Virus record (IMG/VR): IMGVR_UViG_3300027836_000007
Coordinates: 1 to 64,000 of that record
DNA from: a virus
DNA: 64,000 bases
Direction: 5' to 3' (one strand)
Shown: in pieces, positions 1 through 64,000 of the stretch
Layout: each line of letters starts with the position of its first letter
Numbering within the stretch: position 1 is the stretch's first letter
Program-made: the position numbers and the translations under genes
The notes under the pieces: generated by a model
Database searches by the model: none
What the model was told of the DNA's origin: nothing
Seen by the model: only the letters and a program-made list of their open reading frames with translations

Positions 1-1273
1 CATAGCGCCTCTTCGTGACTATCATAGCGTTTGCGTCCACTTGATGCGGCATTAGCATAGTGTGGCATAGCTAGTATCGCTTTAAATGATGTGTGTAATT
101 GTGTAGTCATAGCAGTAATTATAGCAGGTTTTGAGCTAATGTCAACCTCACTATATACCAATAGCCGCGAAGCGGTAGCGCGAAAAAAATTTTGAGCATC
201 GGAAGTCTATAGCTCAGTCCCAGTTCATTCCATTCACTGGTTAGCCATTCGTTTGCCAAGACACACGTCTCGCCAAACTCTGGGTATTGATATTAACTTA
301 TAGTGTTAAGGACCAAATGACACCAATGACTATGCCCAAGCCAAATGCCAAGATACAAAGCCCGATGACAACAGCTGAATACACAACCGTATCCTCTACT
401 ATGAATTCAACCTGTTCACGAGTAATCACAGTATCAAGTCCTTTTTATATACATGTACCATTAATGGATCTATGAGTAAAGCCAATGACAGTCTATCCTC
501 ACGTATATAGAACTCAGCATATGGCTCAACACTTACAGCTGATACATACTCAGCACATAACCATAGTTGCTCTTGTACTGAATACTCAGCTGATGTACGA
601 TAACAATATAAACGCATATGACATAGACCCCGCTGCAAGGAAGAAGCTTGCGCTTCCTCTCCGTGTATACAGTATATAGCTTATGACTACTGCTTGTATC
701 CACAATGGAAGCTAGAGTTTATATAGTGCTATGACAGTGTACACAGTTCAAAGCATCGTCGCTTGCGCGAGCTCTGCGGGCGGAACCTATATATGTATAA
801 CAGCTATAGTAGCATGTACACTGACAGTACTCAAATGGTTCGAGCTAATAAGATTGTTATTGGGCACCATAGCGCAGGGTGTAGAGGCGGTTATAGTAAA
901 GACCCCGCTGCACGCACCAGCATATACTAGGGTAGAACTACAGTAACACAGGAGACCCCGCTGCACATGTGCGTAGGGAGGGCGGATTTGGGGCATTAGA
1001 GTAACCATTTTAACTATGCCAGTCTCGACCTCACGGTTCTGAAAAATTTTCTACCATGCCTAGCCCCACCATGGCCCGATTATGAGTCATTATCCAGAAT
1101 CCATCACACTTTATCACACAATTCAACACTTTTAGACACTTTTGTCAACTCTGCCCCTCTGTATATGACTCTATGCGCAAGGTGGGGTGATCTAGTTCAC
1201 ACATTCTTGCATGCATATAGTACGGACCTAATCCTATTAACCTATATAAGGAGCCCGAACCGTTAAATACTGT
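1..1273. other. Region without a recognisable gene
   Basis: Only short frames rich in unlikely residues are open here on either strand, and none has a ribosome binding site. The stretch holds many TATATAG-like runs, a small CCGC-GAA-GCGG hairpin at 165-175 and three copies of the 12-mer GACCCCGCTGCA (626-637, 901-912, 954-965). It could be regulatory or a decayed region; nothing more can be supported. Confidence 0.5.
626..965 (+). repeat. Three dispersed copies of GACCCCGCTGCA
   Basis: The identical 12-mer occurs at 626-637, 901-912 and 954-965, all in the same orientation, within otherwise AT-rich sequence. Seen directly; function unknown. Confidence 0.5.
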
Positions 1274-1465
1274 ATGACCTTTACTACTATAGCTAATGTA
1301 TATGTACGTGACAGACAGTATAATGTTCATGTCAGCATTAATGATCTTACTCGTGCTATACATATATTCAAGTATGATGAACGCCATACTATATGTGAAT
1401 ATGAACTGTTCAATAATCATTTTGATGCCGCGGATTATTTAGAATTATTGCTGAAAGGTAAGTAG
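1274..1465 (+). CDS. Hypothetical 63-aa protein
   Basis: An ATG frame of 63 codons rich in charged and aromatic residues, ending LELLLKGK. An AAGGAG sequence lies at 1248-1253, about 20 bases before the ATG, which is farther than usual. No promoter of the TTGACA type seen before the other early genes is visible. No family is recognised. It is the only credible frame in the first 1.7 kb, but remains uncertain. Confidence 0.4.
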   Translation: MTFTTIANVYVRDRQYNVHVSINDLTRAIHIFKYDERHTICEYELFNNHFDAADYLELLLKGK

Positions 1466-1523
1466 AGGGTTCGAACCAAAGTAAATGCTAGAATTCGGGG
1501 CCGAGACCTTCAGCCCAAATCCG

Positions 1524-1559
1524 TTTTGTCAACCGGATTTCTATAACCCTTTTGTCAAC
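1524..1559. repeat. TTTTGTCAAC repeats
   Basis: TTTTGTCAAC occurs at 1524-1533 and 1550-1559, and once more at 1140-1149. Read on the minus strand each contains TTGACA, the -35 sequence used throughout this phage, but no TATAAT lies 16-18 bases away on that strand. The first copy is the loop of an AAATCCG/CGGATTT hairpin. They may be degenerate promoters facing left. Confidence 0.35.
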
Positions 1560-1747
1560 CAGGTCGTTGTTTTCGCGCCACAGTTAGTTGGCGCTTACTA
1601 ACATAGAACCCGACGCCCACCCTCGCCGTCCATCCCCTTAAGCAGTTCGAACACTCTTTGTCTTTCTATGCTGCAATTATAACGCATTTTGGGCATTCTG
1701 TCAAATCCTCTAGAGAGACCCTGCCGATCGTGTGGGTATTATTTTGG

Positions 1748-1776
1748 TTGACTGCCCCTGCTCAAAGTGCTATAAT
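1748..1776 (+). promoter_or_regulatory. Early promoter TTGACT-N17-TATAAT
   Basis: The -35 is TTGACT (1748-1753) and the -10 is TATAAT (1771-1776). The expected start of transcription coincides with the ATG at 1783, so the message is predicted to be leaderless. Confidence 0.85.
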
Positions 1777-1782
1777 TATGAC

Positions 1783-2109
1783 ATGGAAAAGAAAAAGCGA
1801 ACTGCACGTTCAGACTCAAACTATATCATATATGCCGCTACCCATAATGGGCAGAGCTATATTGGACTGACCCGCAAAGGTACAGTCAGCATAGCCAAAG
1901 CCGTTAAGGAACGCTGGCGCAAGCATATATCACGTGCAAAGCACGAGGATAGGGCTTGGGTCTTGTATCAGTATATCAAAGGCGGAGCATGGACTGACTG
2001 GGAGCATACAGTCATAGACGTGATTAGAGGGCGAGCTGAAGCTTATGCATACGAGCGTGAGCTGGTCAAGCAGATGCAGCCCGAACTGAACGATCAATAC
2101 ATCGGTTGA
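1783..2109 (+). CDS. Small GIY-YIG nuclease-domain protein
   Basis: A 108-residue protein that is essentially one GIY-YIG domain: IIY at residues 15-17, YIG at 26-28, an arginine-rich helix with KERWRKH (42-48), and a C-terminal AYERELVKQMQPELN with the likely metal-binding Glu at about 92 and the Asn at 103. This family cleaves DNA and in phages occurs as free-standing homing-type nucleases or repair-like enzymes; no separate DNA-binding domain is present here. The frame is open upstream to a GTG at 1732, but the promoter lies inside that extension, so the ATG at 1783, exactly six bases after the -10 box, is the likely start. Confidence 0.8.
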   Translation: MEKKKRTARSDSNYIIYAATHNGQSYIGLTRKGTVSIAKAVKERWRKHISRAKHEDRAWVLYQYIKGGAWTDWEHTVIDVIRGRAEAYAYERELVKQMQPELNDQYIG

Positions 2110-2134
2110 CGCTTTCCCCAAAAGGCGTTATAAT
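2106..2134 (+). promoter_or_regulatory. Early promoter TTGACG-N17-TATAAT
   Basis: TTGACG at 2106-2111 overlaps the stop region of the preceding gene; TATAAT at 2129-2134. It is followed by an A/C-rich leader ending in AGGAGCGA before the GP88 gene. The spacer contains CCCCAAAAGG, a sequence shared with several other spacers. Confidence 0.95.
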
Positions 2135-2165
2135 AAACACTTAAACACACACAGGAGCGAACTGT

Positions 2166-2882
2166 ATGACTTTTAAACTTCTTAGCACCGCTAATCCCAA
2201 AATCCAAAAGGGTACCAAGCTGGGCTACTTGTCCTTCATCCTACACTTGGCACCAGCTGACTTGAGCGGGCGCAATACCTGCCCTAAGGCAACGGCTGGT
2301 TGTAAGGCAGCTTGCCTCAACACTGCAGGACGCGGTGGTATGTTCAAAAAGGGCGAGAACACTAACATGATCCAAAAGGCTCGCATTCGTAAGACTCAGT
2401 ACTTCTACGAAGCCCGTGACTACTTTATGGCTGACTTATATGCTGACATCCAAAAGGGCATCAAGCTGGCTACCAAGTTGGGCCTTACTCCAGTGTTTCG
2501 TTTGAACGGCACTAGTGACTTGAGCTGGGAGAAGTACACCATCAACGACAAGAACTTGTTTGAATTGTTCCCTACAGTACAGTTCTATGATTATACAAAG
2601 GTTCTGGGTCGTAAGGTATCACAGTACAAGAACTATTTCCTAATCTTCAGCAAGGCTGATGGCAATGACAGCGATGTTGCAGAAGCTATCCTACAAGGTA
2701 TGAATGTAGCCGCTGTCTTTGATGCGGTGCCTGAAGAGCATATGGGCCGTCCTGTTATTAATGCTGACGAGCACGATTTGCGCTTCTTAGATGCTAAGGG
2801 CGTGATTGCTGGACTTAAGGCCAAAGGCCGTGCTAAGAAGGACTACAGTGGATTCGTAATCCGTTTGACAGAAGTGGCTTAA
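2166..2882 (+). CDS. GP88-family phage protein
   Basis: A 238-residue protein that I recognise as the phage gene-product-88 family, known from many tailed phages and of unknown biochemical function. The N-terminal LLSTANPKIQKG and the cysteine-containing segment CPKATAGCKAACLNTAGRG (about 38-56) are typical. The rest is an alpha/beta-looking domain with conserved RLNGTSDLSWE (about 112-122) and a C-terminal RAKKDYSGFVIRL. The cysteines could bind a metal; this is inference. It has its own promoter and a good AGGAGCGA ribosome site, as expected of an early gene. Confidence 0.85.
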   Translation: MTFKLLSTANPKIQKGTKLGYLSFILHLAPADLSGRNTCPKATAGCKAACLNTAGRGGMFKKGENTNMIQKARIRKTQYFYEARDYFMADLYADIQKGIKLATKLGLTPVFRLNGTSDLSWEKYTINDKNLFELFPTVQFYDYTKVLGRKVSQYKNYFLIFSKADGNDSDVAEAILQGMNVAAVFDAVPEEHMGRPVINADEHDLRFLDAKGVIAGLKAKGRAKKDYSGFVIRLTEVA

Positions 2883-2893
2883 GGCTTTATAAT
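2865..2893 (+). promoter_or_regulatory. Early promoter TTGACA-N17-TATAAT
   Basis: TTGACA (2865-2870) lies inside the last codons of the GP88 gene and TATAAT is at 2888-2893. It drives the two following small genes. Confidence 0.9.
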
Positions 2894-2926
2894 ACTAACA
2901 TCAACACACAATAAGGAGCGAAACTT

Positions 2927-3190
2927 ATGTATACGGTAATTGTTTTCAAAGCAGACAAGCGCAAGAAGACAGGTGAGCGCGAAGTACTGTACAAGGACTA
3001 TGACACTGACAATAAGTCAATGCTGGAGCATACAGTCAAGAACACCTGGCGAAGCTCACAGGGCTTCCGTTATGAGATACACCAGACTATGGTAGAGCGT
3101 ACTAACATGATGGGTGGCGGCAAGTATCAGGAACGCTTTGATACTCCTAACTATTGCTCACCCTCTTCTGAATCTTATTGGAGTATGTAA
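2927..3190 (+). CDS. Hypothetical 87-aa early protein
   Basis: Begins MYTVIVFKADKRKK after an AAGGAGCGA ribosome site. Highly charged with no membrane segment or known motif; the C-terminal third is rich in Ser, Tyr and Pro. The stop codon overlaps the ATG of the next gene (TAATG), so the two are translationally coupled. I do not recognise the family. Confidence 0.75.
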   Translation: MYTVIVFKADKRKKTGEREVLYKDYDTDNKSMLEHTVKNTWRSSQGFRYEIHQTMVERTNMMGGGKYQERFDTPNYCSPSSESYWSM

Positions 3191-3399
3191 TGGCACAAGT
3201 AGACGGACAGACAGTTAAAATTGGTGACTGGGTTTGCTTTAAAGCTGACATAGAGCAGTCAGGCAAGATCGTGGACATTAAGAAGAGCTACATGGGCCAC
3301 AGTCTTGTGCTAGAGAACGAGAATGGGTTCCATGGTGACTACATTGGTGGGCAAACAATAACCACAGAGCTAGCCAGTGATTGTTGGATTGAAGGTTGA
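3190..3399 (+). CDS. Hypothetical 69-aa early protein
   Basis: The start at 3190 overlaps the previous stop as TAATG; an earlier in-frame ATG at 3178 is inside the preceding gene and less likely. The sequence alternates short beta-like segments (VKIGDWVCFKADIE, SGKIVDIKKS), suggesting a small SH3- or KOW-like barrel. Function unknown. Confidence 0.75.
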   Translation: MAQVDGQTVKIGDWVCFKADIEQSGKIVDIKKSYMGHSLVLENENGFHGDYIGGQTITTELASDCWIEG

Positions 3400-3424
3400 C
3401 GCTCTGCTCAAAAGGCAGTATAAT
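3396..3424 (+). promoter_or_regulatory. Early promoter TTGACG-N17-TATAAT
   Basis: TTGACG 3396-3401 and TATAAT 3419-3424. Spacer and leader are nearly the same as at 2106-2160. Confidence 0.95.
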
Positions 3425-3452
3425 AAACACTTAAACACACACAGGAGCAGAC

Positions 3453-3743
3453 ATGTTAACCATACAAGACGTCAACAAGGCAATCATGCTACAGACTTGG
3501 ACCAACACAGAGCTCAGCTCTATGATTGATGCTGTCAAGTGGAACAGAGAGCAACTGAGCAAGCGCATCAAACGTTCGATCGGTGTAGGCGACAATGTGG
3601 AGTTCACTAGCTCTAAGACAGGGCGCTTGACCCGCGGCTTTGTCAAGAAGGTAGCCATTAAGTATGTCACAGTGGACACGGGCTCGGGCTTGTGGAGAGT
3701 TCCAGCTAACATGCTGACAGTGGTTGACAAAGAGCTGGCTTGA
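3453..3743 (+). CDS. Hypothetical 96-aa protein with a KOW/SH3-like C-terminal half
   Basis: The N-terminal half (1-45) is helical and ends in a basic stretch (LSKRIKRS). The second half, VGDNVEFTSSKTGRLTRG followed by two short strands, resembles a small KOW or SH3-like barrel of the type that binds nucleic acid or ribosomes; this is judged by eye only. Good AGGAGC ribosome site. The promoter for the downstream RNA lies inside its last codons. Confidence 0.7.
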   Translation: MLTIQDVNKAIMLQTWTNTELSSMIDAVKWNREQLSKRIKRSIGVGDNVEFTSSKTGRLTRGFVKKVAIKYVTVDTGSGLWRVPANMLTVVDKELA

Positions 3744-3752
3744 AGCTATAAT
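3724..3752 (+). promoter_or_regulatory. Promoter of the candidate non-coding RNA
   Basis: TTGACA 3724-3729 and TATAAT 3747-3752 with a 17-base spacer, identical in design to the promoters of the protein genes. No reading frame with a ribosome site follows it for 450 bases. Confidence 0.85.
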
Positions 3753-3758
3753 TGAGTT

Positions 3759-4157
3759 AAGTTAGAAGATAAAGGCGATCCTCAAATGCAAGGACCCACG
3801 CGAAAGCAAAAAGGGTCGTAGCCAAAGGATACGAAGAGAGTTTGGAGACTCTGCCTCCCAAATTGAGGTTACCTAGACCACTAGGCGACTGGGATGATGA
3901 CAGTACCGACGGGCGCTGGTCAAGTCCAGGAGCATGAAGCAGGGGCAACCCGGAGTTGCGGTGGACAATCTAGGAGTAATGACCGTGCAGGCCTACGTGA
4001 GACGTTTGCGTAGGTAGAGACAGATGCACAATGGTTCCTCTCTACTATAAGGCATTCAGGTAGACCCTGATGTAAGTCCAATCCTATAGAGACTTTTATT
4101 ATAGCACGTTTTTGAGACCCTGTCAATACCCATGAGGCCGGCAGGGTCTTTTATTTT
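3759..4157 (+). ncRNA. Candidate structured non-coding RNA of about 400 nt
   Basis: This stretch starts where a transcript from the 3724-3752 promoter would begin and ends at a terminator, and has no credible plus-strand gene. It is dense in predicted helices: CCTCAA (3780-3785) with TTGAGG (3863-3868), enclosing GACCC/GGGTC and AGAGT/ACTCT hairpins; CCTAG-ACCA-CTAGG (about 3872-3885); GCAAC/GTTGC (about 3945-3959); CCTACG/CGTAGG (about 3992-4013); GTAGAGA/TCTCTAC (about 4014-4045); CAGG/CCTG with flanking pairs (about 4053-4072). A GCGAAAGC tetraloop helix sits at about 3800-3807. It is not tmRNA, RNase P or a group I intron as far as I can judge from their core motifs. Confidence 0.7.
4116..4157 (+). 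terminator. Terminator of the candidate RNA
   Basis: GACCCTG (4116-4122) pairs with CAGGGTC (4142-4148) and is followed directly by TTTTATTTT. The loop of 19 bases contains a shorter GGCCGG element. Confidence 0.75.
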
Positions 4158-4160
4158 GAG

Positions 4161-4189
4161 TTGACGTTTTGGACGATGTGCGCTATAAT
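4161..4189 (+). promoter_or_regulatory. Early promoter TTGACG-N17-TATAAT
   Basis: TTGACG 4161-4166, TATAAT 4184-4189, directly after the terminator. Drives the three-gene unit 4219-4868. Confidence 0.95.
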
Positions 4190-4218
4190 ACAAGCATACA
4201 CACTAAAAAGGATCCAAA

Positions 4219-4443
4219 ATGTTTACAAACTGTATTGCACGTGCTAAGTTAAACTACAACAAAAAATTAAAATGCTACAAACTGCTAGTTGCATTTGTTA
4301 ACGAAGGCGACAGCATTACACAACGCAACAGCGCATTTGTTAGCGGAGATTTGTGTGCAGATACTATTACAGCAGATTTGCAACGTGTATTGCTTACAGC
4401 AGAAAAAACACTGCGCACAAGTAACATTGTATTTGTAGAATAA
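4219..4443 (+). CDS. Hypothetical 74-aa early protein
   Basis: A basic N-terminal half (ARAKLNYNKKLKCYK) followed by a mixed segment; two cysteines at about 5 and 19 and one near 47. The ribosome site AAAGGATCC precedes the ATG. First gene of a small unit with the next two. No family recognised. Confidence 0.75.
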   Translation: MFTNCIARAKLNYNKKLKCYKLLVAFVNEGDSITQRNSAFVSGDLCADTITADLQRVLLTAEKTLRTSNIVFVE

Positions 4444-4457
4444 AAAAAGGAGCGTTA

Positions 4458-4679
4458 ATGAAAGTAAAAGTAATAAACATAGAGGACGGTGGCTTTTACA
4501 AAGACGCTTATGTTAGCGGCAACTGCGTAAAGGTTACACTGCAACGCGGCAAGGCGATTGCTAGTTGCGAACAAATACTTATTTGGGACGAGGAGTACGC
4601 TGAGGACTGCTTTGACGAATGGATGGACTGCGCACTAGCAGGTGAAGAGGGTTATACTTACACAGAAGGAGCGAACTAA
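4458..4679 (+). CDS. Hypothetical 73-aa acidic protein
   Basis: Follows the preceding gene by 14 bases with an AAAGGAGCG ribosome site. The N-terminal half looks like beta strands (KVKVINIEDGG, CVKVTLQRGKAIASC); the C-terminal half is strongly acidic. No known motif. Its stop codon abuts the next start. Confidence 0.75.
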   Translation: MKVKVINIEDGGFYKDAYVSGNCVKVTLQRGKAIASCEQILIWDEEYAEDCFDEWMDCALAGEEGYTYTEGAN

Positions 4680-4868
4680 ATGAGTAACATTAGCAAGGCA
4701 ATTAAACTACAAGAGGCAATTGACAAACTACACGAAGCGGATGCGCTGATGCAGGAAGCATTAGGGGCAAGCGAAGAGTGCTTTGACTTACATTGTGCGA
4801 TAGAAAGCGTTGCGGACGACATTGCGGAGTACGCAGAGCAACTAGTAGAGATGCAAATAACCGAGTAG
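4680..4868 (+). CDS. Hypothetical 62-aa helical acidic protein
   Basis: Predicted to be almost entirely alpha-helical with heptad-like leucine/isoleucine spacing (KAIKLQEAIDKLHEADALM). Ribosome site GAAGGAGCGAAC lies in the end of the previous gene. Possibly a small coiled-coil dimer; function unknown. Confidence 0.75.
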   Translation: MSNISKAIKLQEAIDKLHEADALMQEALGASEECFDLHCAIESVADDIAEYAEQLVEMQITE

Positions 4869-4892
4869 GCTGTAGGGTTATACATAGCGCAC

Positions 4893-4921
4893 TTGACATT
4901 TTGGACAGAGTGCGCTATAAT
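4893..4921 (+). promoter_or_regulatory. Early promoter TTGACA-N17-TATAAT
   Basis: TTGACA 4893-4898 and TATAAT 4916-4921. The spacer ATTTTGGACAGAGTGCGC closely matches that of the promoter at 4161, indicating duplication of the promoter segment. Confidence 0.95.
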
Positions 4922-4953
4922 AACAACATAGCAAATAAAGAAAGAGAGCGAAG

Positions 4954-5181
4954 ATGACAAAAGCACTAAACAAACGCATTAGCGAAGCATTTGGCAAAAT
5001 ATACGACATGGGAGACAGCGGGCTGGACTACATGGACAAGCATTGCGCATTAGACGAAGCGTTAATGGAATATTTTTACAATGACACTGTAGAGACACTT
5101 AGCAAAGCAGACAAAACAAAAATGGCTGACATGCTAGAGGAAATTGCTAGCGATGCGGAATTTGACTTAGAAGCGTTTTGA
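4954..5181 (+). CDS. Hypothetical 75-aa acidic protein
   Basis: Helical and acidic, with AFGKIYDMGDSGLDYMDKH near the N-terminus. Ribosome site GAGAGCGAAG. The next promoter is embedded in its last codons. Family not recognised. Confidence 0.7.
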   Translation: MTKALNKRISEAFGKIYDMGDSGLDYMDKHCALDEALMEYFYNDTVETLSKADKTKMADMLEEIASDAEFDLEAF

Positions 5182-5190
5182 GTGTATAAT
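5162..5190 (+). promoter_or_regulatory. Early promoter TTGACT-N17-TATAAT
   Basis: TTGACT 5162-5167 within the previous gene and TATAAT 5185-5190 just after its stop. Confidence 0.9.
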
Positions 5191-5215
5191 TAACACTTAG
5201 CAACAAAGGAAGTAG

Positions 5216-5377
5216 ATGACAACACGTGAACAAATTTTGGACTTGCTAGCACAGGTGGAGACACTGCTAGAGGAGACAACATGTGACGGCAGGCAACTAG
5301 CAGAGATGCAATGCTTTGAGGAAGTGACTACAGCGTTTAGCACACTAGTGCAAACGATTGACTACTACGTGGATTAA
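5216..5377 (+). CDS. Hypothetical 53-aa acidic protein
   Basis: A 53-codon frame, MTTREQILDLLAQVETLL followed by an acidic helical segment, ending TIDYYVD. It has its own promoter and an AAAGGAAG ribosome site six bases before the ATG. Both the promoter and the codon use support it despite its small size. The following promoter lies inside its 3' end. No family recognised. Confidence 0.7.
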   Translation: MTTREQILDLLAQVETLLEETTCDGRQLAEMQCFEEVTTAFSTLVQTIDYYVD

Positions 5378-5386
5378 TGTTATAAT
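5358..5386 (+). promoter_or_regulatory. Early promoter TTGACT-N17-TATAAT
   Basis: TTGACT 5358-5363 inside the preceding gene and TATAAT 5381-5386, followed by TTTAGGAGCG. Confidence 0.9.
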
Positions 5387-5405
5387 TGTTTTTTTAGGAG
5401 CGTGT

Positions 5406-5768
5406 ATGATTGCATTTAAAGACGTTGTGTGTAGCACAAACGGCAAGGGCTACTGGAGCGCAACTGCTAAGGCAGTTAACGTTACAGGGGCAACTGTTGC
5501 TTATGTTAATGACGAAGGCGACTTTGGAGAGTTGCGTGTGTACTTTAATAACTGGGACACAGACAAGCTGGGTCTGATTTACACAGACAAACAGTTTATG
5601 CGAGAGTTTAAGGCAGTACTTGCTACGAAGCTGGGCTTTACAGATAAACAGCTTAATAAACTTTGCTACAGCGAGCAGGGTATGCAGGGCGACAACTACG
5701 TGAGCATGGACATTTTGAGTGCAGACATTATTAATACACTTACAGAGATAGAGACGGTTAATGTTTAA
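5406..5768 (+). CDS. Hypothetical 120-aa early protein
   Basis: The start at 5406 follows AGGAGCGTGT; the frame is open farther upstream but that part lies across the promoter. The protein begins MIAFKDVVCSTNGKG and contains alternating strands with NNWDTDKLGLIYTDKQF in the middle and an acidic C-terminus. Similar short proteins are frequent in T4-like phages, but I cannot name a family. Overlaps the next gene by eight bases. Confidence 0.75.
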   Translation: MIAFKDVVCSTNGKGYWSATAKAVNVTGATVAYVNDEGDFGELRVYFNNWDTDKLGLIYTDKQFMREFKAVLATKLGFTDKQLNKLCYSEQGMQGDNYVSMDILSADIINTLTEIETVNV

Positions 5769-5985
5769 TAACATACTACAGTGGGCGGGCACTGTGTGCC
5801 TGCTTACAATGTACGTGCTAATGTCTTTCTTTCCACAGCTACACCCCTACAATATTGCGGCGGGTGTACTTGGGGGAGCATGTTACTTGGTGTGGACCCT
5901 GCGTGTGCGCAATAGACCACAGCTAATAGTTAACGCTGTAGCAATAACCATTGGGCTAGCAGGGTTATACAAAGCCTGGGGTTGA
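5761..5985 (+). CDS. Small membrane protein with three predicted transmembrane segments
   Basis: Of 74 residues about 60 are in three hydrophobic segments (roughly 5-24, 29-47, 54-72) separated by short loops, with VRNRPQ between the second and third. It has the layout of the CBU_0592-type small membrane proteins, but the match is by appearance only. The ATG overlaps the previous gene by eight bases, implying coupling. A role at the host inner membrane is inferred from hydrophobicity. Confidence 0.75.
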   Translation: MFNNILQWAGTVCLLTMYVLMSFFPQLHPYNIAAGVLGGACYLVWTLRVRNRPQLIVNAVAITIGLAGLYKAWG

Positions 5986-6010
5986 CAGTTTGAGCTAACC
6001 CTGCTATAAT
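5982..6010 (+). promoter_or_regulatory. Early promoter TTGACA-N17-TATAAT
   Basis: TTGACA 5982-5987 overlaps the stop of the previous gene; TATAAT 6005-6010. Confidence 0.95.
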
Positions 6011-6043
6011 ACTTACATACAAACAAACATTGGAGCGAACCAA

Positions 6044-6325
6044 ATGGACAAATACGAAATTGTGGAACTGTTTGAATCTAACTTTATGCGTAGCACAGAG
6101 GGCGAGACAGGTGTCCGCAACCTAGAGAATGTATGCGAGGTCCTGGGCTACGGCCAAGGCTTTATGCGTAACCGTGCCATTGAGGAGTTCCTTACAGACA
6201 ACCCGGGTGCTGTAGAAGGCCTGTTCCAGTTTATCAGCGAGTGGGCATTGCGCAACACAGATTGGCAAGCAGGTATGGAGGATGCGCTTGATGAAGAGGG
6301 CCTGCTTGACGAGGTTGACGCCTAA
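6044..6325 (+). CDS. Hypothetical 93-aa acidic protein
   Basis: Acidic throughout with a helical pattern and a C-terminal run of Asp and Glu. Ribosome site TTGGAGCGAACC. I recognise no motif; many small acidic phage early proteins act on host enzymes, which would be inference here. Confidence 0.75.
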   Translation: MDKYEIVELFESNFMRSTEGETGVRNLENVCEVLGYGQGFMRNRAIEEFLTDNPGAVEGLFQFISEWALRNTDWQAGMEDALDEEGLLDEVDA

Positions 6326-6343
6326 CCCAAAAGCTGTTATAAT
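6315..6343 (+). promoter_or_regulatory. Early promoter TTGACG-N17-TATAAT
   Basis: TTGACG 6315-6320 and TATAAT 6338-6343; the spacer carries ACCCAAAAG. Confidence 0.95.
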
Positions 6344-6376
6344 ACTTACATACAAACAAACATTGGAGCGAAAACA

Positions 6377-6625
6377 ATGCTAGTCAAAGAACTTATTGAA
6401 TCCCTCAAGTACATGGATCAGGACGCAGAGGTCCACTTTGCTTACAACTATGGCGACCACTGGCGCACAGAGGTAGCTCCAAAGGTTAGTCAAGTCACCG
6501 AAGGCGTTGTGGAGTACAGTGACTACCACCGCATGGACAAGCTGGTTACAGACGAAGAGGACTGCTACGACGAAGAAACGGGCGACTACAAGACGGATGT
6601 CCGCAAAGTAGTCGTCATCGGTTGA
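6377..6625 (+). CDS. Conserved phage-type hypothetical protein, 82 aa
   Basis: Opens MLVKELIESLKYMDQDAEVHF, a pattern (a helix followed by D-x-x-V-x-F) found in many small phage and bacterial proteins of unknown function. The tail is acidic and ends in a VRKVVVIG strand. Ribosome site TTGGAGCGAAAAC. Confidence 0.75.
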   Translation: MLVKELIESLKYMDQDAEVHFAYNYGDHWRTEVAPKVSQVTEGVVEYSDYHRMDKLVTDEEDCYDEETGDYKTDVRKVVVIG

Positions 6626-6650
6626 CGCTTTGTCCAAAAGACGTTATAAT
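6622..6650 (+). promoter_or_regulatory. Early promoter TTGACG-N17-TATAAT
   Basis: TTGACG 6622-6627 overlaps the previous stop; TATAAT 6645-6650; leader identical to those at 2135 and 3425. Confidence 0.95.
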
Positions 6651-6681
6651 AAACACTTAAACACACACAGGAGCGAAACAA

Positions 6682-7173
6682 ATGGGTACACGTTCAATGA
6701 TTGCTATTCAAAACCCGTATAGCAAAGACGTCCGCGCAGTCTACTGCCACTGGGACGGCTACTTGGAGCACAACGGCTCTATCCTCAACAAACACTATTC
6801 AGCAAGCTCTAAAGTCAACAACCTCGTAGCACTAGGCGACTTGTCCAGCTTGCGTCCTGAGATTGGCATTCAACACGCATTTAGTTCGTTGGACGTGCCC
6901 AAAGCGGAGCAAGAGGCATACGATAAAGAGCACGGCAACTCCTGTACATTTTACACACGCGACAGAGGCGAGGACGCTCCGTTCAAAGTGTTCCCTACGC
7001 TTAAAAAGGCAGAGAGCTACTTTGAAGGCAGCTGGTGCGAGTACTTGTATGTCTTCAAATACAAAAAGTCCGACGACTACCAAAGCGGCGAGTGGCACTT
7101 TAAAAAGATGGGTGAGCGTTGGAAGAAGCTTGCCCCAGCACTTGCTAAACTCAAAGCAGAGGACTGCGCATGA
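6682..7173 (+). CDS. Conserved hypothetical phage protein, 163 aa (MGTRS family)
   Basis: The N-terminal MGTRSMIAIQ, the YCHWDGYLEHNG segment at about 21-32 and the aromatic C-terminal part are shared by a widespread phage and bacterial protein family of unknown function. The conserved Tyr-Cys-His-Trp-Asp-Gly cluster looks like an active or binding site. Length is typical. It is the first of three overlapping genes. Confidence 0.85.
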   Translation: MGTRSMIAIQNPYSKDVRAVYCHWDGYLEHNGSILNKHYSASSKVNNLVALGDLSSLRPEIGIQHAFSSLDVPKAEQEAYDKEHGNSCTFYTRDRGEDAPFKVFPTLKKAESYFEGSWCEYLYVFKYKKSDDYQSGEWHFKKMGERWKKLAPALAKLKAEDCA

Positions 7174-7442
7174 CAGGGTTCCAATCAAAGAGGGCTTCGG
7201 CCCTTGATAAACTTACGGAGTACGGTATGAAGAAAGTGTACGTTGAGACTGTATTGATGCAAGAGCTTGAAGTTCCAGAGAACTGGGGGCGTGAAGATGT
7301 GTTTGACTTCCTTGCTGAGAACCAATCGTTCCGTACAGCGTTCCAAGGTGTAAGCAATGAGGACCAAACAGCCCGCATCCTCGATGTAGGCGTAATGATT
7401 GAAAAAGTAACCCAAATGGGAGAGGAGTGTTTTGATGAGTAA
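7170..7442 (+). CDS. Hypothetical 90-aa protein
   Basis: Starts in an ATGA overlap with the previous stop. Mostly helical, with a basic N-terminus and an acidic C-terminus. No known motif. Overlaps the next start by eight bases, so the three genes 6682-7614 form a coupled unit. Confidence 0.7.
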   Translation: MTGFQSKRASALDKLTEYGMKKVYVETVLMQELEVPENWGREDVFDFLAENQSFRTAFQGVSNEDQTARILDVGVMIEKVTQMGEECFDE

Positions 7443-7614
7443 GATGAAAGACTTGACGTACGATATTGAAGCTATGTTCATTGAGGGCGAGACTCCCAGT
7501 GAGATTGCTCTACAGCTGGATATCCCACTTAGCTTGGTTAAGAGCACACTAGAGTCATTTGGTGTGGACACTAGGGATATCGCAGAGGACTTTGGCGACT
7601 ATCAGGGCGCTTGA
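7435..7614 (+). CDS. Small helix-turn-helix-like protein, 59 aa
   Basis: The segment GETPSEIALQLDIPLSLVKS (about 18-37) has the spacing of a sigma-like or resolvase-like helix-turn-helix, with Ala at the first helix and Ile-Pro at the turn. DNA binding is therefore plausible. It overlaps the previous gene by eight bases. The start is ATG 7435; a TTG one codon earlier is less likely. Confidence 0.65.
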   Translation: MSKMKDLTYDIEAMFIEGETPSEIALQLDIPLSLVKSTLESFGVDTRDIAEDFGDYQGA

Positions 7615-7639
7615 CACTTTGAGCTTTTGGTTGTATAAT
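7611..7639 (+). promoter_or_regulatory. Early promoter TTGACA-N17-TATAAT
   Basis: TTGACA 7611-7616 overlaps the previous stop; TATAAT 7634-7639. Confidence 0.95.
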
Positions 7640-7664
7640 ACACTTATACAGACAGGAGCACACA

Positions 7665-7805
7665 GTGAAGATTACAATCAAAGTATCCAAAAAGCACAGA
7701 GAACACTTTGTTCTCTTTGCCCAAAACACTCCCTTCAAGCAGAAGGTAGTGGCCAGCAAGGTCAAATTTAAACGCAACCCTAAGCACAAAGGACGCGAAC
7801 AATGA
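7665..7805 (+). CDS. Small basic protein, 46 aa, GTG start
   Basis: A GTG-initiated frame 26 bases after the -10 box, with an AGGAGCACACA ribosome site. The sequence MKITIKVSKKHREHF continues with about one third Lys and Arg, so it is strongly basic and may bind nucleic acid. Its stop overlaps the next start as ATGA, which supports the reading. Confidence 0.65.
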   Translation: MKITIKVSKKHREHFVLFAQNTPFKQKVVASKVKFKRNPKHKGREQ

Positions 7806-8032
7806 AACTAGACGGACTTACAGAGCACCAAGTAGAGCTCCTGGACACCATGTGGTCCATCGACGAGTTCACAGATTTAGAGGCTTGGATGGAGACTCTA
7901 AGCAAAGAAGATAAGGCTGAAGCAGAACTCCTACAGCGCCTAGTGATCCTTGAAGAGTTTGAAGCCATGCTGGCCACTAGCAAATACCCTGAAGCCAACA
8001 TGGTTATTGATAAGTTTCGGTTGACGAAGTAG
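7802..8032 (+). CDS. Hypothetical 76-aa acidic helical protein
   Basis: Coupled to the preceding basic protein by an ATGA overlap. Predicted helical throughout with leucine-rich heptads. An acidic partner made with a basic one could indicate a complex; this is inference. The next promoter starts within its last codons. Confidence 0.7.
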   Translation: MKLDGLTEHQVELLDTMWSIDEFTDLEAWMETLSKEDKAEAELLQRLVILEEFEAMLATSKYPEANMVIDKFRLTK

Positions 8033-8049
8033 ACGTTGTTTGCTATAAT
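8021..8049 (+). promoter_or_regulatory. Early promoter TTGACG-N17-TATAAT
   Basis: TTGACG 8021-8026 inside the previous gene; TATAAT 8044-8049. Confidence 0.95.
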
Positions 8050-8083
8050 ATACACTTACACAAACAAATAAGGAGCGAAACTT

Positions 8084-8350
8084 ATGAACATTAGCACACT
8101 AGAGCAGTATGTGGAGCAGAAGAACAAATGGCGTTCTATCTTCAACCAAAAGCCACTGAGCTTGTTGAATGGTAAGGATCGCCAGAGCATTGCTAACAGC
8201 ATTGACAGCGAACTGAGTCCAGAGAACCTTACATGTGACGGCGAGTTGCGTGGCTCACAGGTTCAGCAGAAGTTCCGTTACCTTACTCGTTGTGCTGAAG
8301 AACTTCTCAGCATTGATCCTTCAGTAACTTTTTACGAAATGGGAGTCTAA
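8084..8350 (+). CDS. Hypothetical 88-aa protein
   Basis: Begins MNISTLEQYVEQKNKWRSIF after AAGGAGCGAAAC. Helical; SPENLTCDGELRGSQVQQKF in the middle resembles small phage proteins linked to internal-protein or tail functions, without a firm assignment. The next gene starts one base after its stop. Confidence 0.7.
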   Translation: MNISTLEQYVEQKNKWRSIFNQKPLSLLNGKDRQSIANSIDSELSPENLTCDGELRGSQVQQKFRYLTRCAEELLSIDPSVTFYEMGV

Positions 8351-8351
8351 G

Positions 8352-8942
8352 ATGCCTAATTGGTGTAACAACTATCTCGAACTAGAACACGAAGATCCTG
8401 CTATGATTGAGCGGGCCCGCAAAGCGTTCAACGAAGGTAAGCTCTTGGAAGAGTTCTGCCCAGTGCCAGCAAGCCTACACATCGTAGCAGGCTCTGTAGG
8501 TGATCCAGACGAACAGAAGAAGTTGGAAGAAGACACAGCCCGTAACCTAGAGGTCCATGGATATGGCAACTGGTATGACTACTGCGTCAACGAGTGGGGC
8601 ACCAAGTGGGATGTGGGCGGGGATGGTATGACTGCTGGTGAAGACAGCCCTAACGCAACTTCTATGGGATTCGACAGTGCTTGGGCACCACCCATTGCCG
8701 CAATGGAGAAGTTCCAGGACTTGGGCTTTAAGGTCAAGCTCATCTATTGGGAATCGGGCATGTGCTTTGCTGGCTTGTTTGATGAGAACGGTGATGACTA
8801 CTTGGACTACAGTGATATGAGTGCCGATGACGTAGAAGCCAATATCAATTCCGAAGTGGACGAGTGTATGTGCATCGTAGAGAACCTGCGTGAGTGGGAA
8901 GAAGATAACAAAGAAGAGGAAGAAGAAAATGAAACCAAGTAA
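8352..8942 (+). CDS. Api92/YubB ferredoxin-like-domain protein
   Basis: The N-terminal MPNWCNNYLELE is the hallmark of the Api92-like (YubB) family found in phages and plasmids, with an alpha/beta ferredoxin-like fold. Further family features are GYGNWYDYCVNEWGTKWD (about 70-87) and a W-x-P-P-x-A motif near residue 112. The C-terminus ends in a run of Glu and Asp residues. The molecular function is not known. It has typical length (196 aa). Confidence 0.85.
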   Translation: MPNWCNNYLELEHEDPAMIERARKAFNEGKLLEEFCPVPASLHIVAGSVGDPDEQKKLEEDTARNLEVHGYGNWYDYCVNEWGTKWDVGGDGMTAGEDSPNATSMGFDSAWAPPIAAMEKFQDLGFKVKLIYWESGMCFAGLFDENGDDYLDYSDMSADDVEANINSEVDECMCIVENLREWEEDNKEEEEENETK

Positions 8943-9009
8943 AGAAGCAATGGATCAATTGGACGCTATTTTGGCAAAATGGGCTAAAGATTCAAAAGAA
9001 AATGGTTGA
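8929..9009 (+). CDS. Possible 26-aa leader-type peptide
   Basis: A short frame MKPSKEAMDQLDAILAKWAK... overlaps the end of the previous gene by 14 bases and ends in the next -35 box. The purine-rich GAAGAGGAAGAAGA just upstream can act as ribosome site. Too short to be certain. Confidence 0.4.
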   Translation: MKPSKEAMDQLDAILAKWAKDSKENG

Positions 9010-9034
9010 CAAGCAACCCAAAAGGTAATATAAT
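9006..9034 (+). promoter_or_regulatory. Early promoter TTGACA-N17-TATAAT
   Basis: TTGACA 9006-9011 and TATAAT 9029-9034; spacer contains ACCCAAAAGG. Transcription should begin at about 9041, where an ATG lies. Confidence 0.95.
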
Positions 9035-9040
9035 TAGAAC

Positions 9041-9103
9041 ATGGACAAGAAGTTCATATTTTTTAACACACACAGAAGAGGTAATTCAAATGGCTACAGA
9101 TAA
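9041..9103 (+). CDS. Possible leaderless upstream peptide, 20 aa
   Basis: ATG at 9041 is exactly six bases after the -10 box, so it would be the first codon of the transcript. The frame (MDKKFIFFNTHRRG...) runs past the start of the gene at 9090 in another frame. It could tune translation of that gene. This rests on position only. Confidence 0.3.
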   Translation: MDKKFIFFNTHRRGNSNGYR

Positions 9104-9446
9104 ATTGTTTAACATCGTTGGCGTATCTAAACTCAATGGCGAGTATAAAGTTCGCTTCGCAACTGATATCATGCGTATCAAGGTCCTGGCTAAGTCAGGT
9201 CATGAAGACATCCGCTTGGCAGAGCTTGATAAGCCTGTAACTAAGTTGGAAGCCGCAAAGCAGATTGCTTTGATGGACGAGTTCCAAGATGCGGCAGCTC
9301 AGTCTACCATTGCTGAGTATATCGAAGACAAGAGCCCTAAGGCTCCAAAAGCCAAGGCAGCTCCTGCTCCTAAGGCTAAAGCAACTAAGGCTCCTGCCAA
9401 GAAGGCAACTGCTAAGGTTGTTGAGAACGAAGACGCTCCGTTCTAA
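9090..9446 (+). CDS. Protein with Lys/Ala/Pro-rich histone-like tail and acidic Pro-Phe tip, 118 aa
   Basis: Residues 1-75 form a compact alpha/beta-looking domain. Residues about 83-109 are repeats of the type PKAKAAPAPKAKATKAPAKK, like histone H1 or bacterial HU-like tails, and should bind DNA or RNA without sequence preference. The last residues ENEDAPF look like the acidic Pro-Phe tip of bacterial single-stranded DNA-binding proteins, which recruits replication and repair enzymes. A role in nucleic acid packaging or replication is inferred. The start at 9090 follows AGAGGTAATTCAA. Confidence 0.7.
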   Translation: MATDKLFNIVGVSKLNGEYKVRFATDIMRIKVLAKSGHEDIRLAELDKPVTKLEAAKQIALMDEFQDAAAQSTIAEYIEDKSPKAPKAKAAPAPKAKATKAPAKKATAKVVENEDAPF

Positions 9447-9449
9447 TCA

Positions 9450-9632
9450 ATGCGGTACGGGTGCTCTCTAAGTCGTGACTATGAACCCTACAGAGTCGTT
9501 GTACGCGACTTCGAGAGTTCACCCGCAGGCCGCGTTCTATGTATTATTGCTCGTGACAACCAACACGAAGCTGAACAGATAGCACAATCTATCTGCGACT
9601 TACTAAACAAACAACTACCACAAACAACATGA
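9450..9632 (+). CDS. Hypothetical 60-aa protein
   Basis: Begins three bases after the preceding stop, MRYGCSLSRDYEPYRVVVRD, and contains an alternating strand-helix pattern ending in a helix AEQIAQSICDLLNKQL. No clear ribosome site apart from coupling. Ends in a four-base overlap with the next gene. Confidence 0.6.
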   Translation: MRYGCSLSRDYEPYRVVVRDFESSPAGRVLCIIARDNQHEAEQIAQSICDLLNKQLPQTT

Positions 9633-9817
9633 ACTGGGAACTATACGAGGTCTGGGCTGTCGACACTGACGGCAACGAGGATCTTATCGATACCACAAAG
9701 AGTCTTAAAGAAGCCAAGGAAATGGCTACATGGAACTTGGGTGAGGATTGCGTCGAGTGCGTGATCTATGCCGAAGATCCAGAAGGCGAATTGGTTGAAT
9801 TAGAACGCATTAAATAA
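9629..9817 (+). CDS. Hypothetical 62-aa acidic protein
   Basis: ATGA overlap with the previous stop. Starts MNWELYEVWAVDTDGNEDLI and is an acidic beta-alpha-beta-looking domain. Just upstream of the two tRNA genes and probably in the same transcript. Confidence 0.65.
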   Translation: MNWELYEVWAVDTDGNEDLIDTTKSLKEAKEMATWNLGEDCVECVIYAEDPEGELVELERIK

Positions 9818-9824
9818 GATTACC

Positions 9825-9903
9825 GGGCCTCTAGCTCATGCTTGGTTAGAGCAGTGGACTCATAATCCATTGGTGCGGAGTTCGACTCTCCGGGGGCCCA
9901 CCA
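9825..9903 (+). tRNA. tRNA with anticodon CAT (Met, or Ile if lysidine-modified)
   Basis: A full cloverleaf: acceptor GGGCCTC/GGGGCCC, D arm GCTC/GAGC, anticodon stem GTGGA/TCCAT with loop CTCATAA, T arm CGGAG/CTCCG with TTCGACT, and an encoded CCA (9901-9903). CAT can mean elongator Met or an Ile tRNA whose C34 is changed to lysidine; the sequence alone does not decide. Confidence 0.9.
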
Positions 9904-9907
9904 TATT

Positions 9908-9982
9908 CTGGCGTTCGTTCAACGGATAGGACAAGGCTCTTCTAAAGCCTTAATGGGGGTTCGATTCCCTCACGCCGGACCA
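9908..9982 (+). tRNA. tRNA-Arg (anticodon TCT)
   Basis: Acceptor CTGGCGT/ACGCCGG (with one T-G pair), D arm GTTC/GGAC, anticodon stem AGGCT/AGCCT with loop CTTCTAA, T arm GGGGG/CCCTC with TTCGATT, and encoded CCA (9980-9982). It reads AGA codons, common in AT-rich phage genes and abundant in the oxygenase block of this window. Confidence 0.9.
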
Positions 9983-9989
9983 CTAGCGG

Positions 9990-10018
9990 TTGACGACTCT
10001 GCCCAAACCGTGTATAAT
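9990..10018 (+). promoter_or_regulatory. Early promoter TTGACG-N17-TATAAT
   Basis: TTGACG 9990-9995 directly after the tRNA-Arg CCA; TATAAT 10013-10018. Confidence 0.95.
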
Positions 10019-10047
10019 TAACACATAAACACAGCAAGGAGCGAAAC

Positions 10048-10431
10048 ATGGAAGCATTCAAAAGTTGGGAAGAGATGAGCACACTAGAGCAGTATGCTTG
10101 CCAGTTCTGGGACATGTATAAGGATGCCTACAATGTTCGTCCCCGCGGTATTGATACCAGCTCCTGGACTGAAGCTGAGTTCGAAGCTGAGTTTGTTCAG
10201 TTGGCCAAGACCATTGAAGCCAACTACAAGGAACAGCTGGAGTCCGAAGCCAAGGCTGTAGAGCGTTTCGAAGCACAGGTCCAGAGCTTCATTGAGTCGG
10301 GTGCTAAGGATCGCGCAACTGCTATCCGTTGGTTCCATGAAGCTGAAGGTAGCAATGGTGATGACGAGTACCTTTGCTTCTTGCTAGGATTGCCCTACCG
10401 CTACTTTGTGGTTGACGCCCAGCCAGTTTGA
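10048..10431 (+). CDS. Hypothetical 127-aa acidic helical protein
   Basis: Predicted to be helical with many Glu and Ala residues and a central coiled-coil-like stretch (about 50-90). The last part, DDEYLCFLLGLPYRYFVVD, is hydrophobic. Its N-terminal segment (EEMSTLEQYACQFWDM) resembles the start of the protein at 8084 (STLEQYVEQ). Family unknown. Confidence 0.7.
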   Translation: MEAFKSWEEMSTLEQYACQFWDMYKDAYNVRPRGIDTSSWTEAEFEAEFVQLAKTIEANYKEQLESEAKAVERFEAQVQSFIESGAKDRATAIRWFHEAEGSNGDDEYLCFLLGLPYRYFVVDAQPV

Positions 10432-10440
10432 TAGTATAAT
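10412..10440 (+). promoter_or_regulatory. Early promoter TTGACG-N17-TATAAT
   Basis: TTGACG 10412-10417 inside the previous gene; TATAAT 10435-10440. Confidence 0.95.
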
Positions 10441-10471
10441 AAACACTTAAACACAATAAGGAGCGAAACTT

Positions 10472-10672
10472 ATGTATGATATTGTAACAAACCCAATCCC
10501 AAAGAGCAAACTGTTTGCCACTCCAGCTACAGAGCAGGACCTGTTCAATCGCATTGAACAGCTATCAGGTGCTGAGAAGGCACTGGCATTCCAAATCGCA
10601 ATGATGACATTCAACTTGTGTAACCACTTGGTGGAAACAAAGATCCTGTCTAAAGAGGTGTTCGCACAATGA
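10472..10672 (+). CDS. Conserved small phage protein, 66 aa
   Basis: The segment RIEQLSGAEKALAFQIAMMT followed by NLCNHLV is a pattern I associate with small conserved phage proteins of unknown role. AAGGAGCGAAAC ribosome site. The stop overlaps the next start (ATGA). Confidence 0.7.
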   Translation: MYDIVTNPIPKSKLFATPATEQDLFNRIEQLSGAEKALAFQIAMMTFNLCNHLVETKILSKEVFAQ

Positions 10673-10809
10673 ACGATATCCTTTACTTCTTTTATATGAC
10701 TATGGAACTGTGGATCTTCCTGGCGATCCTCATGCTGGCCCTGTTCGTTGAAGAAGGCGTCATAGCATACGGCAAGCGCAAAACGGTTGACAATCCTGCG
10801 CTCCGATAG
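10669..10809 (+). CDS. Small single-pass membrane protein, 46 aa
   Basis: MNDILYFFYMTMELWIFLAI begins a hydrophobic segment of about 25 residues, followed by a short polar tail EEGVIAYGKRKTVDNP. The ATG overlaps the previous stop by four bases. The next promoter is inside its 3' end. The overlap and membrane pattern support a real gene; function unknown. Confidence 0.6.
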   Translation: MNDILYFFYMTMELWIFLAILMLALFVEEGVIAYGKRKTVDNPALR

Positions 10810-10815
10810 TATAAT
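10787..10815 (+). promoter_or_regulatory. Early promoter TTGACA-N17-TATAAT
   Basis: TTGACA 10787-10792 and TATAAT 10810-10815. Confidence 0.95.
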
Positions 10816-10847
10816 AACTACTTAAACAGCAAACAGGAGCGAACCCA

Positions 10848-11048
10848 ATGCGTACACAAACAAACAAACTGCTAGAGATGATGGACGAAGGACTTATCTC
10901 AGCACAGGCCATTGCAGAGATGGCACTGTCTTACATGTCAGAAGATGACGTGGCAGACATGATGCGTAGCAACGACATCCTGGACGAAGAAGATGACGGC
11001 CAGCCCGACGAACAGCAAGAATGGGCGGACTTTGACGCAGACTGCTAG
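10848..11048 (+). CDS. Hypothetical 66-aa acidic protein
   Basis: A helical N-terminal half (NKLLEMMDEGLISAQAIAEM) and a C-terminal half made almost only of Asp, Glu and Gln with two Trp/Phe residues. Such small polyanionic proteins can mimic DNA or bind basic host proteins; this is inference. Confidence 0.7.
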   Translation: MRTQTNKLLEMMDEGLISAQAIAEMALSYMSEDDVADMMRSNDILDEEDDGQPDEQQEWADFDADC

Positions 11049-11077
11049 TTGACACACTGCCCAAAAGGCAGTATAAT
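11049..11077 (+). promoter_or_regulatory. Early promoter TTGACA-N17-TATAAT
   Basis: TTGACA 11049-11054 directly after the previous stop; TATAAT 11072-11077; spacer contains GCCCAAAAGG. Confidence 0.95.
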
Positions 11078-11111
11078 AACTACTTACACAAACACAATGG
11101 AGCGCAACATT

Positions 11112-11438
11112 ATGATTACAGCAGAACAAGTACTAGAAGCCAAAGGCATTGCTTATACAGCGTCAGTGGACATGTACAACAAGATGGGCCGCAAGGACGC
11201 ATTTGCATGTGGCTTTGCGTGGGTAGACGTCTACGTGGACCGTACTAACTCAGCCCAAGCCAAAGAGCTTATCAAAGCAGGCTTCAAAAAGGACTATAAG
11301 CCCAAGTGCTTGTCAATGTGGAATCCAGGCGACCTGCCAGTCCAAAACATCGACATCAAAGAAGCAGGTGCGGACGCTATGGCAGAGTACCTCAGGGCAC
11401 TGGGACTCCAAGCGTACTCAGGTAGCAGATTGGATTAA
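11112..11438 (+). CDS. Conserved hypothetical phage protein, 108 aa
   Basis: Contains GFAWVDVYVDRTN (about 33-45), an ELIKAGFKKDYKPKCLSMWNP segment and the closing EYLRALGLQAYSGSR, a combination I recall from a conserved phage family of unknown function. An upstream in-frame TTG at 11049 lies in the promoter, so ATG 11112 after ATGGAGCGCAAC is preferred. Confidence 0.8.
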   Translation: MITAEQVLEAKGIAYTASVDMYNKMGRKDAFACGFAWVDVYVDRTNSAQAKELIKAGFKKDYKPKCLSMWNPGDLPVQNIDIKEAGADAMAEYLRALGLQAYSGSRLD

Positions 11439-11455
11439 TGCTATATCAGAACACG

Positions 11456-11484
11456 TTGACAAACAGCGTGTTCGAGTATATAAT
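11456..11484 (+). promoter_or_regulatory. Early promoter TTGACA-N17-TATAAT
   Basis: TTGACA 11456-11461 and TATAAT 11479-11484. Confidence 0.95.
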
Positions 11485-11516
11485 TAATTCTTTAACAGCG
11501 TAACAAAGGAGCGAAG

Positions 11517-12386
11517 ATGGCAAAAGTACATACAGCAATTAGCCTAGCAAAGGCATCGGCAGAATCCAAAAGTTTGGCTATGGAGCCAGTAGAGAAAGTG
11601 CTTACGGAAACAGACGAAGAGATTTTGAATCGCCTGCGCGAACGCTTTGAAATCCTCGACGACATGACACGTGCCGTTAAGAAGGGCGCAGTTCGCGCTA
11701 TGATTGTCACAGGCCCTCCAGGTGTTGGCAAGAGCTTTGGTGTAGAGAAGGTCCTGAGCAAGCATGATACATTCGCAGACATTGCTAACGACAGCAAGCT
11801 GAAGAAGTACGAAGTAGTCAAGGGCGCAATGAGTGCCATTGGCTTGTACAGCAAGCTCTATGAGTACAGTGACAAGAAGTCTATCCTAGTGTTTGATGAC
11901 TGCGACTCAGTACTGTTAGACGACTTGAGCTTGAACATTCTTAAGGCTGCTCTGGACACTAGTAAGAAGCGTATGATCCATTGGAACACTGACAGCAGAC
12001 TCTTGCGTAGTGAAGGTGTCCCAAACAGCTTTGAATTCAAAGGCGGCGCTATCTTTATTACCAACATCAAGTTTGACCACGTGAAGAGCAAGAAGCTTCA
12101 GGATCACTTGGAAGCATTGGAAAGCCGTTGCCACTACTTGGACTTGACTATTGACACCCAGCGTGAGAAGGTACTGCGCATTAAGCAAGTGGTTACTGAG
12201 TGTGGCATGCTGGATGACTATGAGCTTACTGATGCGCACAAGCTAGAGGTAGTAGAGTTCGTAGACGCTAACAAGAACCGTATGCGTGAGCTGAGCTTGC
12301 GTACAGTACTTAAGGTAGCAGACTTACACGTTAGCTTCCCAGACAAGTGGAAGAGCGTAGCAGAGATGACTTGTATGCGCCACTAA
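11517..12386 (+). CDS. AAA-family ATPase
   Basis: A 289-residue P-loop ATPase. Walker A GPPGVGKS at 66-73, Walker B ILVFDDCD at 123-130 and a sensor-like GGAIFITN near 182-189. The N-terminal helical part (1-60) probably recognises the partner, and the C-terminal helical part (about 225-285) is the lid. Phage ATPases of this type act in replication, loading or chaperone-like roles; the target is not evident. It closes the early region and is followed by a terminator. Confidence 0.85.
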   Translation: MAKVHTAISLAKASAESKSLAMEPVEKVLTETDEEILNRLRERFEILDDMTRAVKKGAVRAMIVTGPPGVGKSFGVEKVLSKHDTFADIANDSKLKKYEVVKGAMSAIGLYSKLYEYSDKKSILVFDDCDSVLLDDLSLNILKAALDTSKKRMIHWNTDSRLLRSEGVPNSFEFKGGAIFITNIKFDHVKSKKLQDHLEALESRCHYLDLTIDTQREKVLRIKQVVTECGMLDDYELTDAHKLEVVEFVDANKNRMRELSLRTVLKVADLHVSFPDKWKSVAEMTCMRH

Positions 12387-12443
12387 GCGTATACAGCATA
12401 GCTAGCCAAGCAGCCTACAAGAGCTGTACGCTAGCGAGTAGTA

Positions 12444-12476
12444 GACACGCCAACGATTCGCTCCCGGTAACGTGTC
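12444..12476 (+). other. Hairpin with loop GATTCGCTCCCGGT (first copy)
   Basis: GACACG (12444-12449) pairs with CGTGTC (12471-12476); the loop holds GATTCGCTCCCGGT at 12455-12468. The same 14-mer is the loop of the terminator hairpin 70 bases downstream. It lies in the 3' untranslated part of the ATPase message. Confidence 0.65.
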
Positions 12477-12514
12477 AACGTAGTACAGATGACGCCAACA
12501 AGGCAACGTCTGGT

Positions 12515-12563
12515 AAGCACTAGGATAAATCCGATTCGCTCCCGGTTCCTAGTGCTTTTTTTT
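12515..12563 (+). terminator. Terminator with loop GATTCGCTCCCGGT (second copy)
   Basis: AAGCACTAGG (12515-12524) and CCTAGTGCTT (12548-12557) form a perfect 10-bp stem followed by a run of eight T. The loop carries GATTCGCTCCCGGT (12533-12546). Confidence 0.9.
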
Positions 12564-12898
12564 GGCCCCGGGGTCGGTAATTATATTATCGAAATGGTGA
12601 GGGGGTCCGACTATACATATTATTCTTTGTTGCTTTTTTACAACAGCGCATGCCTTTTTCCCACCCCATAGGTGCCAAATCACCCCACCAAAAGTTTAAG
12701 TACTATCTTTATTTTTTTCGCGAGCATCCTGCGCAAATAGCAAAGACCCAATCGGGCAAGCCTGCGGCCCGCTTGTTCGGGTGCTGCCAAGCACACGACT
12801 TCACTGTAGCTTATAGTAAAAACAACCCCACCCTCACTGTAAGTACTGGCTCAATTTTTTTTGCGCTAGAAAAATATTCCCCGCCCTGATGCCTTTCG
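12564..12898. other. Region without a recognisable gene
   Basis: After the terminator there are about 335 bases with only improbable frames. A hairpin CGGGCAAGC/GCTTGTTCG (about 12753-12780) is the sole structure noticed. Confidence 0.5.
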
Positions 12899-12906
12899 CA
12901 TAAGTA
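12899..12906 (+). promoter_or_regulatory. Possible late promoter CATAAGTA
   Basis: A variant of the T4 late element TATAAATA, five bases before the ATG at 12912. No ribosome site is present between it and the gene. Confidence 0.4.
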
Positions 12907-12911
12907 TTAGC

Positions 12912-13103
12912 ATGAACCAACAGGATAATCACACTGTACAAAAGGACGGTAAGTACTATCGTTACGACTCAGATTACGACTGTTTCTACCGTGTATACAC
13001 ACGTGATGAATATAATGAATTTCCCCATTGGGACAAGTACAGCTGGATCTACGTTGTTTTATTCTTGTCTGCCATTGCTTACTATGTTGAGTATGTGCGA
13101 TGA
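12912..13103 (+). CDS. Hypothetical 63-aa protein with one C-terminal membrane segment
   Basis: The first 42 residues are polar and rich in Tyr and Asp; residues 44-61 (YSWIYVVLFLSAIAYYVEY) form one membrane segment. Overlaps the next gene by four bases. No ribosome site; possibly leaderless from the late element before it. Confidence 0.6.
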   Translation: MNQQDNHTVQKDGKYYRYDSDYDCFYRVYTRDEYNEFPHWDKYSWIYVVLFLSAIAYYVEYVR

Positions 13104-13321
13104 TGCGTCAATACTACATACTAACGCTTGATCCACGTGCAGGTGAAGTGTTTAACTTTATTCGTGACCATAAGCTAACAGTGGATGTACACTTGAATCG
13201 TACACGCTTTTGGATAGCTGAAGATACTAGTGTGCTTACAGAGTTCTTATTACGCTTTAGTGATTGCTGTCCGTATGTAGATACCTGTGCGGATTTGGCT
13301 ACAGGACTACGCCCACTGTAG
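13100..13321 (+). CDS. Hypothetical 73-aa protein
   Basis: ATGATG start overlapping the previous stop. MMRQYYILTLDPRAGEVFNF begins an alpha/beta-looking domain with two cysteines near the C-terminus. Not recognised. Overlaps the convergent gene at 13307-13561 by 15 bases. Confidence 0.55.
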   Translation: MMRQYYILTLDPRAGEVFNFIRDHKLTVDVHLNRTRFWIAEDTSVLTEFLLRFSDCCPYVDTCADLATGLRPL

Positions 13322-13561
13322 TAAGAATAGGGTTTTGTGTTTGGCTAGCTTGAACGCTACGCAGGCTTGCCAATAGTCATGACTCGTTCCATTGTGATAC
13401 GCCCAGTGACTATAGTGACTGCCCACATAGCGGTTAAGCCATACTTCCATACACTCTGTAGCATTGACCCAATCCCATTGTCCATCGTTAATGACAACAG
13501 GCCAAGGGGCGGTAGCTATATGCTCAAAAGGATGTAAGTCTGGTAAGTACATGCTGGGCAT
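13307..13561 (-). CDS. Hypothetical 84-aa protein, His/Trp-rich
   Basis: The start ATG at 13561 lies exactly five bases after a perfect TATAAATA late element, which both supports the gene and fixes the start. The protein is rich in Trp, His and Tyr (SHYSHWAYHNGTSHDYWQAC in the middle) and is not recognised. A role late in infection is implied by the promoter only. Confidence 0.65.
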   Translation of the reverse strand: MPSMYLPDLHPFEHIATAPWPVVINDGQWDWVNATECMEVWLNRYVGSHYSHWAYHNGTSHDYWQACVAFKLAKHKTLFLLQWA

Positions 13562-13566
13562 ACATT

Positions 13567-13574
13567 TATTTATA
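13567..13574 (-). promoter_or_regulatory. Late promoter TATAAATA (perfect)
   Basis: On the minus strand TATAAATA is followed by AATGT and then ATG (13561). T4 late transcription starts six bases after this element, which would be the A of the ATG. Confidence 0.75.
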
Positions 13575-13648
13575 GTTGAGGCACGCAAGCTGTAACTTAT
13601 AAATTGCGTTTTACCGCTTGCTACTTCGTAGCTATTTGGCTTATGCGG

Positions 13649-13665
13649 CTCCGCGCTTCGCGGAG
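13649..13665. other. GC-rich hairpin
   Basis: CTCCGCG-CTT-CGCGGAG forms a tight stem just downstream of the minus-strand gene 13688-13894. There is no T run, so it may be a processing or weak termination signal. Confidence 0.45.
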
Positions 13666-13687
13666 TCTCGGGCTATATGAGCGGGTA

Positions 13688-13894
13688 TTAATCCACATGC
13701 TCATATGGCTCTATAACACCAACCCAATCACACACATGTAATTTAAAATCACTGTTTAATTTCATTGCGTAACTGTCGGCACAACGTTTGGCGTAAGTAG
13801 GGTCGCCTAACATGGGATCACCTACTAGATCCATGCTTTGTTGTTTTTGCCCTGTTTGTTGGCTTGAAGCCAGGACTCTATATCTAGTTGCCAT
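13688..13894 (-). CDS. Hypothetical 68-aa protein
   Basis: Start ATG 13894 follows GAGGAAACAATA; the frame is open further but lacks a ribosome site there. The polypeptide MATRYRVLASSQQTGQKQQS is followed by a GDPMLGDPTYAKRCADSYAMKL segment similar in style to small virion-associated proteins. Function unknown. Confidence 0.65.
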   Translation of the reverse strand: MATRYRVLASSQQTGQKQQSMDLVGDPMLGDPTYAKRCADSYAMKLNSDFKLHVCDWVGVIEPYEHVD

Positions 13895-13911
13895 TATTGT
13901 TTCCTCTGCTT

Positions 13912-13919
13912 GGTAAATA
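13912..13919 (+). promoter_or_regulatory. Possible late promoter GGTAAATA
   Basis: A TATAAATA variant four bases before the ATG at 13924. Confidence 0.45.
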
Positions 13920-13923
13920 CACA

Positions 13924-14139
13924 ATGCGTATATTTAATGTACTTATCAGTTTATTGCCCACTCCTTTGTTTATACTAGGATTTATTTGGGAAGTAACGCA
14001 CACGTCTAACATGTGTGGCAACACCTGGAGTATGCCCGCCATGTGGGCTATTATGGCTGTGGCGCACTTGCCCAGCTGGTTTGTTTGGTGGGATCAACGA
14101 ACGTTGGCCAAATATAGACGTCCAGTTAAACAACAGTGA
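13924..14139 (+). CDS. Small two-pass membrane protein, 71 aa
   Basis: Two hydrophobic segments (about 4-20 and 33-52) are followed by a basic tail WWDQRTLAKYRRPVKQQ. Length, two membrane passes and a charged C-terminus fit a class II holin or another late membrane protein, but no lysis enzyme is nearby, so that is a suggestion only. The start at 13924 is placed by the late element just before it. Confidence 0.6.
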   Translation: MRIFNVLISLLPTPLFILGFIWEVTHTSNMCGNTWSMPAMWAIMAVAHLPSWFVWWDQRTLAKYRRPVKQQ

Positions 14140-14366
14140 TATAATCCATCTGCTACCAGGGTCATCACCTGGTACATTTCCCATAGTCTATCAGGATATT
14201 GTTGGTAGTACTCTGCGGGGCTTTCACCAATGTCTACAGCTAGATAAACACCTCTAGGGCCACCAATCCAAGTGTCCCAACGTGTATCGTCATGTTGGCA
14301 ACAGCAATAGTCAAGTCCTTGTATATTGGTATAGTCTGACTGTTGGGGCTCTACTGAGTCTAGCAT
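14094..14366 (-). CDS. Hypothetical 90-aa protein
   Basis: Encoded opposite the end of the gene at 13924-14139 (46-base convergent overlap). Contains CCCQHDDTRWDTWIGGPRG and an acidic helix. It sits just downstream of the tail proteins on the same strand. No family recognised and the ribosome site is weak. Confidence 0.55.
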   Translation of the reverse strand: MLDSVEPQQSDYTNIQGLDYCCCQHDDTRWDTWIGGPRGVYLAVDIGESPAEYYQQYPDRLWEMYQVMTLVADGLYHCCLTGRLYLANVR

Positions 14367-14379
14367 ACATCAACCAGGG

Positions 14380-15678
14380 TTAAGTTGCTACTGTTATGGT
14401 ACCTACCATGGCAAGGTGAATTTGACAGATATAGTAGAACGTTCCAGTATTGGTCACACGCCATCTTACAGTGCCAACAGCTACTCCGTTATTTTCTGCA
14501 GTTGAAACTCCATTAACTGTACCTGTGACTGCTGAAGTTTTAACCCAGAATGGATGCGTTGGGGCATTTACCACAAAGTCCACAACATCGCCTGTTCTAA
14601 ATGTCAGCGCAGGATCGTTACCACTTACTGCTCCGTTACGGTCGGTGCCGCTTAGAGCATAAGCTGTACTGCCAACGTTTGTTACATTAATTGTAAACAA
14701 TTCGTCTAAAGACAATCCTACATCACTGTTGTAGAAGTATTCGCCAGTGCCGTCATTGGTAAATGCGCCGCCACTGTAGTTCCATTGTAAGAATTGTCCG
14801 CCGGCGCCGCCGCTGTTGCCCGTTATAAATCTAACAGGATAATAAGTGCCAGCTGTCAGCAAAAAGTTGCGGCTATATGTGTATGCCGCGCCGCGCAGTC
14901 CGGGCTGTGCTATGGCAGCATTGCTGGTAGAATAACCAGTAAGGGCTGTAGCACCAATCCACAAATAACCAGCATCATCTGACGCTATGCCAAATCCATA
15001 CACACCTGTTGCTGTAGCTAGGAAATAACCTATATACTGATAGCTTGTTGAAAGAGCAGCCAGGGTGGTGTTTATGTTATTTGTTACTCCGGTGTTAGTT
15101 GAACCTGCAAGGGTAAAGAAGTTGACATTATCATTATAGTAACCAGATTGTGTGTACTGAACTAGACCAGCAGTTGGATAAATTGTTCCCCTAAACTGTA
15201 TAAAATCTATTTGAAATTGATCCAAGCTACTGGAACCAAAATCAAATCTAACGTTGGTTATGGTGTTGTCAGTCCAGTCTGTTCCGCCCGCAGTTAATGT
15301 TCGCATGTCCAGAGTAATCAACTGATAGTTTATACCGTCCCAAGCGGGTTCAGGAATTTGTTTATAGAATGATGCGCTGGCTGTATGCCCAGCTGTTGAG
15401 TAATAGACTTTACCGTCCCATAATGATCCAGCAGTTCTAAAAATAAAAATTTGAATATAAGGATACTGTCTACCACTAAAACTAACGTTCTTTGATAGTA
15501 TAGGATCAACGCCGGTTGACGTCAGTGATATGGTATTTGCGCCCTGGGTTATTGTTGCGTTAGTAGGAACCCATCCGTCAGCAGTACCGGTAAACTGAGA
15601 CAGTATAGGAGCTGCTGCTGTGGTTACTCCTGTTGGTACTACAGCAAAATTGTTTCTATGCCAAAGAGCTGGACGCAT
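14380..15678 (-). CDS. Tail-associated multidomain protein with PA14-like and cupredoxin-like domains
   Basis: Of 432 residues, about 25-160 look like a carbohydrate-binding jelly-roll (ends DQFQIDFIQFRG), about 165-330 like a PA14/GLEYA sugar-binding domain (GVYGFGIASDDAGYLWIG), and about 345-432 like a cupredoxin. In the last domain His375, Cys418, His421 and Met424 have the spacing of a type 1 copper site, with GTFYYICQIHLAMVG matching the amicyanin-type C-x2-H-x2-M loop. The start overlaps the stop of the long fibre gene (ATGA), so the two are made together, probably as fibre and tip or adhesin. Copper binding is a prediction. Confidence 0.7.
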   Translation of the reverse strand: MRPALWHRNNFAVVPTGVTTAAAPILSQFTGTADGWVPTNATITQGANTISLTSTGVDPILSKNVSFSGRQYPYIQIFIFRTAGSLWDGKVYYSTAGHTASASFYKQIPEPAWDGINYQLITLDMRTLTAGGTDWTDNTITNVRFDFGSSSLDQFQIDFIQFRGTIYPTAGLVQYTQSGYYNDNVNFFTLAGSTNTGVTNNINTTLAALSTSYQYIGYFLATATGVYGFGIASDDAGYLWIGATALTGYSTSNAAIAQPGLRGAAYTYSRNFLLTAGTYYPVRFITGNSGGAGGQFLQWNYSGGAFTNDGTGEYFYNSDVGLSLDELFTINVTNVGSTAYALSGTDRNGAVSGNDPALTFRTGDVVDFVVNAPTHPFWVKTSAVTGTVNGVSTAENNGVAVGTVRWRVTNTGTFYYICQIHLAMVGTITVAT

Positions 15679-18395
15679 TAGGCAAATCCTGTCACTAAGC
15701 TGGCGTAGTAAGTTGTACCTATATAACTGATAGTCAACATGTCAACAGCGTTGGCCGCTGTGCTTAAAGTTTTAAATCCGCCTGCAAACCTCATTGTACT
15801 AGTTAGTGTAAACGGTCCGCCAGTTGCTGGCTGTGTAATGATCAATGTCAAAGATTGTCCGCTTACTGGAGTGTTCAATGCGTTGAGTGTAATGCTACCT
15901 GACAGGGTAATAGTCTGTACGTTGCCGTTGGCCGCATTTGGCGTTATAGTACCTGTAGTTGTACCGCCGGAAAAAACTACATCACGAGCATCGTTGGCAG
16001 TCATTGTGGTAAAACGTCCGGTACCTGCCGTAGTTCCGCCAATAGCTGGAGGACTTGCTAGGTATGTAGAAAAGCCAGTTCCACTTACAGTTGAACTTGC
16101 TGATAGTGTGGTAAACGCACCTGTATTAGGAGTTGTAGCTCCAACTGTACCATTATGTGCTCCATTAAGACTTACTGTTAATATACCTGCACCACTCAAG
16201 GTCATGATGTTGGTTACGCCACCGTACCATTTGAATTGCTCAGTAGCACTTGGAACGCTAAACCAAGTTGTACTACCTTCAATACCAATGGCAAAGTCTG
16301 CAGCTGAAGCTGAGTTACCTGGGTATAAAATAATCTTAGTACCAGCACTAATACCGTTAACAGTGGGTGCTGCAACACCGTTAGTGTTAAAATCAATACG
16401 GTTGCTAGTAGAACCGTTTAAATAAAGTTGACCTGTAGCCGCTGTGGCGTTACCTGTACCTGTTGTTTGTAAAGTGGTAAATCGTCCGGTGTTAGCAGTA
16501 GTGCCTCCGATAGCACCGGGACTTACTAAACTTAATGTACCGCCTAATGTTATGTTACCTGTACCAGTTACTGTACCTGATAAACTAATACCGCTGACTG
16601 TGCCGGTACCACTAACAGACGTTACAGTACCGCCAGTAGCACCACTAACACCCGAAAACACAAATGATGAGCCGTTCCATTGCAAGTAAGTGCTGGCTGT
16701 GGTCGGTGCCACAACAAATCCAGTTGTGCCTGCAGCTGTTTGTACAAGTAGTTGTCTTACAACGCCGCCTGCAATGTTAGTGGCTGTTGGCGCGGTAGAG
16801 CCCCATTGAAATGCTGAACCAGTCCACTGTAAGAATGTGTTGGTTCCACTTGCGGCAGCAACAAAACTTGTAGTATCAGCGGCTGTTTGATATGGAATTT
16901 GATTAGCAATACCGCCTATTATGTTAACTGATCTAGTGGCAGTAGTTGCTGAACTTGCTGATCCTACACTTAGATTCGACGCGGTTCCTGTAAAGTTTGT
17001 GCCGCCAAAAGTTGGTGTTGCACCGCTGTTTACGTTTTGATCTAGTGTACGATCAGCACCAGTTATAGTTAATGTTAGGCCACTATTATTAACACCAGTG
17101 CCACCATATGTTGAGTCAATGACGCTGCCGTTCCACGTACCTGCGGCAATAGTTCCAACTGTGACTATGCTGGATGAACCTACTGTTGGGCTTGCACCAA
17201 TTGAGTTATAACTGATTGTTATTGGTTCCGAACCATTAAATGTAGTGCCGCTAACCGCACCCGTACCACTATTATCAACAGTTAGTAGACTGTTAACTGT
17301 ACCTGAACTTGAGCCAATAGGAATTTTAACCCATTTAACACCGTCATAAATTACGTTATCGCCTACAGCAAATGTAACGTTACCTGCACCAAAGTTAACT
17401 GTACCTGCGTCTGTAGTAACAAATTCAAAACCGTTTGTATTGTAAGCACTTGAAGCATTACTTAATGTTGGAGTATTAGTTGCTGCAGACCAACCGCCTT
17501 GGAACACAATAGCTCCAGTAATGTTGGCTGCAATAACTCCTGAACCGTTAATAGTAATAGTAACACCGTCAACTTTAACACCACCTAACTGGTTGGTAGT
17601 TGCAGTGGCTAAACGAATAGCACCTGCTGTATTTGTCAGCCCTGAGTTAGCAACTGCTGGAACAGTAACACCACCTAATACACTTGTAGTAGCAGCCGGT
17701 AATACATATTGATTGCTACCGCTAATTACGCCAGTGCCGCTGATAGTAATACTAGTACCATCGACTTTAACACCTCCTAACTGTGTTGTACTTGCTGTGG
17801 CTAATCCAATAGTTCCACTAGTATTGTTAATACCGCTAGTACTAACTGCTGGTATAATAACGCCGCCTCTAACGGTGGTAGTTGCGGCTGGTAATGTATA
17901 AGTGTTTGCTCCACTAATAATACCAGTTGTTGGATTGATAGTAATCGTAGTTCCGTCAGGACGAACTCCGCCTATTACACTAGTCGTTGCTATAGGCAAT
18001 GAATACTGATTGCTACCGCTGATAACACCGTTGTTAATTGTAATACTAGTACCGTCAACTTTAACACCGCCCAATACACTAGTTGTTGCAGTGGGCAGTG
18101 AGTAAATTGGTATTGCTGATATTGCTGAGTTTACATCTGCTGTAAGAGCGTAGGGTACTAAATCTGCTGTAAGAGCGTAAGGCTCTAATGCGGTTTCTAA
18201 GTTTGATTCTAAGTTTGCGCTGGTAATAGCATTAGTCTGTACATAATCTTGCGTGGCTAATTTAAAACCGCCGGGAGTTTCCCCGTCCATATAACGGACA
18301 GTTATGTTGGTCGTATCGTTAACTAGTTCTCCGTTAGTATAACTCAGACTATCTAAATCTGATGCATCATACGCAGGTAATCTTACATGTTTCAT
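15678..18395 (-). CDS. Large tail fibre protein with internal repeats
   Basis: A 905-residue, Gly/Thr/Ser-rich protein. Residues 98-290 hold about six repeats of the form LP-x-ATTSVLGGVKVDGTSITI, typical of trimeric phage fibres. Further repeats of the pattern GG-TT-x-x-TG-x-FTTL occur at about 640-830, also a fibre motif. The N-terminal 95 residues probably attach to the virion and the C-terminus ends in a hydrophobic beta segment. It has a late promoter (GATAAATA) 28 bases upstream and an AAGGATT ribosome site. It is the likely host-recognition fibre; no intramolecular chaperone domain was seen. Confidence 0.8.
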   Translation of the reverse strand: MKHVRLPAYDASDLDSLSYTNGELVNDTTNITVRYMDGETPGGFKLATQDYVQTNAITSANLESNLETALEPYALTADLVPYALTADVNSAISAIPIYSLPTATTSVLGGVKVDGTSITINNGVISGSNQYSLPIATTSVIGGVRPDGTTITINPTTGIISGANTYTLPAATTTVRGGVIIPAVSTSGINNTSGTIGLATASTTQLGGVKVDGTSITISGTGVISGSNQYVLPAATTSVLGGVTVPAVANSGLTNTAGAIRLATATTNQLGGVKVDGVTITINGSGVIAANITGAIVFQGGWSAATNTPTLSNASSAYNTNGFEFVTTDAGTVNFGAGNVTFAVGDNVIYDGVKWVKIPIGSSSGTVNSLLTVDNSGTGAVSGTTFNGSEPITISYNSIGASPTVGSSSIVTVGTIAAGTWNGSVIDSTYGGTGVNNSGLTLTITGADRTLDQNVNSGATPTFGGTNFTGTASNLSVGSASSATTATRSVNIIGGIANQIPYQTAADTTSFVAAASGTNTFLQWTGSAFQWGSTAPTATNIAGGVVRQLLVQTAAGTTGFVVAPTTASTYLQWNGSSFVFSGVSGATGGTVTSVSGTGTVSGISLSGTVTGTGNITLGGTLSLVSPGAIGGTTANTGRFTTLQTTGTGNATAATGQLYLNGSTSNRIDFNTNGVAAPTVNGISAGTKIILYPGNSASAADFAIGIEGSTTWFSVPSATEQFKWYGGVTNIMTLSGAGILTVSLNGAHNGTVGATTPNTGAFTTLSASSTVSGTGFSTYLASPPAIGGTTAGTGRFTTMTANDARDVVFSGGTTTGTITPNAANGNVQTITLSGSITLNALNTPVSGQSLTLIITQPATGGPFTLTSTMRFAGGFKTLSTAANAVDMLTISYIGTTYYASLVTGFA
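17526..18104 (-). repeat. Repeats within the tail fibre gene
   Basis: About six imperfect repeats of roughly 80-100 bases encode residues 98-290 of the fibre; recurring DNA motifs include the segments for LGGVKVDGTSITI and VISGSNQY. They could recombine and change fibre length. Confidence 0.7.
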
Positions 18396-18422
18396 CGGGT
18401 CATAATCCTTGATCAGGTATTG

Positions 18423-18430
18423 TATTTATC
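18423..18430 (-). promoter_or_regulatory. Late promoter GATAAATA
   Basis: TATAAATA-type element on the minus strand, 28 bases before the fibre ATG, leaving room for an AAGGATT ribosome site. Confidence 0.65.
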
Positions 18431-18433
18431 GAC

Positions 18434-18458
18434 CCAAAAGAAAACCCCTTGCGGGGTT
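18434..18458 (-). terminator. Terminator after the acetyltransferase-like gene
   Basis: On the minus strand AACCCC-GCAA-GGGGTT is followed by TTCTTTTGGG. Ends transcription of 18467-18910. Confidence 0.8.
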
Positions 18459-18466
18459 GACCACTA

Positions 18467-18910
18467 TTACTTCTTAGAGTAATATTCGTAGTTAACGCTG
18501 GTTTTGTTTTCACGCAAGGTTTTGGCTCCGTTCTTGTGGTGGAACTTGCGGGCCATTTCTGTTTGGGGACTTAGTGTAACAATATTAGTAATGTCTTTGT
18601 ATTCACCTAATAACCATTCAGCGGCTGCTTTGATTAGAGCTTGTCCGGCCCCAGGACTATAACTCCAAATGGTGTAGAATACTGCTACATTGTGATCCTT
18701 GGGCATGTCTATTAAGTCCTGCTCGTCTTGAGGAATATCCTTCAACCACTGCATACAAGTGGCCGCTAGTATCTCATCGCCGGCACGTAGAATTAGTATT
18801 TCAGCTGCATCATTAATGCGCTGTTCAAGAGGAATGTGCGGACGCACAGGGTCATCTTTTATTAGACTAACCAACGGGTCAGTTAGTTCGCGCAAGTGAT
18901 ACAGTTCCAT
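18467..18910 (-). CDS. GNAT-like acetyltransferase
   Basis: A 147-residue protein with the layout of a GNAT fold: a strand pair EILILRAGDEILAATCMQWL, a central beta-strand AVFYTIWSYSPGAGQALIKA that would bind the acetyl-CoA pyrophosphate (SPGAGQAL in place of the usual R/Q-x-x-G-x-G/A), and a last part ARKFHHKNGAK as in the family's closing strand-helix. The motif is degenerate, so the call is moderate. GGAGAGAATAAG ribosome site and a TATAAT at about 18931-18936, and its own terminator. Confidence 0.6.
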   Translation of the reverse strand: MELYHLRELTDPLVSLIKDDPVRPHIPLEQRINDAAEILILRAGDEILAATCMQWLKDIPQDEQDLIDMPKDHNVAVFYTIWSYSPGAGQALIKAAAEWLLGEYKDITNIVTLSPQTEMARKFHHKNGAKTLRENKTSVNYEYYSKK

Positions 18911-18979
18911 TTCTTATTCTCTCCGTGTTTATTATATACGTACTTATCTCTTCCGGAGAAAATTAGTGTTATAGTAAGA

Positions 18980-20413
18980 TTACACTAGATCATCCCCGGG
19001 AAGGTTATTCAACAACTCTCTTAGTTTACTGGACTCAACTTGCGCTTTGACCTTAGGTACTGGAGTTAAACTGTTAGGATCAATTTCTCCAGTTGTAGCA
19101 TCTACTGTAGCACGATTCTTAATGCTGGCTAACAAACTAGATCCAGCTGATTGACTATGGCTATTTCCATAAGTATCTTCTTGTTCACAGTCACTAATAC
19201 GCAAACTGTCAATATTAAATTCCAAATCAATCTTTTGGCCGACACCACTCGAACTACGTGTTTTCATTAGTTGGATTTGATAACGTCCACGTTCACGCAT
19301 AGCCCGACTTGTAAAGATACCAAACACGTTATCCGCAGTCTGAATCTTTGACAAGCCGCCTGAAATATGACTATGGTCAAACTCTACTTCTTCAACAGCA
19401 CCACGATTTAACTGTGCCGCTGTGACAAACAAACAGCCTTTTTCCATTGCTAAGTTACGCAGTTCTTCACTTACATACTTGTCTTTGACAAACAAGTTTT
19501 CTGCGCTGATCTTCTTACCAATTGGCATGAGCAAGTCTAGATAGTCTACTAATAGTACATCTACCTTTCGTCCTAACTTAATTTCATATTCCTTAAGATA
19601 AGCACGAATGTCATTTGCGGTCTTCCCAGACGGCATATACTTCACTTGGAACTGTCCACTCTTCTTGCCAATCATTTTTACTTTCATTTCAACGTCATCG
19701 ATGTTCTTGAAAATATCTCTTGTTGGCAATCCTGTAATCATTGCGTCCACACGCATTGATACTAATTCTTCACTAAGTTCTAGTGTTAGATACACTACAT
19801 TAAGTCCTGCCAGTGCCCAGTTAACACCTAAGTTAGCCAAGAACAAACTCTTGCCTGCGCCTGATCCGCCAGCAAAGATGTTCAACTCTCCGCGGTTCAT
19901 ACCACCAAACAATTTGTCATCCACAGCTTTCCAGCCAGTGCTAATCTGTCCGTTCTTCTCTTTAATACGCATCAGACGTGCTCTAGGATCTTCAAAGTAA
20001 TCAGTACCCATGTCACGTTGTAGACCAATTTGTACTGCCGCTTTGATCTTTTCTTCTACGCTACCATACTCGCCTTTTTCCAACATGTCTGCCGATTCAA
20101 GGATAGCTTTCTCAAGTCCTTTATGTCTGGTAAATGTTTCAAAGTCGTTGAGCAACCAATCAAAGTGTTCTTCTTGTAAGTTCTCGGGAACTTTAAATGT
20201 GGACCCAGTGGCAGCATTAACAATATCTTGTGTGGGTACTATGTTATGATCCTTGACATATTGATTAATAAACTCAGCACCTTGCTGTAGTTTTCTATCA
20301 AAAAGTGTATGGTCAAAGATGGCTTGGCATCGGGCAAACGTTGCTGCATCGCTCAGCATCATTTCCAAATAAACTTTCTGTATGTCGTATCCGTAATCTG
20401 TATTTTGTTTCAT
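18980..20413 (-). CDS. 41: Replicative DNA helicase (T4 gp41-like, DnaB family)
   Basis: 477 residues. The N-terminal 150 residues are the helical hexamer-forming domain and the rest a RecA-like motor: Walker A GGSGAGKS at 182-189, an ELSEE motif at about 212-216, and Walker B VDVLLVDYLD at 284-293, followed by QLNRGAVEE and SGGLSKIQTADNVFGI. It unwinds the fork 5' to 3' with the primase encoded nearby. A TATAAT (20420-20425) lies exactly six bases before the ATG with no ribosome site, so translation may begin on a leaderless message. Length is the same as T4 gp41. Confidence 0.92.
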   Translation of the reverse strand: MKQNTDYGYDIQKVYLEMMLSDAATFARCQAIFDHTLFDRKLQQGAEFINQYVKDHNIVPTQDIVNAATGSTFKVPENLQEEHFDWLLNDFETFTRHKGLEKAILESADMLEKGEYGSVEEKIKAAVQIGLQRDMGTDYFEDPRARLMRIKEKNGQISTGWKAVDDKLFGGMNRGELNIFAGGSGAGKSLFLANLGVNWALAGLNVVYLTLELSEELVSMRVDAMITGLPTRDIFKNIDDVEMKVKMIGKKSGQFQVKYMPSGKTANDIRAYLKEYEIKLGRKVDVLLVDYLDLLMPIGKKISAENLFVKDKYVSEELRNLAMEKGCLFVTAAQLNRGAVEEVEFDHSHISGGLSKIQTADNVFGIFTSRAMRERGRYQIQLMKTRSSSGVGQKIDLEFNIDSLRISDCEQEDTYGNSHSQSAGSSLLASIKNRATVDATTGEIDPNSLTPVPKVKAQVESSKLRELLNNLPGDDLV

Positions 20414-20432
20414 CTTTTAATTATACACTCTT

Positions 20433-21899
20433 TTAGTTAAAAACCCTAATTTTATATTGCCGTTCAAAGTTTTTAGCATCGGCATGATTATTCACCATAG
20501 GTTTGCCTTTGATATTTAAACTTGTATTGAGTAACATTGGACACCCTGTTTCTTTATACCATAATTCTAAGAGCTTTCTAAACGGGCTTCCATCGTCCGG
20601 TACAGTTTGTACACGTGAAGTTCCATCACGATGAATGATAGCAGGATAAAGCTGAGGATGCCTACAACGAGCGACCACTTGCATATACCTACTGTTATTC
20701 CAAGTGCGAGGCATATCAAAATACATATCAACATGCTCTTCGAGTATTGCTGGAGCAAAAGGTCTAAATTCTTGCCGTTGTTTAATTGCATTTACTTGAT
20801 CCTTTATATCGATGCCGCGGGGATCCGCTAGCAAACTTCTATTTCCCAATGCTCTGGGCCCAAATTCTGCTCGTCCTCGGGCCAATCCACATATTTTATT
20901 TTGTATAATATACTTTACAATTTCTTCGTTAGTAAATCGATATCCCATATCATAGCCTAAGAATGGTGTAAAGTTTTCCGGGCTAATACGCCAAGTTGGA
21001 TTATTTGCCAGTACAGCGCCTATAGCACTGCCAGCATCTCCTGGGTTGGGCATTATCCATGTGTTATCAAAAAATTCTCCGGTGTGTCTATTAGCAAGAC
21101 AGTTTAACGCACACCCTCCCATAAGTACTAGGTTTTTACTTTTAGTAAGTTTTTCTGCTTTACGTAATGCTTCTATAAAATAATGTTCGTAAACATATTG
21201 TGTACTAGCCGCAATTTCAAAACTATCCTTAACAGTTAAATCCGGGCGCCAAGATTGGCATCCTCTGTGGAGATTTTTCTTAAACGTAAATTTTTCAAAA
21301 CTTCCAACAAAGTCTGTAAGCATACTATGAAATAAATCTCTATTGCCATACGCACTCATACCCATAGTAATATACTCATCTTCGTTGGGTTTAAGCCCGA
21401 TGCGTTGTGTCATAGCACTATAAAACAATCCGATACTATGTGGATAACTTCGGCTGTATAGTTTTTTGAGATTATCACCTTGGCCGTGCCATATTGTAAA
21501 GGTTTCAAATTCGCCAATAGCATCTATAACTAACACACAAGCATCATCGAATCCACTTGTATAATAGCCTGCCGCGGCATGACTTAAATGATGATCTGTA
21601 TAGACTATAGGCGCACTTATTTCATGCCGGGCCATATAAATGTCAATATCGTTATCACGGCGTTTCCATCCTTGTCCTGCAAATAATTGTCTTAGTGTTT
21701 TCTTAAATGGCTTTTCATACCAGTAAATTTTATCAGGATAACCAAATTGCTTTGCGGCCGCCACTAATTCTTTACACAAATCTCTATCATTTTTTACGCC
21801 GCTATATCGTTCACTATGACTAGCAAATACTAATTTTTCGTCAGCAAACACAGCCAACGCCGCGTCGTGACTATTTGCGCTTATTCCCCAGCTAATCAT
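20433..21899 (-). CDS. Carbamoyltransferase (NodU/TobZ/CmcH family)
   Basis: 488 residues with both family domains: the N-terminal ASKHA-like part with SANSHDAALA (7-16) and HHLSHAAAGYY (103-113), the GGCALNCLANR motif at 260-270, and the C-terminal domain with GRAEFGPRALGNRS at 342-355. Family members use carbamoyl phosphate and ATP to carbamoylate hydroxyl or amino groups of small molecules and sugars. It lies between the helicase and primase genes, linked by overlaps to the primase, so a nucleotide or modified-base substrate is a reasonable guess, but the substrate is not shown by the sequence. Length is a little shorter than the usual 550-600. Confidence 0.88.
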   Translation of the reverse strand: MISWGISANSHDAALAVFADEKLVFASHSERYSGVKNDRDLCKELVAAAKQFGYPDKIYWYEKPFKKTLRQLFAGQGWKRRDNDIDIYMARHEISAPIVYTDHHLSHAAAGYYTSGFDDACVLVIDAIGEFETFTIWHGQGDNLKKLYSRSYPHSIGLFYSAMTQRIGLKPNEDEYITMGMSAYGNRDLFHSMLTDFVGSFEKFTFKKNLHRGCQSWRPDLTVKDSFEIAASTQYVYEHYFIEALRKAEKLTKSKNLVLMGGCALNCLANRHTGEFFDNTWIMPNPGDAGSAIGAVLANNPTWRISPENFTPFLGYDMGYRFTNEEIVKYIIQNKICGLARGRAEFGPRALGNRSLLADPRGIDIKDQVNAIKQRQEFRPFAPAILEEHVDMYFDMPRTWNNSRYMQVVARCRHPQLYPAIIHRDGTSRVQTVPDDGSPFRKLLELWYKETGCPMLLNTSLNIKGKPMVNNHADAKNFERQYKIRVFN

Positions 21900-22009
21900 T
21901 TGTATATAAACGGATCTCGTTTCCGCAGTTCTGCTAAACGTTTTTTAAATGATTGGCGTTGTCTCCACCAAGTAACAGGTTTTGATAAAAAATCAATTAG
22001 TGTTTTCAT
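21896..22009 (-). CDS. Small basic protein, 37 aa
   Basis: MKTLIDFLSKPVTWWRQRQS is followed by FKKRLAELRKRDPFIYK: an amphipathic, basic peptide. It has an AAGGAAG ribosome site, starts inside the primase gene and ends in an ATGA overlap with the carbamoyltransferase start, so it is framed by coupling on both sides. Function unknown. Confidence 0.65.
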   Translation of the reverse strand: MKTLIDFLSKPVTWWRQRQSFKKRLAELRKRDPFIYK

Positions 22010-23003
22010 TTTCTTCCTTAAACCATTTCTTTGCTCTCAATTGTATCTTGAGACTGTTGGATTCTTTAGCTTGTGTTATAAGATATAATGTTGCTAGCCG
22101 CCCTAGCTTGATTACAGCATCATTAACATCCTTTACACCTTCAGGCCAGTTTGGCATACTGACACTCCAACCATATTCTATTGCTTGTTCTAGCGTTAAT
22201 TTTCCTGCTTCGTCTTTATCAGGAACTAACACAAGTTCTTTACTTAACTGTTTTAGTAACCAGTTTTGACTATCTTTAATTTCAGCGCCTAGTAAAGCAC
22301 ATCCGTCAATACTTAGCGCATCAAACGGGCCTTCGCTAACAATTACGAATTCTCGTTTATCAGCTTGCGCATCTAAATTAAACACATACCCCGGTTGCTG
22401 TTCGCTTAGATACTTAGGTTTGGCATCGTTAATTGCCCGGGCAGTCCAACCTACTATTTCGTTTTTATACAAAAATGGAATAATAATCCTACTATTGAAT
22501 CCTATTTTATTAGTCCAATAGAACGGATAGGCAAACGGATCGATTCCGCGATCAACTAAGTATTTGACCGACTCGGCAAATTTTGTTGGAACAGCATAAT
22601 CTCCATCTGGGAGTTTCAAGAATGTACTCAACTCTTCAAAACTAATAGCATCTATTGGCAATGCTCTGACTTCAAATGTAGGTATAACTTGTCTTACTGT
22701 TGCTGTTGAGTTTTCGTTTAGTCTAAGTGCTTCTAAACGTAATTGAGATATAACATCGTCGGGCATGTTTAAATCCCGCATGAGTTTATTCATTTTTTGG
22801 CTGATAGTTCTACCAGGTTGCCAACTTGCCTTGAATCCGCAATTAAAACAATGATAGCTTACGGCATCGCCACCGTTCAAAATAAAGCCGCCACGTTGTC
22901 TTTTGTCATCACAACAGGGCGCATTAAAGCTGATCCAACCACTTGGAGTTTGTTTCCGCTTAGACGGAAGATATTGTAGTAATGTATCGGCTATGAGACT
23001 CAT
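21993..23003 (-). CDS. 61: DNA primase (T4 gp61-like)
   Basis: 336 residues. The zinc-binding domain at the N-terminus has CC at 30-31 and CFNC at 52-55. The TOPRIM core shows IVSEGPFDALSIDG at 221-234 and a VPDKDEAG motif near 256-263. It makes RNA primers for the lagging strand with the helicase gp41. The ATG is exactly six bases after the -10 of a minus-strand TTGACA promoter, so its message is predicted to be leaderless. Confidence 0.9.
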   Translation of the reverse strand: MSLIADTLLQYLPSKRKQTPSGWISFNAPCCDDKRQRGGFILNGGDAVSYHCFNCGFKASWQPGRTISQKMNKLMRDLNMPDDVISQLRLEALRLNENSTATVRQVIPTFEVRALPIDAISFEELSTFLKLPDGDYAVPTKFAESVKYLVDRGIDPFAYPFYWTNKIGFNSRIIIPFLYKNEIVGWTARAINDAKPKYLSEQQPGYVFNLDAQADKREFVIVSEGPFDALSIDGCALLGAEIKDSQNWLLKQLSKELVLVPDKDEAGKLTLEQAIEYGWSVSMPNWPEGVKDVNDAVIKLGRLATLYLITQAKESNSLKIQLRAKKWFKEENENTN

Positions 23004-23009
23004 AGCACT

Positions 23010-23039
23010 ATTATACTTAACTTACGGTGATACTGTCAA
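23010..23039 (-). promoter_or_regulatory. Minus-strand promoter TTGACA-N18-TATAAT for the primase
   Basis: TTGACA (23039-23034) and TATAAT (23015-23010) on the minus strand. Transcription should start at the primase ATG (23003). It lies in the last codons of the upstream gene. Confidence 0.75.
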
Positions 23040-23853
23040 CCTTTCCGGTTAATCCCATAGGATTTTCTGTTGTTACATCTTCTTTCTTAGAGTTTTGGAA
23101 TCTAACTCTAAAATACTTGTAATCACCAACAGCCATAGTTACAGTAAAAGTTCCAGATGTTGCTGAAGTTAATTCTGGAAATTCATGTAGTCTTACTTCA
23201 GGTTTGAAAGCTTCTGTAGTAATAGTCGATTGTGCAGTACCTTCGATCCAAATAATTCCTTTGAATCCGGTATAACCAATTTCAAATGTTAGCTCTGTTG
23301 TTTTTTCGGCTTCGTAGAACGTTGCTGGAATTGCTGAAGATTTACTAACCGGCAAGCCGTCTAAATTAATTTCAGCTGTAAAATCTTTGAATACTCTGTC
23401 GTTTCTAAAGGTAGGCATTGCGTTACCTATTAACTGTATTGTACCAGTAGCACCAAATCTAGTGTCTCCGTAAAGCATAATATCGTTGCCGCCTTGAACT
23501 GCTGTAACGCTATAACGTAGATATTGGTCTTCTAATTCTACTAAGTCTTCCTGGGGGATTGTAACAGTACCAATACCTTTGTATGTTGTTTGATTTAACG
23601 GAGTTACAGTGTAAGGGCTATTAGCTAACTCAGCGCCTTGTGAGTCCATCACGTTAAGTAAGATGTTTGATAAGATTGCCAAGTCAATGCGCTTCTGATC
23701 AGCGTTCTTAACGTCAAACTGAATCGTATTATCGATCCCATTATATATTTTTACAGTTTTCTGATACACGTTTGTATACTCCGTAGTAAATCCTGCCACA
23801 TTGGCTAATAGCTCAATCCTATTTGGATATAAATAACTTGAAATTTTTTGCAT
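23017..23853 (-). CDS. Virion structural-type protein of unknown function, 278 aa
   Basis: Beta-rich with several Ig-like stretches (FTAEINLDGLPVSKSS, FEIGYTGFKGIIWIEGT) and a start MQKISSYLYPNRIELLANVA of a kind I recall in T4-like marine phages. It has a late element CATAAATA upstream and a GGATCC leader, consistent with a late structural protein in the middle of replication genes. No specific role can be given. Confidence 0.65.
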   Translation of the reverse strand: MQKISSYLYPNRIELLANVAGFTTEYTNVYQKTVKIYNGIDNTIQFDVKNADQKRIDLAILSNILLNVMDSQGAELANSPYTVTPLNQTTYKGIGTVTIPQEDLVELEDQYLRYSVTAVQGGNDIMLYGDTRFGATGTIQLIGNAMPTFRNDRVFKDFTAEINLDGLPVSKSSAIPATFYEAEKTTELTFEIGYTGFKGIIWIEGTAQSTITTEAFKPEVRLHEFPELTSATSGTFTVTMAVGDYKYFRVRFQNSKKEDVTTENPMGLTGKVDSITVS

Positions 23854-23868
23854 CTGGCAAGGATCCTT

Positions 23869-23876
23869 TATAAAGT
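23869..23876 (+). promoter_or_regulatory. Possible late promoter TATAAAGT
   Basis: TATAAATA-like, four bases before the ATG at 23881 on the plus strand; overlaps the minus-strand element. Confidence 0.35.
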
Positions 23877-23883
23877 ATTTATG
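23876..23883 (-). promoter_or_regulatory. Late promoter CATAAATA
   Basis: Minus-strand element upstream of the structural-type gene starting at 23853; 22 bases separate it from the ATG. Confidence 0.5.
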
Positions 23884-24255
23884 GCAAAATTAAGAGACAA
23901 TATAGAACAAAACTTACCCTTTGTAAGCGTACTAAACTACGGTGAATTGGAATACGTAGGTATCATTATAAATCAGGATCAATATGTTACAAGTTTTTAC
24001 GACTTGGAAGCAATAAAAACTCCTGAGGAAAAAACACTATTTTTAGAAATAGGTGAAACTTGGTGGTGGGAAAGTAACCGTCAATTTCCAATAAGTATCA
24101 TTTGTAGGGATCAAATAACCCCATTTGCTTATGCTATTAAAACATTTAATAGTAAAGACGTTAGGGTAATTTTAGGACCTGTAGTAAACTTGATGAATTT
24201 AACACTTAAACGTGTTAAACGTAAAAGTGTACAACTAGTTCGTAAAACCCGTTAA
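23881..24255 (+). CDS. Hypothetical 124-aa protein
   Basis: The only plus-strand gene between 14.1 and 45.6 kb. Starts MAKLRDNIEQNLPFVSVLNY; an earlier in-frame start lies across the opposite gene and is less likely. Contains GETWWWESNRQFPISI and a very basic C-terminus (RVKRKSVQLVRKTR), so it may bind nucleic acid. Similar proteins occur in T4-like phages without known role. Overlaps the end of the DnaE-like gene by four bases. Confidence 0.7.
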   Translation: MAKLRDNIEQNLPFVSVLNYGELEYVGIIINQDQYVTSFYDLEAIKTPEEKTLFLEIGETWWWESNRQFPISIICRDQITPFAYAIKTFNSKDVRVILGPVVNLMNLTLKRVKRKSVQLVRKTR

Positions 24256-24830
24256 CTGTACCCGTAACTAATACCTTCGCAAATTAAATTCATCTGCACT
24301 ACTACCACATGCGCATACGCAACAGCATGTGCTTTCTTAAAGTAGTATTCATCATTTTCAGGTTTCGTCCAAACTTCCGTCATCACCGTAGTCCAATCTT
24401 TCCCAATCAGATAACGTTTCGCTGGTCGAATCATTGCCAGTACTGCGGCCAATTGCTCTATAGATCTTGGCTTGCTTTGCCTCAGAATAGACCCATGACC
24501 ATTCACATGGAATAGGAGTTGGGTAAAGTCGTCTTGCTCTAGTAAGTCCCATAGTGGTTCAGTCTCCATTAGTTTTAACAGATGCTCTTTACTTTTTACA
24601 CCATCGTACACACCAACATTTAAGAAATCTATCTTAAAATAACCTCTATCTTCTGCTTGCTTATAATCTATTGTACTAAGTCCAGTAAGCGGATTGTACG
24701 GGATAGAAGTACAGAACACTCCAGTATTGTGCTTTTTAAAAGTTCCATTGTCTTCGATAGCCGCAACAACATGCTTGAATTTATCAAGTGCTAGTGTACG
24801 GTCTGCGAAGTCTATATCGATATCTGGCAT
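24252..24830 (-). CDS. Shortened DnaE/PolC-like (DNA polymerase III alpha) protein
   Basis: Only 192 residues, against more than 1100 in cellular DnaE, but it keeps recognisable landmarks in order: MPDIDIDF at the start (the palm motif PD-x-D-x-DF with catalytic aspartates), YFKIDFLNV at about 64-72 (the third-aspartate motif K-x-DFLGL), KPRSIEQLAAVLAMIRPA at about 121-138, and YYFKKAHAVAYA at about 163-174, matching F-x-KSHA-x-AYA. The finger and exonuclease domains are missing. It may be a regulator or accessory derived from a polymerase rather than an active enzyme. Overlaps its upstream neighbour by one base. Confidence 0.75.
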   Translation of the reverse strand: MPDIDIDFADRTLALDKFKHVVAAIEDNGTFKKHNTGVFCTSIPYNPLTGLSTIDYKQAEDRGYFKIDFLNVGVYDGVKSKEHLLKLMETEPLWDLLEQDDFTQLLFHVNGHGSILRQSKPRSIEQLAAVLAMIRPAKRYLIGKDWTTVMTEVWTKPENDEYYFKKAHAVAYAHVVVVQMNLICEGISYGYS

Positions 24831-25024
24831 TAGTGTTGTGTTCCTGATTCAAATAGTAAAAGTGGAAGAGTCTCAACTAAGTACTCGGCATATTCGTCTG
24901 CTTCTTCGATAGTTTCAAATCCATTAAATTTTACGTATACTGAGTTATCTTCCTCGCATACAAGTACTTGTAAATCTAGTTGTACCGCATCTGGATTACC
25001 GCTTACGTGATTAGGGTCTGTCAT
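24830..25024 (-). CDS. Hypothetical 64-aa acidic protein
   Basis: Overlaps both neighbours (TAATG with the next gene, four bases with the previous), so it belongs to the replication operon. Contains EEDNSVYVKFNGFETIEEAD, a beta-alpha pattern. Not recognised. Confidence 0.65.
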   Translation of the reverse strand: MTDPNHVSGNPDAVQLDLQVLVCEEDNSVYVKFNGFETIEEADEYAEYLVETLPLLLFESGTQH

Positions 25025-25713
25025 ATATTTGATTCCTTAACAACTTGTTTTACTAGTTCAGTATCAGCTTGCCGCTTTTTAAATTTGTTCATCCAGAATG
25101 GAATATCCATTACACTATTGATAGCCATTAATTGGTCATCACCTAATTTCTTTAGCATTTCTTTTCCGTTCGATGAATTCAATAATAACCACGGACTAAT
25201 CTTTCCATCTTTAATGTCGTATGTAGCACGACTTAAACTTACATACAAAAAGTAATGATTCCACGAAGCATTATTTGTTTCTCCCCACGACATCATATGA
25301 CTTATACTACGCTCTAGTGCTGTTTCCACACCTTCAGTTTTAATCAGATCTATAACATACTTGTCGTACAATTCTTCACGGCACCAATGATCTAATCTTA
25401 CACCAGATGTAACTACATAGTGTATAAACTTATCTGGATATAAAGGATTTACATTGCTAACAAAACTACCAAATTTTACAAATGCGTTGTAATACGGACT
25501 ACGAGCAAACTCATCGTAAGTCTTATCCTGTTTGGCATTTTGACTCATTCTATAAAATTTATTATATGTGTCATAGCCTAATACTACATGTCTTTCTGTT
25601 TTTGCTAATGCTCTACGCTTTTGCTCGCACACGTGCACTGCCAAAGTCTTTTCCTTAGAAAAAGTACTTTTACAGTATTGACAAGTAAACACACCTTCGA
25701 CTAGCGCCATCAT
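25021..25713 (-). CDS. Conserved T4-like phage protein with N-terminal zinc finger, 230 aa
   Basis: Residues 10-28 (CQYCKSTFSKEKTLAVHVC) form a C2H2-like finger, and the remaining 200 residues a helical domain with WCREEL and HMMSWGETNNASWNHYFLY. The protein occurs in the replication blocks of marine T4-like phages, to my knowledge without assigned function. DNA binding is plausible. Start at ATG 25713 or 25710. Confidence 0.65.
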   Translation of the reverse strand: MMALVEGVFTCQYCKSTFSKEKTLAVHVCEQKRRALAKTERHVVLGYDTYNKFYRMSQNAKQDKTYDEFARSPYYNAFVKFGSFVSNVNPLYPDKFIHYVVTSGVRLDHWCREELYDKYVIDLIKTEGVETALERSISHMMSWGETNNASWNHYFLYVSLSRATYDIKDGKISPWLLLNSSNGKEMLKKLGDDQLMAINSVMDIPFWMNKFKKRQADTELVKQVVKESNI

Positions 25714-26189
25714 TTAAATTTCTTTGTAATTACAGAATCTTCCATGCCATATCGTTTGGCTAGCTCTTTTAGTTCTTTGTCAGTAACCATCTTTGCTAAG
25801 AGTTCGATCTCATCAATTTTACGATTAGGGTAGATTTCTGTTAAAAATTTTACTTTTTTACTATCGCTACCTGTTTTTTTCTTATGCCCAATCCATTCGT
25901 GATAAAAATGTGTTTTGTTATCGTAACTACACAAGCATAGCAATAGCCACATGAGCTTAGGGTGCTTTTGTAAAATATTCCAATTCTTATTGAAATACTC
26001 ATTTACAGTTAATACAAAGTGCCGTTGTACATCTCTATCGCTAGTCTTAGCATTACTAATATATCTATTTAAAATAAAAAATTCGCTCTTAAGACTCTTT
26101 TGTTGTTCAGCGTCCATGGCATCCCACAGTTCACGAACATTCTCGTCAACTGCGGATATCTTTTCTTTTAATTCGATTTTCTCACTCAT
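25710..26189 (-). CDS. Hypothetical 159-aa protein, weakly like clamp-loader subunit gp62
   Basis: A helical protein. By eye, FFILNRYISNAKT, a following FVLTVNEYFNKNWNILQKHP and a histidine-aromatic stretch resemble the order of elements in T4 gp62, the small subunit of the clamp loader, and it lies in a replication block. The likeness is weak and the large subunit (44) is not in the window. Treat as unassigned unless a profile search confirms it. Confidence 0.5.
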   Translation of the reverse strand: MSEKIELKEKISAVDENVRELWDAMDAEQQKSLKSEFFILNRYISNAKTSDRDVQRHFVLTVNEYFNKNWNILQKHPKLMWLLLCLCSYDNKTHFYHEWIGHKKKTGSDSKKVKFLTEIYPNRKIDEIELLAKMVTDKELKELAKRYGMEDSVITKKFK

Positions 26190-26808
26190 CTTTTGGTCTC
26201 AGTATAGCATCGAATGCCATGACAGTCCTGTGTCCAATACCTTGCCACGGATAAACAGTGTGCGGTAAATGGCTTGGAAATACTATAATTGTTCCAGGTG
26301 CCGGGTCATATTTCCACGTATCGTTCATAATAAATTTAGTAACATCTTTTGTTTGCGGTAATCTAAATAAAATTTGGCTATCACTAGGATTGCGGATGTC
26401 GCTTAACTCAGGTGCGCTAATGTAAATGTTGCCGCTTAAATTACCGCCTGGGTGAGTATGCATCTCTTGATAATCTCCCGAGTGTTGTCTTATAGTCCAA
26501 ATACTAGTTACTATAGGTTTACAATACTTTAATTCCTCAGTGCCGGATTGCTGAGATATCAATTCCATATATCCAATACAGATGTTTTCAAGCCAACTGA
26601 CTAACCAAGCAACATCCATGCCTATTGCGTTTGGATATACTTGTATTTGTTGGCCGCCTCTGATACTAATAGCTGGATTATTGGCATCATTTAGTTCTGG
26701 TCTGTTGTGTAATGTCTCGGCCAAACTGTAAATTTTACTAAATTCTACAGGTGGAACATTATCGATAGCTAGTACCGTAGGTTGGAAATATGCAACTTTT
26801 AACGCCAT
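26182..26808 (-). CDS. 2OG-Fe(II) oxygenase (2OG-FeII_Oxy_5 type) in the replication block
   Basis: 208 residues with the double-stranded beta-helix signature: MHTHPGGNLSGNIYIS (116-131) with candidate iron ligands His117 and His119, PGTIIVFPSHLPHTVYP (171-187) with His183, and Arg193 for 2-oxoglutarate. The start at 26808 overlaps the previous stop (TAATG); the frame is open beyond but runs through that gene. Family members hydroxylate proteins or small molecules; substrate unknown. It is separate from the oxygenase island at 50-63 kb. Confidence 0.85.
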   Translation of the reverse strand: MALKVAYFQPTVLAIDNVPPVEFSKIYSLAETLHNRPELNDANNPAISIRGGQQIQVYPNAIGMDVAWLVSWLENICIGYMELISQQSGTEELKYCKPIVTSIWTIRQHSGDYQEMHTHPGGNLSGNIYISAPELSDIRNPSDSQILFRLPQTKDVTKFIMNDTWKYDPAPGTIIVFPSHLPHTVYPWQGIGHRTVMAFDAILRPKDE

Positions 26809-27098
26809 TATACTTTGTCCTTGCTTAGTCTGTATATCATTATAACACGATCCAAGGCCTTTTGTAAAGCAGGATGGGTAGGAGCCATTCTCCGAATTTC
26901 GCCCCACATTTTACTCTCCATTAAATGGTCATGTAATGGTCTACCATCGCCTGTCCTAGGATCAAATCTTGGATCTTCTGGACGATAATCCCAGCCGTGG
27001 ACTTGTCTAGTACTTGGATCTGCTCCAAATTCTCTAGCATATACTACGCCGTTATCTCGTTCGTATATATATTTTGCGCCTTCTTTAAGTGTTCCCAT
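26808..27098 (-). CDS. Conserved T4-like hypothetical protein, 96 aa
   Basis: Begins MGTLKEGAKYIYERDNGVVY and contains REFGADPSTRQVHGWDYRPE and a C-terminal helix. This small protein is, to my memory, common in T4-like aquatic phages next to uvsW-region genes; function unknown. Overlaps its neighbours on both sides. Confidence 0.75.
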   Translation of the reverse strand: MGTLKEGAKYIYERDNGVVYAREFGADPSTRQVHGWDYRPEDPRFDPRTGDGRPLHDHLMESKMWGEIRRMAPTHPALQKALDRVIMIYRLSKDKV

Positions 27099-27237
27099 GA
27101 TATATTATTCCATATTCTTTATACAGCCACTTGACAAATTCTTCAAGTGTTTCTATTTTATCATCTTCAAATATTTCGTTTTTGACATACGTATCCATTC
27201 CGATTTTTAATCTTTCTAAAAAATCTTTGTCGGTCAT
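27085..27237 (-). CDS. Hypothetical 50-aa acidic protein
   Basis: MTDKDFLERLKIGMDTYVKN continues as an acidic amphipathic sequence EEFVKWLYKEYGI. The ATG overlaps the upstream stop as ATGA and the 3' end overlaps the next gene by 14 bases. Overlaps at both ends support it. No function known. Confidence 0.7.
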   Translation of the reverse strand: MTDKDFLERLKIGMDTYVKNEIFEDDKIETLEEFVKWLYKEYGIIYHGNT

Positions 27238-27740
27238 AATATTTTATCCAATTGAATTATTTCGCTTTGTCTGCTGATTTCTTTAACAAAGTAAGCGCAA
27301 TCTGGTTTTTCTTGGAATCTAGTTGGTACTGCTAGTAGCTGGCCATTTTTCATCTTTGGGAAATACCATTTCACATCATTATAAAAATTTACAATTTCTA
27401 TCTTTTTAAATTCAACTCTAAAGCTACTTAGCGGGTTAAAAATTAATGCTTCGAATCCCCTATCGTTTAAACTAGTCAACGGCAATATTTCTATATCAGT
27501 AGCACAACTGCTATCTCCAACTGCTATTGACCAATCTATGGGCATAGTAACTTCGTCATTACCTATTCTAAGTACCATTGCTGGACTATTAAAACTTTCC
27601 AGAAATATTAACGGCATAAAAAAGAAATCTGGTTCTTTTGGATCTGAGTTATCCAGGACAGCAAATCTAGTACTATCGTCTACCTCGTCGGGTAAATTGT
27701 TTAATGAAAACGTCTTGTTATCTAATGTTAATATTTGCAT
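27234..27740 (-). CDS. Conserved T4-like hypothetical protein, 168 aa
   Basis: Beta-rich, starts MQILTLDNKTFSLNNLPDEV, and includes MPIDWSIAVGD and a C-terminal RFQEKPDCAYFVKE. AAGGAATT ribosome site. It lies directly downstream of uvsW. Not recognised beyond occurrence in phages of this type. Confidence 0.7.
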   Translation of the reverse strand: MQILTLDNKTFSLNNLPDEVDDSTRFAVLDNSDPKEPDFFFMPLIFLESFNSPAMVLRIGNDEVTMPIDWSIAVGDSSCATDIEILPLTSLNDRGFEALIFNPLSSFRVEFKKIEIVNFYNDVKWYFPKMKNGQLLAVPTRFQEKPDCAYFVKEISRQSEIIQLDKIL

Positions 27741-27746
27741 AATTCC

Positions 27747-29213
27747 TTATTTGTGCCAATCTATCTTTTCAATAGTGAACGGATACTTGGCATCCTTATA
27801 AAATTTCTTTCTTTCTGTAAGGTGCCGCTTGGCGTACTTACATGTGGAGGTGATGTCCCAGATTTGTACAAAGTCTTTGTCTTCGGCTTTTCGAATACCA
27901 CGACCAATTGATTGTATAACCCTCGTAAAGCTCTTTCCGGACTCCAGAAGAACCAGATTAAAAATCCTAGGGATATTAATACCCACAGCGGCCACACCAT
28001 AAGTCGCCACAATAATCTTGTTAGTGCTCGTTTTAATTTCGTCATATTCTTCTTTTCTATCTTTAGTCTTTACTTCGCCTGATATGAAAACGCTATCTTC
28101 GATTTCATTAATTAAAAATTTGCCTGAGTCAATTCTATTAACTAGAACTAATGTATTGCCTGTTTCTGATATTTTTTTAACTAGCTTACTAATATAAATC
28201 ATTCTATCTTCATCTGTAACAAGATATTTTAATTCATCGCTATAAGCCTTAAATTCTGGTAAATCAATCAACTGTACTACATTAACGTGACACGAACTTA
28301 GCACACCAATTTCTTGTAACTCGTGTGCTTTAATTCCGCCGACCACTGGCCCGATGCTGGCAAAGATTTGTTCGTATTCGAATTTTTCTTTAGGTACAGT
28401 ACCAGTTAATCCCCATCTAATTGGAGCATTACATAAGTTTTGTGTAAGTAAATTCTTCAATACTTCTGCTTTTGCCATATGTACTTCATCGACAATTACT
28501 GTTTTAACCCCGTCAAGAAATTCAGCAAGTGTAAGAATATCTTGTTCGTGATTTTTACTTTTCTTATCTAATATGTTCAACGACTGCCAAGTACATATGG
28601 TATGTGTCTTGTGTAAATCTTTGCGATCACCATAATAAACACCTACGTCTAATCCTACGTTAATAAAATCTTCTTCAGTTTGTTCTACTAAACTTTTGTT
28701 CGGCACAATAACAATACTTCGGCCATATTTTTCAGAAAGATGACTTAATGTCGCAGTTGTAATTGTTTTGCCAGCACCTGTGGCAATCTCTTGTAAGCTC
28801 TGCGTATTGAGTAAAAATGTGTTAACCGCATCAACTTGATAATCACGCAACATAATAGGCTGGCCTACTTGCTGATGTCCTTTAGGCCATACTTTGCCTA
28901 AGTCAGCCCAGTAAGTTTCTGTCACAGGTGTAAAGTTAATCTTTGGCGTAACTCGTAAGTCTTCTACTTCTTCTATATCAATGTTTAGTTTAGCCAGTAT
29001 GCTTAAAATTTGTTCTAGCTGGCTCAAATATCCATTGCCGCCGAGTCCAAATAAACTTACCATTCCATCCCAACGGCCTAATTTAAAAGCTGGATGATAT
29101 CGTGCGTAAGGTATTTCGTACTTAAAGGCGTTAGTTAACTTTTTACGGGCATCTAACGCTAACCCTTCAAGTTTAATGTTAACCTCGTCTCGAATGACTA
29201 GTTTTACTCCCAT
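27747..29213 (-). CDS. uvsW: UvsW-type RNA-DNA and DNA helicase
   Basis: 488 residues, superfamily 2. The first 110 residues form the UvsW N-terminal domain (KLTNAFKYEIPYARYHPAFK then LGRWDGMVSLF). Motor motifs: Q-motif-like RDYQ (123-126), Walker A ATGAGKT (144-150), DEVH (241-244), GLTGT (about 272-276) and QSIGRGIRK near 441-449. In T4 UvsW unwinds R-loops and branch-migrates forks, ending origin-dependent initiation. Length close to T4 UvsW (502). Confidence 0.93.
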   Translation of the reverse strand: MGVKLVIRDEVNIKLEGLALDARKKLTNAFKYEIPYARYHPAFKLGRWDGMVSLFGLGGNGYLSQLEQILSILAKLNIDIEEVEDLRVTPKINFTPVTETYWADLGKVWPKGHQQVGQPIMLRDYQVDAVNTFLLNTQSLQEIATGAGKTITTATLSHLSEKYGRSIVIVPNKSLVEQTEEDFINVGLDVGVYYGDRKDLHKTHTICTWQSLNILDKKSKNHEQDILTLAEFLDGVKTVIVDEVHMAKAEVLKNLLTQNLCNAPIRWGLTGTVPKEKFEYEQIFASIGPVVGGIKAHELQEIGVLSSCHVNVVQLIDLPEFKAYSDELKYLVTDEDRMIYISKLVKKISETGNTLVLVNRIDSGKFLINEIEDSVFISGEVKTKDRKEEYDEIKTSTNKIIVATYGVAAVGINIPRIFNLVLLESGKSFTRVIQSIGRGIRKAEDKDFVQIWDITSTCKYAKRHLTERKKFYKDAKYPFTIEKIDWHK

Positions 29214-30382
29214 AATGCCCTTGTCTCAATAATTGGTTGTGTGTCTGTATAAGAAATTATAAGGTCACAATAACTTGCGTATACTGCGGTCTTTGTCTGT
29301 TTTAAACTACTGCCGATGGCAATGACACTCATTGGCTTCCAATCGCTTTTTAGGAAAAATTTCGGTATTTTTCCATTTTGTACTCCAACAACTTTTGTTG
29401 TGTTATCTAAGTTATAGTTGTATCCATTGTCTGCGATAAATTTATTAAACAGCACACCGTGTTCGGTATTTGGTAGTCTAAAATATATTCCTACCTGATC
29501 ATAAATTCTGTTATTTCGCAAACCTTCACCTAAAATTTCCAATTCTTCGGCACATTTTTTGTGGTCGTTACTGTCGAATACTACCAATGCCGGTAACCTT
29601 TGCAATTTTAGCAAACTTGCGATAACTTCGTCAAGACTTGTTTCTTTTTTATCAACCCAGATTTTACTGCCGGTTCTGTTGGCAATTTTTTCGGTCAAAT
29701 TTTCCGAGATTTTTTCAGGTTTTTTGACAAAATATTGGTACCGTATACTTCGGTCATTTATGATGTTATCATCGATGGGTGAGTCAATACCAAGGTCCGC
29801 AGTTATGTGTTTTTGAAAGTTAGCGTGTACAATGTTGGTTAGTAAAAACTGACTACGAATTTCGCTTTCTTCCCAAGATTTGATAATTTTGTAGAAATTA
29901 GTGATTTTTTCGTCGACATCAAACCCAAGTGGTTCTAACTCATTGACTAGTGTAATAATGTTCTTTTCAGTAAGGTCGGCTCGGTACTGCTTGCCGTTAG
30001 CCTGTTGAAAAAATCCAGTGATTTTCTTACTGAGACCGTTTACTGCTGTACGTATGGTCGACGAAAACGCAAATTCTACAACCAGCTGTGGTTCTTCTGC
30101 TGATAAGAATAACACCTTGGTCTTGTCAATAGTTCTAAAGGATTTAGACCAAGTTGGCACATCTAACGATATTGAAATTTCAGTTTGGGCTGATAAAAAT
30201 TTATTAGAATTATCTCGTAAAATCTTTACTAACAGTCTGCCTTGATTTTCCGTGATAAAATTTGGCATAGTAACAATCTTGGCCAGGCTCTTTAACACCT
30301 TAACATCGCGTTTTTCTAAAGTCTCTAATTCTGAAGTATTTTCAGTTAGTAATTTTATTAGAAGTTTATCTACAGTCATCAT
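29204..30382 (-). CDS. Conserved hypothetical protein between uvsW and uvsY, 392 aa
   Basis: No motif recognised. Alpha/beta with a C-terminal part (ALVVFDSNDHKKCAEELEIL) that looks Rossmann-like. Proteins of this size occur beside uvsW in aquatic T4-like phages. The frame is open to an ATG at 30397, but that ATG lies inside the -10 box; the ATG at 30382 is exactly six bases after TATAAT, making it the first codon of a leaderless message. Overlaps uvsW by ten bases, so the two are co-expressed. Confidence 0.75.
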   Translation of the reverse strand: MMTVDKLLIKLLTENTSELETLEKRDVKVLKSLAKIVTMPNFITENQGRLLVKILRDNSNKFLSAQTEISISLDVPTWSKSFRTIDKTKVLFLSAEEPQLVVEFAFSSTIRTAVNGLSKKITGFFQQANGKQYRADLTEKNIITLVNELEPLGFDVDEKITNFYKIIKSWEESEIRSQFLLTNIVHANFQKHITADLGIDSPIDDNIINDRSIRYQYFVKKPEKISENLTEKIANRTGSKIWVDKKETSLDEVIASLLKLQRLPALVVFDSNDHKKCAEELEILGEGLRNNRIYDQVGIYFRLPNTEHGVLFNKFIADNGYNYNLDNTTKVVGVQNGKIPKFFLKSDWKPMSVIAIGSSLKQTKTAVYASYCDLIISYTDTQPIIETRALWE

Positions 30383-30388
30383 AGTATT

Positions 30389-30417
30389 ATTATACATAGG
30401 TTATTAGCAAAGGTCAA
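30389..30417 (-). promoter_or_regulatory. Minus-strand promoter TTGACC-N17-TATAAT
   Basis: TTGACC (30417-30412) and TATAAT (30394-30389) on the minus strand, just after the uvsY terminator. Predicted start of transcription is the ATG at 30382. Confidence 0.85.
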
Positions 30418-30426
30418 CCTTTAGTG

Positions 30427-30460
30427 AAAAAAATAGGCCTCAATATTATTTAAGGCCTAT
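30427..30460 (-). terminator. Terminator after uvsY
   Basis: ATAGGCCT (30433-30440) and AGGCCTAT (30453-30460) form an 8-bp stem; on the minus strand it is followed by a T run (complement of 30427-30433). Confidence 0.85.
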
Positions 30461-30483
30461 GGTCTCGCTTTTGGGCGAATTGG

Positions 30484-30936
30484 TTATAGTGATGCGTCTT
30501 CCATACCAGCAACACGAAGTTTCACAATGTTAGTAATTTGCCACTGCTTCTGGTCTAATGCTTTTGTAATGCCTAACCACTTGTTGCGAAGTAAAGCAAA
30601 CTCGTTGATAATCTTTTCAAAATCGACTACATCTGCTTCACCTTCAACAAATTTTTCACAATCACGACTACTCAGGGCACGTTGATAGCTTTCTAAGTAT
30701 TTGCGAAAGTGTTGGCTCTTTAGACGGCGAAGTTCAATGTTCAAGTATTCTAAGATTGCTTCAATTTCTTGAAGTTGTCCAAATCGGTGCTCGACAATGC
30801 CAGGCATGTTAGCGGCCGTTTTCTCTAAATTACCCGAGATGCGAGCATCAATCTTTGCTTCAATTAATTCCGCATTGAAATGATCCACCGCATCTGGGAT
30901 ATAGGAAATATCTTTGGAAACCTTGTTATACCACAT
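30484..30936 (-). CDS. uvsY: Recombination mediator UvsY
   Basis: 150 residues, helical, with HRFGQLQEIEAILEYLNIEL then RRLKSQHFRKYLE, and GITKALDQKQWQITNIVKLR near the end, matching the T4 UvsY pattern (basic helical core and a C-terminal oligomerisation region). UvsY loads UvsX on gp32-coated single strands. It sits in the order uvsX, small gene, uvsY and overlaps the preceding gene by one base. Confidence 0.85.
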   Translation of the reverse strand: MWYNKVSKDISYIPDAVDHFNAELIEAKIDARISGNLEKTAANMPGIVEHRFGQLQEIEAILEYLNIELRRLKSQHFRKYLESYQRALSSRDCEKFVEGEADVVDFEKIINEFALLRNKWLGITKALDQKQWQITNIVKLRVAGMEDASL

Positions 30937-31166
30937 TAGAAATCCAATTCTTTTACGTCGTCATCTGTATCTTCGTCGTCAAGATAATATTCAATAGCAG
31001 AGTCTAATATACTATCCACACCGGTTGATGCTTGCATTGTTTTATCGGAGACACCTAAGTCTGCCAATAATTCAACATAGCGTTCTGCTACCAGCTCTTG
31101 TTGTTTCTTTTCAATATAGTCAGCGAACAGTAACCAAATGTCACCGATTTGTGTTTCATTCAACAT
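30936..31166 (-). CDS. Small conserved protein between uvsX and uvsY, 76 aa
   Basis: Helical and acidic with a C-terminal run of Asp and Glu. A small gene in this position is usual in T4-like aquatic phages. Overlaps uvsX by 11 bases. Function unknown. Confidence 0.75.
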   Translation of the reverse strand: MLNETQIGDIWLLFADYIEKKQQELVAERYVELLADLGVSDKTMQASTGVDSILDSAIEYYLDDEDTDDDVKELDF

Positions 31167-32214
31167 TCTCGTCTATCTCCTCAGGAATGGTAGTTGTTTT
31201 TTCAGTCTTGATATGGAATTTTGCCATTATCATATCTAATTTATCATCTTTCCATTCTTTTCGGTAGAATTTGAATTCCTCACCGGTCTCTGGATCGACC
31301 CATTTAAGTCTATTACCTTCTTGTTTTAACAAGCCAGCTTTCTCGCACATATCGACCATTCCTGAATAAGGATTCATACCTGTTTCATATGGAATTTTAA
31401 TTTGTACAGTTTCAAAAGGCTTACTGTAACGAGTTTTCATAATTTTACAACTAGCACGAATACCCATAACGTCTGATACTTTATTGCCGTCCTCATCCTC
31501 TTTAAGTTTGAGTTTTTTCATAGCAACAACAATACTAGAAGCGTAAACAAACCCTTGTCCGCCACTAATCTTATCGTCTGGGTCAAACATGTCTTGTGAC
31601 GCATACGTGTGATTTGTACAAACCATACCTACGTTATAACTACCAAACATGTTAACACAGTTACGCACTAAACTTGTAAGTGCTTTAGGTTTACGGCCCA
31701 TGTCTCCCTTCATGTCACCAGCTTGAAACTGGTTAATGTCAGTAGGGGTAAGCAACATACCCAATGAGTCTATGACAAATAAGACTTTAGGACGCTCTGC
31801 CATTTCTTTGTACTCTTTCATGAATTCATGAATGGTTTTAGCCACATCATCAATCATGGCCATGTTGAGTTTAAGAAGTTTGTCTTCGCTAGTGTCTACA
31901 CCAAGTGCGTGTAGCCATTTTTCATCTAGCGCATTTTCTGTATCAATCAAGATAACATAAATGCCCTGTGCTTGTGCGTTGCGTACTAGATTACCTGAAC
32001 AGATAAATGACTTACCTGCGCCAGACTCTCCAGCAAATACAGTAACCTTACCCAAAGGAATACCTTTGTTAAAATCACCGCTGATTAGGTAGTTAAGCGT
32101 AAAGTTGCCTGTACTAACCCAATCTGTAGGATCGTTAAATCCTACACCAAGTCCGTCGATAGACTTAGTTAATGTTTTTCTAAATTTTGATAAGTCGAAT
32201 GCTTTAGTAGCCAT
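31156..32214 (-). CDS. uvsX: RecA-like recombinase UvsX
   Basis: 352 residues from ATG 32214. Walker A GESGAGKS at 62-69, a Walker B-like VLFVIDSLGML near 140-150, and the recombinase loop with KISGGQGFVYASS at about 217-229. It pairs and exchanges strands with UvsY and gp32. A start at 32244 is possible but lies in the upstream gene, and MATKAFDLSKF is the usual beginning. The C-terminus is acidic like that of RecA. Confidence 0.93.
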   Translation of the reverse strand: MATKAFDLSKFRKTLTKSIDGLGVGFNDPTDWVSTGNFTLNYLISGDFNKGIPLGKVTVFAGESGAGKSFICSGNLVRNAQAQGIYVILIDTENALDEKWLHALGVDTSEDKLLKLNMAMIDDVAKTIHEFMKEYKEMAERPKVLFVIDSLGMLLTPTDINQFQAGDMKGDMGRKPKALTSLVRNCVNMFGSYNVGMVCTNHTYASQDMFDPDDKISGGQGFVYASSIVVAMKKLKLKEDEDGNKVSDVMGIRASCKIMKTRYSKPFETVQIKIPYETGMNPYSGMVDMCEKAGLLKQEGNRLKWVDPETGEEFKFYRKEWKDDKLDMIMAKFHIKTEKTTTIPEEIDENVE

Positions 32215-32216
32215 AA

Positions 32217-32408
32217 TTATTGATCCAATGGTAATGTATTCCACTCTTTAACTAGAGCGAGTACTTCTTCTTCTGTGTTACACAGTGTCTTTGTATTAGA
32301 CCAGTCTTCTTTTTTACTTCGGCCACCGATCTCAACCATCCAACCATTGTCATAACGATTGATGGTGATGCTTTCATTCACTTTTGCTAATTTTGCTAAT
32401 TTACTCAT
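32217..32408 (-). CDS. Small conserved protein, 63 aa
   Basis: Begins MSKLAKLAKVNESITINRYD, with NGWMVEIGGR and a C-terminal EEVLALVKEWNTLP. Ends two bases before uvsX. GGAGAATAAC ribosome site. Similar small proteins occur in T4-like phages; function unknown. Confidence 0.75.
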   Translation of the reverse strand: MSKLAKLAKVNESITINRYDNGWMVEIGGRSKKEDWSNTKTLCNTEEEVLALVKEWNTLPLDQ

Positions 32409-32471
32409 AGTTATTCTCCTAATGATGATAACACGGGCGTACGACTAAGTCGCAGAGGCCCAATGCCGTTT

Positions 32472-33458
32472 TTACTTCTGACGATTGCGAATCATTGCCA
32501 AGATGTCTTGGGCACGTGAGTCGCCACCTTCTGCCGCAGGTGCCGCTGTAGGAGCCGGAGCTGCCTTAGCCACTGGAGTAGGTGTGTCATCTTCATCATG
32601 TGATGCCGCTGGAGCAGGTGCGGCTTTTGGAGCAGATGCCTTTTGTGGGTCACCTGTGTTCTGGCTCATGCCAGCTGGTTTAAAATACTGTCCCCAACGT
32701 TCCATGTCGTATGGCTCGCCGTCGACTGATGCTTCAAACATTTCTTTCATAACTTTCAATTCAACTTCGCTAGGCTTCTTAGGTAAGAAGTCATTCAAGT
32801 TAAACAAGCCATGTTGTTTGATAGCCGCTTGTTCGACATCGTTTAGTGGACGTGAACGACGTGACCAAGTACTAGTAGAGTAGTCGGCGTAACCGCCCTT
32901 GCTACCTTTCTTCATACGATAGTCAATACCGTTTGTAAAGTCAGTTGGCAAGTCTTCCAACTCTGGATCAACAAGTGCCGCACGGATACTTGTAAAGATC
33001 TGTGGACCAATAATAAATCTACGAATTGGATTTTCTGGTTGCTCATCACTCTTTTCGCCTAGGCCGTCTTCTGCGACAAAACCTTGGAAAATGTAACTAC
33101 GCTTTTTCCAGTACTTACGACCCATATCTTCTAATGCTGGGTCTTTAAACCAAGCACGTACTTCTGCCAAGATTGGGCAAGCATCGCCATACATTTCTAC
33201 GCATGGTACTTGTACGATTACTGGTTTACTTTCGGATTCACCTTTGATTCCAGCGAATGGCAATTTGATCATTGCTCGTTCTACCCAGAAAAATGTGTTG
33301 TCGGTGTTTCCATCAGGGAGGAATCGCAATACGGATTCGCCGCCTTCTTTTAGGTTCCAGAATGGATAAATGGATTTGTCTCCACCTGTTCTGTTACCGT
33401 CTGATCCTTTTGATTCGGATGCCTTAAGTTTTGCTCTAATTTCTGCTAAAGTTGCCAT
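32472..33458 (-). CDS. 32: Single-stranded DNA-binding protein gp32
   Basis: 328 residues. The basic N-terminal segment (KLKASESKGSDGNR) for cooperative binding is followed by the OB-fold core (IYPFWNLKEGGESVLRFLPD at 30-49) and CVEMYGDACPIL, which holds cysteines in the position of the zinc site. The C-terminus is a long Ala/Pro linker with acidic residues, for protein contacts. Strong AAAGGAGAAC ribosome site. It coats single-stranded DNA during replication and recombination. Confidence 0.92.
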   Translation of the reverse strand: MATLAEIRAKLKASESKGSDGNRTGGDKSIYPFWNLKEGGESVLRFLPDGNTDNTFFWVERAMIKLPFAGIKGESESKPVIVQVPCVEMYGDACPILAEVRAWFKDPALEDMGRKYWKKRSYIFQGFVAEDGLGEKSDEQPENPIRRFIIGPQIFTSIRAALVDPELEDLPTDFTNGIDYRMKKGSKGGYADYSTSTWSRRSRPLNDVEQAAIKQHGLFNLNDFLPKKPSEVELKVMKEMFEASVDGEPYDMERWGQYFKPAGMSQNTGDPQKASAPKAAPAPAASHDEDDTPTPVAKAAPAPTAAPAAEGGDSRAQDILAMIRNRQK

Positions 33459-33528
33459 AATAGTTCTCCTTTAATATGCCTTTATGTGCTTTTGTTTGCC
33501 TAATATTTGTTTATGATCTACATAAACA

Positions 33529-33560
33529 AAAAGCGCATACATGTTATTGTATACGCTTTT
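33529..33560. terminator. Bidirectional terminator between gene 32 and upstream gene
   Basis: AAAAGCGCATAC (33529-33540) pairs, apart from one mismatch, with GTATACGCTTTT (33549-33560), so A and T runs flank the stem on both strands. Confidence 0.8.
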
Positions 33561-33610
33561 ATTTAGTAAAGCAAGAGAAATCTTGCTTTAAATGTGAGTA
33601 TTTTACTCGA

Positions 33611-35896
33611 TTATCTACCTGCTAGACTGATAATCCTAGCCAAACTTTGATCTTCATTATATGTAATTGGCGAGCCAATTTCTTTTAACTTGCCTTCTAA
33701 ATGGCCGATATCAAAATTTGTTCTTTCTTTTGGTGCGGATTGTTCTTGAGAAATTCCTGCCATACGTAACATGTGTTGCTGTTCGTCACCGCTTGGATCT
33801 TTCATATCTATGAACTTAATGACCTTTATTAAATCTTCTGGATTAGATTGGCCAAACTCGCCATCTTCAAATGCTTTCTTAACTTTAATTTTAATGCGTT
33901 GGCCGCCTAAAGGAAAGTTGCCTTCGTCTTTGTTATAGAATCCACTAATGAATTTTAACATTGCTGGTAAGCCCATTTCCATTGGTTGTTCAAAGCCAAC
34001 ATCCTGAGGAGTCATTCCGCATTCATCAATAATTTCGGCAATAGTCTTTACGCTATTTCCAAAATCTAATTGTGTTTCTAATGTTGCGCCAGCTTTCTTA
34101 GCCATTGCAAGAGTTTTCTTTAGGGCTTGTCCACTAGCATTAGTTACTTTGCCGCGTGGATTTTTGTTGTCTGCTTTCTTCCAATCGCCTTCGTGTTTCC
34201 AACTCTTAACATTACCGTCAGCATCTTTTTCAACTGTGTCAGATGCTTCAGCTACTGGCGCTGGCTCTACTGGTGCCTCAGGAGCAGGTTCTGCCGGAGC
34301 AGCCGTTGGCTCTACTGGTGCCTCAGGAGCAGGTTCTGCCGGTGCTTCTGGAGCAGGCTCAATTGTAGTTTCATCACCATCAGGGAATTGTAATTCGCCC
34401 ATTAAATCTTCGTGATTAGTTTCGATCCAGCCTTTAATTAAATCGTTTAGGTCAGTCTCAGCAGGAGCTTCTCTTACTAAATCGATAAATTCAGGATCGT
34501 CAATCAATCCCTTAATGGAATTAATACCGTTGTCACCGTTAGGGCCAACTTGAGTGTTTAGTGCTAGCAGTTCATTTAACTTATCGATAGCAACTTTTCT
34601 TGCTTCTGGATTAGGACTTAGAATTTCATTTTTGTCTTCACGCACAATGTCGTTTAAGAATGATTCATACTGATCTTCTACAGACTCTTTCTTAAAATGA
34701 TGTTTCTTTGGTCCATCACTTGCGTAGCGATCGGCACCTGGATGATCGTCATGATCGTCTGTGTTATCAAACGAATCAGGATAACGTTTTTCATGCTTGG
34801 TGCCAGTAGCAGTCTTAGTAACCTTGCCGCCCTTATGTGTAGTGCCTTCTTCTTTATCACCATCAAATACTTCACCTAGTAAATCATCAGCACCTAATTC
34901 TAATATTGGTAACTCTGACTCGTCGACAAATTTATAAATGTAAGGAAATACTGCTTTTAATTCTTCGTTAAATGTACGTATAGTTAATCTATCAATTAAA
35001 TCATTTTGAATTTCTTCAGGAATCATTTGTTCTTCTTGTTCTTCAAATGCTTCTACAAATGACTCATAGTATGCTGGACGTTGTAACTTATGAATTGTTT
35101 CTTTAATTTGGTCGATGCGTTCTAGTACGCGATCAGTTACGCTACCCATTGCTTCGCTAACTTGTTCTTGGCGGCTGACAAATCCTTTAAATTTACGTAG
35201 GCTAGATAATTCTTCACTTAGTTTACTAATGTGTTTACCAATAGCATCGTAAGGTGTTCCGCCGTGTTTAATGTGTTCTGCTAATGCACGAGCACCGTTA
35301 AGGTGACGTGAACCATATTTAAAACGCTCGCCTTGAGCATTTTCAATGTAAATGCTTTCGATGTGCATTGTACGGCCTGCGGCTAACTCTAAGTTAATAG
35401 GTTGACTGTGCTTGACTACTAGTCTTGTATTTTCGCCTAAATCTTGATAGCTCATACGGGCATTGCCGTACATTTTGTTTTCCATTATAGCTGGCATAGC
35501 TTGTTGTTCCTTACGTTTCGCTTGAAACTCGTAGTCTCGTTTATCTAAGTTACTCTTACCGATGTTTTGTACATCAAAATTTAATAATCTATCTTTAGCA
35601 AATTGTCTAAAACCACGAATAAACTTAAAAGCGCCATGTCGAGTAGTATTTTCTTTGTCGTCAACTAAGTCGCCACTTACTTGTAGCACTACACCATCTT
35701 GAGCATCTAATGTAATAGCAATAGTTCCTAACGGTTCGCCGTCTTCTGTGTATTCGAACTCAAAGAAGCGAGCCTTAGGAATGTCTTCCTTTTTACTCAA
35801 TACCTCAGCATTTTCATCACCCATTTGGATGTCAGAAAAGCGGGTTTGTATCTTGCCATATAAATCTTTGGCGATTTTATCTAAATTTGCATTCAT
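33611..35896 (-). CDS. Large protein of unknown function downstream of terminase, 761 aa
   Basis: The start at 35896 follows a late element by four bases; the frame is open up to 35971 but overlaps gene 17 there. The N-terminal 350 residues are alpha/beta; a charged middle part has DDHDDHPGADRYASDG; about residues 545-585 are repeats of PAEPAPEAPVEP type (a stiff linker); the C-terminal 150 residues form another domain (GATLETQLDFGNSVKTIAEI). Its place among head and packaging genes suggests a virion or internal head protein; this is inference. Confidence 0.65.
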   Translation of the reverse strand: MNANLDKIAKDLYGKIQTRFSDIQMGDENAEVLSKKEDIPKARFFEFEYTEDGEPLGTIAITLDAQDGVVLQVSGDLVDDKENTTRHGAFKFIRGFRQFAKDRLLNFDVQNIGKSNLDKRDYEFQAKRKEQQAMPAIMENKMYGNARMSYQDLGENTRLVVKHSQPINLELAAGRTMHIESIYIENAQGERFKYGSRHLNGARALAEHIKHGGTPYDAIGKHISKLSEELSSLRKFKGFVSRQEQVSEAMGSVTDRVLERIDQIKETIHKLQRPAYYESFVEAFEEQEEQMIPEEIQNDLIDRLTIRTFNEELKAVFPYIYKFVDESELPILELGADDLLGEVFDGDKEEGTTHKGGKVTKTATGTKHEKRYPDSFDNTDDHDDHPGADRYASDGPKKHHFKKESVEDQYESFLNDIVREDKNEILSPNPEARKVAIDKLNELLALNTQVGPNGDNGINSIKGLIDDPEFIDLVREAPAETDLNDLIKGWIETNHEDLMGELQFPDGDETTIEPAPEAPAEPAPEAPVEPTAAPAEPAPEAPVEPAPVAEASDTVEKDADGNVKSWKHEGDWKKADNKNPRGKVTNASGQALKKTLAMAKKAGATLETQLDFGNSVKTIAEIIDECGMTPQDVGFEQPMEMGLPAMLKFISGFYNKDEGNFPLGGQRIKIKVKKAFEDGEFGQSNPEDLIKVIKFIDMKDPSGDEQQHMLRMAGISQEQSAPKERTNFDIGHLEGKLKEIGSPITYNEDQSLARIISLAGR

Positions 35897-35900
35897 GTTG

Positions 35901-35908
35901 TATTTATC
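35901..35908 (-). promoter_or_regulatory. Late promoter GATAAATA
   Basis: Four bases before the ATG at 35896 on the minus strand, with no ribosome site between. Confidence 0.6.
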
Positions 35909-35909
35909 A

Positions 35910-37505
35910 CTAATTACTTGAAATGAATATAGGTAACGGGGGTTCCCAGTCATCATTGAACCCGTCATCATCTACACTTATTGTATCAAAAACTGCTGGA
36001 TCCCACTCTGCCAGTATAACACTCATGCGTATAATAAGCAGTAAAGCCGCTACTAAGTCGTCGTGCTGTCCTTGTTTAGCTTTGAATGTTACACCCGAAG
36101 CAATATAAGATTTAAGTTCACTAATAAGTGTCTTGCTATAAATTTTCATCTTGTCTTCTTCGACAAGATACTTTAAACGACTACACGCTGAAATCTTGTT
36201 AGCAAACGTAGTGTTAAATCCTTTACGGAATTTCTTAACATGCCCTTTACGTGCGGGTTCTGAAACAAATAGGCCTGGAAATGTTTCTTCGCCTAGGTCA
36301 GCAATAACAACTAGAGCCGCTTCGCCAACTGTGTTGTTTTCCACACTCCAATAAATGTTATTGTTGTAGTCAGGGCCTACTTCGTCTTGAATGTATTTTA
36401 ATACATCTCTAAATATTTTAACTTGTCCTTGAACTGGTGTAAGGTTATGTTGCCATTCCGCTATTTGTGTAAAGCTAGGCAATTCAAATACTTGTATGCC
36501 AGCATAGTCGCCGCCGGTGCCTAAGCAAGGATCTAATGCTATTAAAAATAATGAACCCGGAACTGGCTTTTTAAACCAACGGACCTGTCCCATCTTAAGT
36601 ATTGGTTCGCGTCCTAACATTTCAGCTAATTTTAAACTGCTGACTAGTGTTTCGTCAAATACTAGGAATTCGCAACCGTACTCGCGACGGAAACGTTCTT
36701 CACCGATACGTCCAAGCTCAACTTCCTTCCACTTTTCATCTCTATCAGGATGCTCGTGCCACTCTGCTCGGAAGCCGTGAAATCCATTACGTCCTAACCC
36801 GTCTGTCTTCTCATTACCAAAACTATCAAATAAATCTTGACTTTCCTTCCAGATAGTAGCAAACGTATCTTCATCGCTGTTGGGCGTTGAAGTTAAAATT
36901 GCTCTACCACCAGTTGCTAGTGTTGGTGATATGGAAGTCCAAAACTCTTCCGCAATGTTTGGTTGAACGAAAGCAAACTCATCACAGTATAGTAAGGATA
37001 TTGACATACCGCGACCAGTGTTGCCAGTAGTAGTTGCTGATACAATTCTTGAACCATTATCAAACTCCATTGAACCTTTGTTGTAGTTTATAACGCCTGA
37101 GCGTATATAATCTGGGCACAGCTCATATCCGTAACGTATACGTTGCATGATTTCTTGTGCGCCTGTGTACTTGTGTGCGGCGACTAGAATAGTTTGATCT
37201 GGATGGAACATAGCGTACCATAGCAAGTAGCCCGCCGCGCAGGTTGTTTTGCCACTTTGCCGTGGCATCATATTAATGTTAAATCGGAAATCGTGGTAGC
37301 TATGTAACAGCCTGTCCTGGTAGTCGTAAGGTTCAAACTTTACCTTGCCGCGGACTGGATGTTGGATGTAAAAGAAATTCTTTACAAAATACATATACCC
37401 GTCGACGGGGTCAGAACACTTTAACAAATCGTTAATTTGCTCTTCTGTAAATGATTCCTGCTTGTGCGCCTTTTTAACAAGGACGCCTTCTAAACTTTTT
37501 GCCAT
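35910..37505 (-). CDS. 17: Large terminase subunit gp17
   Basis: 531 residues. ATPase domain with Walker A MMPRQSGKTT (79-88), Walker B LLYCDEFA (171-178) and the coupling TSTPNSDED near 204-212; nuclease domain from about 320 with LIALDPCLGTGGDYAG and later KGHVKKFRKGFN and KAKQGQHDDLVAALLL (catalytic acidic residues). It packages DNA into the prohead. A bidirectional terminator precedes it and a late element TGTAAATA lies five bases before the ATG. Confidence 0.95.
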   Translation of the reverse strand: MAKSLEGVLVKKAHKQESFTEEQINDLLKCSDPVDGYMYFVKNFFYIQHPVRGKVKFEPYDYQDRLLHSYHDFRFNINMMPRQSGKTTCAAGYLLWYAMFHPDQTILVAAHKYTGAQEIMQRIRYGYELCPDYIRSGVINYNKGSMEFDNGSRIVSATTTGNTGRGMSISLLYCDEFAFVQPNIAEEFWTSISPTLATGGRAILTSTPNSDEDTFATIWKESQDLFDSFGNEKTDGLGRNGFHGFRAEWHEHPDRDEKWKEVELGRIGEERFRREYGCEFLVFDETLVSSLKLAEMLGREPILKMGQVRWFKKPVPGSLFLIALDPCLGTGGDYAGIQVFELPSFTQIAEWQHNLTPVQGQVKIFRDVLKYIQDEVGPDYNNNIYWSVENNTVGEAALVVIADLGEETFPGLFVSEPARKGHVKKFRKGFNTTFANKISACSRLKYLVEEDKMKIYSKTLISELKSYIASGVTFKAKQGQHDDLVAALLLIIRMSVILAEWDPAVFDTISVDDDGFNDDWEPPLPIFISSN

Positions 37506-37510
37506 AACTT

Positions 37511-37518
37511 TATTTACA
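37511..37518 (-). promoter_or_regulatory. Late promoter TGTAAATA
   Basis: Minus-strand element exactly five bases before the gene 17 ATG at 37505. Confidence 0.55.
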
Positions 37519-37520
37519 TA

Positions 37521-37546
37521 AAAAAAGCACCCCGGAGGGTGCTTTT
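37521..37546. terminator. Bidirectional terminator upstream of gene 17
   Basis: AAAGCACCC-CGGA-GGGTGCTTT with A and T runs at both sides. It ends the upstream minus-strand unit 37564-39115 and separates it from gene 17. Confidence 0.85.
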
Positions 37547-37563
37547 GAGTAATGCTGCCGAAT

Positions 37564-37947
37564 TTAAATTAAATTAGAAACGCCTGCCTGGAATCTGCCA
37601 GAAGTGTTATTTGGAACGTTTAATTCCGCCGGTGCTGTTCGAGTATTTGGTAATGTATCGGTTGCTGGTTGTGGTCTTACTGGTTGTGGTTTAGATTTTA
37701 CTGCATAAACACCGCACCATTTAAATTTCCTTAAACCCTGTTTAACAGCCTGAGCGTATGCTTGGTTAAATGTTGCAGCTTCAATTGTTGGAATCTGATT
37801 TGGATCTGTCGCTGTTGCGGGTTGAGGAACGTTATTACTTGCAACATTCATTGCACTTTGAGCTGGGTCAGCGTTAGGATCTAGAACTTCAGCTTCTTGG
37901 ATTGCTTCTAATTTGTTTACTAATGCGCGGTATTGTTCGGCGTTCAT
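37564..37947 (-). CDS. Hypothetical 127-aa protein with shared N-terminus
   Basis: Begins MNAEQYRALVNKLEAIQEAE; the next gene upstream begins with almost the same segment (QYRDLVAKLEAIQ). The rest is rich in Pro, Thr, Asn and Ala with one compact part AYAQAVKQGLRKFKWCGVYA. The shared N-terminus at this location, between head genes, could be a prohead targeting sequence; this is inference. Confidence 0.65.
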   Translation of the reverse strand: MNAEQYRALVNKLEAIQEAEVLDPNADPAQSAMNVASNNVPQPATATDPNQIPTIEAATFNQAYAQAVKQGLRKFKWCGVYAVKSKPQPVRPQPATDTLPNTRTAPAELNVPNNTSGRFQAGVSNLI

Positions 37948-37949
37948 AA

Positions 37950-38492
37950 TTATCGTCCCTTAACTTCTTGGTATAACGTGCTTAAATGTGATACTAAATT
38001 TTCCATTTGAGCATGTGGTAAGCCTGCTTGACGTGGTCTATGGTCACCCATATTACCGTGTAAGTCTGGACCTTTCTTAAGCATAGCTGAGATCGGTTGT
38101 GTTGTTGTTTCCGGTTCTGTTGTAGTAGAACCAAATCCGCCATCACTTTGTTCTTCGCCTACTCCAACAACAATTTCATCATCGTTATGTGCATGTTGAG
38201 CTGGCTCTTCGCCACCGTTTTCAATATTCTTGAGTATGCCCATTAAATCACGGATGCCGCCTGCGCCGGTACCATTCATACTTATGTTCATGGTGACGTT
38301 GTCTGCTTGTTTTGGAGTGCCCATCATACCGCCCGGCATATTAGACATGCCAGGTAATCCGCATTCTTCTACATTTTCCTCACCAACTAACAATTGATCT
38401 TTGCTGACTAACTCTACGTCGTCTTTGGAAGTTTCGTCTACTCTATTTTGAATAGCTTCTAATTTTGCTACTAAGTCTCTATATTGGTTCAT
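37950..38492 (-). CDS. Hypothetical 180-aa protein with shared N-terminus
   Basis: MNQYRDLVAKLEAIQNRVDE at the start is paralogous to the neighbour at 37564. The middle is Gly/Met-rich (GLPGMSNMPGGMMGTPKQAD) and the C-terminus ends in a helix ENLVSHLSTLYQEVKGR. Probably a virion or scaffold-related component. GTAGGAGAAAA ribosome site inside the upstream gene. Confidence 0.65.
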   Translation of the reverse strand: MNQYRDLVAKLEAIQNRVDETSKDDVELVSKDQLLVGEENVEECGLPGMSNMPGGMMGTPKQADNVTMNISMNGTGAGGIRDLMGILKNIENGGEEPAQHAHNDDEIVVGVGEEQSDGGFGSTTTEPETTTQPISAMLKKGPDLHGNMGDHRPRQAGLPHAQMENLVSHLSTLYQEVKGR

Positions 38493-39115
38493 TGTTTTTC
38501 TCCTACAGTTTTAGCTGTTGGTACTTTTACTGTACGACTTCCAACAGGACTCTTTGTATTAATTGTTGTATTTGCTTTGGCTGATTTTTCACTTGGGGAT
38601 TTCTTTGCTAGGATAGCATCGTTAACTCCAGTATACTGTTCAGTTGTCTTTTTACGCTTACCTAATTCTTTTAGCAAACTCATAGTGTGCTTGTCACCAA
38701 CTAAATCTTGTGCTTCAGAACTAACTTCGTGATCTTTATTTAAAAGAGATTCGCCTGATTTTCCATCATTAGCATGATTAAGATCAAACTCTGCTTCTTC
38801 TCTCATATTACGAACTTTAACGTTAGTAACTGGTACTCCTAATGCTCCGCCTAGCGCACTACGTACTTGATCTGTTGTACTTGGATATGCTAGACACACG
38901 TCAAATACAGTAATACCAATGTTGCGTTGTGTTGGAAAATCTACATAAGTTTCGGCGATTGGCATACTTTTGCCCGCTGAGCATGATTCTACTTTGTACA
39001 TAGACAAAGCTTCTTTAATTTTTTTAGCGCAGTCTTTTGGACAGTCGCCGGCAATTTTAACCTTAAAATCGTAGGTTTGTTTGCTCTCTGTTAAGTACTC
39101 TTTAAATGATTTCAT
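38489..39115 (-). CDS. Hypothetical 208-aa protein with capsid-targeting-like N-terminus
   Basis: The first ten residues MKSFKEYLTE resemble the capsid targeting sequence of T4 internal proteins (MKTYQEFI-x-E), which ends in the L/I-x-E cleavage motif of prohead protease gp21. The following domain has four cysteines (CPKDC, later C and C) and a beta-alpha pattern; the C-terminal third is basic. A packaged internal protein is therefore plausible. A late element AATAAATA lies about 20 bases upstream. Confidence 0.6.
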   Translation of the reverse strand: MKSFKEYLTESKQTYDFKVKIAGDCPKDCAKKIKEALSMYKVESCSAGKSMPIAETYVDFPTQRNIGITVFDVCLAYPSTTDQVRSALGGALGVPVTNVKVRNMREEAEFDLNHANDGKSGESLLNKDHEVSSEAQDLVGDKHTMSLLKELGKRKKTTEQYTGVNDAILAKKSPSEKSAKANTTINTKSPVGSRTVKVPTAKTVGEKQ

Positions 39116-39134
39116 TGTGTAATCCCGTTAACTA

Positions 39135-39142
39135 TATTTATT
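39135..39142 (-). promoter_or_regulatory. Late promoter AATAAATA
   Basis: Minus-strand late-type element 19 bases before the ATG at 39115, in the end of gene 16. Confidence 0.45.
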
Positions 39143-39629
39143 TCATATTGCGTAGTTTTTCAATTAAACTATTGCGATCTGTAATGATTACACCGTCGCC
39201 GTTTAAGTTAATGCCTTTATCGTCACCGATTTGCGCATCTTGATCCATCTTTTGTTTCTTAAGCTGTAGCTCAATCATCTTCAATTTTTTGTCAACTTTA
39301 GCTGATTTTGCATCAATTGCGTTCTTGAGCATAGTACCAGCAACTTCAAAAATACGTGCTGAATAACGTGCTTCTACATTCATGCCTAAGTCAATTAAGT
39401 CATCATAAGCATCTGTAGCACGTTGCGCGAGAGAATCAAACTCTGCGTCCGTAGCATCGCCTAAGCCTTTAACTGCTGGCAATGCGGCTGAGATTTTATC
39501 AAATTCGTCCATACTACGTAAGAATGGTTCAGGTTTAGAAATCTCAGCCTTAGCTTGTTTCTTTTCTTCCTCTTTGATAATTTTTTTACTCTCGGGAAGA
39601 TTTAGGAGTTCTTCAAGTTTTTTAGTCAT
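39138..39629 (-). CDS. 16: Small terminase subunit gp16
   Basis: 163 residues with a central coiled-coil region (ARIFEVAGTMLKNAIDAKSA then KVDKKLKMIELQLKKQKMDQ), the hallmark of T4-type gp16, and flanking charged tails. It regulates gp17 and recognises DNA for packaging. GGTGGAGGATAAG ribosome site. Confidence 0.85.
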   Translation of the reverse strand: MTKKLEELLNLPESKKIIKEEEKKQAKAEISKPEPFLRSMDEFDKISAALPAVKGLGDATDAEFDSLAQRATDAYDDLIDLGMNVEARYSARIFEVAGTMLKNAIDAKSAKVDKKLKMIELQLKKQKMDQDAQIGDDKGINLNGDGVIITDRNSLIEKLRNMK

Positions 39630-39636
39630 ACTTTAC

Positions 39637-40074
39637 TTATCCTCCACCATTATGGAATAAATCATTTTCGTTAACAACACGAAACTTAATGCCTTGCTGT
39701 TTACACCATAAATTAGCACTGGCCCACTTGGCTTGATTCTTAACAAACTGTGCTTGATTATATTTGTTTTTGCCCACACGTTCTAGTATTGATTGACTTG
39801 CTGGTTTTATTTCTATTAGTTCAACATGCATTTTTCCTAGCTTATCTACATATTGTATAAAGAAATCCGGCACATAGACTGTTTGTCTACCAGTTAGCGG
39901 GTCGCGATAAGGAATTTGTACAGCCTCACTTGCCCATTTTTGAACGCTGATATTTGTATCGCAAAATTTCATAAAACTAAATTCCCAGCTTGAGCGGTAT
40001 GTAGGAACTTTTGTTCCTATATACTTTTCTGGTTGAGTCATTTGAAATTTTCCACGAGCAAATTTGCTAGCCAT
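39637..40074 (-). CDS. 4: Head completion nuclease-like protein gp4
   Basis: 145 residues. MASKFARGKFQMTQPEKYIG, then YRSSWEFSFMKFCD, VPDFFIQY and VELIEIKPA are the gp4 landmarks; the D and E-x-K residues look like a nuclease fold. In T4, gp4 finishes the DNA-filled head. Typical length (T4 150 aa). Confidence 0.9.
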   Translation of the reverse strand: MASKFARGKFQMTQPEKYIGTKVPTYRSSWEFSFMKFCDTNISVQKWASEAVQIPYRDPLTGRQTVYVPDFFIQYVDKLGKMHVELIEIKPASQSILERVGKNKYNQAQFVKNQAKWASANLWCKQQGIKFRVVNENDLFHNGGG

Positions 40075-40077
40075 ATA

Positions 40078-40446
40078 TTATACTAAAATATTTCTACTTT
40101 CGTATGTATCCGTAGTTTGTGCGATGCGATAACCTAATAAACTAGTTTTTTCTCTGTAGCTATTTAAAATCTGTGCTACTACTTGACTTAGTTGAACTTG
40201 TGTTAAGGCGGTAAGACTGTCAAGCAATTCAAATACATTAACACCATCGATTCTAGCTTGGTTTAATAATACAATGCCTGTACTTCTTGCGCTTTGTTTG
40301 TCAAAGCCGTGTTTTGTAAAAAAACCGATAACCGCATCAATTTGATTGCTGGGAAAACTAACCTTAGTAGTATAATATTTGTCAAAGAATTCTTTGACTT
40401 CGACGGTGGACCCTACTACTGTTGATAATGGTAAATTAGAAGACAT
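40078..40446 (-). CDS. Conserved virion-region protein, 122 aa
   Basis: Helical, begins MSSNLPLSTVVGSTVEVKEF, with AVIGFFTKHGFDKQSARSTG and RIDGVNVFELLDSL. A protein in this place, between gene 4 and tail-tube-type genes, occurs in aquatic T4-like phages. Possibly a neck or baseplate part. I cannot assign a T4 homologue. Confidence 0.65.
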   Translation of the reverse strand: MSSNLPLSTVVGSTVEVKEFFDKYYTTKVSFPSNQIDAVIGFFTKHGFDKQSARSTGIVLLNQARIDGVNVFELLDSLTALTQVQLSQVVAQILNSYREKTSLLGYRIAQTTDTYESRNILV

Positions 40447-40450
40447 ATTG

Positions 40451-41461
40451 TTATCTCGCTGTGTTTGTAAATGTAACTTGCTTTGCTGGTGTTACAGTTG
40501 ATATTGTTTGAGTTTCTGGAAACTGAAAGCCTTGTAAACCGTTAAGTGGTGCTGGACTTGGGCTACCGGTTACTTTAGATAAAATATTTGAACTTGTATT
40601 AACATCTTCTTTCTGACGAGTATTTAAGTATGTGTTAGTTTGTTCTACTAATGTATTCAACGTCAATGCGTTGCCTGACGGTGCTGTTTGTTCAGCAAAT
40701 GACGGACTAACTGGCGCAGCGTCAACATTACCAATTATTGAACTAGGTGTTTGATCATAATGCTCTAAACCAAACCCTTCCGGATCGCCGGCAGTTACTA
40801 AACCGCTACCATAGTTTACTGCTTCGTATTGAATAGAAATAGTATTATCGTGTGTAGTGTTTTGGCTGTAACTAACTTTATTGTGATTCCATGAAGAAAT
40901 AATTGGATTAATTAATGTATAGCTGACAAATTCGTGCCGGGCCATTTGGTATATTGTAATATAATTAAAGAAGGGCGTTGTACTACCGTTGTCTAAACCG
41001 TAAGGGTTATTGACGTAGTTGGAGTTTTTCATCGCAGTTCTTTTATAGGCGCCTGGATTACCGCTACTGGATGGATCAGCATAATAGTAGCTATAATAAT
41101 TTTGCCATAGTTGATTGACCAAACCCATGTTATCATCATGGAACGTCATGTTAATAGCGTTATATTTGTGCGTAGTTTGTACGTTTTTCTTTCTATTGTA
41201 TTGATTTAATGTTTCAACAGCAACCGTATAGTTAGGTAAATCTGTATCTTTAACCATTACATTGATTTCGTTTCTATGACGTTGAACTAGACTAATATCT
41301 CGTAACGCCGCAGGATTAATATTAAATGCCACGTGAAATAAGAACTTGTGCTTGGGCGCAAGTCTAAATTGGTCGTCTGTAAACACACGAGCCGCGTGTT
41401 GTTGGTCACGAAGTGTAACGTTGCTAGGACGATATAAAAACGAATTGGGTGTAAAGGCCAT
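40451..41461 (-). CDS. Tail tube-related (gp54/gp48-like) baseplate protein
   Basis: 336 residues. The region around residues 60-130 (INVMVKDTDLPNYTVAVETL, then KYNAINMTFHDDNMGLVNQL, then a Trp/Tyr-rich stretch) is of the tail-tube fold seen in gp19 and in the tube-initiating baseplate proteins gp54 and gp48. The C-terminal 100 residues are low-complexity. The role as tube initiator is inferred from fold and neighbourhood. A late element lies five bases before the ATG. Confidence 0.65.
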   Translation of the reverse strand: MAFTPNSFLYRPSNVTLRDQQHAARVFTDDQFRLAPKHKFLFHVAFNINPAALRDISLVQRHRNEINVMVKDTDLPNYTVAVETLNQYNRKKNVQTTHKYNAINMTFHDDNMGLVNQLWQNYYSYYYADPSSSGNPGAYKRTAMKNSNYVNNPYGLDNGSTTPFFNYITIYQMARHEFVSYTLINPIISSWNHNKVSYSQNTTHDNTISIQYEAVNYGSGLVTAGDPEGFGLEHYDQTPSSIIGNVDAAPVSPSFAEQTAPSGNALTLNTLVEQTNTYLNTRQKEDVNTSSNILSKVTGSPSPAPLNGLQGFQFPETQTISTVTPAKQVTFTNTAR

Positions 41462-41466
41462 ACTAA

Positions 41467-41474
41467 TATTTATT
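41467..41474 (-). promoter_or_regulatory. Late promoter AATAAATA
   Basis: Minus-strand element exactly five bases before the ATG at 41461. Confidence 0.6.
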
Positions 41475-41507
41475 CAATATATTAACTGCGTACTTAATGA
41501 GTAGCCA

Positions 41508-41530
41508 TAAAAAAGCCCACCTGAGTGGGC
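41508..41530 (-). terminator. Terminator after gene 19
   Basis: GCCCAC-CTGA-GTGGGC (41515-41530), followed on the minus strand by a T run. Confidence 0.85.
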
Positions 41531-41537
41531 AATTTTA

Positions 41538-42161
41538 TTAACGTGAACCTGACGCTGTTGCCGCTGTACCTAAACGACGTTGTGTCGGAGCTGCCGATCC
41601 ACCGCTTGTTTGGATACAATTATCTGGTTGAATTGTTAAGTCAATTGTTAAAACATCTTGAGCACCGTAACCTAATGCGTTATACTGTGCTTGACGAATA
41701 TAGCAACCATAACATTCCCATGTTTCAAGAACGTTAGGAGTTTGTGCTCCGTTACCACCGTCTAACATTTCAACACGCATTAAGAACTTGTAGTCGCCGC
41801 CTGAAGCTGCACTTGCTTGTTCAAAGAAGTCGTATTGTTTTTGCATTTGTTCGCCAACTAGCTTGGACACTGAACCGGTTACATCATCACGTAACTTTAC
41901 AGTCATCTCAGCCCATGTTGGACGGCCAGCGTAGTTGATAGTTGAATTGTAAACCATAATTTTCTGGTTATCAAAGCTAACACTTGGTCGGGCCGCGTCT
42001 TGAACTTGTTTTGTTAATTCTGTTGTTGGTGTCGATACGCCAAAGTTTTCAAACATCACTCTAAAGCGATATTTTAACTTTGGCATTAACATACCTTGTG
42101 CACTAGCTGATTGATCCGATGCTAGCGGTACGGTAAATTTTGATAAACTTGCGATTGCCAT
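41538..42161 (-). CDS. 19: Tail tube protein gp19
   Basis: 207 residues. KLKYRFRVMFENFG near the start, PSVSFDNQKIMVYNSTINYA (about 73-92), RPTWAEMTVKLRDD and ETWECYGCYIRQAQYNALGY are gp19 hallmarks. It polymerises into the tail tube through which DNA passes. Follows gene 18 by 13 bases. Confidence 0.92.
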   Translation of the reverse strand: MAIASLSKFTVPLASDQSASAQGMLMPKLKYRFRVMFENFGVSTPTTELTKQVQDAARPSVSFDNQKIMVYNSTINYAGRPTWAEMTVKLRDDVTGSVSKLVGEQMQKQYDFFEQASAASGGDYKFLMRVEMLDGGNGAQTPNVLETWECYGCYIRQAQYNALGYGAQDVLTIDLTIQPDNCIQTSGGSAAPTQRRLGTAATASGSR

Positions 42162-42174
42162 GTTATATGCTCCG

Positions 42175-45100
42175 TTATTGTGTTAGGCCAGCAATTTCGC
42201 CAGTATTTTTCAAGCGTAATGGAATGTAAATAAACTCCACTGCTTTTACTGGTTCAATAGCAACGTCTAAATATAGTTCGTTACGATCAATACGTGCTGG
42301 TGTGTTGTTGCTTGTGTCGCAAACTACAATGTAGTCATATAGAGCACGTTGTCCTACTAATTCTAGTAATAGACTTTCTGCCGCACCTTTTAGTTCGTCT
42401 CGTGTAATCTTATCGTTTGGTTCAAACACATATGGCTTGGCCAATAGTGAGAACTGACGACGTAGATAAATTACCAAGCGAGCTACGTTAATACGATCTA
42501 AGCTACTTGCGTTTCTAGCACGAGTATACTGTCCGTAGTTAACAAGCCCTGTGCCTGTAATAAATGTTAATGGGTTAATTTTGCTATCAGCAAGTGTATC
42601 ACGTTGTCCAGTGTTCAATGCTACTGACTGGAATTCACCTTCTGCTGTAATATAACCAACTGCTGTTGCGTTAGTAATACCACCGCGGCGTGTTCCTGCT
42701 GGAGCAAACCATGGATAAGAAACTTGGTCACTTAAAGCAATAGTACGTAACATCATGTGACTTGGAGGAACAACAATGTTGTTACCAAAGTTGTCACTAG
42801 TGTAGCCCCATGGATAGAAAATACCTAAGTATTCGTCTGAGCTTACTAAGCCAGTATCATTATCTTCTACTGCGCCAGCTGTGTTCTTGCCCCAGTTGTT
42901 CAAGCTAGTAGCATCACTAGTTAAACGTGCTGGTGTATCGCCAACTACGAATGCTGTTAAGCCTCTATCGTAGTTTAGACTTACTAACTCACCAATTAAT
43001 TCAGGATATCCTGGGCAAGCAATCAAGTTAAACACACGAGATTCTTCGTCACGAATTTCTTGATTGGCATTAACAAGTGCTTGTAGAGCTTGTACAACAA
43101 CTTTACGTTGTGCTTTACGTCCAAATGTTCCAACGCCATTTTCTTGGTTGCCAGACTCTGTAACCCAACGATGTGGATAGTAGTCAGTCATCAATTCGCC
43201 GTTGTTAAAACGAGCGTTTTCGCCGTTAACATCAACGTAATCACGTACAAATTTCTTAACGTTAAATCCGCTTCTACGCAAGTTCCATAACAACATACCT
43301 GTTGGATATAGTGCTGGATCTGGAGCGTCAAAGTCTAAGAAATTACTGTCTAGTAGTTCAACAATAGTGCTAGATGTTTGAGCAGTAGCAGTACCACCGT
43401 TTATTGCCCAACGAGCATCAGCAAATAAAATGCCGTCTTCTGTTGTTTGGTCAGTAGTGTCTACAGAAACCCATTTTTGTAAACTTACATTAAATTTGTA
43501 AATTGATGGATAGTTTTCAATGTCACTTGTGTCAATCCACAAGTCGCCTTGACGTAATGTTCCGCCATCTGGATTTAGTTTTGGCTTAGTAGCCGCTACC
43601 ATCGGGCCACCTGCCCAAGGCTCTTGACCACTGTTCCATGTATAATTTTGATAGCCAACCCATGTTGTACCGTTGTTAATCATGACATCAACTTCGTCGA
43701 CTAAACTGCTGTACCATAACTGGCCGTCAGCGGCTTCTGTTACCGGAGCAATTGCTGAAGTTGTAATATCTGCGTATGGGCTCCATAAACTAGCAACGTA
43801 CTCGCCTGCTGTTGCGCCTGCGTAAAAGTTTACAGTTGTTGAGCTGTTATTAACATTAAACACGGTAAACAAATCAGTAATAGCAGTACCAGTTGTATCG
43901 TCAAATAATATTTCGCCGCCGTCATTGTGAGTAATTACCACTGCGCCGGTTGTAGTCTTAGATACTGTAATTCTAGAAGTAATCGGCAAGCCGTCCCATG
44001 TAGCATCAGCTAGTTTTGCTGTTAGTGCGGCAATAAAGCCGTCAACTCCAGTTGAACCTGTAAATGATACGCTTAGTGCGTCGGACAATGTATCTTTGCC
44101 TTTTACAGTTTCTTGAATTGTGAATACATTACTTGTAGATGTTGTGAACGATGTAATTACATCAGATGTAATTGTTGTCGAGCCGGCAGATCTACGAGCG
44201 TAAACTTTGAATGTTGCTTCAGAAGCAGTTAATTCTTCGATATTTGACTTGATGTACAATGCGCCCTGTGCTAAATTGATACCGCCGCCTGATGAATCTA
44301 AACCTTTTAAAGCGTAAGCCGAATCTTGATAAATTGGGGCTGTTTTTTCAATCCACGCACCAGTTGCTTCGCTGTATACTTTAACTCTCCAACGCGAACC
44401 TAAGTTAGGCTCAGTTGTTTTAATCCATAAAGAACCAGTCGGATTGCCGTCATTATAAGTGCTTGGACTAATTAGACGTTTAAAGTTTGGTACTACAGTA
44501 TGAGTACTGATTTGTAATGATGGAGCTCTGTATGTGCCAGACGCCATGCCTACTTTAACTAACGCAGAACCTGACAGTACAATACTTACACCAGTTGAAT
44601 ATAATTCTAAACGGTTGTTAATAATTGCAGCAGTAACACCTGGGATTGCTGATGTTGCGTCGCCTTCGCCAGCGTCGCCTAGTTCAGCACCAGTCATGAT
44701 GTCTGTAACTAATGAGCTTAATGTAGTGTGTCCAGTATAAATGTATTCGTCAGTACCATTAATAGTGATAACAAACGCATCGCCTGATGCTAGTGTTGGG
44801 CTTGAAATTGAACCTTGTACCACTGGCCAGCTGGCACGCCATGCTGTTGAACCTACCGCTACCCATGTACCTGCTGGTGTTGCTGTTTTAGCTTTCTTAA
44901 ACCAAAGAGCATAATTGCCTTCGTCTAAAGTAATAGCATAATCGCCTACTGCGCCGATGCTTGCTTTAGGAGATGCTCCGTTGCCGCCGTTGCCAGCTTC
45001 TAATTTACTAGCTTCAGTAATGATTGTTGGGACTTGATTAACAAATGTTTGACCAGTGGTTACAGTTGCTTCTGCGCTGTTCCATTGGAAAATACCAAAT

Positions 45101-45531
45101 TTACTATTAGCAGTATCTAACCAATATTGGCCATCTACTGGTGAGCCAGCTGGTGCTTCGGACTGGGCATCTAATTGATCCAAGTCTAAATTAGCACGAA
45201 TAACATAAGCACGATTGCTTACGCCCAAATAGCTGTATGCTGTTTGTAGTCCGTATTCGTTCTGTTCGCCAGCATGAATAGGATTGTTGTTTGCGTCTGT
45301 TTTAAACGTAGGTGTACCAAACGTATCTGCCAAGTCTTTCTGACTTGTTAGCAAATATGTCTTGCCAGCATTGGCCGCTAGTGTGCCAGTTGCTGTTCCT
45401 GTGTTTGAGCCATTGGCTTTATTTTCAGCCGATGCTACGATGATTAAAGGGGTTGTGCCCGGTGCCGCTGGTGTGTAAAAACTTTCGTCTATTACGGTAA
45501 CTGCTACGCCCGGTGAACTTAATTGAGCCAT
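42175..45531 (-). CDS. 18: Tail sheath protein gp18 (enlarged)
   Basis: 1118 residues against 659 in T4. The N-terminus MAQLSSPGVAVTVIDES and the C-terminal 300 residues (GWGKNT-like NNWGKNTAGAVED, YPWFAPAGTRRGGI, RNASSLDRINVARLVIYLRR, and a final GEIAGLTQ) are the conserved sheath core. The extra length is a central insertion (about 150-690) of repeated beta domains, several with the pattern PVDGQYWLDTANSKFGIFQW / PKLNPDGGTLRQGDLWIDTS, probably projecting from the sheath surface. Late element ACTAAATA about 34 bases upstream. Confidence 0.92.
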   Translation of the reverse strand: MAQLSSPGVAVTVIDESFYTPAAPGTTPLIIVASAENKANGSNTGTATGTLAANAGKTYLLTSQKDLADTFGTPTFKTDANNNPIHAGEQNEYGLQTAYSYLGVSNRAYVIRANLDLDQLDAQSEAPAGSPVDGQYWLDTANSKFGIFQWNSAEATVTTGQTFVNQVPTIITEASKLEAGNGGNGASPKASIGAVGDYAITLDEGNYALWFKKAKTATPAGTWVAVGSTAWRASWPVVQGSISSPTLASGDAFVITINGTDEYIYTGHTTLSSLVTDIMTGAELGDAGEGDATSAIPGVTAAIINNRLELYSTGVSIVLSGSALVKVGMASGTYRAPSLQISTHTVVPNFKRLISPSTYNDGNPTGSLWIKTTEPNLGSRWRVKVYSEATGAWIEKTAPIYQDSAYALKGLDSSGGGINLAQGALYIKSNIEELTASEATFKVYARRSAGSTTITSDVITSFTTSTSNVFTIQETVKGKDTLSDALSVSFTGSTGVDGFIAALTAKLADATWDGLPITSRITVSKTTTGAVVITHNDGGEILFDDTTGTAITDLFTVFNVNNSSTTVNFYAGATAGEYVASLWSPYADITTSAIAPVTEAADGQLWYSSLVDEVDVMINNGTTWVGYQNYTWNSGQEPWAGGPMVAATKPKLNPDGGTLRQGDLWIDTSDIENYPSIYKFNVSLQKWVSVDTTDQTTEDGILFADARWAINGGTATAQTSSTIVELLDSNFLDFDAPDPALYPTGMLLWNLRRSGFNVKKFVRDYVDVNGENARFNNGELMTDYYPHRWVTESGNQENGVGTFGRKAQRKVVVQALQALVNANQEIRDEESRVFNLIACPGYPELIGELVSLNYDRGLTAFVVGDTPARLTSDATSLNNWGKNTAGAVEDNDTGLVSSDEYLGIFYPWGYTSDNFGNNIVVPPSHMMLRTIALSDQVSYPWFAPAGTRRGGITNATAVGYITAEGEFQSVALNTGQRDTLADSKINPLTFITGTGLVNYGQYTRARNASSLDRINVARLVIYLRRQFSLLAKPYVFEPNDKITRDELKGAAESLLLELVGQRALYDYIVVCDTSNNTPARIDRNELYLDVAIEPVKAVEFIYIPLRLKNTGEIAGLTQ

Positions 45532-45564
45532 TTGTTGATCTCCAATGAATACGATTCCTACTTG

Positions 45565-45572
45565 TATTTAGT
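45565..45572 (-). promoter_or_regulatory. Late promoter ACTAAATA
   Basis: Minus-strand element 33 bases before the gene 18 ATG. Confidence 0.5.
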
Positions 45573-45624
45573 GGATTTTGGCAATTCGGCCTACATATAC
45601 CGCCGTAAAAAGGTTTCAAAAAGG

Positions 45625-45632
45625 CTTAAATA
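45625..45632 (+). promoter_or_regulatory. Possible late promoter CTTAAATA
   Basis: Four bases before the ATG at 45637; no ribosome site in between. Confidence 0.4.
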
Positions 45633-45636
45633 AAAT

Positions 45637-45963
45637 ATGAGACCATTATGTAGTTGTGGACGTAGTCCTGTAGCAATTAATTATTATAAAGAAGGCCAAC
45701 CTTTTTATAGAAAGTATTGTGGACCTTGTTTACGCGGTGTAAAAGCACCACGTTGGTCTACTGCTGGCTACAAAATAAAAAACACTTGTGATAAGTGCGG
45801 TTTTAAAAGCCCTTATTCAGAAGTGTTTAATGTGTTTCATGTGGACGGCGATTTAAACAACTGCCGCCACACTAATCTCAAGACTGTATGTTCAAACTGT
45901 CAGCGACTGCTTCATCGTGAAGGCGTGAAGTGGCGTCAAGGTGATCTTGTACCAGACCTTTAA
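45637..45963 (+). CDS. HNH-type endonuclease-like zinc protein
   Basis: 108 residues. CDKCGF (51-56) and CSNCQR (85-90) form a zinc site around FHVDGDLNNCRHTNL (67-81), with His68-Val-Asp70 and Asn74/Asn80 as in HNH nucleases with a beta-beta-metal fold. A further N-terminal C-x-C/C-x2-C set is present. It is known from T4-like aquatic phages as a free-standing gene beside structural genes. Its 3' end overlaps the dNMP kinase gene by 86 bases in convergent orientation. Confidence 0.75.
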   Translation: MRPLCSCGRSPVAINYYKEGQPFYRKYCGPCLRGVKAPRWSTAGYKIKNTCDKCGFKSPYSEVFNVFHVDGDLNNCRHTNLKTVCSNCQRLLHREGVKWRQGDLVPDL

Positions 45964-46576
45964 CTTGAGCAAACAAGTCATCGATTGATCCATTGTTATC
46001 TAGTATAGCATCAAACTTGGTTCCAACCCATGCTGTTTCGCTAGCATGTATACCAGCTTTTTCAAGTTTGCTACGGCTAGTAGACCATGAAAAATTACCA
46101 ACTTCGCCACGATTAGCATTGATAGCATCTTCGTACCATTCGGGTTCTTCGCCACGGACAACACGTACAACAATGCCGCCTGCTGATTTAATTGATTTAA
46201 TTTCGTTGGGGAAACGACAGTCTGAAATGACTACATCGTCCTTGCTGTTACGCAGTTTGTTTTCCAATGACGCAATCCAAATATCATCGTGAAATCCTCT
46301 ACGGCAAACTTCTGTGCCCCAATATTGTAGTACCCAGCGAGGAGTCAAATTAGGCATGTTCAAGCGTTCTGCCCACCATGGATCTACTTGTTCACGCCAT
46401 TCACGGGCGGATTTTGTGCGCCCTTCTAGCATTGTTCTGTCCCAACCAAATACATTGGCTACCGCATCTTTAAGAGTGTTGGCAAAACTTTCTCGTCGAA
46501 ATTCGTGAAAGTTAGTTAAGTAATCTGCTATTGTATCTTTACCAGAACCAATAAAACCGCATACGCCAATAATCAT
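45878..46576 (-). CDS. 1: Deoxynucleoside monophosphate kinase gp1
   Basis: 232 residues. P-loop GFIGSGKDT at 7-15; KDAVANVFGWDR, GRTKSAREWREQVD and LTPRWVLQYWGTEVCRRGFH are the substrate-site signatures of T4 gp1-type kinases; DVVISDCRFPNE is the second nucleotide-binding motif. It phosphorylates dNMPs for phage DNA synthesis. Own promoter and a TTAGGAGACTAC ribosome site. The C-terminus is encoded opposite the HNH gene. Confidence 0.9.
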   Translation of the reverse strand: MIIGVCGFIGSGKDTIADYLTNFHEFRRESFANTLKDAVANVFGWDRTMLEGRTKSAREWREQVDPWWAERLNMPNLTPRWVLQYWGTEVCRRGFHDDIWIASLENKLRNSKDDVVISDCRFPNEIKSIKSAGGIVVRVVRGEEPEWYEDAINANRGEVGNFSWSTSRSKLEKAGIHASETAWVGTKFDAILDNNGSIDDLFAQVKGLVQDHLDATSRLHDEAVADSLNIQS

Positions 46577-46598
46577 AGTAGTCTCCTAATGAACTACT

Positions 46599-46627
46599 AG
46601 TATATAACAGTTTTATTACAAGGTCAA
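46599..46627 (-). promoter_or_regulatory. Minus-strand promoter TTGACC-N17-TATACT
   Basis: TTGACC (46627-46622) and TATACT (46604-46599) on the minus strand, upstream of the kinase gene. Confidence 0.7.
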
Positions 46628-46635
46628 ACTATTTG

Positions 46636-47427
46636 TTAGCCAATTACAAATGTCATCGGGGTTCCGCCTGACACATATTCAACCAATTCTTTGTCCATTG
46701 CAGCCAATTCTTCTTTGCCGGCTGACAATAATGCTGTGCCGTTAAGGGTAATAGGACTTCCTGGACCAGCGATAGATCCAAACTTGCTACGTGCTTCACC
46801 TAGCATCATTTTAGCTACTGCTAGAGTATAATCTTTCAACCATTGCCCTGAATAAATGTCTTGCAGTAATACAAAATCAGGACGGTAGTTGTGTGTGCGA
46901 ATTAATACTTGTTCGCCTTCAGCAAAAGGACGTTGTAGTATTGTTAGTGTGTGATTACTTTGACGCCATTTAAATTCAATGTATGCGCCAAACATACGTC
47001 CTACTAATTTTTGATATCCGCTAAACAATTCGTATGTTGCTAGTCCACCCATCATACTTCCGCTCAACAAATAGCTGTTGGTATAAGCCAAGTTGAATGG
47101 TTCAAAAAGGGTACCGCCTGCCCCTAACCCACTTCTACTTCCTATTGCTCTTCTAAAAATACTCTGCACTTCTATTACTTCATTGGGCAAGCGGTACTCG
47201 TTTTGATCTTTAATTAATTCTAAAAACATGTAACTTTCTTCTACACTCGCTGAACTACGTTGTCTAAAACGTGCGATAGCACGATCTAAAGCAGTTTCAT
47301 AGTGCTTTGGATCTAGTTCAACTTCGACCATGCCGTCCGCCAGCATTGTACGCACATAATCAAACACTTTATTGCGTTCGATTGTGCTATCTGACAGTCC
47401 GGGATCGGTTGGGTAAGTATCTGACAT
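46636..47427 (-). CDS. 13: Neck protein gp13
   Basis: 263 residues from ATG 47427. ELDPKHYETALDRAIARFRQ and the C-terminal WLKDYTLAVAKMMLGEARSK with PITLNGTALLSAGKEELAAM match the gp13 pattern (helical head-connector component). The start at 47427 follows GGAGAACTT; the frame is open six codons further. Gp13 with gp14 seals the packaged head for tail joining. Confidence 0.85.
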   Translation of the reverse strand: MSDTYPTDPGLSDSTIERNKVFDYVRTMLADGMVEVELDPKHYETALDRAIARFRQRSSASVEESYMFLELIKDQNEYRLPNEVIEVQSIFRRAIGSRSGLGAGGTLFEPFNLAYTNSYLLSGSMMGGLATYELFSGYQKLVGRMFGAYIEFKWRQSNHTLTILQRPFAEGEQVLIRTHNYRPDFVLLQDIYSGQWLKDYTLAVAKMMLGEARSKFGSIAGPGSPITLNGTALLSAGKEELAAMDKELVEYVSGGTPMTFVIG

Positions 47428-47444
47428 AATAAGTTCTCCACTCA

Positions 47445-47452
47445 TATTTATC
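47445..47452 (-). promoter_or_regulatory. Late promoter GATAAATA (minus, for gene 13)
   Basis: Half of a back-to-back pair of late elements between genes 13 and 14. Confidence 0.75.
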
Positions 47453-47456
47453 TTAC

Positions 47457-47464
47457 GATAAATA
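47457..47464 (+). promoter_or_regulatory. Late promoter GATAAATA (plus, for gene 14)
   Basis: Exactly five bases before the gene 14 ATG; with the minus element forms the inverted repeat TATTTATC-TTAC-GATAAATA. The only promoter seen before the downstream genes up to 63.6 kb. Confidence 0.75.
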
Positions 47465-47469
47465 TCACT

Positions 47470-48882
47470 ATGCCAAGAATATCATTATACCGACCAGAAA
47501 AAAGCAACGATTACAAGTTCATTGACCGCCAAGTTTCAGAGATGTTTCAAGCGGGTGGAACTGACGTTTATATACACAAATACCTGGGCCCTAAGCTGGC
47601 TACAGAGGGTACTGCTGACCAACCTATCTATAATGCGGTTAAAGAAACTAACATTCAAGATTTGCTGTTCTTAGAAAACCGCGATAGAAAATACGCTGAA
47701 GAAATTTACCGTATTCGTGGATTATATAATGTACAAAACATAGATTTTAACCTAAGTCAATTTGGTTTGTTTATTGACCAAGGCACATTGTACATGACTG
47801 TACATATTAACGATTTTATCAAACATCTTGGACGTAAACCTATTAGTGGTGATGTTATCGAATTGCCTCATCTACGTGATGATTTTGCTCTTAACGATTA
47901 CGATATCAGTTTGCCACGTTACTATGTTATTGAAGATGTGGGCCGTGCTAGCGAAGGATTTAGTGTTACTTGGTTCCCGCATTTGTACAGATTAAAACTT
48001 AACAAGATTACTGATAGTCAGCAGTTTGCTGACATATTAGACAAGCCTGCTAAAGATGCTAACGGTGATAGTTCTAATCAAACATTGCGCGAATTACTCA
48101 GTACTCACAGTAAAGAGCTGGAAATCAACGATGCTATTTTACAGCAAGCAGAAGCAGACGCTGGACAAAGTGGTTACGAAACTAGACAATTTTATACTCT
48201 AGCAGTTGATCCAACTACTGGCAAGCCAGTGCTTAATACTTCAGACACTTCCACGTTAGACGCTAGTATCACTAGCATTACTGCTCTTGAAAGTAACGCT
48301 CGTCCACAACGTACTGGCTACACTGGCTACTTGGTAGCTGACGGATTTCCTAGCAACGGTTATGACTTTGGACACGGAATTCAATTTCCAGAAAACCCAG
48401 GCCCGGATGATTTCTTCTTGCGTACTGATTACTTGCCTAACAGATTATACAGATTTGACAGCACACGTTGGGTTAAAGTTGAAGATAATGTACGCATGAC
48501 AATGACCAATACTGATACTCGTGCTACGCAGAAAACTGGATTTATTAATAATTCAACTTACATTTATAACGAGGCAGTAGTACAAGATTGGATCCAGCTT
48601 GCTGTTGGTGCCACAACAATTACAACCACTATCGATTATCCGCAGACAGCAGTATATCTAGTGTTGAAATTAGAAACTACAGAAATTGCCTTTACAATAG
48701 CAGACCACACTGGCATTGTTACCGATAACGGGTCTGGTAAAATATTAGTAACATTACCAATTATTGCCGCTGAGCAACAAGCAATTCCTTATGCGGGTAC
48801 ATGGAAATTAAGTCTATGTAATAATCGTGAAGCGCAAAGACAAAGTTTATCGAAAGCTCTTAGACCAAAGGCAGATTTATAA
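47470..48882 (+). CDS. 14: Neck protein gp14 (enlarged)
   Basis: 470 residues against 256 in T4. The start MPRISLYRPEKSNDYKFIDR, QAGGTDVYIHKYLGP (27-41) and the segment GLFIDQGTLYMTVHINDF match gp14 of aquatic T4-like phages. The C-terminal half adds a beta-rich region with a short repeat-like domain (FPENPGPDDFFLRTDYLPNR) similar in style to the sheath insertions. No ribosome site; the late promoter puts the start of transcription on the ATG. Confidence 0.8.
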   Translation: MPRISLYRPEKSNDYKFIDRQVSEMFQAGGTDVYIHKYLGPKLATEGTADQPIYNAVKETNIQDLLFLENRDRKYAEEIYRIRGLYNVQNIDFNLSQFGLFIDQGTLYMTVHINDFIKHLGRKPISGDVIELPHLRDDFALNDYDISLPRYYVIEDVGRASEGFSVTWFPHLYRLKLNKITDSQQFADILDKPAKDANGDSSNQTLRELLSTHSKELEINDAILQQAEADAGQSGYETRQFYTLAVDPTTGKPVLNTSDTSTLDASITSITALESNARPQRTGYTGYLVADGFPSNGYDFGHGIQFPENPGPDDFFLRTDYLPNRLYRFDSTRWVKVEDNVRMTMTNTDTRATQKTGFINNSTYIYNEAVVQDWIQLAVGATTITTTIDYPQTAVYLVLKLETTEIAFTIADHTGIVTDNGSGKILVTLPIIAAEQQAIPYAGTWKLSLCNNREAQRQSLSKALRPKADL

Positions 48883-50342
48883 TGCAACATTTTTACGATG
48901 GACAAATAAGAAGATATCTCACACAAACTATTCGTGTGTTTAGTAATTTTGTTGTCAAATACGGTGATGGAACACTTGTGCGTGTACCTGTTATGTACGG
49001 CGATGCCGATAAACAAGCCGCTACTGTTGTACGTCAAAACTCAGAAAATAAAATTAACTCAGTACCTAAAATTGCTGTTTATATTTCTGGCCTGGCAATG
49101 GACACTACTAGACTAAGCGATTCAACTTATGTAGGTAAGGTACATGTGCGTGAACGTGATATTAACGGTGATGTTTACACTACTGGACAAGGTAAGAATT
49201 ATACTGTTGAACGTATGATGCCTACTCCGTTCAAACTTACAATTAAAGTAGACATATGGACGGCCAACACTGACCAAAAATTACAACTACTTGAACAGAT
49301 TTTAGTGTTGTTTAATCCAAGTTTAGAACTACAAACAACAGACAACTATATCGACTGGACTAGTTTAAGTGTTCTTAACTTAACCGGAGTTAATTGGTCA
49401 AGTAGACAAGTTCCAGTGGGAACAACTGACGCCATTGACATTGCTTCACTGACTCTCGAAACTCCAATTTGGATTAGTCCGCCAGTTAAAGTTAAACACC
49501 TTGGTGTTATTACAAAAATTATTACCAGCTTGTATCAAGGATCTAGCACAGATTCTACCTACATTGACGGATTAGGTCAACCGTTAACAAATCCAGATGT
49601 AACACTGTCTTCATTGTTGGCACAAGATGTTGTCACTATTACAGATTACAACATACAAGTGTACAACGGGCAAGCAATTTTATTAGCAAAAACTGAAAGC
49701 AGTGTTCCTAGAGAACCTACATTAGATATTCCTGTACGTCAAGGTACACCAATTCAATGGCAAGATGTATTCGATGTATATCCTGGCAAATACACTGCCG
49801 GGTCCAGCGCATTGTATCTAACACAGCCTAACGGGGTTGAAGTAGTAGGAACTGTTGCTATCAGCCCGTTAGATCCAACACTACTTACTGTGGCGTGGGA
49901 TAGTGACACTATTCCAAGTGATACACTAATTGATAGCCAAGGACGATTAGATAATCATCCAGACTATGGAGATGGTGTACAACATCGCAGTGGCAGTCCA
50001 GGAACATTTGATGCTATTGTTAATCCGCTTACATATAACCCAGCAACTCCAGATGCTGGTACTAGGTTGCTAATTGTAGAAGATATTGGCAGCGCAAATA
50101 ATAGCGTACCAGCTGCCGCTTGGGGTACGTTAGTTGCTAATGCTAACGATATTATTGAGTGGACTGGCACTGAATGGAATGTAGTGTTTAATTCTGTTCA
50201 AGAAACCAGCACTATGGTGTGGCAAACTAATATATACAAGAGCCAAGCAAACTTTAGAGTACAGTATGTCTGGAATGGCGTACAGTGGGCTAAGAGCTTT
50301 GAAGGCGAATATAGGGTAGGCGAATGGAGACTAGAGCTTTAA
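48882..50342 (+). CDS. 15: Tail sheath stabiliser gp15 (enlarged)
   Basis: 486 residues (T4: 272). FYDGQIRRYLTQTIRVFSNF (4-23), LVRVPVMYGD and PFKLTIKVDIWTANTDQKLQ then LLEQILVLFNP are gp15 signatures, ending in ISPPVKVKHLG near 204. Beyond about residue 220 lies an added beta-rich C-terminal region. It caps the sheath at the neck. Starts on the stop base of gene 14. Confidence 0.82.
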   Translation: MQHFYDGQIRRYLTQTIRVFSNFVVKYGDGTLVRVPVMYGDADKQAATVVRQNSENKINSVPKIAVYISGLAMDTTRLSDSTYVGKVHVRERDINGDVYTTGQGKNYTVERMMPTPFKLTIKVDIWTANTDQKLQLLEQILVLFNPSLELQTTDNYIDWTSLSVLNLTGVNWSSRQVPVGTTDAIDIASLTLETPIWISPPVKVKHLGVITKIITSLYQGSSTDSTYIDGLGQPLTNPDVTLSSLLAQDVVTITDYNIQVYNGQAILLAKTESSVPREPTLDIPVRQGTPIQWQDVFDVYPGKYTAGSSALYLTQPNGVEVVGTVAISPLDPTLLTVAWDSDTIPSDTLIDSQGRLDNHPDYGDGVQHRSGSPGTFDAIVNPLTYNPATPDAGTRLLIVEDIGSANNSVPAAAWGTLVANANDIIEWTGTEWNVVFNSVQETSTMVWQTNIYKSQANFRVQYVWNGVQWAKSFEGEYRVGEWRLEL

Positions 50343-50773
50343 CAGATAGAATAGTATGTAGCGGAGCATTGTTCTACGCCAAGTCTACACGAAGATTTCT
50401 ACTGTTACAAAAAGCTCATGGTAAACATACTGGCACGTGGGGATTAGTTGGGGGTACAAACTTACAACACGAAAATCCATGGCAAGGTCTACAGCGTGAA
50501 GTCCAAGAAGAAATTGGATCTATGCCCGCAGTAATTAAAACAATTCCATTAGAAACATTTGTGTCTAACGATAAAATCTTTAATTTTCACACATACTTGT
50601 GTGTAATACAAGATGAATTTATTCCTGTATTAAGCGATGAACATTGTGCGTGGGCATGGTCAACTATTGATTATGCGCCAAAGCCCTTACATCAGGGACT
50701 GCGTAACAGCTTTTCAAACAAAACAATTCGTACTAAATTACAAACTGTATTTGATATAGTGGAGTTAATCTAA
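50324..50773 (+). CDS. NUDIX hydrolase
   Basis: 149 residues with a perfect NUDIX box G-x5-E-x7-REVQEEIG at 44-65. Members hydrolyse nucleoside diphosphates linked to another group. The protein overlaps gene 15 by 19 bases and the next gene by one base, so it is the first of the island genes. Possible substrates include damaged or modified nucleotides, dinucleotides or RNA caps; not resolvable here. Confidence 0.88.
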   Translation: METRALTDRIVCSGALFYAKSTRRFLLLQKAHGKHTGTWGLVGGTNLQHENPWQGLQREVQEEIGSMPAVIKTIPLETFVSNDKIFNFHTYLCVIQDEFIPVLSDEHCAWAWSTIDYAPKPLHQGLRNSFSNKTIRTKLQTVFDIVELI

Positions 50774-51345
50774 TGATTAAAAAAGCAGAATGTTGGATAT
50801 TTCCGACCATTATAAATGTTTATAATTTGTTAGATGTGGTCGATCTAACAGAAGTTAACGAAAAAATTGAAGAAACTGAAGTAGTTAACACTTATCATAA
50901 GTTGTTTAATGGCAAGGGTTTAAGAAGTAACTCTTCTCAGTTTTTGGATTCAAACGCAACTCTCAAGAATGCTATTCAGGAATGTATAGATCTGTATGCT
51001 GATCAACTAGGACTATATCCGTGTAAACTAACCTATAGTTGGTGTAACATATATAGAGACGGCAGTACAATAAAGCCTCATCGACATGAACTCAGTTTAG
51101 TAAGCGGAGTATTTTATAGTAAAACCGATGATGATTCAGGGCAACTGGTGTTTGATAACCCATGTCAGCCTTTTAAAGTCAATGAAATTTCTACGAGATT
51201 AACTGAATACAACAGACAAGCATTTAACTTTGAAATTTCACCTGGAGATTTAATATTATTTCCCAGTTGGATGATGCATTATACTGAAAATAATTTTTCT
51301 AATCAACGATACGTGGTTAGTTTTGACACAGGATTAAAACAATGA
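50773..51345 (+). CDS. 2OG-Fe(II) oxygenase 1 (2OG-FeII_Oxy_5 type)
   Basis: 190 residues. SWCNIYRDG (89-97), then KPHRHELSLVSGVFYS with His103 and His105, then ISPGDLILFPSWMMHYTENN with His169, and Arg179 in QRYVVSF. These fit the double-stranded beta-helix oxygenases of the putative 2OG-FeII_Oxy_5 family. Coupled to both neighbours (one-base and four-base overlaps). Substrate unknown. Confidence 0.82.
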   Translation: MIKKAECWIFPTIINVYNLLDVVDLTEVNEKIEETEVVNTYHKLFNGKGLRSNSSQFLDSNATLKNAIQECIDLYADQLGLYPCKLTYSWCNIYRDGSTIKPHRHELSLVSGVFYSKTDDDSGQLVFDNPCQPFKVNEISTRLTEYNRQAFNFEISPGDLILFPSWMMHYTENNFSNQRYVVSFDTGLKQ

Positions 51346-51929
51346 GCTGGTTTATAAAAGATTTAAATTATACAAATGAGCCGTTTGCATACGCAACGGG
51401 TGTTCTTACAGATGATGAAATAAAATTAGTAGAAATATTGGCTAGCAAAAGTACTATGCAAGGAGATGGCGCTTTAGAAGGCGGTATTTCTGACGAGGCA
51501 ATACGTAAAAATAAAATTTCCTGGCTTGAAGTCTGTGAAGAGTCTAAAGACCTTTACATAAAAATATCAAATGTTGTTCAGCAGCTAAATGAAAGATTTT
51601 ATAGATACGATTTAACAGAAATGGAAAATTTACAGTATGCCGAATATCACTCAGATACACTAGGGCATTACACAACACACAGCGATGACGGTTACAAATA
51701 TAATCTTTTTAGAAAATTAAGTCTAAGTATTCAACTGTCGGATGAATCGGAGTATCAAGGCGGCGAATTAGTATTCCATCGATTTTCAACAAACCATCCA
51801 GAAGCCGCGCCTAAAACCAAAGGAACACTAATTCTGTTCCCTAGTTATGTACTACATGAAGTAACTCCTGTAACAGAAGGCGTAAGAAAAAGTTTAGTTT
51901 CGTGGGTAGTAGGGCCAAGATTTAAATGA
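51342..51929 (+). CDS. 2OG-Fe(II) oxygenase 2 (PKHD/prolyl-hydroxylase type)
   Basis: 195 residues with a textbook site: YTTHSDDG (His113-x-Asp115), RKLSLSIQLSDESEYQGGEL (124-143), and GTLILFPSYVLHEVTPVTEG with His172, followed by Arg182 in GVRKSLVSW. This is the PiuC/PKHD or prolyl 4-hydroxylase subfamily, different from its neighbours, which hydroxylates peptides or small molecules. Coupled by an ATGA overlap. Confidence 0.88.
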   Translation: MSWFIKDLNYTNEPFAYATGVLTDDEIKLVEILASKSTMQGDGALEGGISDEAIRKNKISWLEVCEESKDLYIKISNVVQQLNERFYRYDLTEMENLQYAEYHSDTLGHYTTHSDDGYKYNLFRKLSLSIQLSDESEYQGGELVFHRFSTNHPEAAPKTKGTLILFPSYVLHEVTPVTEGVRKSLVSWVVGPRFK

Positions 51930-52552
51930 GATATTATATTGATACACTGTTTCCAACTTCGGTATATTATTCAGACCTTAACTGTATGGATAAACTGTTT
52001 GACTATGAACTCGATGTCTTTAAAATTTTTAAAGATATTGAAAACGATCCGCATCCGTTTGGCGAAAGTAGTTTAAGCACTTCCTTTTGGCACACTGAAC
52101 ACGGACACTTATACAACGATAGCAGATTTTCTGAGTTATCTTCAACTATACGTAAACAGGCAGTGTTATTCTGTGAAGCTTTGGGATATACTTCTTTAAA
52201 AGAAAATCAGTTAGTGTTCACAAACATGTGGGCAAACTTAATTGGACCTTACGATTATCATGCCCAACATATTCATAGTACTACTGGTAATGCTGCCATT
52301 AGTGGCGTATTTTATGTAGATTCCCCGCCTGGCGCAAAAATAAGTTTTGGTTCGCCTTATAGAGATTCCTACGAACCATTTAAGCCGTGGATTGATAATC
52401 CAGCAAATTTTTCTAAAGTATCATATGATTGTGTTCCTGGAAGATTAGTTATGTTTAAGTCTAATGTTTATCACGGTTATGATAGTCATCGTCAAGAAAA
52501 AAACAAAATAAGTATTCCATTTAATTTATCAATTATACCATATGCCGGTTGA
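51926..52552 (+). CDS. 2OG-Fe(II) oxygenase 3 (Oxy_5 type)
   Basis: 208 residues. MWANLIGPYDYHAQHIHSTT (101-120) followed by AAISGVFYVDSPPGAKISF; candidate ligands His112/His115/His117 and His183 in KSNVYHGYDS. Similar in order of motifs to the gene at 26182. Overlaps at both ends. Confidence 0.8.
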   Translation: MRYYIDTLFPTSVYYSDLNCMDKLFDYELDVFKIFKDIENDPHPFGESSLSTSFWHTEHGHLYNDSRFSELSSTIRKQAVLFCEALGYTSLKENQLVFTNMWANLIGPYDYHAQHIHSTTGNAAISGVFYVDSPPGAKISFGSPYRDSYEPFKPWIDNPANFSKVSYDCVPGRLVMFKSNVYHGYDSHRQEKNKISIPFNLSIIPYAG

Positions 52553-53117
52553 ATATTTTTTTCCTACTCCTATATACTATTCTTTTGTAAAGAATTTAGA
52601 ATCGATTCACTGCGAAGTTGATTCTCATCTTGCGTCAGTTAAAGATATTGACTTGATAAATCCCTGGGGAGATACCGTACAAACGACATTTAAGTACAGA
52701 CAGCATAATCGTGTTTTAGATAATATGCCTACTCTGCTATCAGAAATTAAAGAAAATTGTCAAAATTTTTTAGAGACAATGAACCATCAAGTTGATAGCG
52801 TTGATATCGAACAATCGTGGTGTAATATTTCAAACAGAGATTCATTTCAACATTTTCATATACACGGAGCTATGGATTTGTCAGGTGTGTATTACCATCA
52901 GACTACAAGTAACGACGGGGACATTGTTTTTAGAAACCCGTCGCTAGTAAATAGATTTCATAAATTAACATATAATATTAACAATTCTGTCAACTATAAA
53001 CCAGAAGTTGGTAAAATTATATTATTTCCTAGTTTTTTAGAACATGCTGTATTTCATAATACTTCAGACGATAAACGAATTAGTATATCATTTAATATAA
53101 ACGTAAATTTAAAATGA
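52542..53117 (+). CDS. 2OG-Fe(II) oxygenase 4 (Oxy_5 type)
   Basis: 191 residues. SWCNISNRDSFQHFHIHGAM (92-111), DLSGVYYHQ, and VGKIILFPSFLEHAVFHN (156-173) with His168; Arg179 in KRISISFN. Candidate ligands His104/His106/His108. Overlaps the previous gene by 11 bases and the next by four. Confidence 0.82.
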   Translation: MPVEYFFPTPIYYSFVKNLESIHCEVDSHLASVKDIDLINPWGDTVQTTFKYRQHNRVLDNMPTLLSEIKENCQNFLETMNHQVDSVDIEQSWCNISNRDSFQHFHIHGAMDLSGVYYHQTTSNDGDIVFRNPSLVNRFHKLTYNINNSVNYKPEVGKIILFPSFLEHAVFHNTSDDKRISISFNINVNLK

Positions 53118-53734
53118 AAGAAAATTACAAAATTTTACGAAATTTCTTTAAAAAAGAAAAATGTTTAGAGATGACTACTAAACTTAGTAATTTATTACAA
53201 CGAGGAATTTATAGAAATCCAGATTCGTTATGTACTTTGAGTCCTGCGTTCTACGGAATATTTAATGACGAGATGATAGAAATTCAAAAAAATATCGAAA
53301 CACTAGTAGGAGAAGAATTATATCCATGCTATTCGTATGCTAGAATATATCAAAAACACGATATCCTCCCGCCACATACTGACAGACCAAGTTGTGAAAT
53401 TAGCCTTACCGTAACTTTAAATTATGAAAAACATACATGGCCAATTTGGTTGATAGATCAGGGACAAGTTACAAGTATTGAACTAGATATTGGGGATATG
53501 TTACTGTATAAAGGAACAGAAGTCATGCATTTTAGACACCCCATGCAAGGACAAGAGTTTCAATATCAAGTGTTTTTTCACTACGTTAAAAAACAAGGCA
53601 ATTACGCAAATTACAAATACGACTTGAATACAAGTTTACTATCAAACTTAGAAGCAGAAGAACAAAATTTCCCAGAATGGACTGATGATCAGCCGGACCG
53701 GATCATAAATAGAGACGATAAGGATACAAATTAA
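53114..53734 (+). CDS. 2OG-Fe(II) oxygenase 5 (HxD type)
   Basis: 206 residues. YPCYSYARIYQKHDILPPHT then DRPSCEISLTVTL supplies His88-x-Asp90; the second His is probably His139 or His142 in VMHFRHPM. IELDIGDMLLYKG precedes it as the usual strand. The C-terminal 45 residues are polar and not part of the fold. Ends two bases before the next ATG. Confidence 0.82.
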   Translation: MKENYKILRNFFKKEKCLEMTTKLSNLLQRGIYRNPDSLCTLSPAFYGIFNDEMIEIQKNIETLVGEELYPCYSYARIYQKHDILPPHTDRPSCEISLTVTLNYEKHTWPIWLIDQGQVTSIELDIGDMLLYKGTEVMHFRHPMQGQEFQYQVFFHYVKKQGNYANYKYDLNTSLLSNLEAEEQNFPEWTDDQPDRIINRDDKDTN

Positions 53735-53735
53735 T

Positions 53736-54341
53736 ATGAATACCAAACCATCTGAAATATTTTATTTAGAAGATGTACTAAGACAAAATACGTTTGACAA
53801 CATTGTTGCCGAATTAAAAAAACCAATCTGGCAATACGGTAGAGTTACTAATCCCGATCTGTGGGACGAGGATACAACAGTATTTTGGCAAGCCGATTTA
53901 AGTCTAAATACCCTAGTAGGGGAACAAGCATTTTATGAAATTATTGATAAATTGAACCAAATTGACTCTACTACACAGAATTACCAGTTTAAACTTTATA
54001 GTGCTATTGCTGGCGGTAAAACATTCGGGTTAGATGGCGGAATTCATACTGATAAAGACGTAGAATTTAACAACATGGGCGACGGATTCATGACCTTTTG
54101 TTTTTTCCCAAACAGAGAATGGAATCCAGAATGGGGCGGCGAGTTTCAGTTCTTTGATCAGGAAGGAAATATAATTGCAACATACTATCCTAAGCCAAAC
54201 ACATGTTTAGTATTTGATAGTAACATTCCGCACAGAGGGCTTGCACCTAATAGAGATTGTAAAAAGCTCAGGATGTACCTTTCTTTCAAAACATTTGTGA
54301 GTAAAAAATGGTACTTGGACCAAAATAACAATGATTCTTAA
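53736..54341 (+). CDS. 2OG-Fe(II) oxygenase 6 (HxD type)
   Basis: 201 residues. GGIHTDKD (101-108) gives His104-x-Asp106; EWNPEWGGEFQFFD (128-141) and CLVFDSNIPHRGLAP (157-171) give His166; Arg179 in KKLRMYLSFK binds 2-oxoglutarate. Similar in type to proline/lysine hydroxylase-like sequences. Overlaps the next gene by 11 bases. Confidence 0.85.
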   Translation: MNTKPSEIFYLEDVLRQNTFDNIVAELKKPIWQYGRVTNPDLWDEDTTVFWQADLSLNTLVGEQAFYEIIDKLNQIDSTTQNYQFKLYSAIAGGKTFGLDGGIHTDKDVEFNNMGDGFMTFCFFPNREWNPEWGGEFQFFDQEGNIIATYYPKPNTCLVFDSNIPHRGLAPNRDCKKLRMYLSFKTFVSKKWYLDQNNNDS

Positions 54342-55050
54342 TTTATTTTCATTACCGATATATAAAGTTAATATTTTAGATCAAATTGATACTGGTAATC
54401 TTGAAGAAAAGTTACAGTCTGAATTTGCTCGATCTTCTTCTGACCCAAGTGGTCTAGAAAAAAATGGCGGAGTAAGCACTTACGATACTAATTGTAATTT
54501 ACATTTGGAAGAATATACAAAAACAATATCAAATATTGTGTTACAACATGCTAGATTATATTGGAAAGTATTAGATGTTGATCCTAGATTAGAACCTAGG
54601 ATCGATCAGTGCTGGTCAAATATACATTATAATAAAAGCATTACTATAGAACATTCTCATAGTTTATATCCTATTGTTGCTACCCTATATGTAAAATCTG
54701 AAAAACATTCAGGAGATTTAGTAATGATAAATCCAATGGAGTATGGGCTAACTCATATTCCGTACGGAGTTGCTATTGAAAATAAAACAGAAACTTCTAT
54801 TAAAGTTTCGACGGGAGATTTAGTATTGTTTCCAGGGTGGATTAGACATAAGACAACAGAAAATCTTTCAGATCAATCTAGAATTGTATTAAGTTTTAAT
54901 ATTCATTACCAAGGAACATATCTTGCGTCAAACAGTGACTATCTTGTGGATCATACGGTACATACTAGCGAAATTGATCAGTTACAGAATAAAATTCTAA
55001 AATTAGAATTTATCATAGATCATATGCAACGGAGTTTAAAAAATGATTAA
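54331..55050 (+). CDS. 2OG-Fe(II) oxygenase 7 (Oxy_5 type) with coiled-coil tail
   Basis: 239 residues. CWSNIHYNKSITIEHSHSLY (94-113), then VSTGDLVLFPGWIRHKTTEN with His173, Arg184 in QSRIVLSFN. Candidate ligands His108/His110. Residues about 212-236 are a heptad-like helix (DQLQNKILKLEFIIDHMQRS), possibly for dimers or partner binding. Shares GLEKNGGVSTYDT (41-53) with the protein at 61896 (LEKNGGKSTYST), so the two are paralogues. Confidence 0.84.
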   Translation: MILNLFSLPIYKVNILDQIDTGNLEEKLQSEFARSSSDPSGLEKNGGVSTYDTNCNLHLEEYTKTISNIVLQHARLYWKVLDVDPRLEPRIDQCWSNIHYNKSITIEHSHSLYPIVATLYVKSEKHSGDLVMINPMEYGLTHIPYGVAIENKTETSIKVSTGDLVLFPGWIRHKTTENLSDQSRIVLSFNIHYQGTYLASNSDYLVDHTVHTSEIDQLQNKILKLEFIIDHMQRSLKND

Positions 55051-55267
55051 AAAACCAAGAAGAATGCATTTAAATGAAAAAATACTACGTGTTCCTACGA
55101 AACTTTATGAAGAGCGACTAGCAATTTGTAAAACTTGTTACGCCTTCGATGCCGCTGGAGAAACAGGAGGTACTTGTAAAATTATAAATGTGCCTGTTAC
55201 AGCTAAATGCGCTTTAAAATCTGGTTCTTGTCCGATGGGATTCTGGTCGTCTAATTATGACAATTAA
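55043..55267 (+). CDS. Small cysteine-rich, probably metal-binding protein, 74 aa
   Basis: Cysteines at 29, 32, 45, 56 and 63 in CKTCYAF, TCKIINV, KCALKS and SCPMG suggest a zinc or iron site. Located between oxygenase and halogenase genes and overlapping both neighbours. It could be an electron-transfer or structural partner of the enzymes; no evidence beyond position. Confidence 0.7.
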   Translation: MIKKPRRMHLNEKILRVPTKLYEERLAICKTCYAFDAAGETGGTCKIINVPVTAKCALKSGSCPMGFWSSNYDN

Positions 55268-55958
55268 AATTGGTTACTGTCCTTGGTTTGAAAAAAATAA
55301 TCGAACTACAAATACTGCTCTTAACTATTATGGCTGGGCAGATTTGGCTTACTTTGATTTAGAACCGCTAGATACTTGGGAAAATTCAACAGCAAGGTAT
55401 CATCAGTGTCCTGCGTTTGTAAAATATGTAAAAAATACATTTGTATTAAGAAATACAGTAGATTTAGTATTGCACTGGGACAAATATAACCAAGTAGTAA
55501 GCACAAATTTACCCAAGGATGCGGCCGATGCGTTGGTAAGAACTCACTGGGGAGATTTTGATACTGACAAAGATCGCCCAATTGTTGCAATTAGTAATAG
55601 TTTTGTGTTTGTTGCAGATCAGCCAGTCTATGTCGAATTCTTACCTCCGTTTAATCATATTGATCATTCGTGGAGATTAATTCCCGGAATGTTTAATATC
55701 TTTTCGTGGCAACGGCCTGTAGTAACTACTATTGAAATGTTAACAGACGAAGTTATTCTAAAACGTGGTCAGCCCATGGCTTATATTAGATTTAGATCTG
55801 ACAACCCAAGTGATAAGTTTGTTTTGAAAAAAATAGAACGTACTGAACAACTAGAACATGCTGTAAACAGTTGTCTCACATTAAAACAATATATGCCAAA
55901 ATTAAGTTGGAAAATACATAACGCTATTAATAAGTTAAGGCCTAAAAAATGGCTGTGA
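55257..55958 (+). CDS. Halogenase-associated protein of unknown function A, 233 aa
   Basis: A beta-rich protein without known motif: YHQCPAFVKYVKNTF (48-62), VYVEFLPPFNHIDHSWRLIP (about 124-143) and LKRGQPMAYIRF (about 168-179). The protein at 61138-61899 shares its layout (QCPS, then a WCDIEI strand, W-x-MP, and IKMGEPLVKVIPF), so they are distant paralogues, and each touches a halogenase gene. A substrate-carrier or maturation role is possible but not shown. Confidence 0.75.
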   Translation: MTIKIGYCPWFEKNNRTTNTALNYYGWADLAYFDLEPLDTWENSTARYHQCPAFVKYVKNTFVLRNTVDLVLHWDKYNQVVSTNLPKDAADALVRTHWGDFDTDKDRPIVAISNSFVFVADQPVYVEFLPPFNHIDHSWRLIPGMFNIFSWQRPVVTTIEMLTDEVILKRGQPMAYIRFRSDNPSDKFVLKKIERTEQLEHAVNSCLTLKQYMPKLSWKIHNAINKLRPKKWL

Positions 55959-57418
55959 AGAAAGTAGCGATTCTAGGCGGGGGCACTTCTGGCTGGCTAA
56001 CAGCAATATTTTTTAAAAAAGTTTGGCCGGCACTAGAAATTACAGTAATTGAAGATCCAAAACATCCTCCAATTATAGCAGGAGAAAGTTGCACAGCACC
56101 CTTTGTCGACTTGTTAGATTTTTTAAATATTGACGTAAACGACTGGATTAAAAAAGTAGATGCTTTTCCTAAATTAGGGGGAAAGTTTGAAGGCTGGGGC
56201 CCCAATAATTCTGATTTTGTACAACCGTTATTTTCTTCTTATAAGAATCGGTGGGATTATAAAAATCCAGAGTTTGGCAAAGATAATGTTCTACTCAAAG
56301 GATTACTTGCTACAGGTTTACCCTTACATAAGATTACGGTGTCTGGTCATTTATTAGAAAATAATATAACACCTTTTACTTCTACCGGATTCGTAACTAG
56401 ACCAATGTATCATTTTGACAGCAGAAAAAATGCAGAATATTTTAAAAATATCGGCAAATCATTAAACATTAATCTAATTTTATCAAAATATCAGTCTTGT
56501 AAAATATCCGATAATGGAATTGAAAGTTTAACTTTAGAAGATCAAGAAGTTTGTGCAGATTTTTATATCGATTGTAGTGGATTTAATCAGTTGTTATTAA
56601 AAAAAGCATTAGGAGTTGAATTTAAAAATTTTTCTAAATATTTCCCAGCAACTAGTGTAATAGCTTGGTGGGACGAATCAGATTTAAAACCATATTCAAG
56701 AATGATTGCCATGGATTATGGCTGGCGATTTAATATAGACTTACGGTCTAGAAGTGGAAACGGTTATGTCTACGACGGGTCTTTAATTTCATCAGAACAA
56801 GCACAACAAGAAGTTGAAAGAAAACTTAATAAATCCGTTAATTTAGTTGCCAAAGCATCTTGGCAAGCTGAAATGGCTATTGAACCTTGGCAGAAAAATG
56901 TAATAGCAATAGGACTTAGTTCAGGATTTTTAGAACCGTTAGGATCAGGTGGTCATACTATGATTGCCTTGACTTTACAACTACTTTCAGAATTTTGGAA
57001 CCCAGAAAAAGAAACACACGGCCATGCAACTACGCTATTAAATTCTCGATATAAAGACATTGTTGATGATACTGTAGATTTTATTTCATTACACTATCGA
57101 AATAACAGAAGTGATACTGAATTTTGGAGGAAACATTTATCGGAAGAAACTGTTCCTCAATCGTTAAAACTAAAAATTGAACAACTTAAATCTGGAAACT
57201 TTTACGATATTGGGGTTGCATACTCTTTAGAAAATTATGCCGTAGTATTACAAGCATACGAGTTAATTGATAAATCATTGTTAGCTAATATTATTCGTTA
57301 CAAAAATGAAAAGTATTTAGATCAATGTATAGAAGAATATAACTTACTAAACAATCAAGCAAAACTAATAATCAAAGACTGTATTCCTACAACAGAATGG
57401 AAAAAATTATATGATTAA
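55949..57418 (+). CDS. Flavin-dependent halogenase homologue 1 (divergent site)
   Basis: 489 residues of the tryptophan halogenase family: FAD-binding GGGTSGW (10-16), GESCTAP (45-51), catalytic-type Lys75 in FPKLGGKF, DCSGF (208-212) and GLSSGFLEPL (322-331). Two features are altered: W-x-W-x-I-P is YGWRFNID here (Trp259, then Phe261 and Asp264), and the active-site Glu of PrnA/RebH (PLEST) is Gly332 in PLGSGG. It may therefore be a monooxygenase-like or non-halogenating flavoenzyme, or use a different mechanism. Overlaps both neighbours. Confidence 0.85.
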   Translation: MAVKKVAILGGGTSGWLTAIFFKKVWPALEITVIEDPKHPPIIAGESCTAPFVDLLDFLNIDVNDWIKKVDAFPKLGGKFEGWGPNNSDFVQPLFSSYKNRWDYKNPEFGKDNVLLKGLLATGLPLHKITVSGHLLENNITPFTSTGFVTRPMYHFDSRKNAEYFKNIGKSLNINLILSKYQSCKISDNGIESLTLEDQEVCADFYIDCSGFNQLLLKKALGVEFKNFSKYFPATSVIAWWDESDLKPYSRMIAMDYGWRFNIDLRSRSGNGYVYDGSLISSEQAQQEVERKLNKSVNLVAKASWQAEMAIEPWQKNVIAIGLSSGFLEPLGSGGHTMIALTLQLLSEFWNPEKETHGHATTLLNSRYKDIVDDTVDFISLHYRNNRSDTEFWRKHLSEETVPQSLKLKIEQLKSGNFYDIGVAYSLENYAVVLQAYELIDKSLLANIIRYKNEKYLDQCIEEYNLLNNQAKLIIKDCIPTTEWKKLYD

Positions 57419-58895
57419 CAATTTAATAATTCTCGGCGGCGGAACTAGTGGACTAGTTAACGCAATTATATTAAAGTCTATCTACCAAAAGCTCAACATT
57501 ACTATAGTAAAGTCCTCTGATGTTGGCATCATCGGCGTAGGTGAAGGTTCAACTGAACACTGGGCTCGTTTTATGCAAGTTGCAGGAATCTCCGTACACG
57601 AACTGTTAAAAGAAACAGATGCAACGTTTAAATCTGGTATAAAATTTATCAATTGGAATGGAGACGATGACTATTATTTCCATAGTGTTCACAGTCAATT
57701 TTTAACAGAAAGTTACAATGGTTCTAATAATATATATTTAAACATGATTGCAGGAGGAAAAACTCACCACGATATTATTCCTGATAACATTCATAAGTCA
57801 GTTCATTACGAACCTTTAGAAGGAACAGTCAATCAATTTCATTTCAATACCATGAAACTTAATGATTATCTCATTAAGCAATGTTTAGTTAGAGATATAA
57901 AAATTATTGACGATACAGTAGACGATGTTATTTTAGATGACACGGGCCATGTTTCAAAACTAATAGGCAAGTTAGGTGAATATTCGGCAGATTTTTTTAT
58001 TGATTGTAGCGGTTTTAAACGTGTTATATCTTCTAAATTAGGTGCAAAGTGGGTAGACTGTTCAGACTATCTACCAATGAATTCAGCATTTGCATTCCCT
58101 ACAGAAAAAATGGAAGATATTCCTTCACACACCCTTAGCACTGCAATGAGTTCAGGATGGATGTGGCGAATACCAACTAATGATAGATTTGGAAATGGTT
58201 ATGTATATTGTGATAAATTTATTACAGACGAACAAGCTATTGCAGAAGCACAATCTGTATTTCAAAAGCCTATCAACATTGCAAAGACATTTAAATTCAC
58301 TGCTGGATATGTAGATAAATTTTGGATTAAAAATTGTGTGGCTGTTGGGCTGGCTGGGAGTTTTGTTGAACCGTTAGAAGCCAGTAGTATAGGAACTTCT
58401 ATTCAACAGGCATTTGGCATCGCCAACTCTTTAATAAATTACGAGGACGGTGATCAATCATTGATTGACAAATACAATTATGATTTTGAAAGCGTGGCTA
58501 AAAATATTATTGATTTTGTTCAACTACATTATATAACTAAAAGAGAAGATTCTGCTTTTTGGAAAAATTGTAAAAATTTAAAATTAACTGAATTTAATCA
58601 ACAAACATTAGAGCATTTTAAAAAATACGGTCCTAATACAACTTTCTTTAGTAAGCCATATATGCTTTTTAGGGAAGTAAATTGGTTATTAGTCATGCAC
58701 GGCTTAAAAATGCTCGACATAGAAAGTATAAAGAATATGATGTCACAACAAAATGACGATATATTGTTTTCAACAAACGAACTTCAAAAAGATTTTAGTA
58801 AATTTGTTGAAAAACAAACTATGATTACTCATAGAGAATGTTTAGAAATTTTAAAATCTAGAAACTCCGTTCATGTTATCAGTATGGAACAGTGA
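57411..58895 (+). CDS. Flavin-dependent (tryptophan-type) halogenase 2
   Basis: 494 residues. GGGTSG (9-14), GVGEGS (42-47), Lys74 in TFKSGIKF, intact W-x-W-x-I-P as WMWRIP (250-255), DCSGF (198-202) and EPLEASSIG with Glu323. Such enzymes oxidise halide with reduced FAD and O2 and let hypohalous acid react, via the Lys, with an aromatic substrate. The free substrate pocket cannot be read from sequence. A halogenase (VirX1) has been studied from cyanophage Syn10, so phage-borne members are known. Confidence 0.9.
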   Translation: MINNLIILGGGTSGLVNAIILKSIYQKLNITIVKSSDVGIIGVGEGSTEHWARFMQVAGISVHELLKETDATFKSGIKFINWNGDDDYYFHSVHSQFLTESYNGSNNIYLNMIAGGKTHHDIIPDNIHKSVHYEPLEGTVNQFHFNTMKLNDYLIKQCLVRDIKIIDDTVDDVILDDTGHVSKLIGKLGEYSADFFIDCSGFKRVISSKLGAKWVDCSDYLPMNSAFAFPTEKMEDIPSHTLSTAMSSGWMWRIPTNDRFGNGYVYCDKFITDEQAIAEAQSVFQKPINIAKTFKFTAGYVDKFWIKNCVAVGLAGSFVEPLEASSIGTSIQQAFGIANSLINYEDGDQSLIDKYNYDFESVAKNIIDFVQLHYITKREDSAFWKNCKNLKLTEFNQQTLEHFKKYGPNTTFFSKPYMLFREVNWLLVMHGLKMLDIESIKNMMSQQNDDILFSTNELQKDFSKFVEKQTMITHRECLEILKSRNSVHVISMEQ

Positions 58896-59527
58896 TGGCT
58901 ATAGAGCAAAAGTCTTTTCCAAATTACGGGTATTCAATGTCAGTTTTGCCCGACGACGTGTTATGTATAATTAAAGAAGAAATTAATAATTTACAAACTA
59001 ACAGTAAAATTTATAAAAATCTAGCAGGGCATTTAGAATCGCAACATTATCTAACAGAATCTCGAAACACATTATCTCCAATTATTTTAGAAATGGCGGC
59101 TGAGTATCTGCTTTCTTGGAATTTTAAAAACGAAGTACTTAGAAATAATCCAAAGGCAGATGTTATCTCTTTTAAATTAGATGATATTTGGGTAAATTTA
59201 CAGAAAAAGACAGAGTATAATCCGTTACACGACCATTCTGGAGTTTTTAGTTTTGTTGCTTGGATCAACATACCCTACAATTTAGAAACAGAAATGAAAC
59301 TGCCGAATGTCGAATCTTCAAATAACCCGTTAGCAACAACTTTTAACTTTGTCTATACTAATGTGTTTGGAGAGATTATTGCCTTGCCATTTTTTGCTGA
59401 GAAAAAACACGAAGGAACTATCATTTTTTTCCCGGCAAAGTTAAAACATTTAGTTTATCCATTTTTAACTTCAGAAGAGCATAGAATAACTATTTCAGGA
59501 AACGTGTCCCTTAACACCGCTGTGTGA
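58895..59527 (+). CDS. 2OG-Fe(II) oxygenase 8
   Basis: 210 residues from ATG 58895 (TGATG overlap; a GTG three bases earlier is less likely). DDIWVNLQKKTEYNPLHDHS (97-116) supplies His112-x-His114, GVFSFVAWINIPY follows, and GTIIFFPAKLKHLVYPF (174-190) has His185, with Arg197 in HRITISGNVS. A slightly different subfamily, with an inserted loop of about 35 residues (136-170) between strands. Confidence 0.82.
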   Translation: MAIEQKSFPNYGYSMSVLPDDVLCIIKEEINNLQTNSKIYKNLAGHLESQHYLTESRNTLSPIILEMAAEYLLSWNFKNEVLRNNPKADVISFKLDDIWVNLQKKTEYNPLHDHSGVFSFVAWINIPYNLETEMKLPNVESSNNPLATTFNFVYTNVFGEIIALPFFAEKKHEGTIIFFPAKLKHLVYPFLTSEEHRITISGNVSLNTAV

Positions 59528-59544
59528 TAATTACATATATCACA
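59523..59544 (+). promoter_or_regulatory. Inverted repeat TGTGATA-N8-TATCACA before halogenase 3
   Basis: TGTGATA (59523-59529) and TATCACA (59538-59544) are perfect inverted copies, just upstream of the AGGAG ribosome site in the only gap of this gene block. It may be an operator or an RNA hairpin that tunes translation. Confidence 0.55.
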
Positions 59545-59555
59545 TTAGGAGACAT

Positions 59556-61145
59556 ATGAGTAACGTGAATAAAATAGTGATAGTCGGTGGTGGTAGTGCT
59601 GGTTGGATGAGCGCAGCCACTCTGATTAAACATTTTCCAAATAAAGAAATTTATGTTATAGAAAGCCCCAATGTTCCCACTGTCGGTGTTGGTGAAAGCA
59701 CTATTGGGCAAATAAACGAATGGCTGTACGATCTTGATATCAAGGATGATGACTGGATGAAACAATGTGATGCCAGTTATAAGATGAGCATCAAGTTTAC
59801 TAATTTCTATAAAGAAGATGCGGGTGCCTTTCACTATCCATTTGGTGTTCCAGTAGTTGAAGCCAAATTTTTTCCGTACGGAGTCAATGACTGGTATGTG
59901 AGGAAATCTGTTCATCCTGAGATACCGGTTTCTAATTTTGCGGACACATATTTCCCCGCAATGACATTAATTAATAAAAATAAAATTACCGACAATAAAA
60001 ACAATGAAATACCAGGCTGGAACTTTGATCGAGATGTGGCCTATCATTTTGATGCGGCAAAGTTCGGTGCTTGGCTGAGAGATTCGTATGCTGTTCCTAA
60101 AGGGGTAACACATATACCTGCTGAAGTAACATCTATACAAACAAACAGCGAAGGTGTTGAACATCTTGTATTAGATAATGGCGATAAAGTTACTGCTGAT
60201 TTATTTTTAGACTGCACAGGATTTAAATCTATTATTTTAGATAAGACGATGAAGGTTCCTTTTGAAAGTTATAGTGATTTACTACCCAATAACAGTGCAT
60301 GGGCTACACGTATCCCATTTCAAGATAAAGAAAAAGAATTAGAACCGTTTACTAACTGTACTGCTATAGGTAATGGTTGGGTTTGGAATATTCCGCTATG
60401 GAGTCGAATTGGAACTGGATATGTTTACAGTGACGAATATATTTCAGACCAAGATGCATTAGAAGAATTTAAAGAATATTTACAAAAAGAAAGAGAAGTG
60501 CCAATTCCAAAATCTGTCATTGACTCTTTAGAATTTAAAAATATTAAAATGCGTGTAGGAATACACAAAGAAATTTATCACAAAAATGTCTGTGGTATTG
60601 GGTTAGCTGCAGGGTTCATTGAACCATTAGAATCTAATGGTTTGTATACTGTTCACGAATTTTTATTAAAATTAGTTGCAATACTTAATAGAAATTCTGT
60701 AAGTCAATTTGATAAAACTGCCTTTAATGAAGGATGTAGAGGAGATTTTAGAGCTTTTGCTGAATTCGTAGCCTTACACTATGCTATGAGTCACAGGGAC
60801 CAAACTCCTTATTGGCAGGCTGTGCAACATCGTGTATTTCCAAAAACTATGCCGTTGGGCGTATATGCTACATCTGGAATTGACAGTATAATACATAGAA
60901 AGTTTGTAAGCCATTTATATGATATGGACATGGGCGGCACGTTGATGATAGCAACTGGCATGAACTTGTTTCCGTTTGACAGTAGTCTACTAAAAAGAAC
61001 GCTGTTTAGAAATTCTAATGCAGAATATCTGACCTACTTACAAGATGTTTGTTGGCATAAATGGGATGCTGACTTAGATCAAAGAAATGAATTTGCTGAT
61101 TCTGCTCCAACACTATATCAATATTTAAAAAGCAAATATGATTAA
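59556..61145 (+). CDS. Flavin-dependent (tryptophan-type) halogenase 3
   Basis: 529 residues with all signatures: GGGSAGW (11-17), GVGESTIG (44-51), Lys76 in SYKMSIKF, WVWNIP (275-280), DCTGF (219-223) and FIEPLESNG with Glu359. Closest of the three to classical tryptophan halogenases such as PrnA. It has its own strong ribosome site (TTAGGAGACAT) after a 28-base gap, unlike the coupled genes around it. Its 3' end overlaps the next gene by eight bases. Confidence 0.92.
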   Translation: MSNVNKIVIVGGGSAGWMSAATLIKHFPNKEIYVIESPNVPTVGVGESTIGQINEWLYDLDIKDDDWMKQCDASYKMSIKFTNFYKEDAGAFHYPFGVPVVEAKFFPYGVNDWYVRKSVHPEIPVSNFADTYFPAMTLINKNKITDNKNNEIPGWNFDRDVAYHFDAAKFGAWLRDSYAVPKGVTHIPAEVTSIQTNSEGVEHLVLDNGDKVTADLFLDCTGFKSIILDKTMKVPFESYSDLLPNNSAWATRIPFQDKEKELEPFTNCTAIGNGWVWNIPLWSRIGTGYVYSDEYISDQDALEEFKEYLQKEREVPIPKSVIDSLEFKNIKMRVGIHKEIYHKNVCGIGLAAGFIEPLESNGLYTVHEFLLKLVAILNRNSVSQFDKTAFNEGCRGDFRAFAEFVALHYAMSHRDQTPYWQAVQHRVFPKTMPLGVYATSGIDSIIHRKFVSHLYDMDMGGTLMIATGMNLFPFDSSLLKRTLFRNSNAEYLTYLQDVCWHKWDADLDQRNEFADSAPTLYQYLKSKYD

Positions 61146-61899
61146 CTTTATTAAAGAGCTGTTTTCTAAAAAGAAAGAAATTATTACTTTTAGTTGCAAG
61201 GACTGGGCTATACGAAAATATTCACCGGTTGAATTAGGGGAGCAAAAATTACCTCAGGAATATTTAGATTTACCTGTGGGGAAAATTTGCCCGTTTGAAA
61301 GAAAAAATCAAAGTTATCAACTTTCAGCAAGACAATGTCCGTCGATTAATTCTTTTTTAAAGTATGGATATGTTATCTCTGCTTGGTGCGATATAGAAAT
61401 TAGTTTTGAAGACGATCATGTGTACATCAAATATAGTAATTTAGATTATAATCACGATGTACACACAGAAAATCAATATCAAAAAATTATAGGTGATCAA
61501 TTTGATGTTAGACTAATTATAAAAATAAACAACCCGTGGCATATAAAAACCTTAGATGGATATAGTTGTTTCTGGATGCCAATTTACTATACAAATAAGA
61601 ATTATCAAGCTATTCCTGCTATAGTGGATACTGATTTGATGTTAAATGACTTACCAATTAATCTAGCATTTTTTGAAAAAAAATATACTTTGATAAAAAT
61701 GGGAGAACCCTTAGTTAAAGTTATTCCTTTTCGTCGAGAGCCAATTGACGCTGTAAGCAAAAAATACGACTCTGCTGATGAAAATAGATTTTTAAATATC
61801 CTGGGATTAAATGGACTTAGTAGATATAATTGGCGAGGGTTTATTACTGCAAAAAATAAGTTTAGTTTGGATAAAAAAGACTTAGACATTGAATCATGA
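61138..61899 (+). CDS. Halogenase-associated protein of unknown function B, 253 aa
   Basis: Beta-rich, with LSARQCPSINSFLKYGYVIS (about 61-80), AWCDIEISFED, a central GYSCFWMPIYY and IKMGEPLVKVIPFRREPI. It is related to the protein at 55257-55958 in layout. I cannot name its family with certainty. It lies directly behind halogenase 3, as protein A lies directly before halogenase 1. Confidence 0.78.
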   Translation: MINFIKELFSKKKEIITFSCKDWAIRKYSPVELGEQKLPQEYLDLPVGKICPFERKNQSYQLSARQCPSINSFLKYGYVISAWCDIEISFEDDHVYIKYSNLDYNHDVHTENQYQKIIGDQFDVRLIIKINNPWHIKTLDGYSCFWMPIYYTNKNYQAIPAIVDTDLMLNDLPINLAFFEKKYTLIKMGEPLVKVIPFRREPIDAVSKKYDSADENRFLNILGLNGLSRYNWRGFITAKNKFSLDKKDLDIES

Positions 61900-62483
61900 T
61901 CAACTTGGAACCTATCAATCTTTGGCCTAGTTTAATACATAAATCTGTTTACCCTGGAGATTTGACAAATATTTCTAGTAAATTTTTGACACTCTTTAAT
62001 GAAAATTCAAATCATAATTTAGAAAAAAACGGTGGCAAGTCTACATACAGTACTGTAAACAACCTAATTACCGACCCAGTGTGCGGCAAACTAAAAGAAT
62101 GGTTAATTCAACAAAGTAAACTAGTTTGGGATTTATCTAATTTTGTTGATCGTCCAAGACGTGTGCATAGAAGTTGGGTAAACTTACATCCTCCAGGGGC
62201 ATGGACTGATGAACACGACCATGCAATGTGTCATCAAAACATTGTTGTTTATTTAAAACAACCTGAATTAGGTGGTAACATAATGTTTAAAGATCCTCTA
62301 CAATACACATTTTCTGGATTTCCAAAAAATAATAAAAATGACTGGACAACATTGGAAGTTAAACAGAACGATGTAGTTTTTTTTCCTGGATTTTTACATC
62401 ATAAAACAGAAATTAACTCTAGTCAAGAAGATAGAATGGTTATGACTCTAACTATATCCGTGGATATATTTGCTGATGAATAA
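61896..62483 (+). CDS. 2OG-Fe(II) oxygenase 9 (Oxy_5 type)
   Basis: 195 residues. RSWVNLHPPGAWTDEHDHAM (92-111) with His107-x-His109, then NIVVYLKQPELGGNIMF, and NDVVFFPGFLHHKTEINSS (158-176) with His168 or His169, Arg180. Paralogue of the protein at 54331. Coupled to the gene before by ATGA and to the next by eight bases. Confidence 0.84.
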   Translation: MINLEPINLWPSLIHKSVYPGDLTNISSKFLTLFNENSNHNLEKNGGKSTYSTVNNLITDPVCGKLKEWLIQQSKLVWDLSNFVDRPRRVHRSWVNLHPPGAWTDEHDHAMCHQNIVVYLKQPELGGNIMFKDPLQYTFSGFPKNNKNDWTTLEVKQNDVVFFPGFLHHKTEINSSQEDRMVMTLTISVDIFADE

Positions 62484-63066
62484 TTATAGAAACGTAACAT
62501 TATTAGGAAAAATTCCACTACTCACTAGTCAGTGGTCAGAATTCGATAACTATAAAAAAGACATCGTTGATCTTTGTTTAAAACTTGAAGTTCCTAATAC
62601 GATAGAATCTAATATAGCAGTTCATGCGAAATCAGATTTGTGGGAATCGTCTTTCGATTTTTTAGAAAAACAAACAGATATTAATAATTTAAAATTATGG
62701 CTGATACAGGAATCTACTGAATTAATCAATAATTTTAACAATAGTAATTACAGAACAGTTATAACAGAAAGTTGGGCACATGTTACTAGGGCAAGTGGAT
62801 ATCATAAACCTCATTATCACTGTGGCTCAACTTGGTCCGGCATTTTTTATGTTGCTGGTGAAACTAATAAAGGAGGAAGTAATAATTGGTACTTGCCTTA
62901 TTACGTAGAAAGACAGCCTGGGTTAGAATTTGCAGATAGTATGTACACTGTTAATTGCCAGCCCGGAACATTAGTGTTATTTCCCAGTATGCTACTTCAT
63001 GATGCTGATGTGTATCAAGGAACCCAACCGAGGATAGTTATTTCTTTTAATTCCATATGCTTATAA
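62476..63066 (+). CDS. 2OG-Fe(II) oxygenase 10 (Oxy_5 type)
   Basis: 196 residues from ATG 62476 (a TTG two codons earlier is less likely). ESWAHVTRASGYHKPHYHCG (98-117) with His113-x-His115, STWSGIFYVAGE, and PGTLVLFPSMLLHDADVYQG (163-182) with His175, Arg186 in PRIVISFN. The TWSGIFYV strand is characteristic of the family. Confidence 0.85.
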   Translation: MNNYRNVTLLGKIPLLTSQWSEFDNYKKDIVDLCLKLEVPNTIESNIAVHAKSDLWESSFDFLEKQTDINNLKLWLIQESTELINNFNNSNYRTVITESWAHVTRASGYHKPHYHCGSTWSGIFYVAGETNKGGSNNWYLPYYVERQPGLEFADSMYTVNCQPGTLVLFPSMLLHDADVYQGTQPRIVISFNSICL

Positions 63067-63653
63067 TAGACGACGTTATTGTGTTAGACGATATTGTTCC
63101 TAAACAATATCAAGATTTGATAGAAACTCAAATGTTAGGTGACAATATACATTGGCACTACATGAGAGACATAACCTTTGATGTTGAAAAACTCAATGAG
63201 TTAAAGGTTACTGTTGCTAAACCTGCATTTGCTCACAAATTTTACGACAGGACTGCTGGGATTATTAGCCCTGGATATGGATTAGTATTGCCCATTGTGT
63301 ACAATGCTTGCGAAAAAATTAAGTTTCATGTAAACGAAGTTATTGCCGCAAGGAGTTTTTTAACTATTCCCCTTCCAAATCTAGAAAGCGCCCTAGATCA
63401 TCCGCATGTTGATAGAGAAGTTTCTCACATAGTAGTTCTATATTATGTTACAGATTCTGACGGAGATACTGTGATATATGACAAAACTTTTAGAGATGTC
63501 TCTCCTGATCATCTTAGAAAAGAAGATTTACAAATTTTTAAAAGTGTTACGCCTAAAAAGGGAAGAGCCATCGTATTTGATGGCTCTCGATATCACACTA
63601 GCACTAGGCCAACTACTGGACACAGATGTGTAGTTAACTTTGGTGTATGGTAA
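63057..63653 (+). CDS. 2OG-Fe(II) oxygenase 11 (HxD, 2OG-FeII_Oxy_3-like)
   Basis: 198 residues. LDHPHVDREVSHIVVLYYVT (113-132) gives His117-x-Asp119; DGDTVIYDKTF follows; PKKGRAIVFDGSRYHTSTRP (166-185) gives His180; Arg190 in GHRCVVNF. Similar to hydroxylase-type oxygenases of cyanophages. It is the last gene of the block; its stop directly abuts the stop of the convergent gene at 63654. Confidence 0.85.
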   Translation: MLIIDDVIVLDDIVPKQYQDLIETQMLGDNIHWHYMRDITFDVEKLNELKVTVAKPAFAHKFYDRTAGIISPGYGLVLPIVYNACEKIKFHVNEVIAARSFLTIPLPNLESALDHPHVDREVSHIVVLYYVTDSDGDTVIYDKTFRDVSPDHLRKEDLQIFKSVTPKKGRAIVFDGSRYHTSTRPTTGHRCVVNFGVW

Positions 63654-64000
63654 TTATGTTGGTGGAAGGTAATTTCCTGGATCGCCTTCTGCACCTGGCT
63701 TAGGCACCGCACTTTTAACTGTTTCAATCGACTTAAACCATTGGCCAGTAGGCGATATAGTTCCTGTATCGCGAATCTCTTTAAACAACATATCTAATTG
63801 ATCTCCCATTGGAGGATACGCTCTCATTCGTTGCATATAAAATGGCTCAACTGGATTTCCAAATTCGTCTCTAGAATGGGAGTGTGGGTCAGAAAATTCG
63901 CCAGTTTCCTCACTATATCCCCAGCCAGTTTCACAGTTATCAGGGCAATCAACCCAGAAGAAATCTGTAGTTGTTTCAAAATCAGTTTCATCTGGTCCTA
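63654..64000 (-). CDS. Tail or baseplate-type structural protein, C-terminal part (runs off the window)
   Basis: An open frame of at least 115 codons on the minus strand that continues past the window end; the ATG at 63836 is internal. The visible part contains FFWVDCPDNCETGWGYSEET, RMRAYPPMGDQLDMLFKEIR and a final VKSAVPKPGAEGDPGNYLPPT. The YPP-x-G-x-QLDML pattern followed by W and VK-x-x-x-P resembles C-termini of phage tail or tail-fibre-related proteins. It marks the return to structural genes after the oxygenase block. Confidence 0.65.
   Translation of the reverse strand, partial: GPDETDFETTTDFFWVDCPDNCETGWGYSEETGEFSDPHSHSRDEFGNPVEPFYMQRMRAYPPMGDQLDMLFKEIRDTGTISPTGQWFKSIETVKSAVPKPGAEGDPGNYLPPT

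Follow-up and report, generated by a model that had tools for sequence, protein, structure and literature searches.

Comparative sequence analysis identifies at least two previously uncatalogued structured RNAs carried by large freshwater phages

The window analysed here, the first 64 kb (64,000 nucleotides) of a 106,812-bp virus record (IMG/VR IMGVR_UViG_3300027836_000007), was assigned from its tail sheath and terminase sequences to a T4-like myovirus lineage, the terminase sharing 53% identity with that of the Pseudomonas jumbo phage PA5oct. Also identified were three consecutive genes (55949-61145) matching a tryptophan halogenase-like phage family (phrog_2928), an unusual cargo for a phage. 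Within the early region, an RNA cassette is flanked on its left by a 96-aa gene (3453-3743) and on its right by the next early gene (promoter 4161-4189, ORF 4219). The cassette lies behind a plus-strand sigma70-type early promoter (TTGACA-17-TATAAT; 3724-3752) with a 12/12 consensus match and a 17-nt spacer, from which transcription would be expected to start near 3759, and is closed by a plus-strand intrinsic-terminator-like hairpin with a U-rich tail (4115-4157). The putative terminator comprises an 8-bp stem (4115-4122/4142-4149; AGACCCTG/CAGGGTCT) followed by TTTTATTTT; the hairpin scan lists its inner part only, the full stem being read from the sequence and present in the MFE fold. Between promoter and hairpin, the ORF list contains no credible reading frame over approximately 360 nt. 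A first-pass annotation had described this stretch (3759-4157) as gene-free and bracketed by a perfect early promoter and a terminator, all of which was borne out, as largely was its statement that the other early promoters drive protein genes: forward promoters with 12/12 or 11/12 matches in positions 1-8000 mostly lie just 5' of ORF starts. Folding of the plus strand yielded -125.9 kcal/mol, compared to -113.2 +/- 5.4 kcal/mol for shuffled sequences (z = -2.36; equalled by 2 of 100 shuffles), and the minus strand folded no better than its own shuffles (z = -0.83). A second perfect promoter (12/12), on the minus strand and overlapping the terminator (4098-4126), points in the antisense direction to the RNA elements described below.

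Homologues of the stretch were identified in IMG/VR phage contigs of up to 383 kb. These relatives, located through neighbouring genes, match the stretch in pieces, and their comparison resolves it into two independent, normally single-copy RNA modules, A and B, together with a small hairpin, C. On this comparative basis the stretch encodes two or more distinct structured RNAs, not catalogued before, that belong to large freshwater phages. The first-pass annotation was thus right as to structure and novelty, and mistaken in proposing a single RNA of about 400 nt. A and B stand side by side in the window, and of 80 distinct B sites about 20 have A close by. In L033 and L041 an ORF and a second promoter intervene between them, in L115 their order is reversed with 2 kb in between, and many genomes yielded just one of the two. 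Pattern matches placed B in 76 and A in 52 viral stretches, and among the records searched B was single-copy in 15 and A in nine; the distribution is patchy, with neither module in several large relatives. Element C (CAUUCAGG UAGAC CCUGAUG; plus strand, 4049-4083) is likewise separable, with 14 matches (8 distinct) in varied contexts, such as after a tRNA in L058.

RNA A (plus strand, 3773-3856) was defined from an alignment of 33 distinct sequences (A5; 92% alike) and the corresponding model, R2. Its fold comprises 27 pairs distributed over P1 (AGGC/GCCU), P2 (GAUCC/GGAU-A-C), P3 with a GAAA-capped hairpin, P4, and a pseudoknot formed between a CCAA strand and the P4 loop. Across the alignment 99% of cells are paired, and compensatory changes were observed in 7 pairs (51 cells); no compensatory pair survived an offset of the partners by one or two bases, and at most one survived an offset of three. 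Stem variation occurs mostly in step, with exchanges of A-U for G-C in P2, U-A for C-G and A-U for G-C in P3, and C-G for A-U in P4. The pseudoknot itself shows a C-G/U-A change as well as a U-G/G-U pair.

In nearly all copies having a promoter match, A begins 13-25 nt past the -10 box. Its downstream neighbour differs between copies and may be B, other noncoding DNA, a new promoter (13-14 nt away) or a ribosome-binding site, the latter 13-19 nt away and serving many unrelated small proteins. A ribosome-binding site lies 13-30 nt past the end of A in about 14 of its 41 distinct copies. Given this varied downstream content, A is not tied to any one gene, and since it is also present in one copy per genome, the comparison points more to an RNA gene served by a promoter of its own than to a one-gene switch or a general leader.

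RNA B (plus strand, 3866-4039) is predicted to form a three-way junction of 45 pairs, on the basis of covariation, model matches and a mutual-information scan. P1 (AGG/CCU; 3866-3868/4037-4039) leads into one arm consisting of P2 (CCUAC/GUAGG), P2b, and the branches P3-P4 and P5, the latter often ending in a GNRA loop, and a second arm, P6a-P6b-P6c, which terminates in AGAYGNN. The structure was drawn by hand on an alignment of 30 sequences (A3), in which 91% of cells are paired and 29 of the 45 pairs show compensatory changes (221 cells); its covariation score of 0.480 compares with 0.185 +/- 0.010 for shuffled alignments and 0.03-0.12 for slid partners. In the mutual-information scan of 74 distinct sequences, whose alignment was fitted to the model and is hence not fully independent of it, 13 of the proposed pairs rank top. 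Two further features are possible: an extension of P2 by an invariant UUA/UAA, and a contact between the P4 and P6c loops, which has modest support from A-U, C-G, G-C and G-U pairings in 85.6% of cells. G-U pairs assign the folded RNA to the plus strand.

The B model returned 97 matches in the loci examined, and B is single-copy in whole records that have it, including phages of 320-383 kb. Two tandem copies, each with its own AU-rich closing helix, were observed in L187 (98-509, minus strand). We also found a divergent subclass with a different 3' arm (L094:1435-1613, L011:9345-9485, L047 and L089), which scored low with the first model (36-39 bits) and is better found by a broader one, R3. 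A coding reading of B was rejected: its length varies out of frame, and over approximately 175 nt the median longest stop-free stretch in six frames is 51 codons. Translation across the stretch, named beforehand as evidence against an RNA, therefore finds no support, and the covariation looked for in homologues proved strong in both A and B.

These folds also bear on the closed multi-branch domain previously proposed for the stretch, in which CCTCAA (3780-3785) would pair with TTGAGG (3863-3868) and so join A to B. This helix is incorrect, since both of its halves have other covariation-supported partners, the MFE fold lacks it, and relatives do not keep it. Specifically, CC (3780-3781) pairs within P2 of A, where GAUCC (3777-3781) meets GGAU(A)C, and AGG (3866-3868) pairs with CCU (4037-4039) as P1 of B; in L054 the corresponding segments read CCTCAA..ATTAGGG and the pairing is lost.

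Examination of the surroundings of B revealed a boxA-like sequence 5' of the RNA at 19 of 80 distinct sites, often after a small hairpin, with near-variants at two more (TGTTCTTTAACAA in L145 and GTTCTTTAAGAA in L192). We take this sequence to resemble E. coli boxA. The strict motif, TGTTC[AT]TTAAA[AC]A, has only 15 occurrences on both strands of 5 Mb of loci; on reading the sequence, no boxA was found at the window copy of B. In phages bearing the boxA-like sequence, B heads a tRNA array or sits inside one. Complementary arms flanking B score at least 14 at 26 of 67 sites, compared to 4% of shuffles, and occur in at least three unrelated versions (CAGTTAGAAAAG/CTTTTCTAACTG, CTATATTAAAATGTATTAA/TTAGTATTTTTTAATATAG and CATTCATATGTAAATG/ACATATGAATG); the resulting leader/trailer helix is only short in the window copy, and some other copies lack a long one. 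Upstream of B, A was found at 20 sites, boxA at 18 and both at one, so that the two are nearly mutually exclusive, and a further 32 distinct B sites lie directly behind a promoter with neither. Some B copies end 24-45 nt ahead of a ribosome-binding site. The sigma70 promoters and the boxA-like leader together suggest that the host is probably a proteobacterium.

Several additional observations were made among the tRNA arrays. Of 13 arrays inspected, about 10 have tRNA-Asp(GTC) as the first tRNA gene after B (L148, L136, L154, L140, L170, L167, L180, L058, L108 and L115), including those of phages nearly devoid of other tRNAs, and in L144, L137 and L159 B is followed directly by a tRNA-like sequence whose anticodon loop carries GTC and whose D and T arms are odd, as judged by eye. 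A T-box-like role for B, in which a GAY (Asp codon) in the P6c loop would act beside tRNA-Asp, was considered and rejected: the loop is better explained by its pairing with the P4 loop, and the B copy of L171 has the same P6c loop where the next tRNA is Leu. A further uncatalogued hairpin RNA of approximately 64 nt, GAGAGYCACAUCGCCUGGACACUU..ACUAGGUCCUGCAACCGUGGCUCUC, was observed between tRNA-Asp and tRNA-Glu (L148:8718-8781, L154:5851-5914, L136:626-689 and others); its 27 matches (13 distinct) include stems that appear to vary in step, with no match in Rfam.

Searches of the window and 12 related loci against Rfam 15 returned only tRNAs at gathering scores, and relaxed E-values added chance-level matches far under those scores. 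No significant covariance-model match was obtained for GOLLD, ROOL, 6S, OLE, tmRNA, RNase P or introns, in agreement with the first-pass view that the core resembles neither tmRNA, RNase P RNA nor a self-splicing intron. ARAGORN detected no tRNA or tmRNA at the locus, and only two tRNAs in the 64-kb window, at 9825 and 9908. Neither a blastn search of INPHARED phage records nor two scans of 84,980 bacterial species genomes with a pattern restricted to the B core yielded a match. Isolates with related terminases (PA5oct, Phosso, Vibrio 2.275 and Serratia BF) carry neither B nor A, and the broader model R3 added no isolated phage to the B family. As candidate relatives of B, RNAs C and D of phage T4 were rejected: with filters off, model R1 reached at best 5.1 bits (E = 0.29) in the T4 cluster, within a tRNA, and R3 found nothing in the whole T4 genome. 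A search of open-access literature recovered no description of either RNA. Structured phage RNAs near tRNAs are thus a known kind, and families A and B are undescribed in the sources searched.

Taken together, we propose, with a probability of about 0.6, that A and B are two trans-acting stable phage RNAs cut from one early transcript. From what was observed, namely the folds, the strand, the usual single copy, the link to a promoter and, for B in relatives, the tRNA arrays and boxA-like sequences around it, we infer expression, processing and function as follows. The early promoter would drive a noncoding transcript carrying the stable RNA genes A and B and hairpin C, ended by the intrinsic terminator. 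Host RNases may then separate the modules, B being released by a cut at or beside its closing helix, as by RNase III at rRNA leader/trailer helices, and the boxA-like leader, where present, could by analogy recruit Nus factors. Each RNA would fold alone into a conserved, tertiary-looking shape and act in trans as a stable RNA, mature A and B possibly binding, early in infection, to the translation machinery or to a protein of host or phage origin. This proposal is favoured by the covariation, the plus-strand G-U pairs and the single copy of each module, by the independence of A from any one gene, and by the position of B at the heads of tRNA arrays with its boxA-like sequence and flanking arms. 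Against it, the ribosome-binding sites close behind some A and B copies would also fit cis-acting leaders, the closing helix of B is short in the window, and both modules are patchy among large relatives. A more specific and quite doubtful version would make B an RNA machine produced by a miniature rRNA-like operon, as a ribozyme or as the core of a ribonucleoprotein particle acting on host translation or tRNA maturation, and A a second, pseudoknotted effector of the same take-over programme.

The main rival, which we consider rather unlikely, casts A as a cis-acting 5' leader (a put-like antiterminator, an mRNA stabiliser or a translation enhancer) and B as an RNA gene that it serves here. 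Such a leader would lie where A is found, at the transcript's 5' end with little variation in its spacing from the promoter, and ahead of coding and noncoding units alike, and the near mutual exclusion of A and boxA upstream of B looks as if the two were interchangeable. However, A is present in one copy per genome although early regions have many promoters, the genes downstream of it are unrelated, and the 32 promoter-adjacent B sites do without A or boxA. It is improbable that A, B or both are riboswitches for adjacent genes. Their compact conserved folds, invariant unpaired bases and, in some copies, position shortly before a ribosome-binding site would suit such a role, but no consistent gene lies downstream: A precedes B, other noncoding DNA, promoters or a variety of unrelated small ORFs, and B often precedes tRNAs or a fresh promoter. 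Nor was a conserved expression platform seen. Still less probable is a single 400-nt RNA of which A, B and C would be domains: the stretch in the window is framed by a single promoter and a single terminator and A and B adjoin at about a quarter of the distinct B sites (about 20 of 80), but the modules occur singly, apart and in other orders, and the joining helix is not conserved.

The minus-strand promoter (4126-4098), also kept in L041, forms with the promoter of the next gene a divergent pair (window 4098-4189), and a similar pair was observed in L086 (2080-2330). In the window its left half is directed into the RNA cassette and is either vestigial or would yield antisense RNA; in L086 a protein gene running leftward appears to be served by the left half, suggesting that the window copy is probably the remnant of a divergent promoter pair. 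That the functional product should be an antisense RNA from this perfect, L041-conserved promoter is hardly credible, as the promoter was not seen in most B-bearing relatives, its L086 equivalent appears to have a protein gene to serve, and the G-U pairs place the folded RNA on the plus strand.

The reading of A and B as trans-acting stable RNAs is of interest given that well-supported new families of structured phage RNA are scarce and that the functions of those described (GOLLD, ROOL, and T4 RNAs C and D) remain open. A and B are short, normally single-copy and located behind clear early promoters in huge freshwater phages, such that their function should be directly testable by covariation-guided mutants. 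If the boxA-like leader is confirmed, it would further indicate that a phage uses the host rRNA antitermination signal for its own operon of stable RNAs and tRNAs.

GOLLD and ROOL are RNAs of phages and prophages often found near tRNA islands (PMC12286853). They resemble A and B as structured, tRNA-adjacent noncoding phage RNAs of open function, and differ in size (more than 600-800 nt, compared to about 84 nt for A and 175 nt for B) and in that neither Rfam model matches. RNAs C and D of phage T4 (species 1 and 2) are small stable RNAs from a phage tRNA cluster, as B would be in the tRNA-array phages, but in this comparison, made for B only, the B models have no match in the T4 cluster or genome. 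The put sequences of phage HK022 encode structured antitermination RNAs near the 5' end of the early transcript, a position shared by A, which differs in being single-copy and pseudoknotted; the two are likened by description. The leader region of pre-16S rRNA is arranged as boxB, boxA and a leader/trailer helix (PMC10250234). Although the RNA enclosed here is not an rRNA and the window copy is without boxA, B in tRNA-array phages is set in a comparable succession of promoter, small hairpin, boxA-like sequence and leader/trailer helix.
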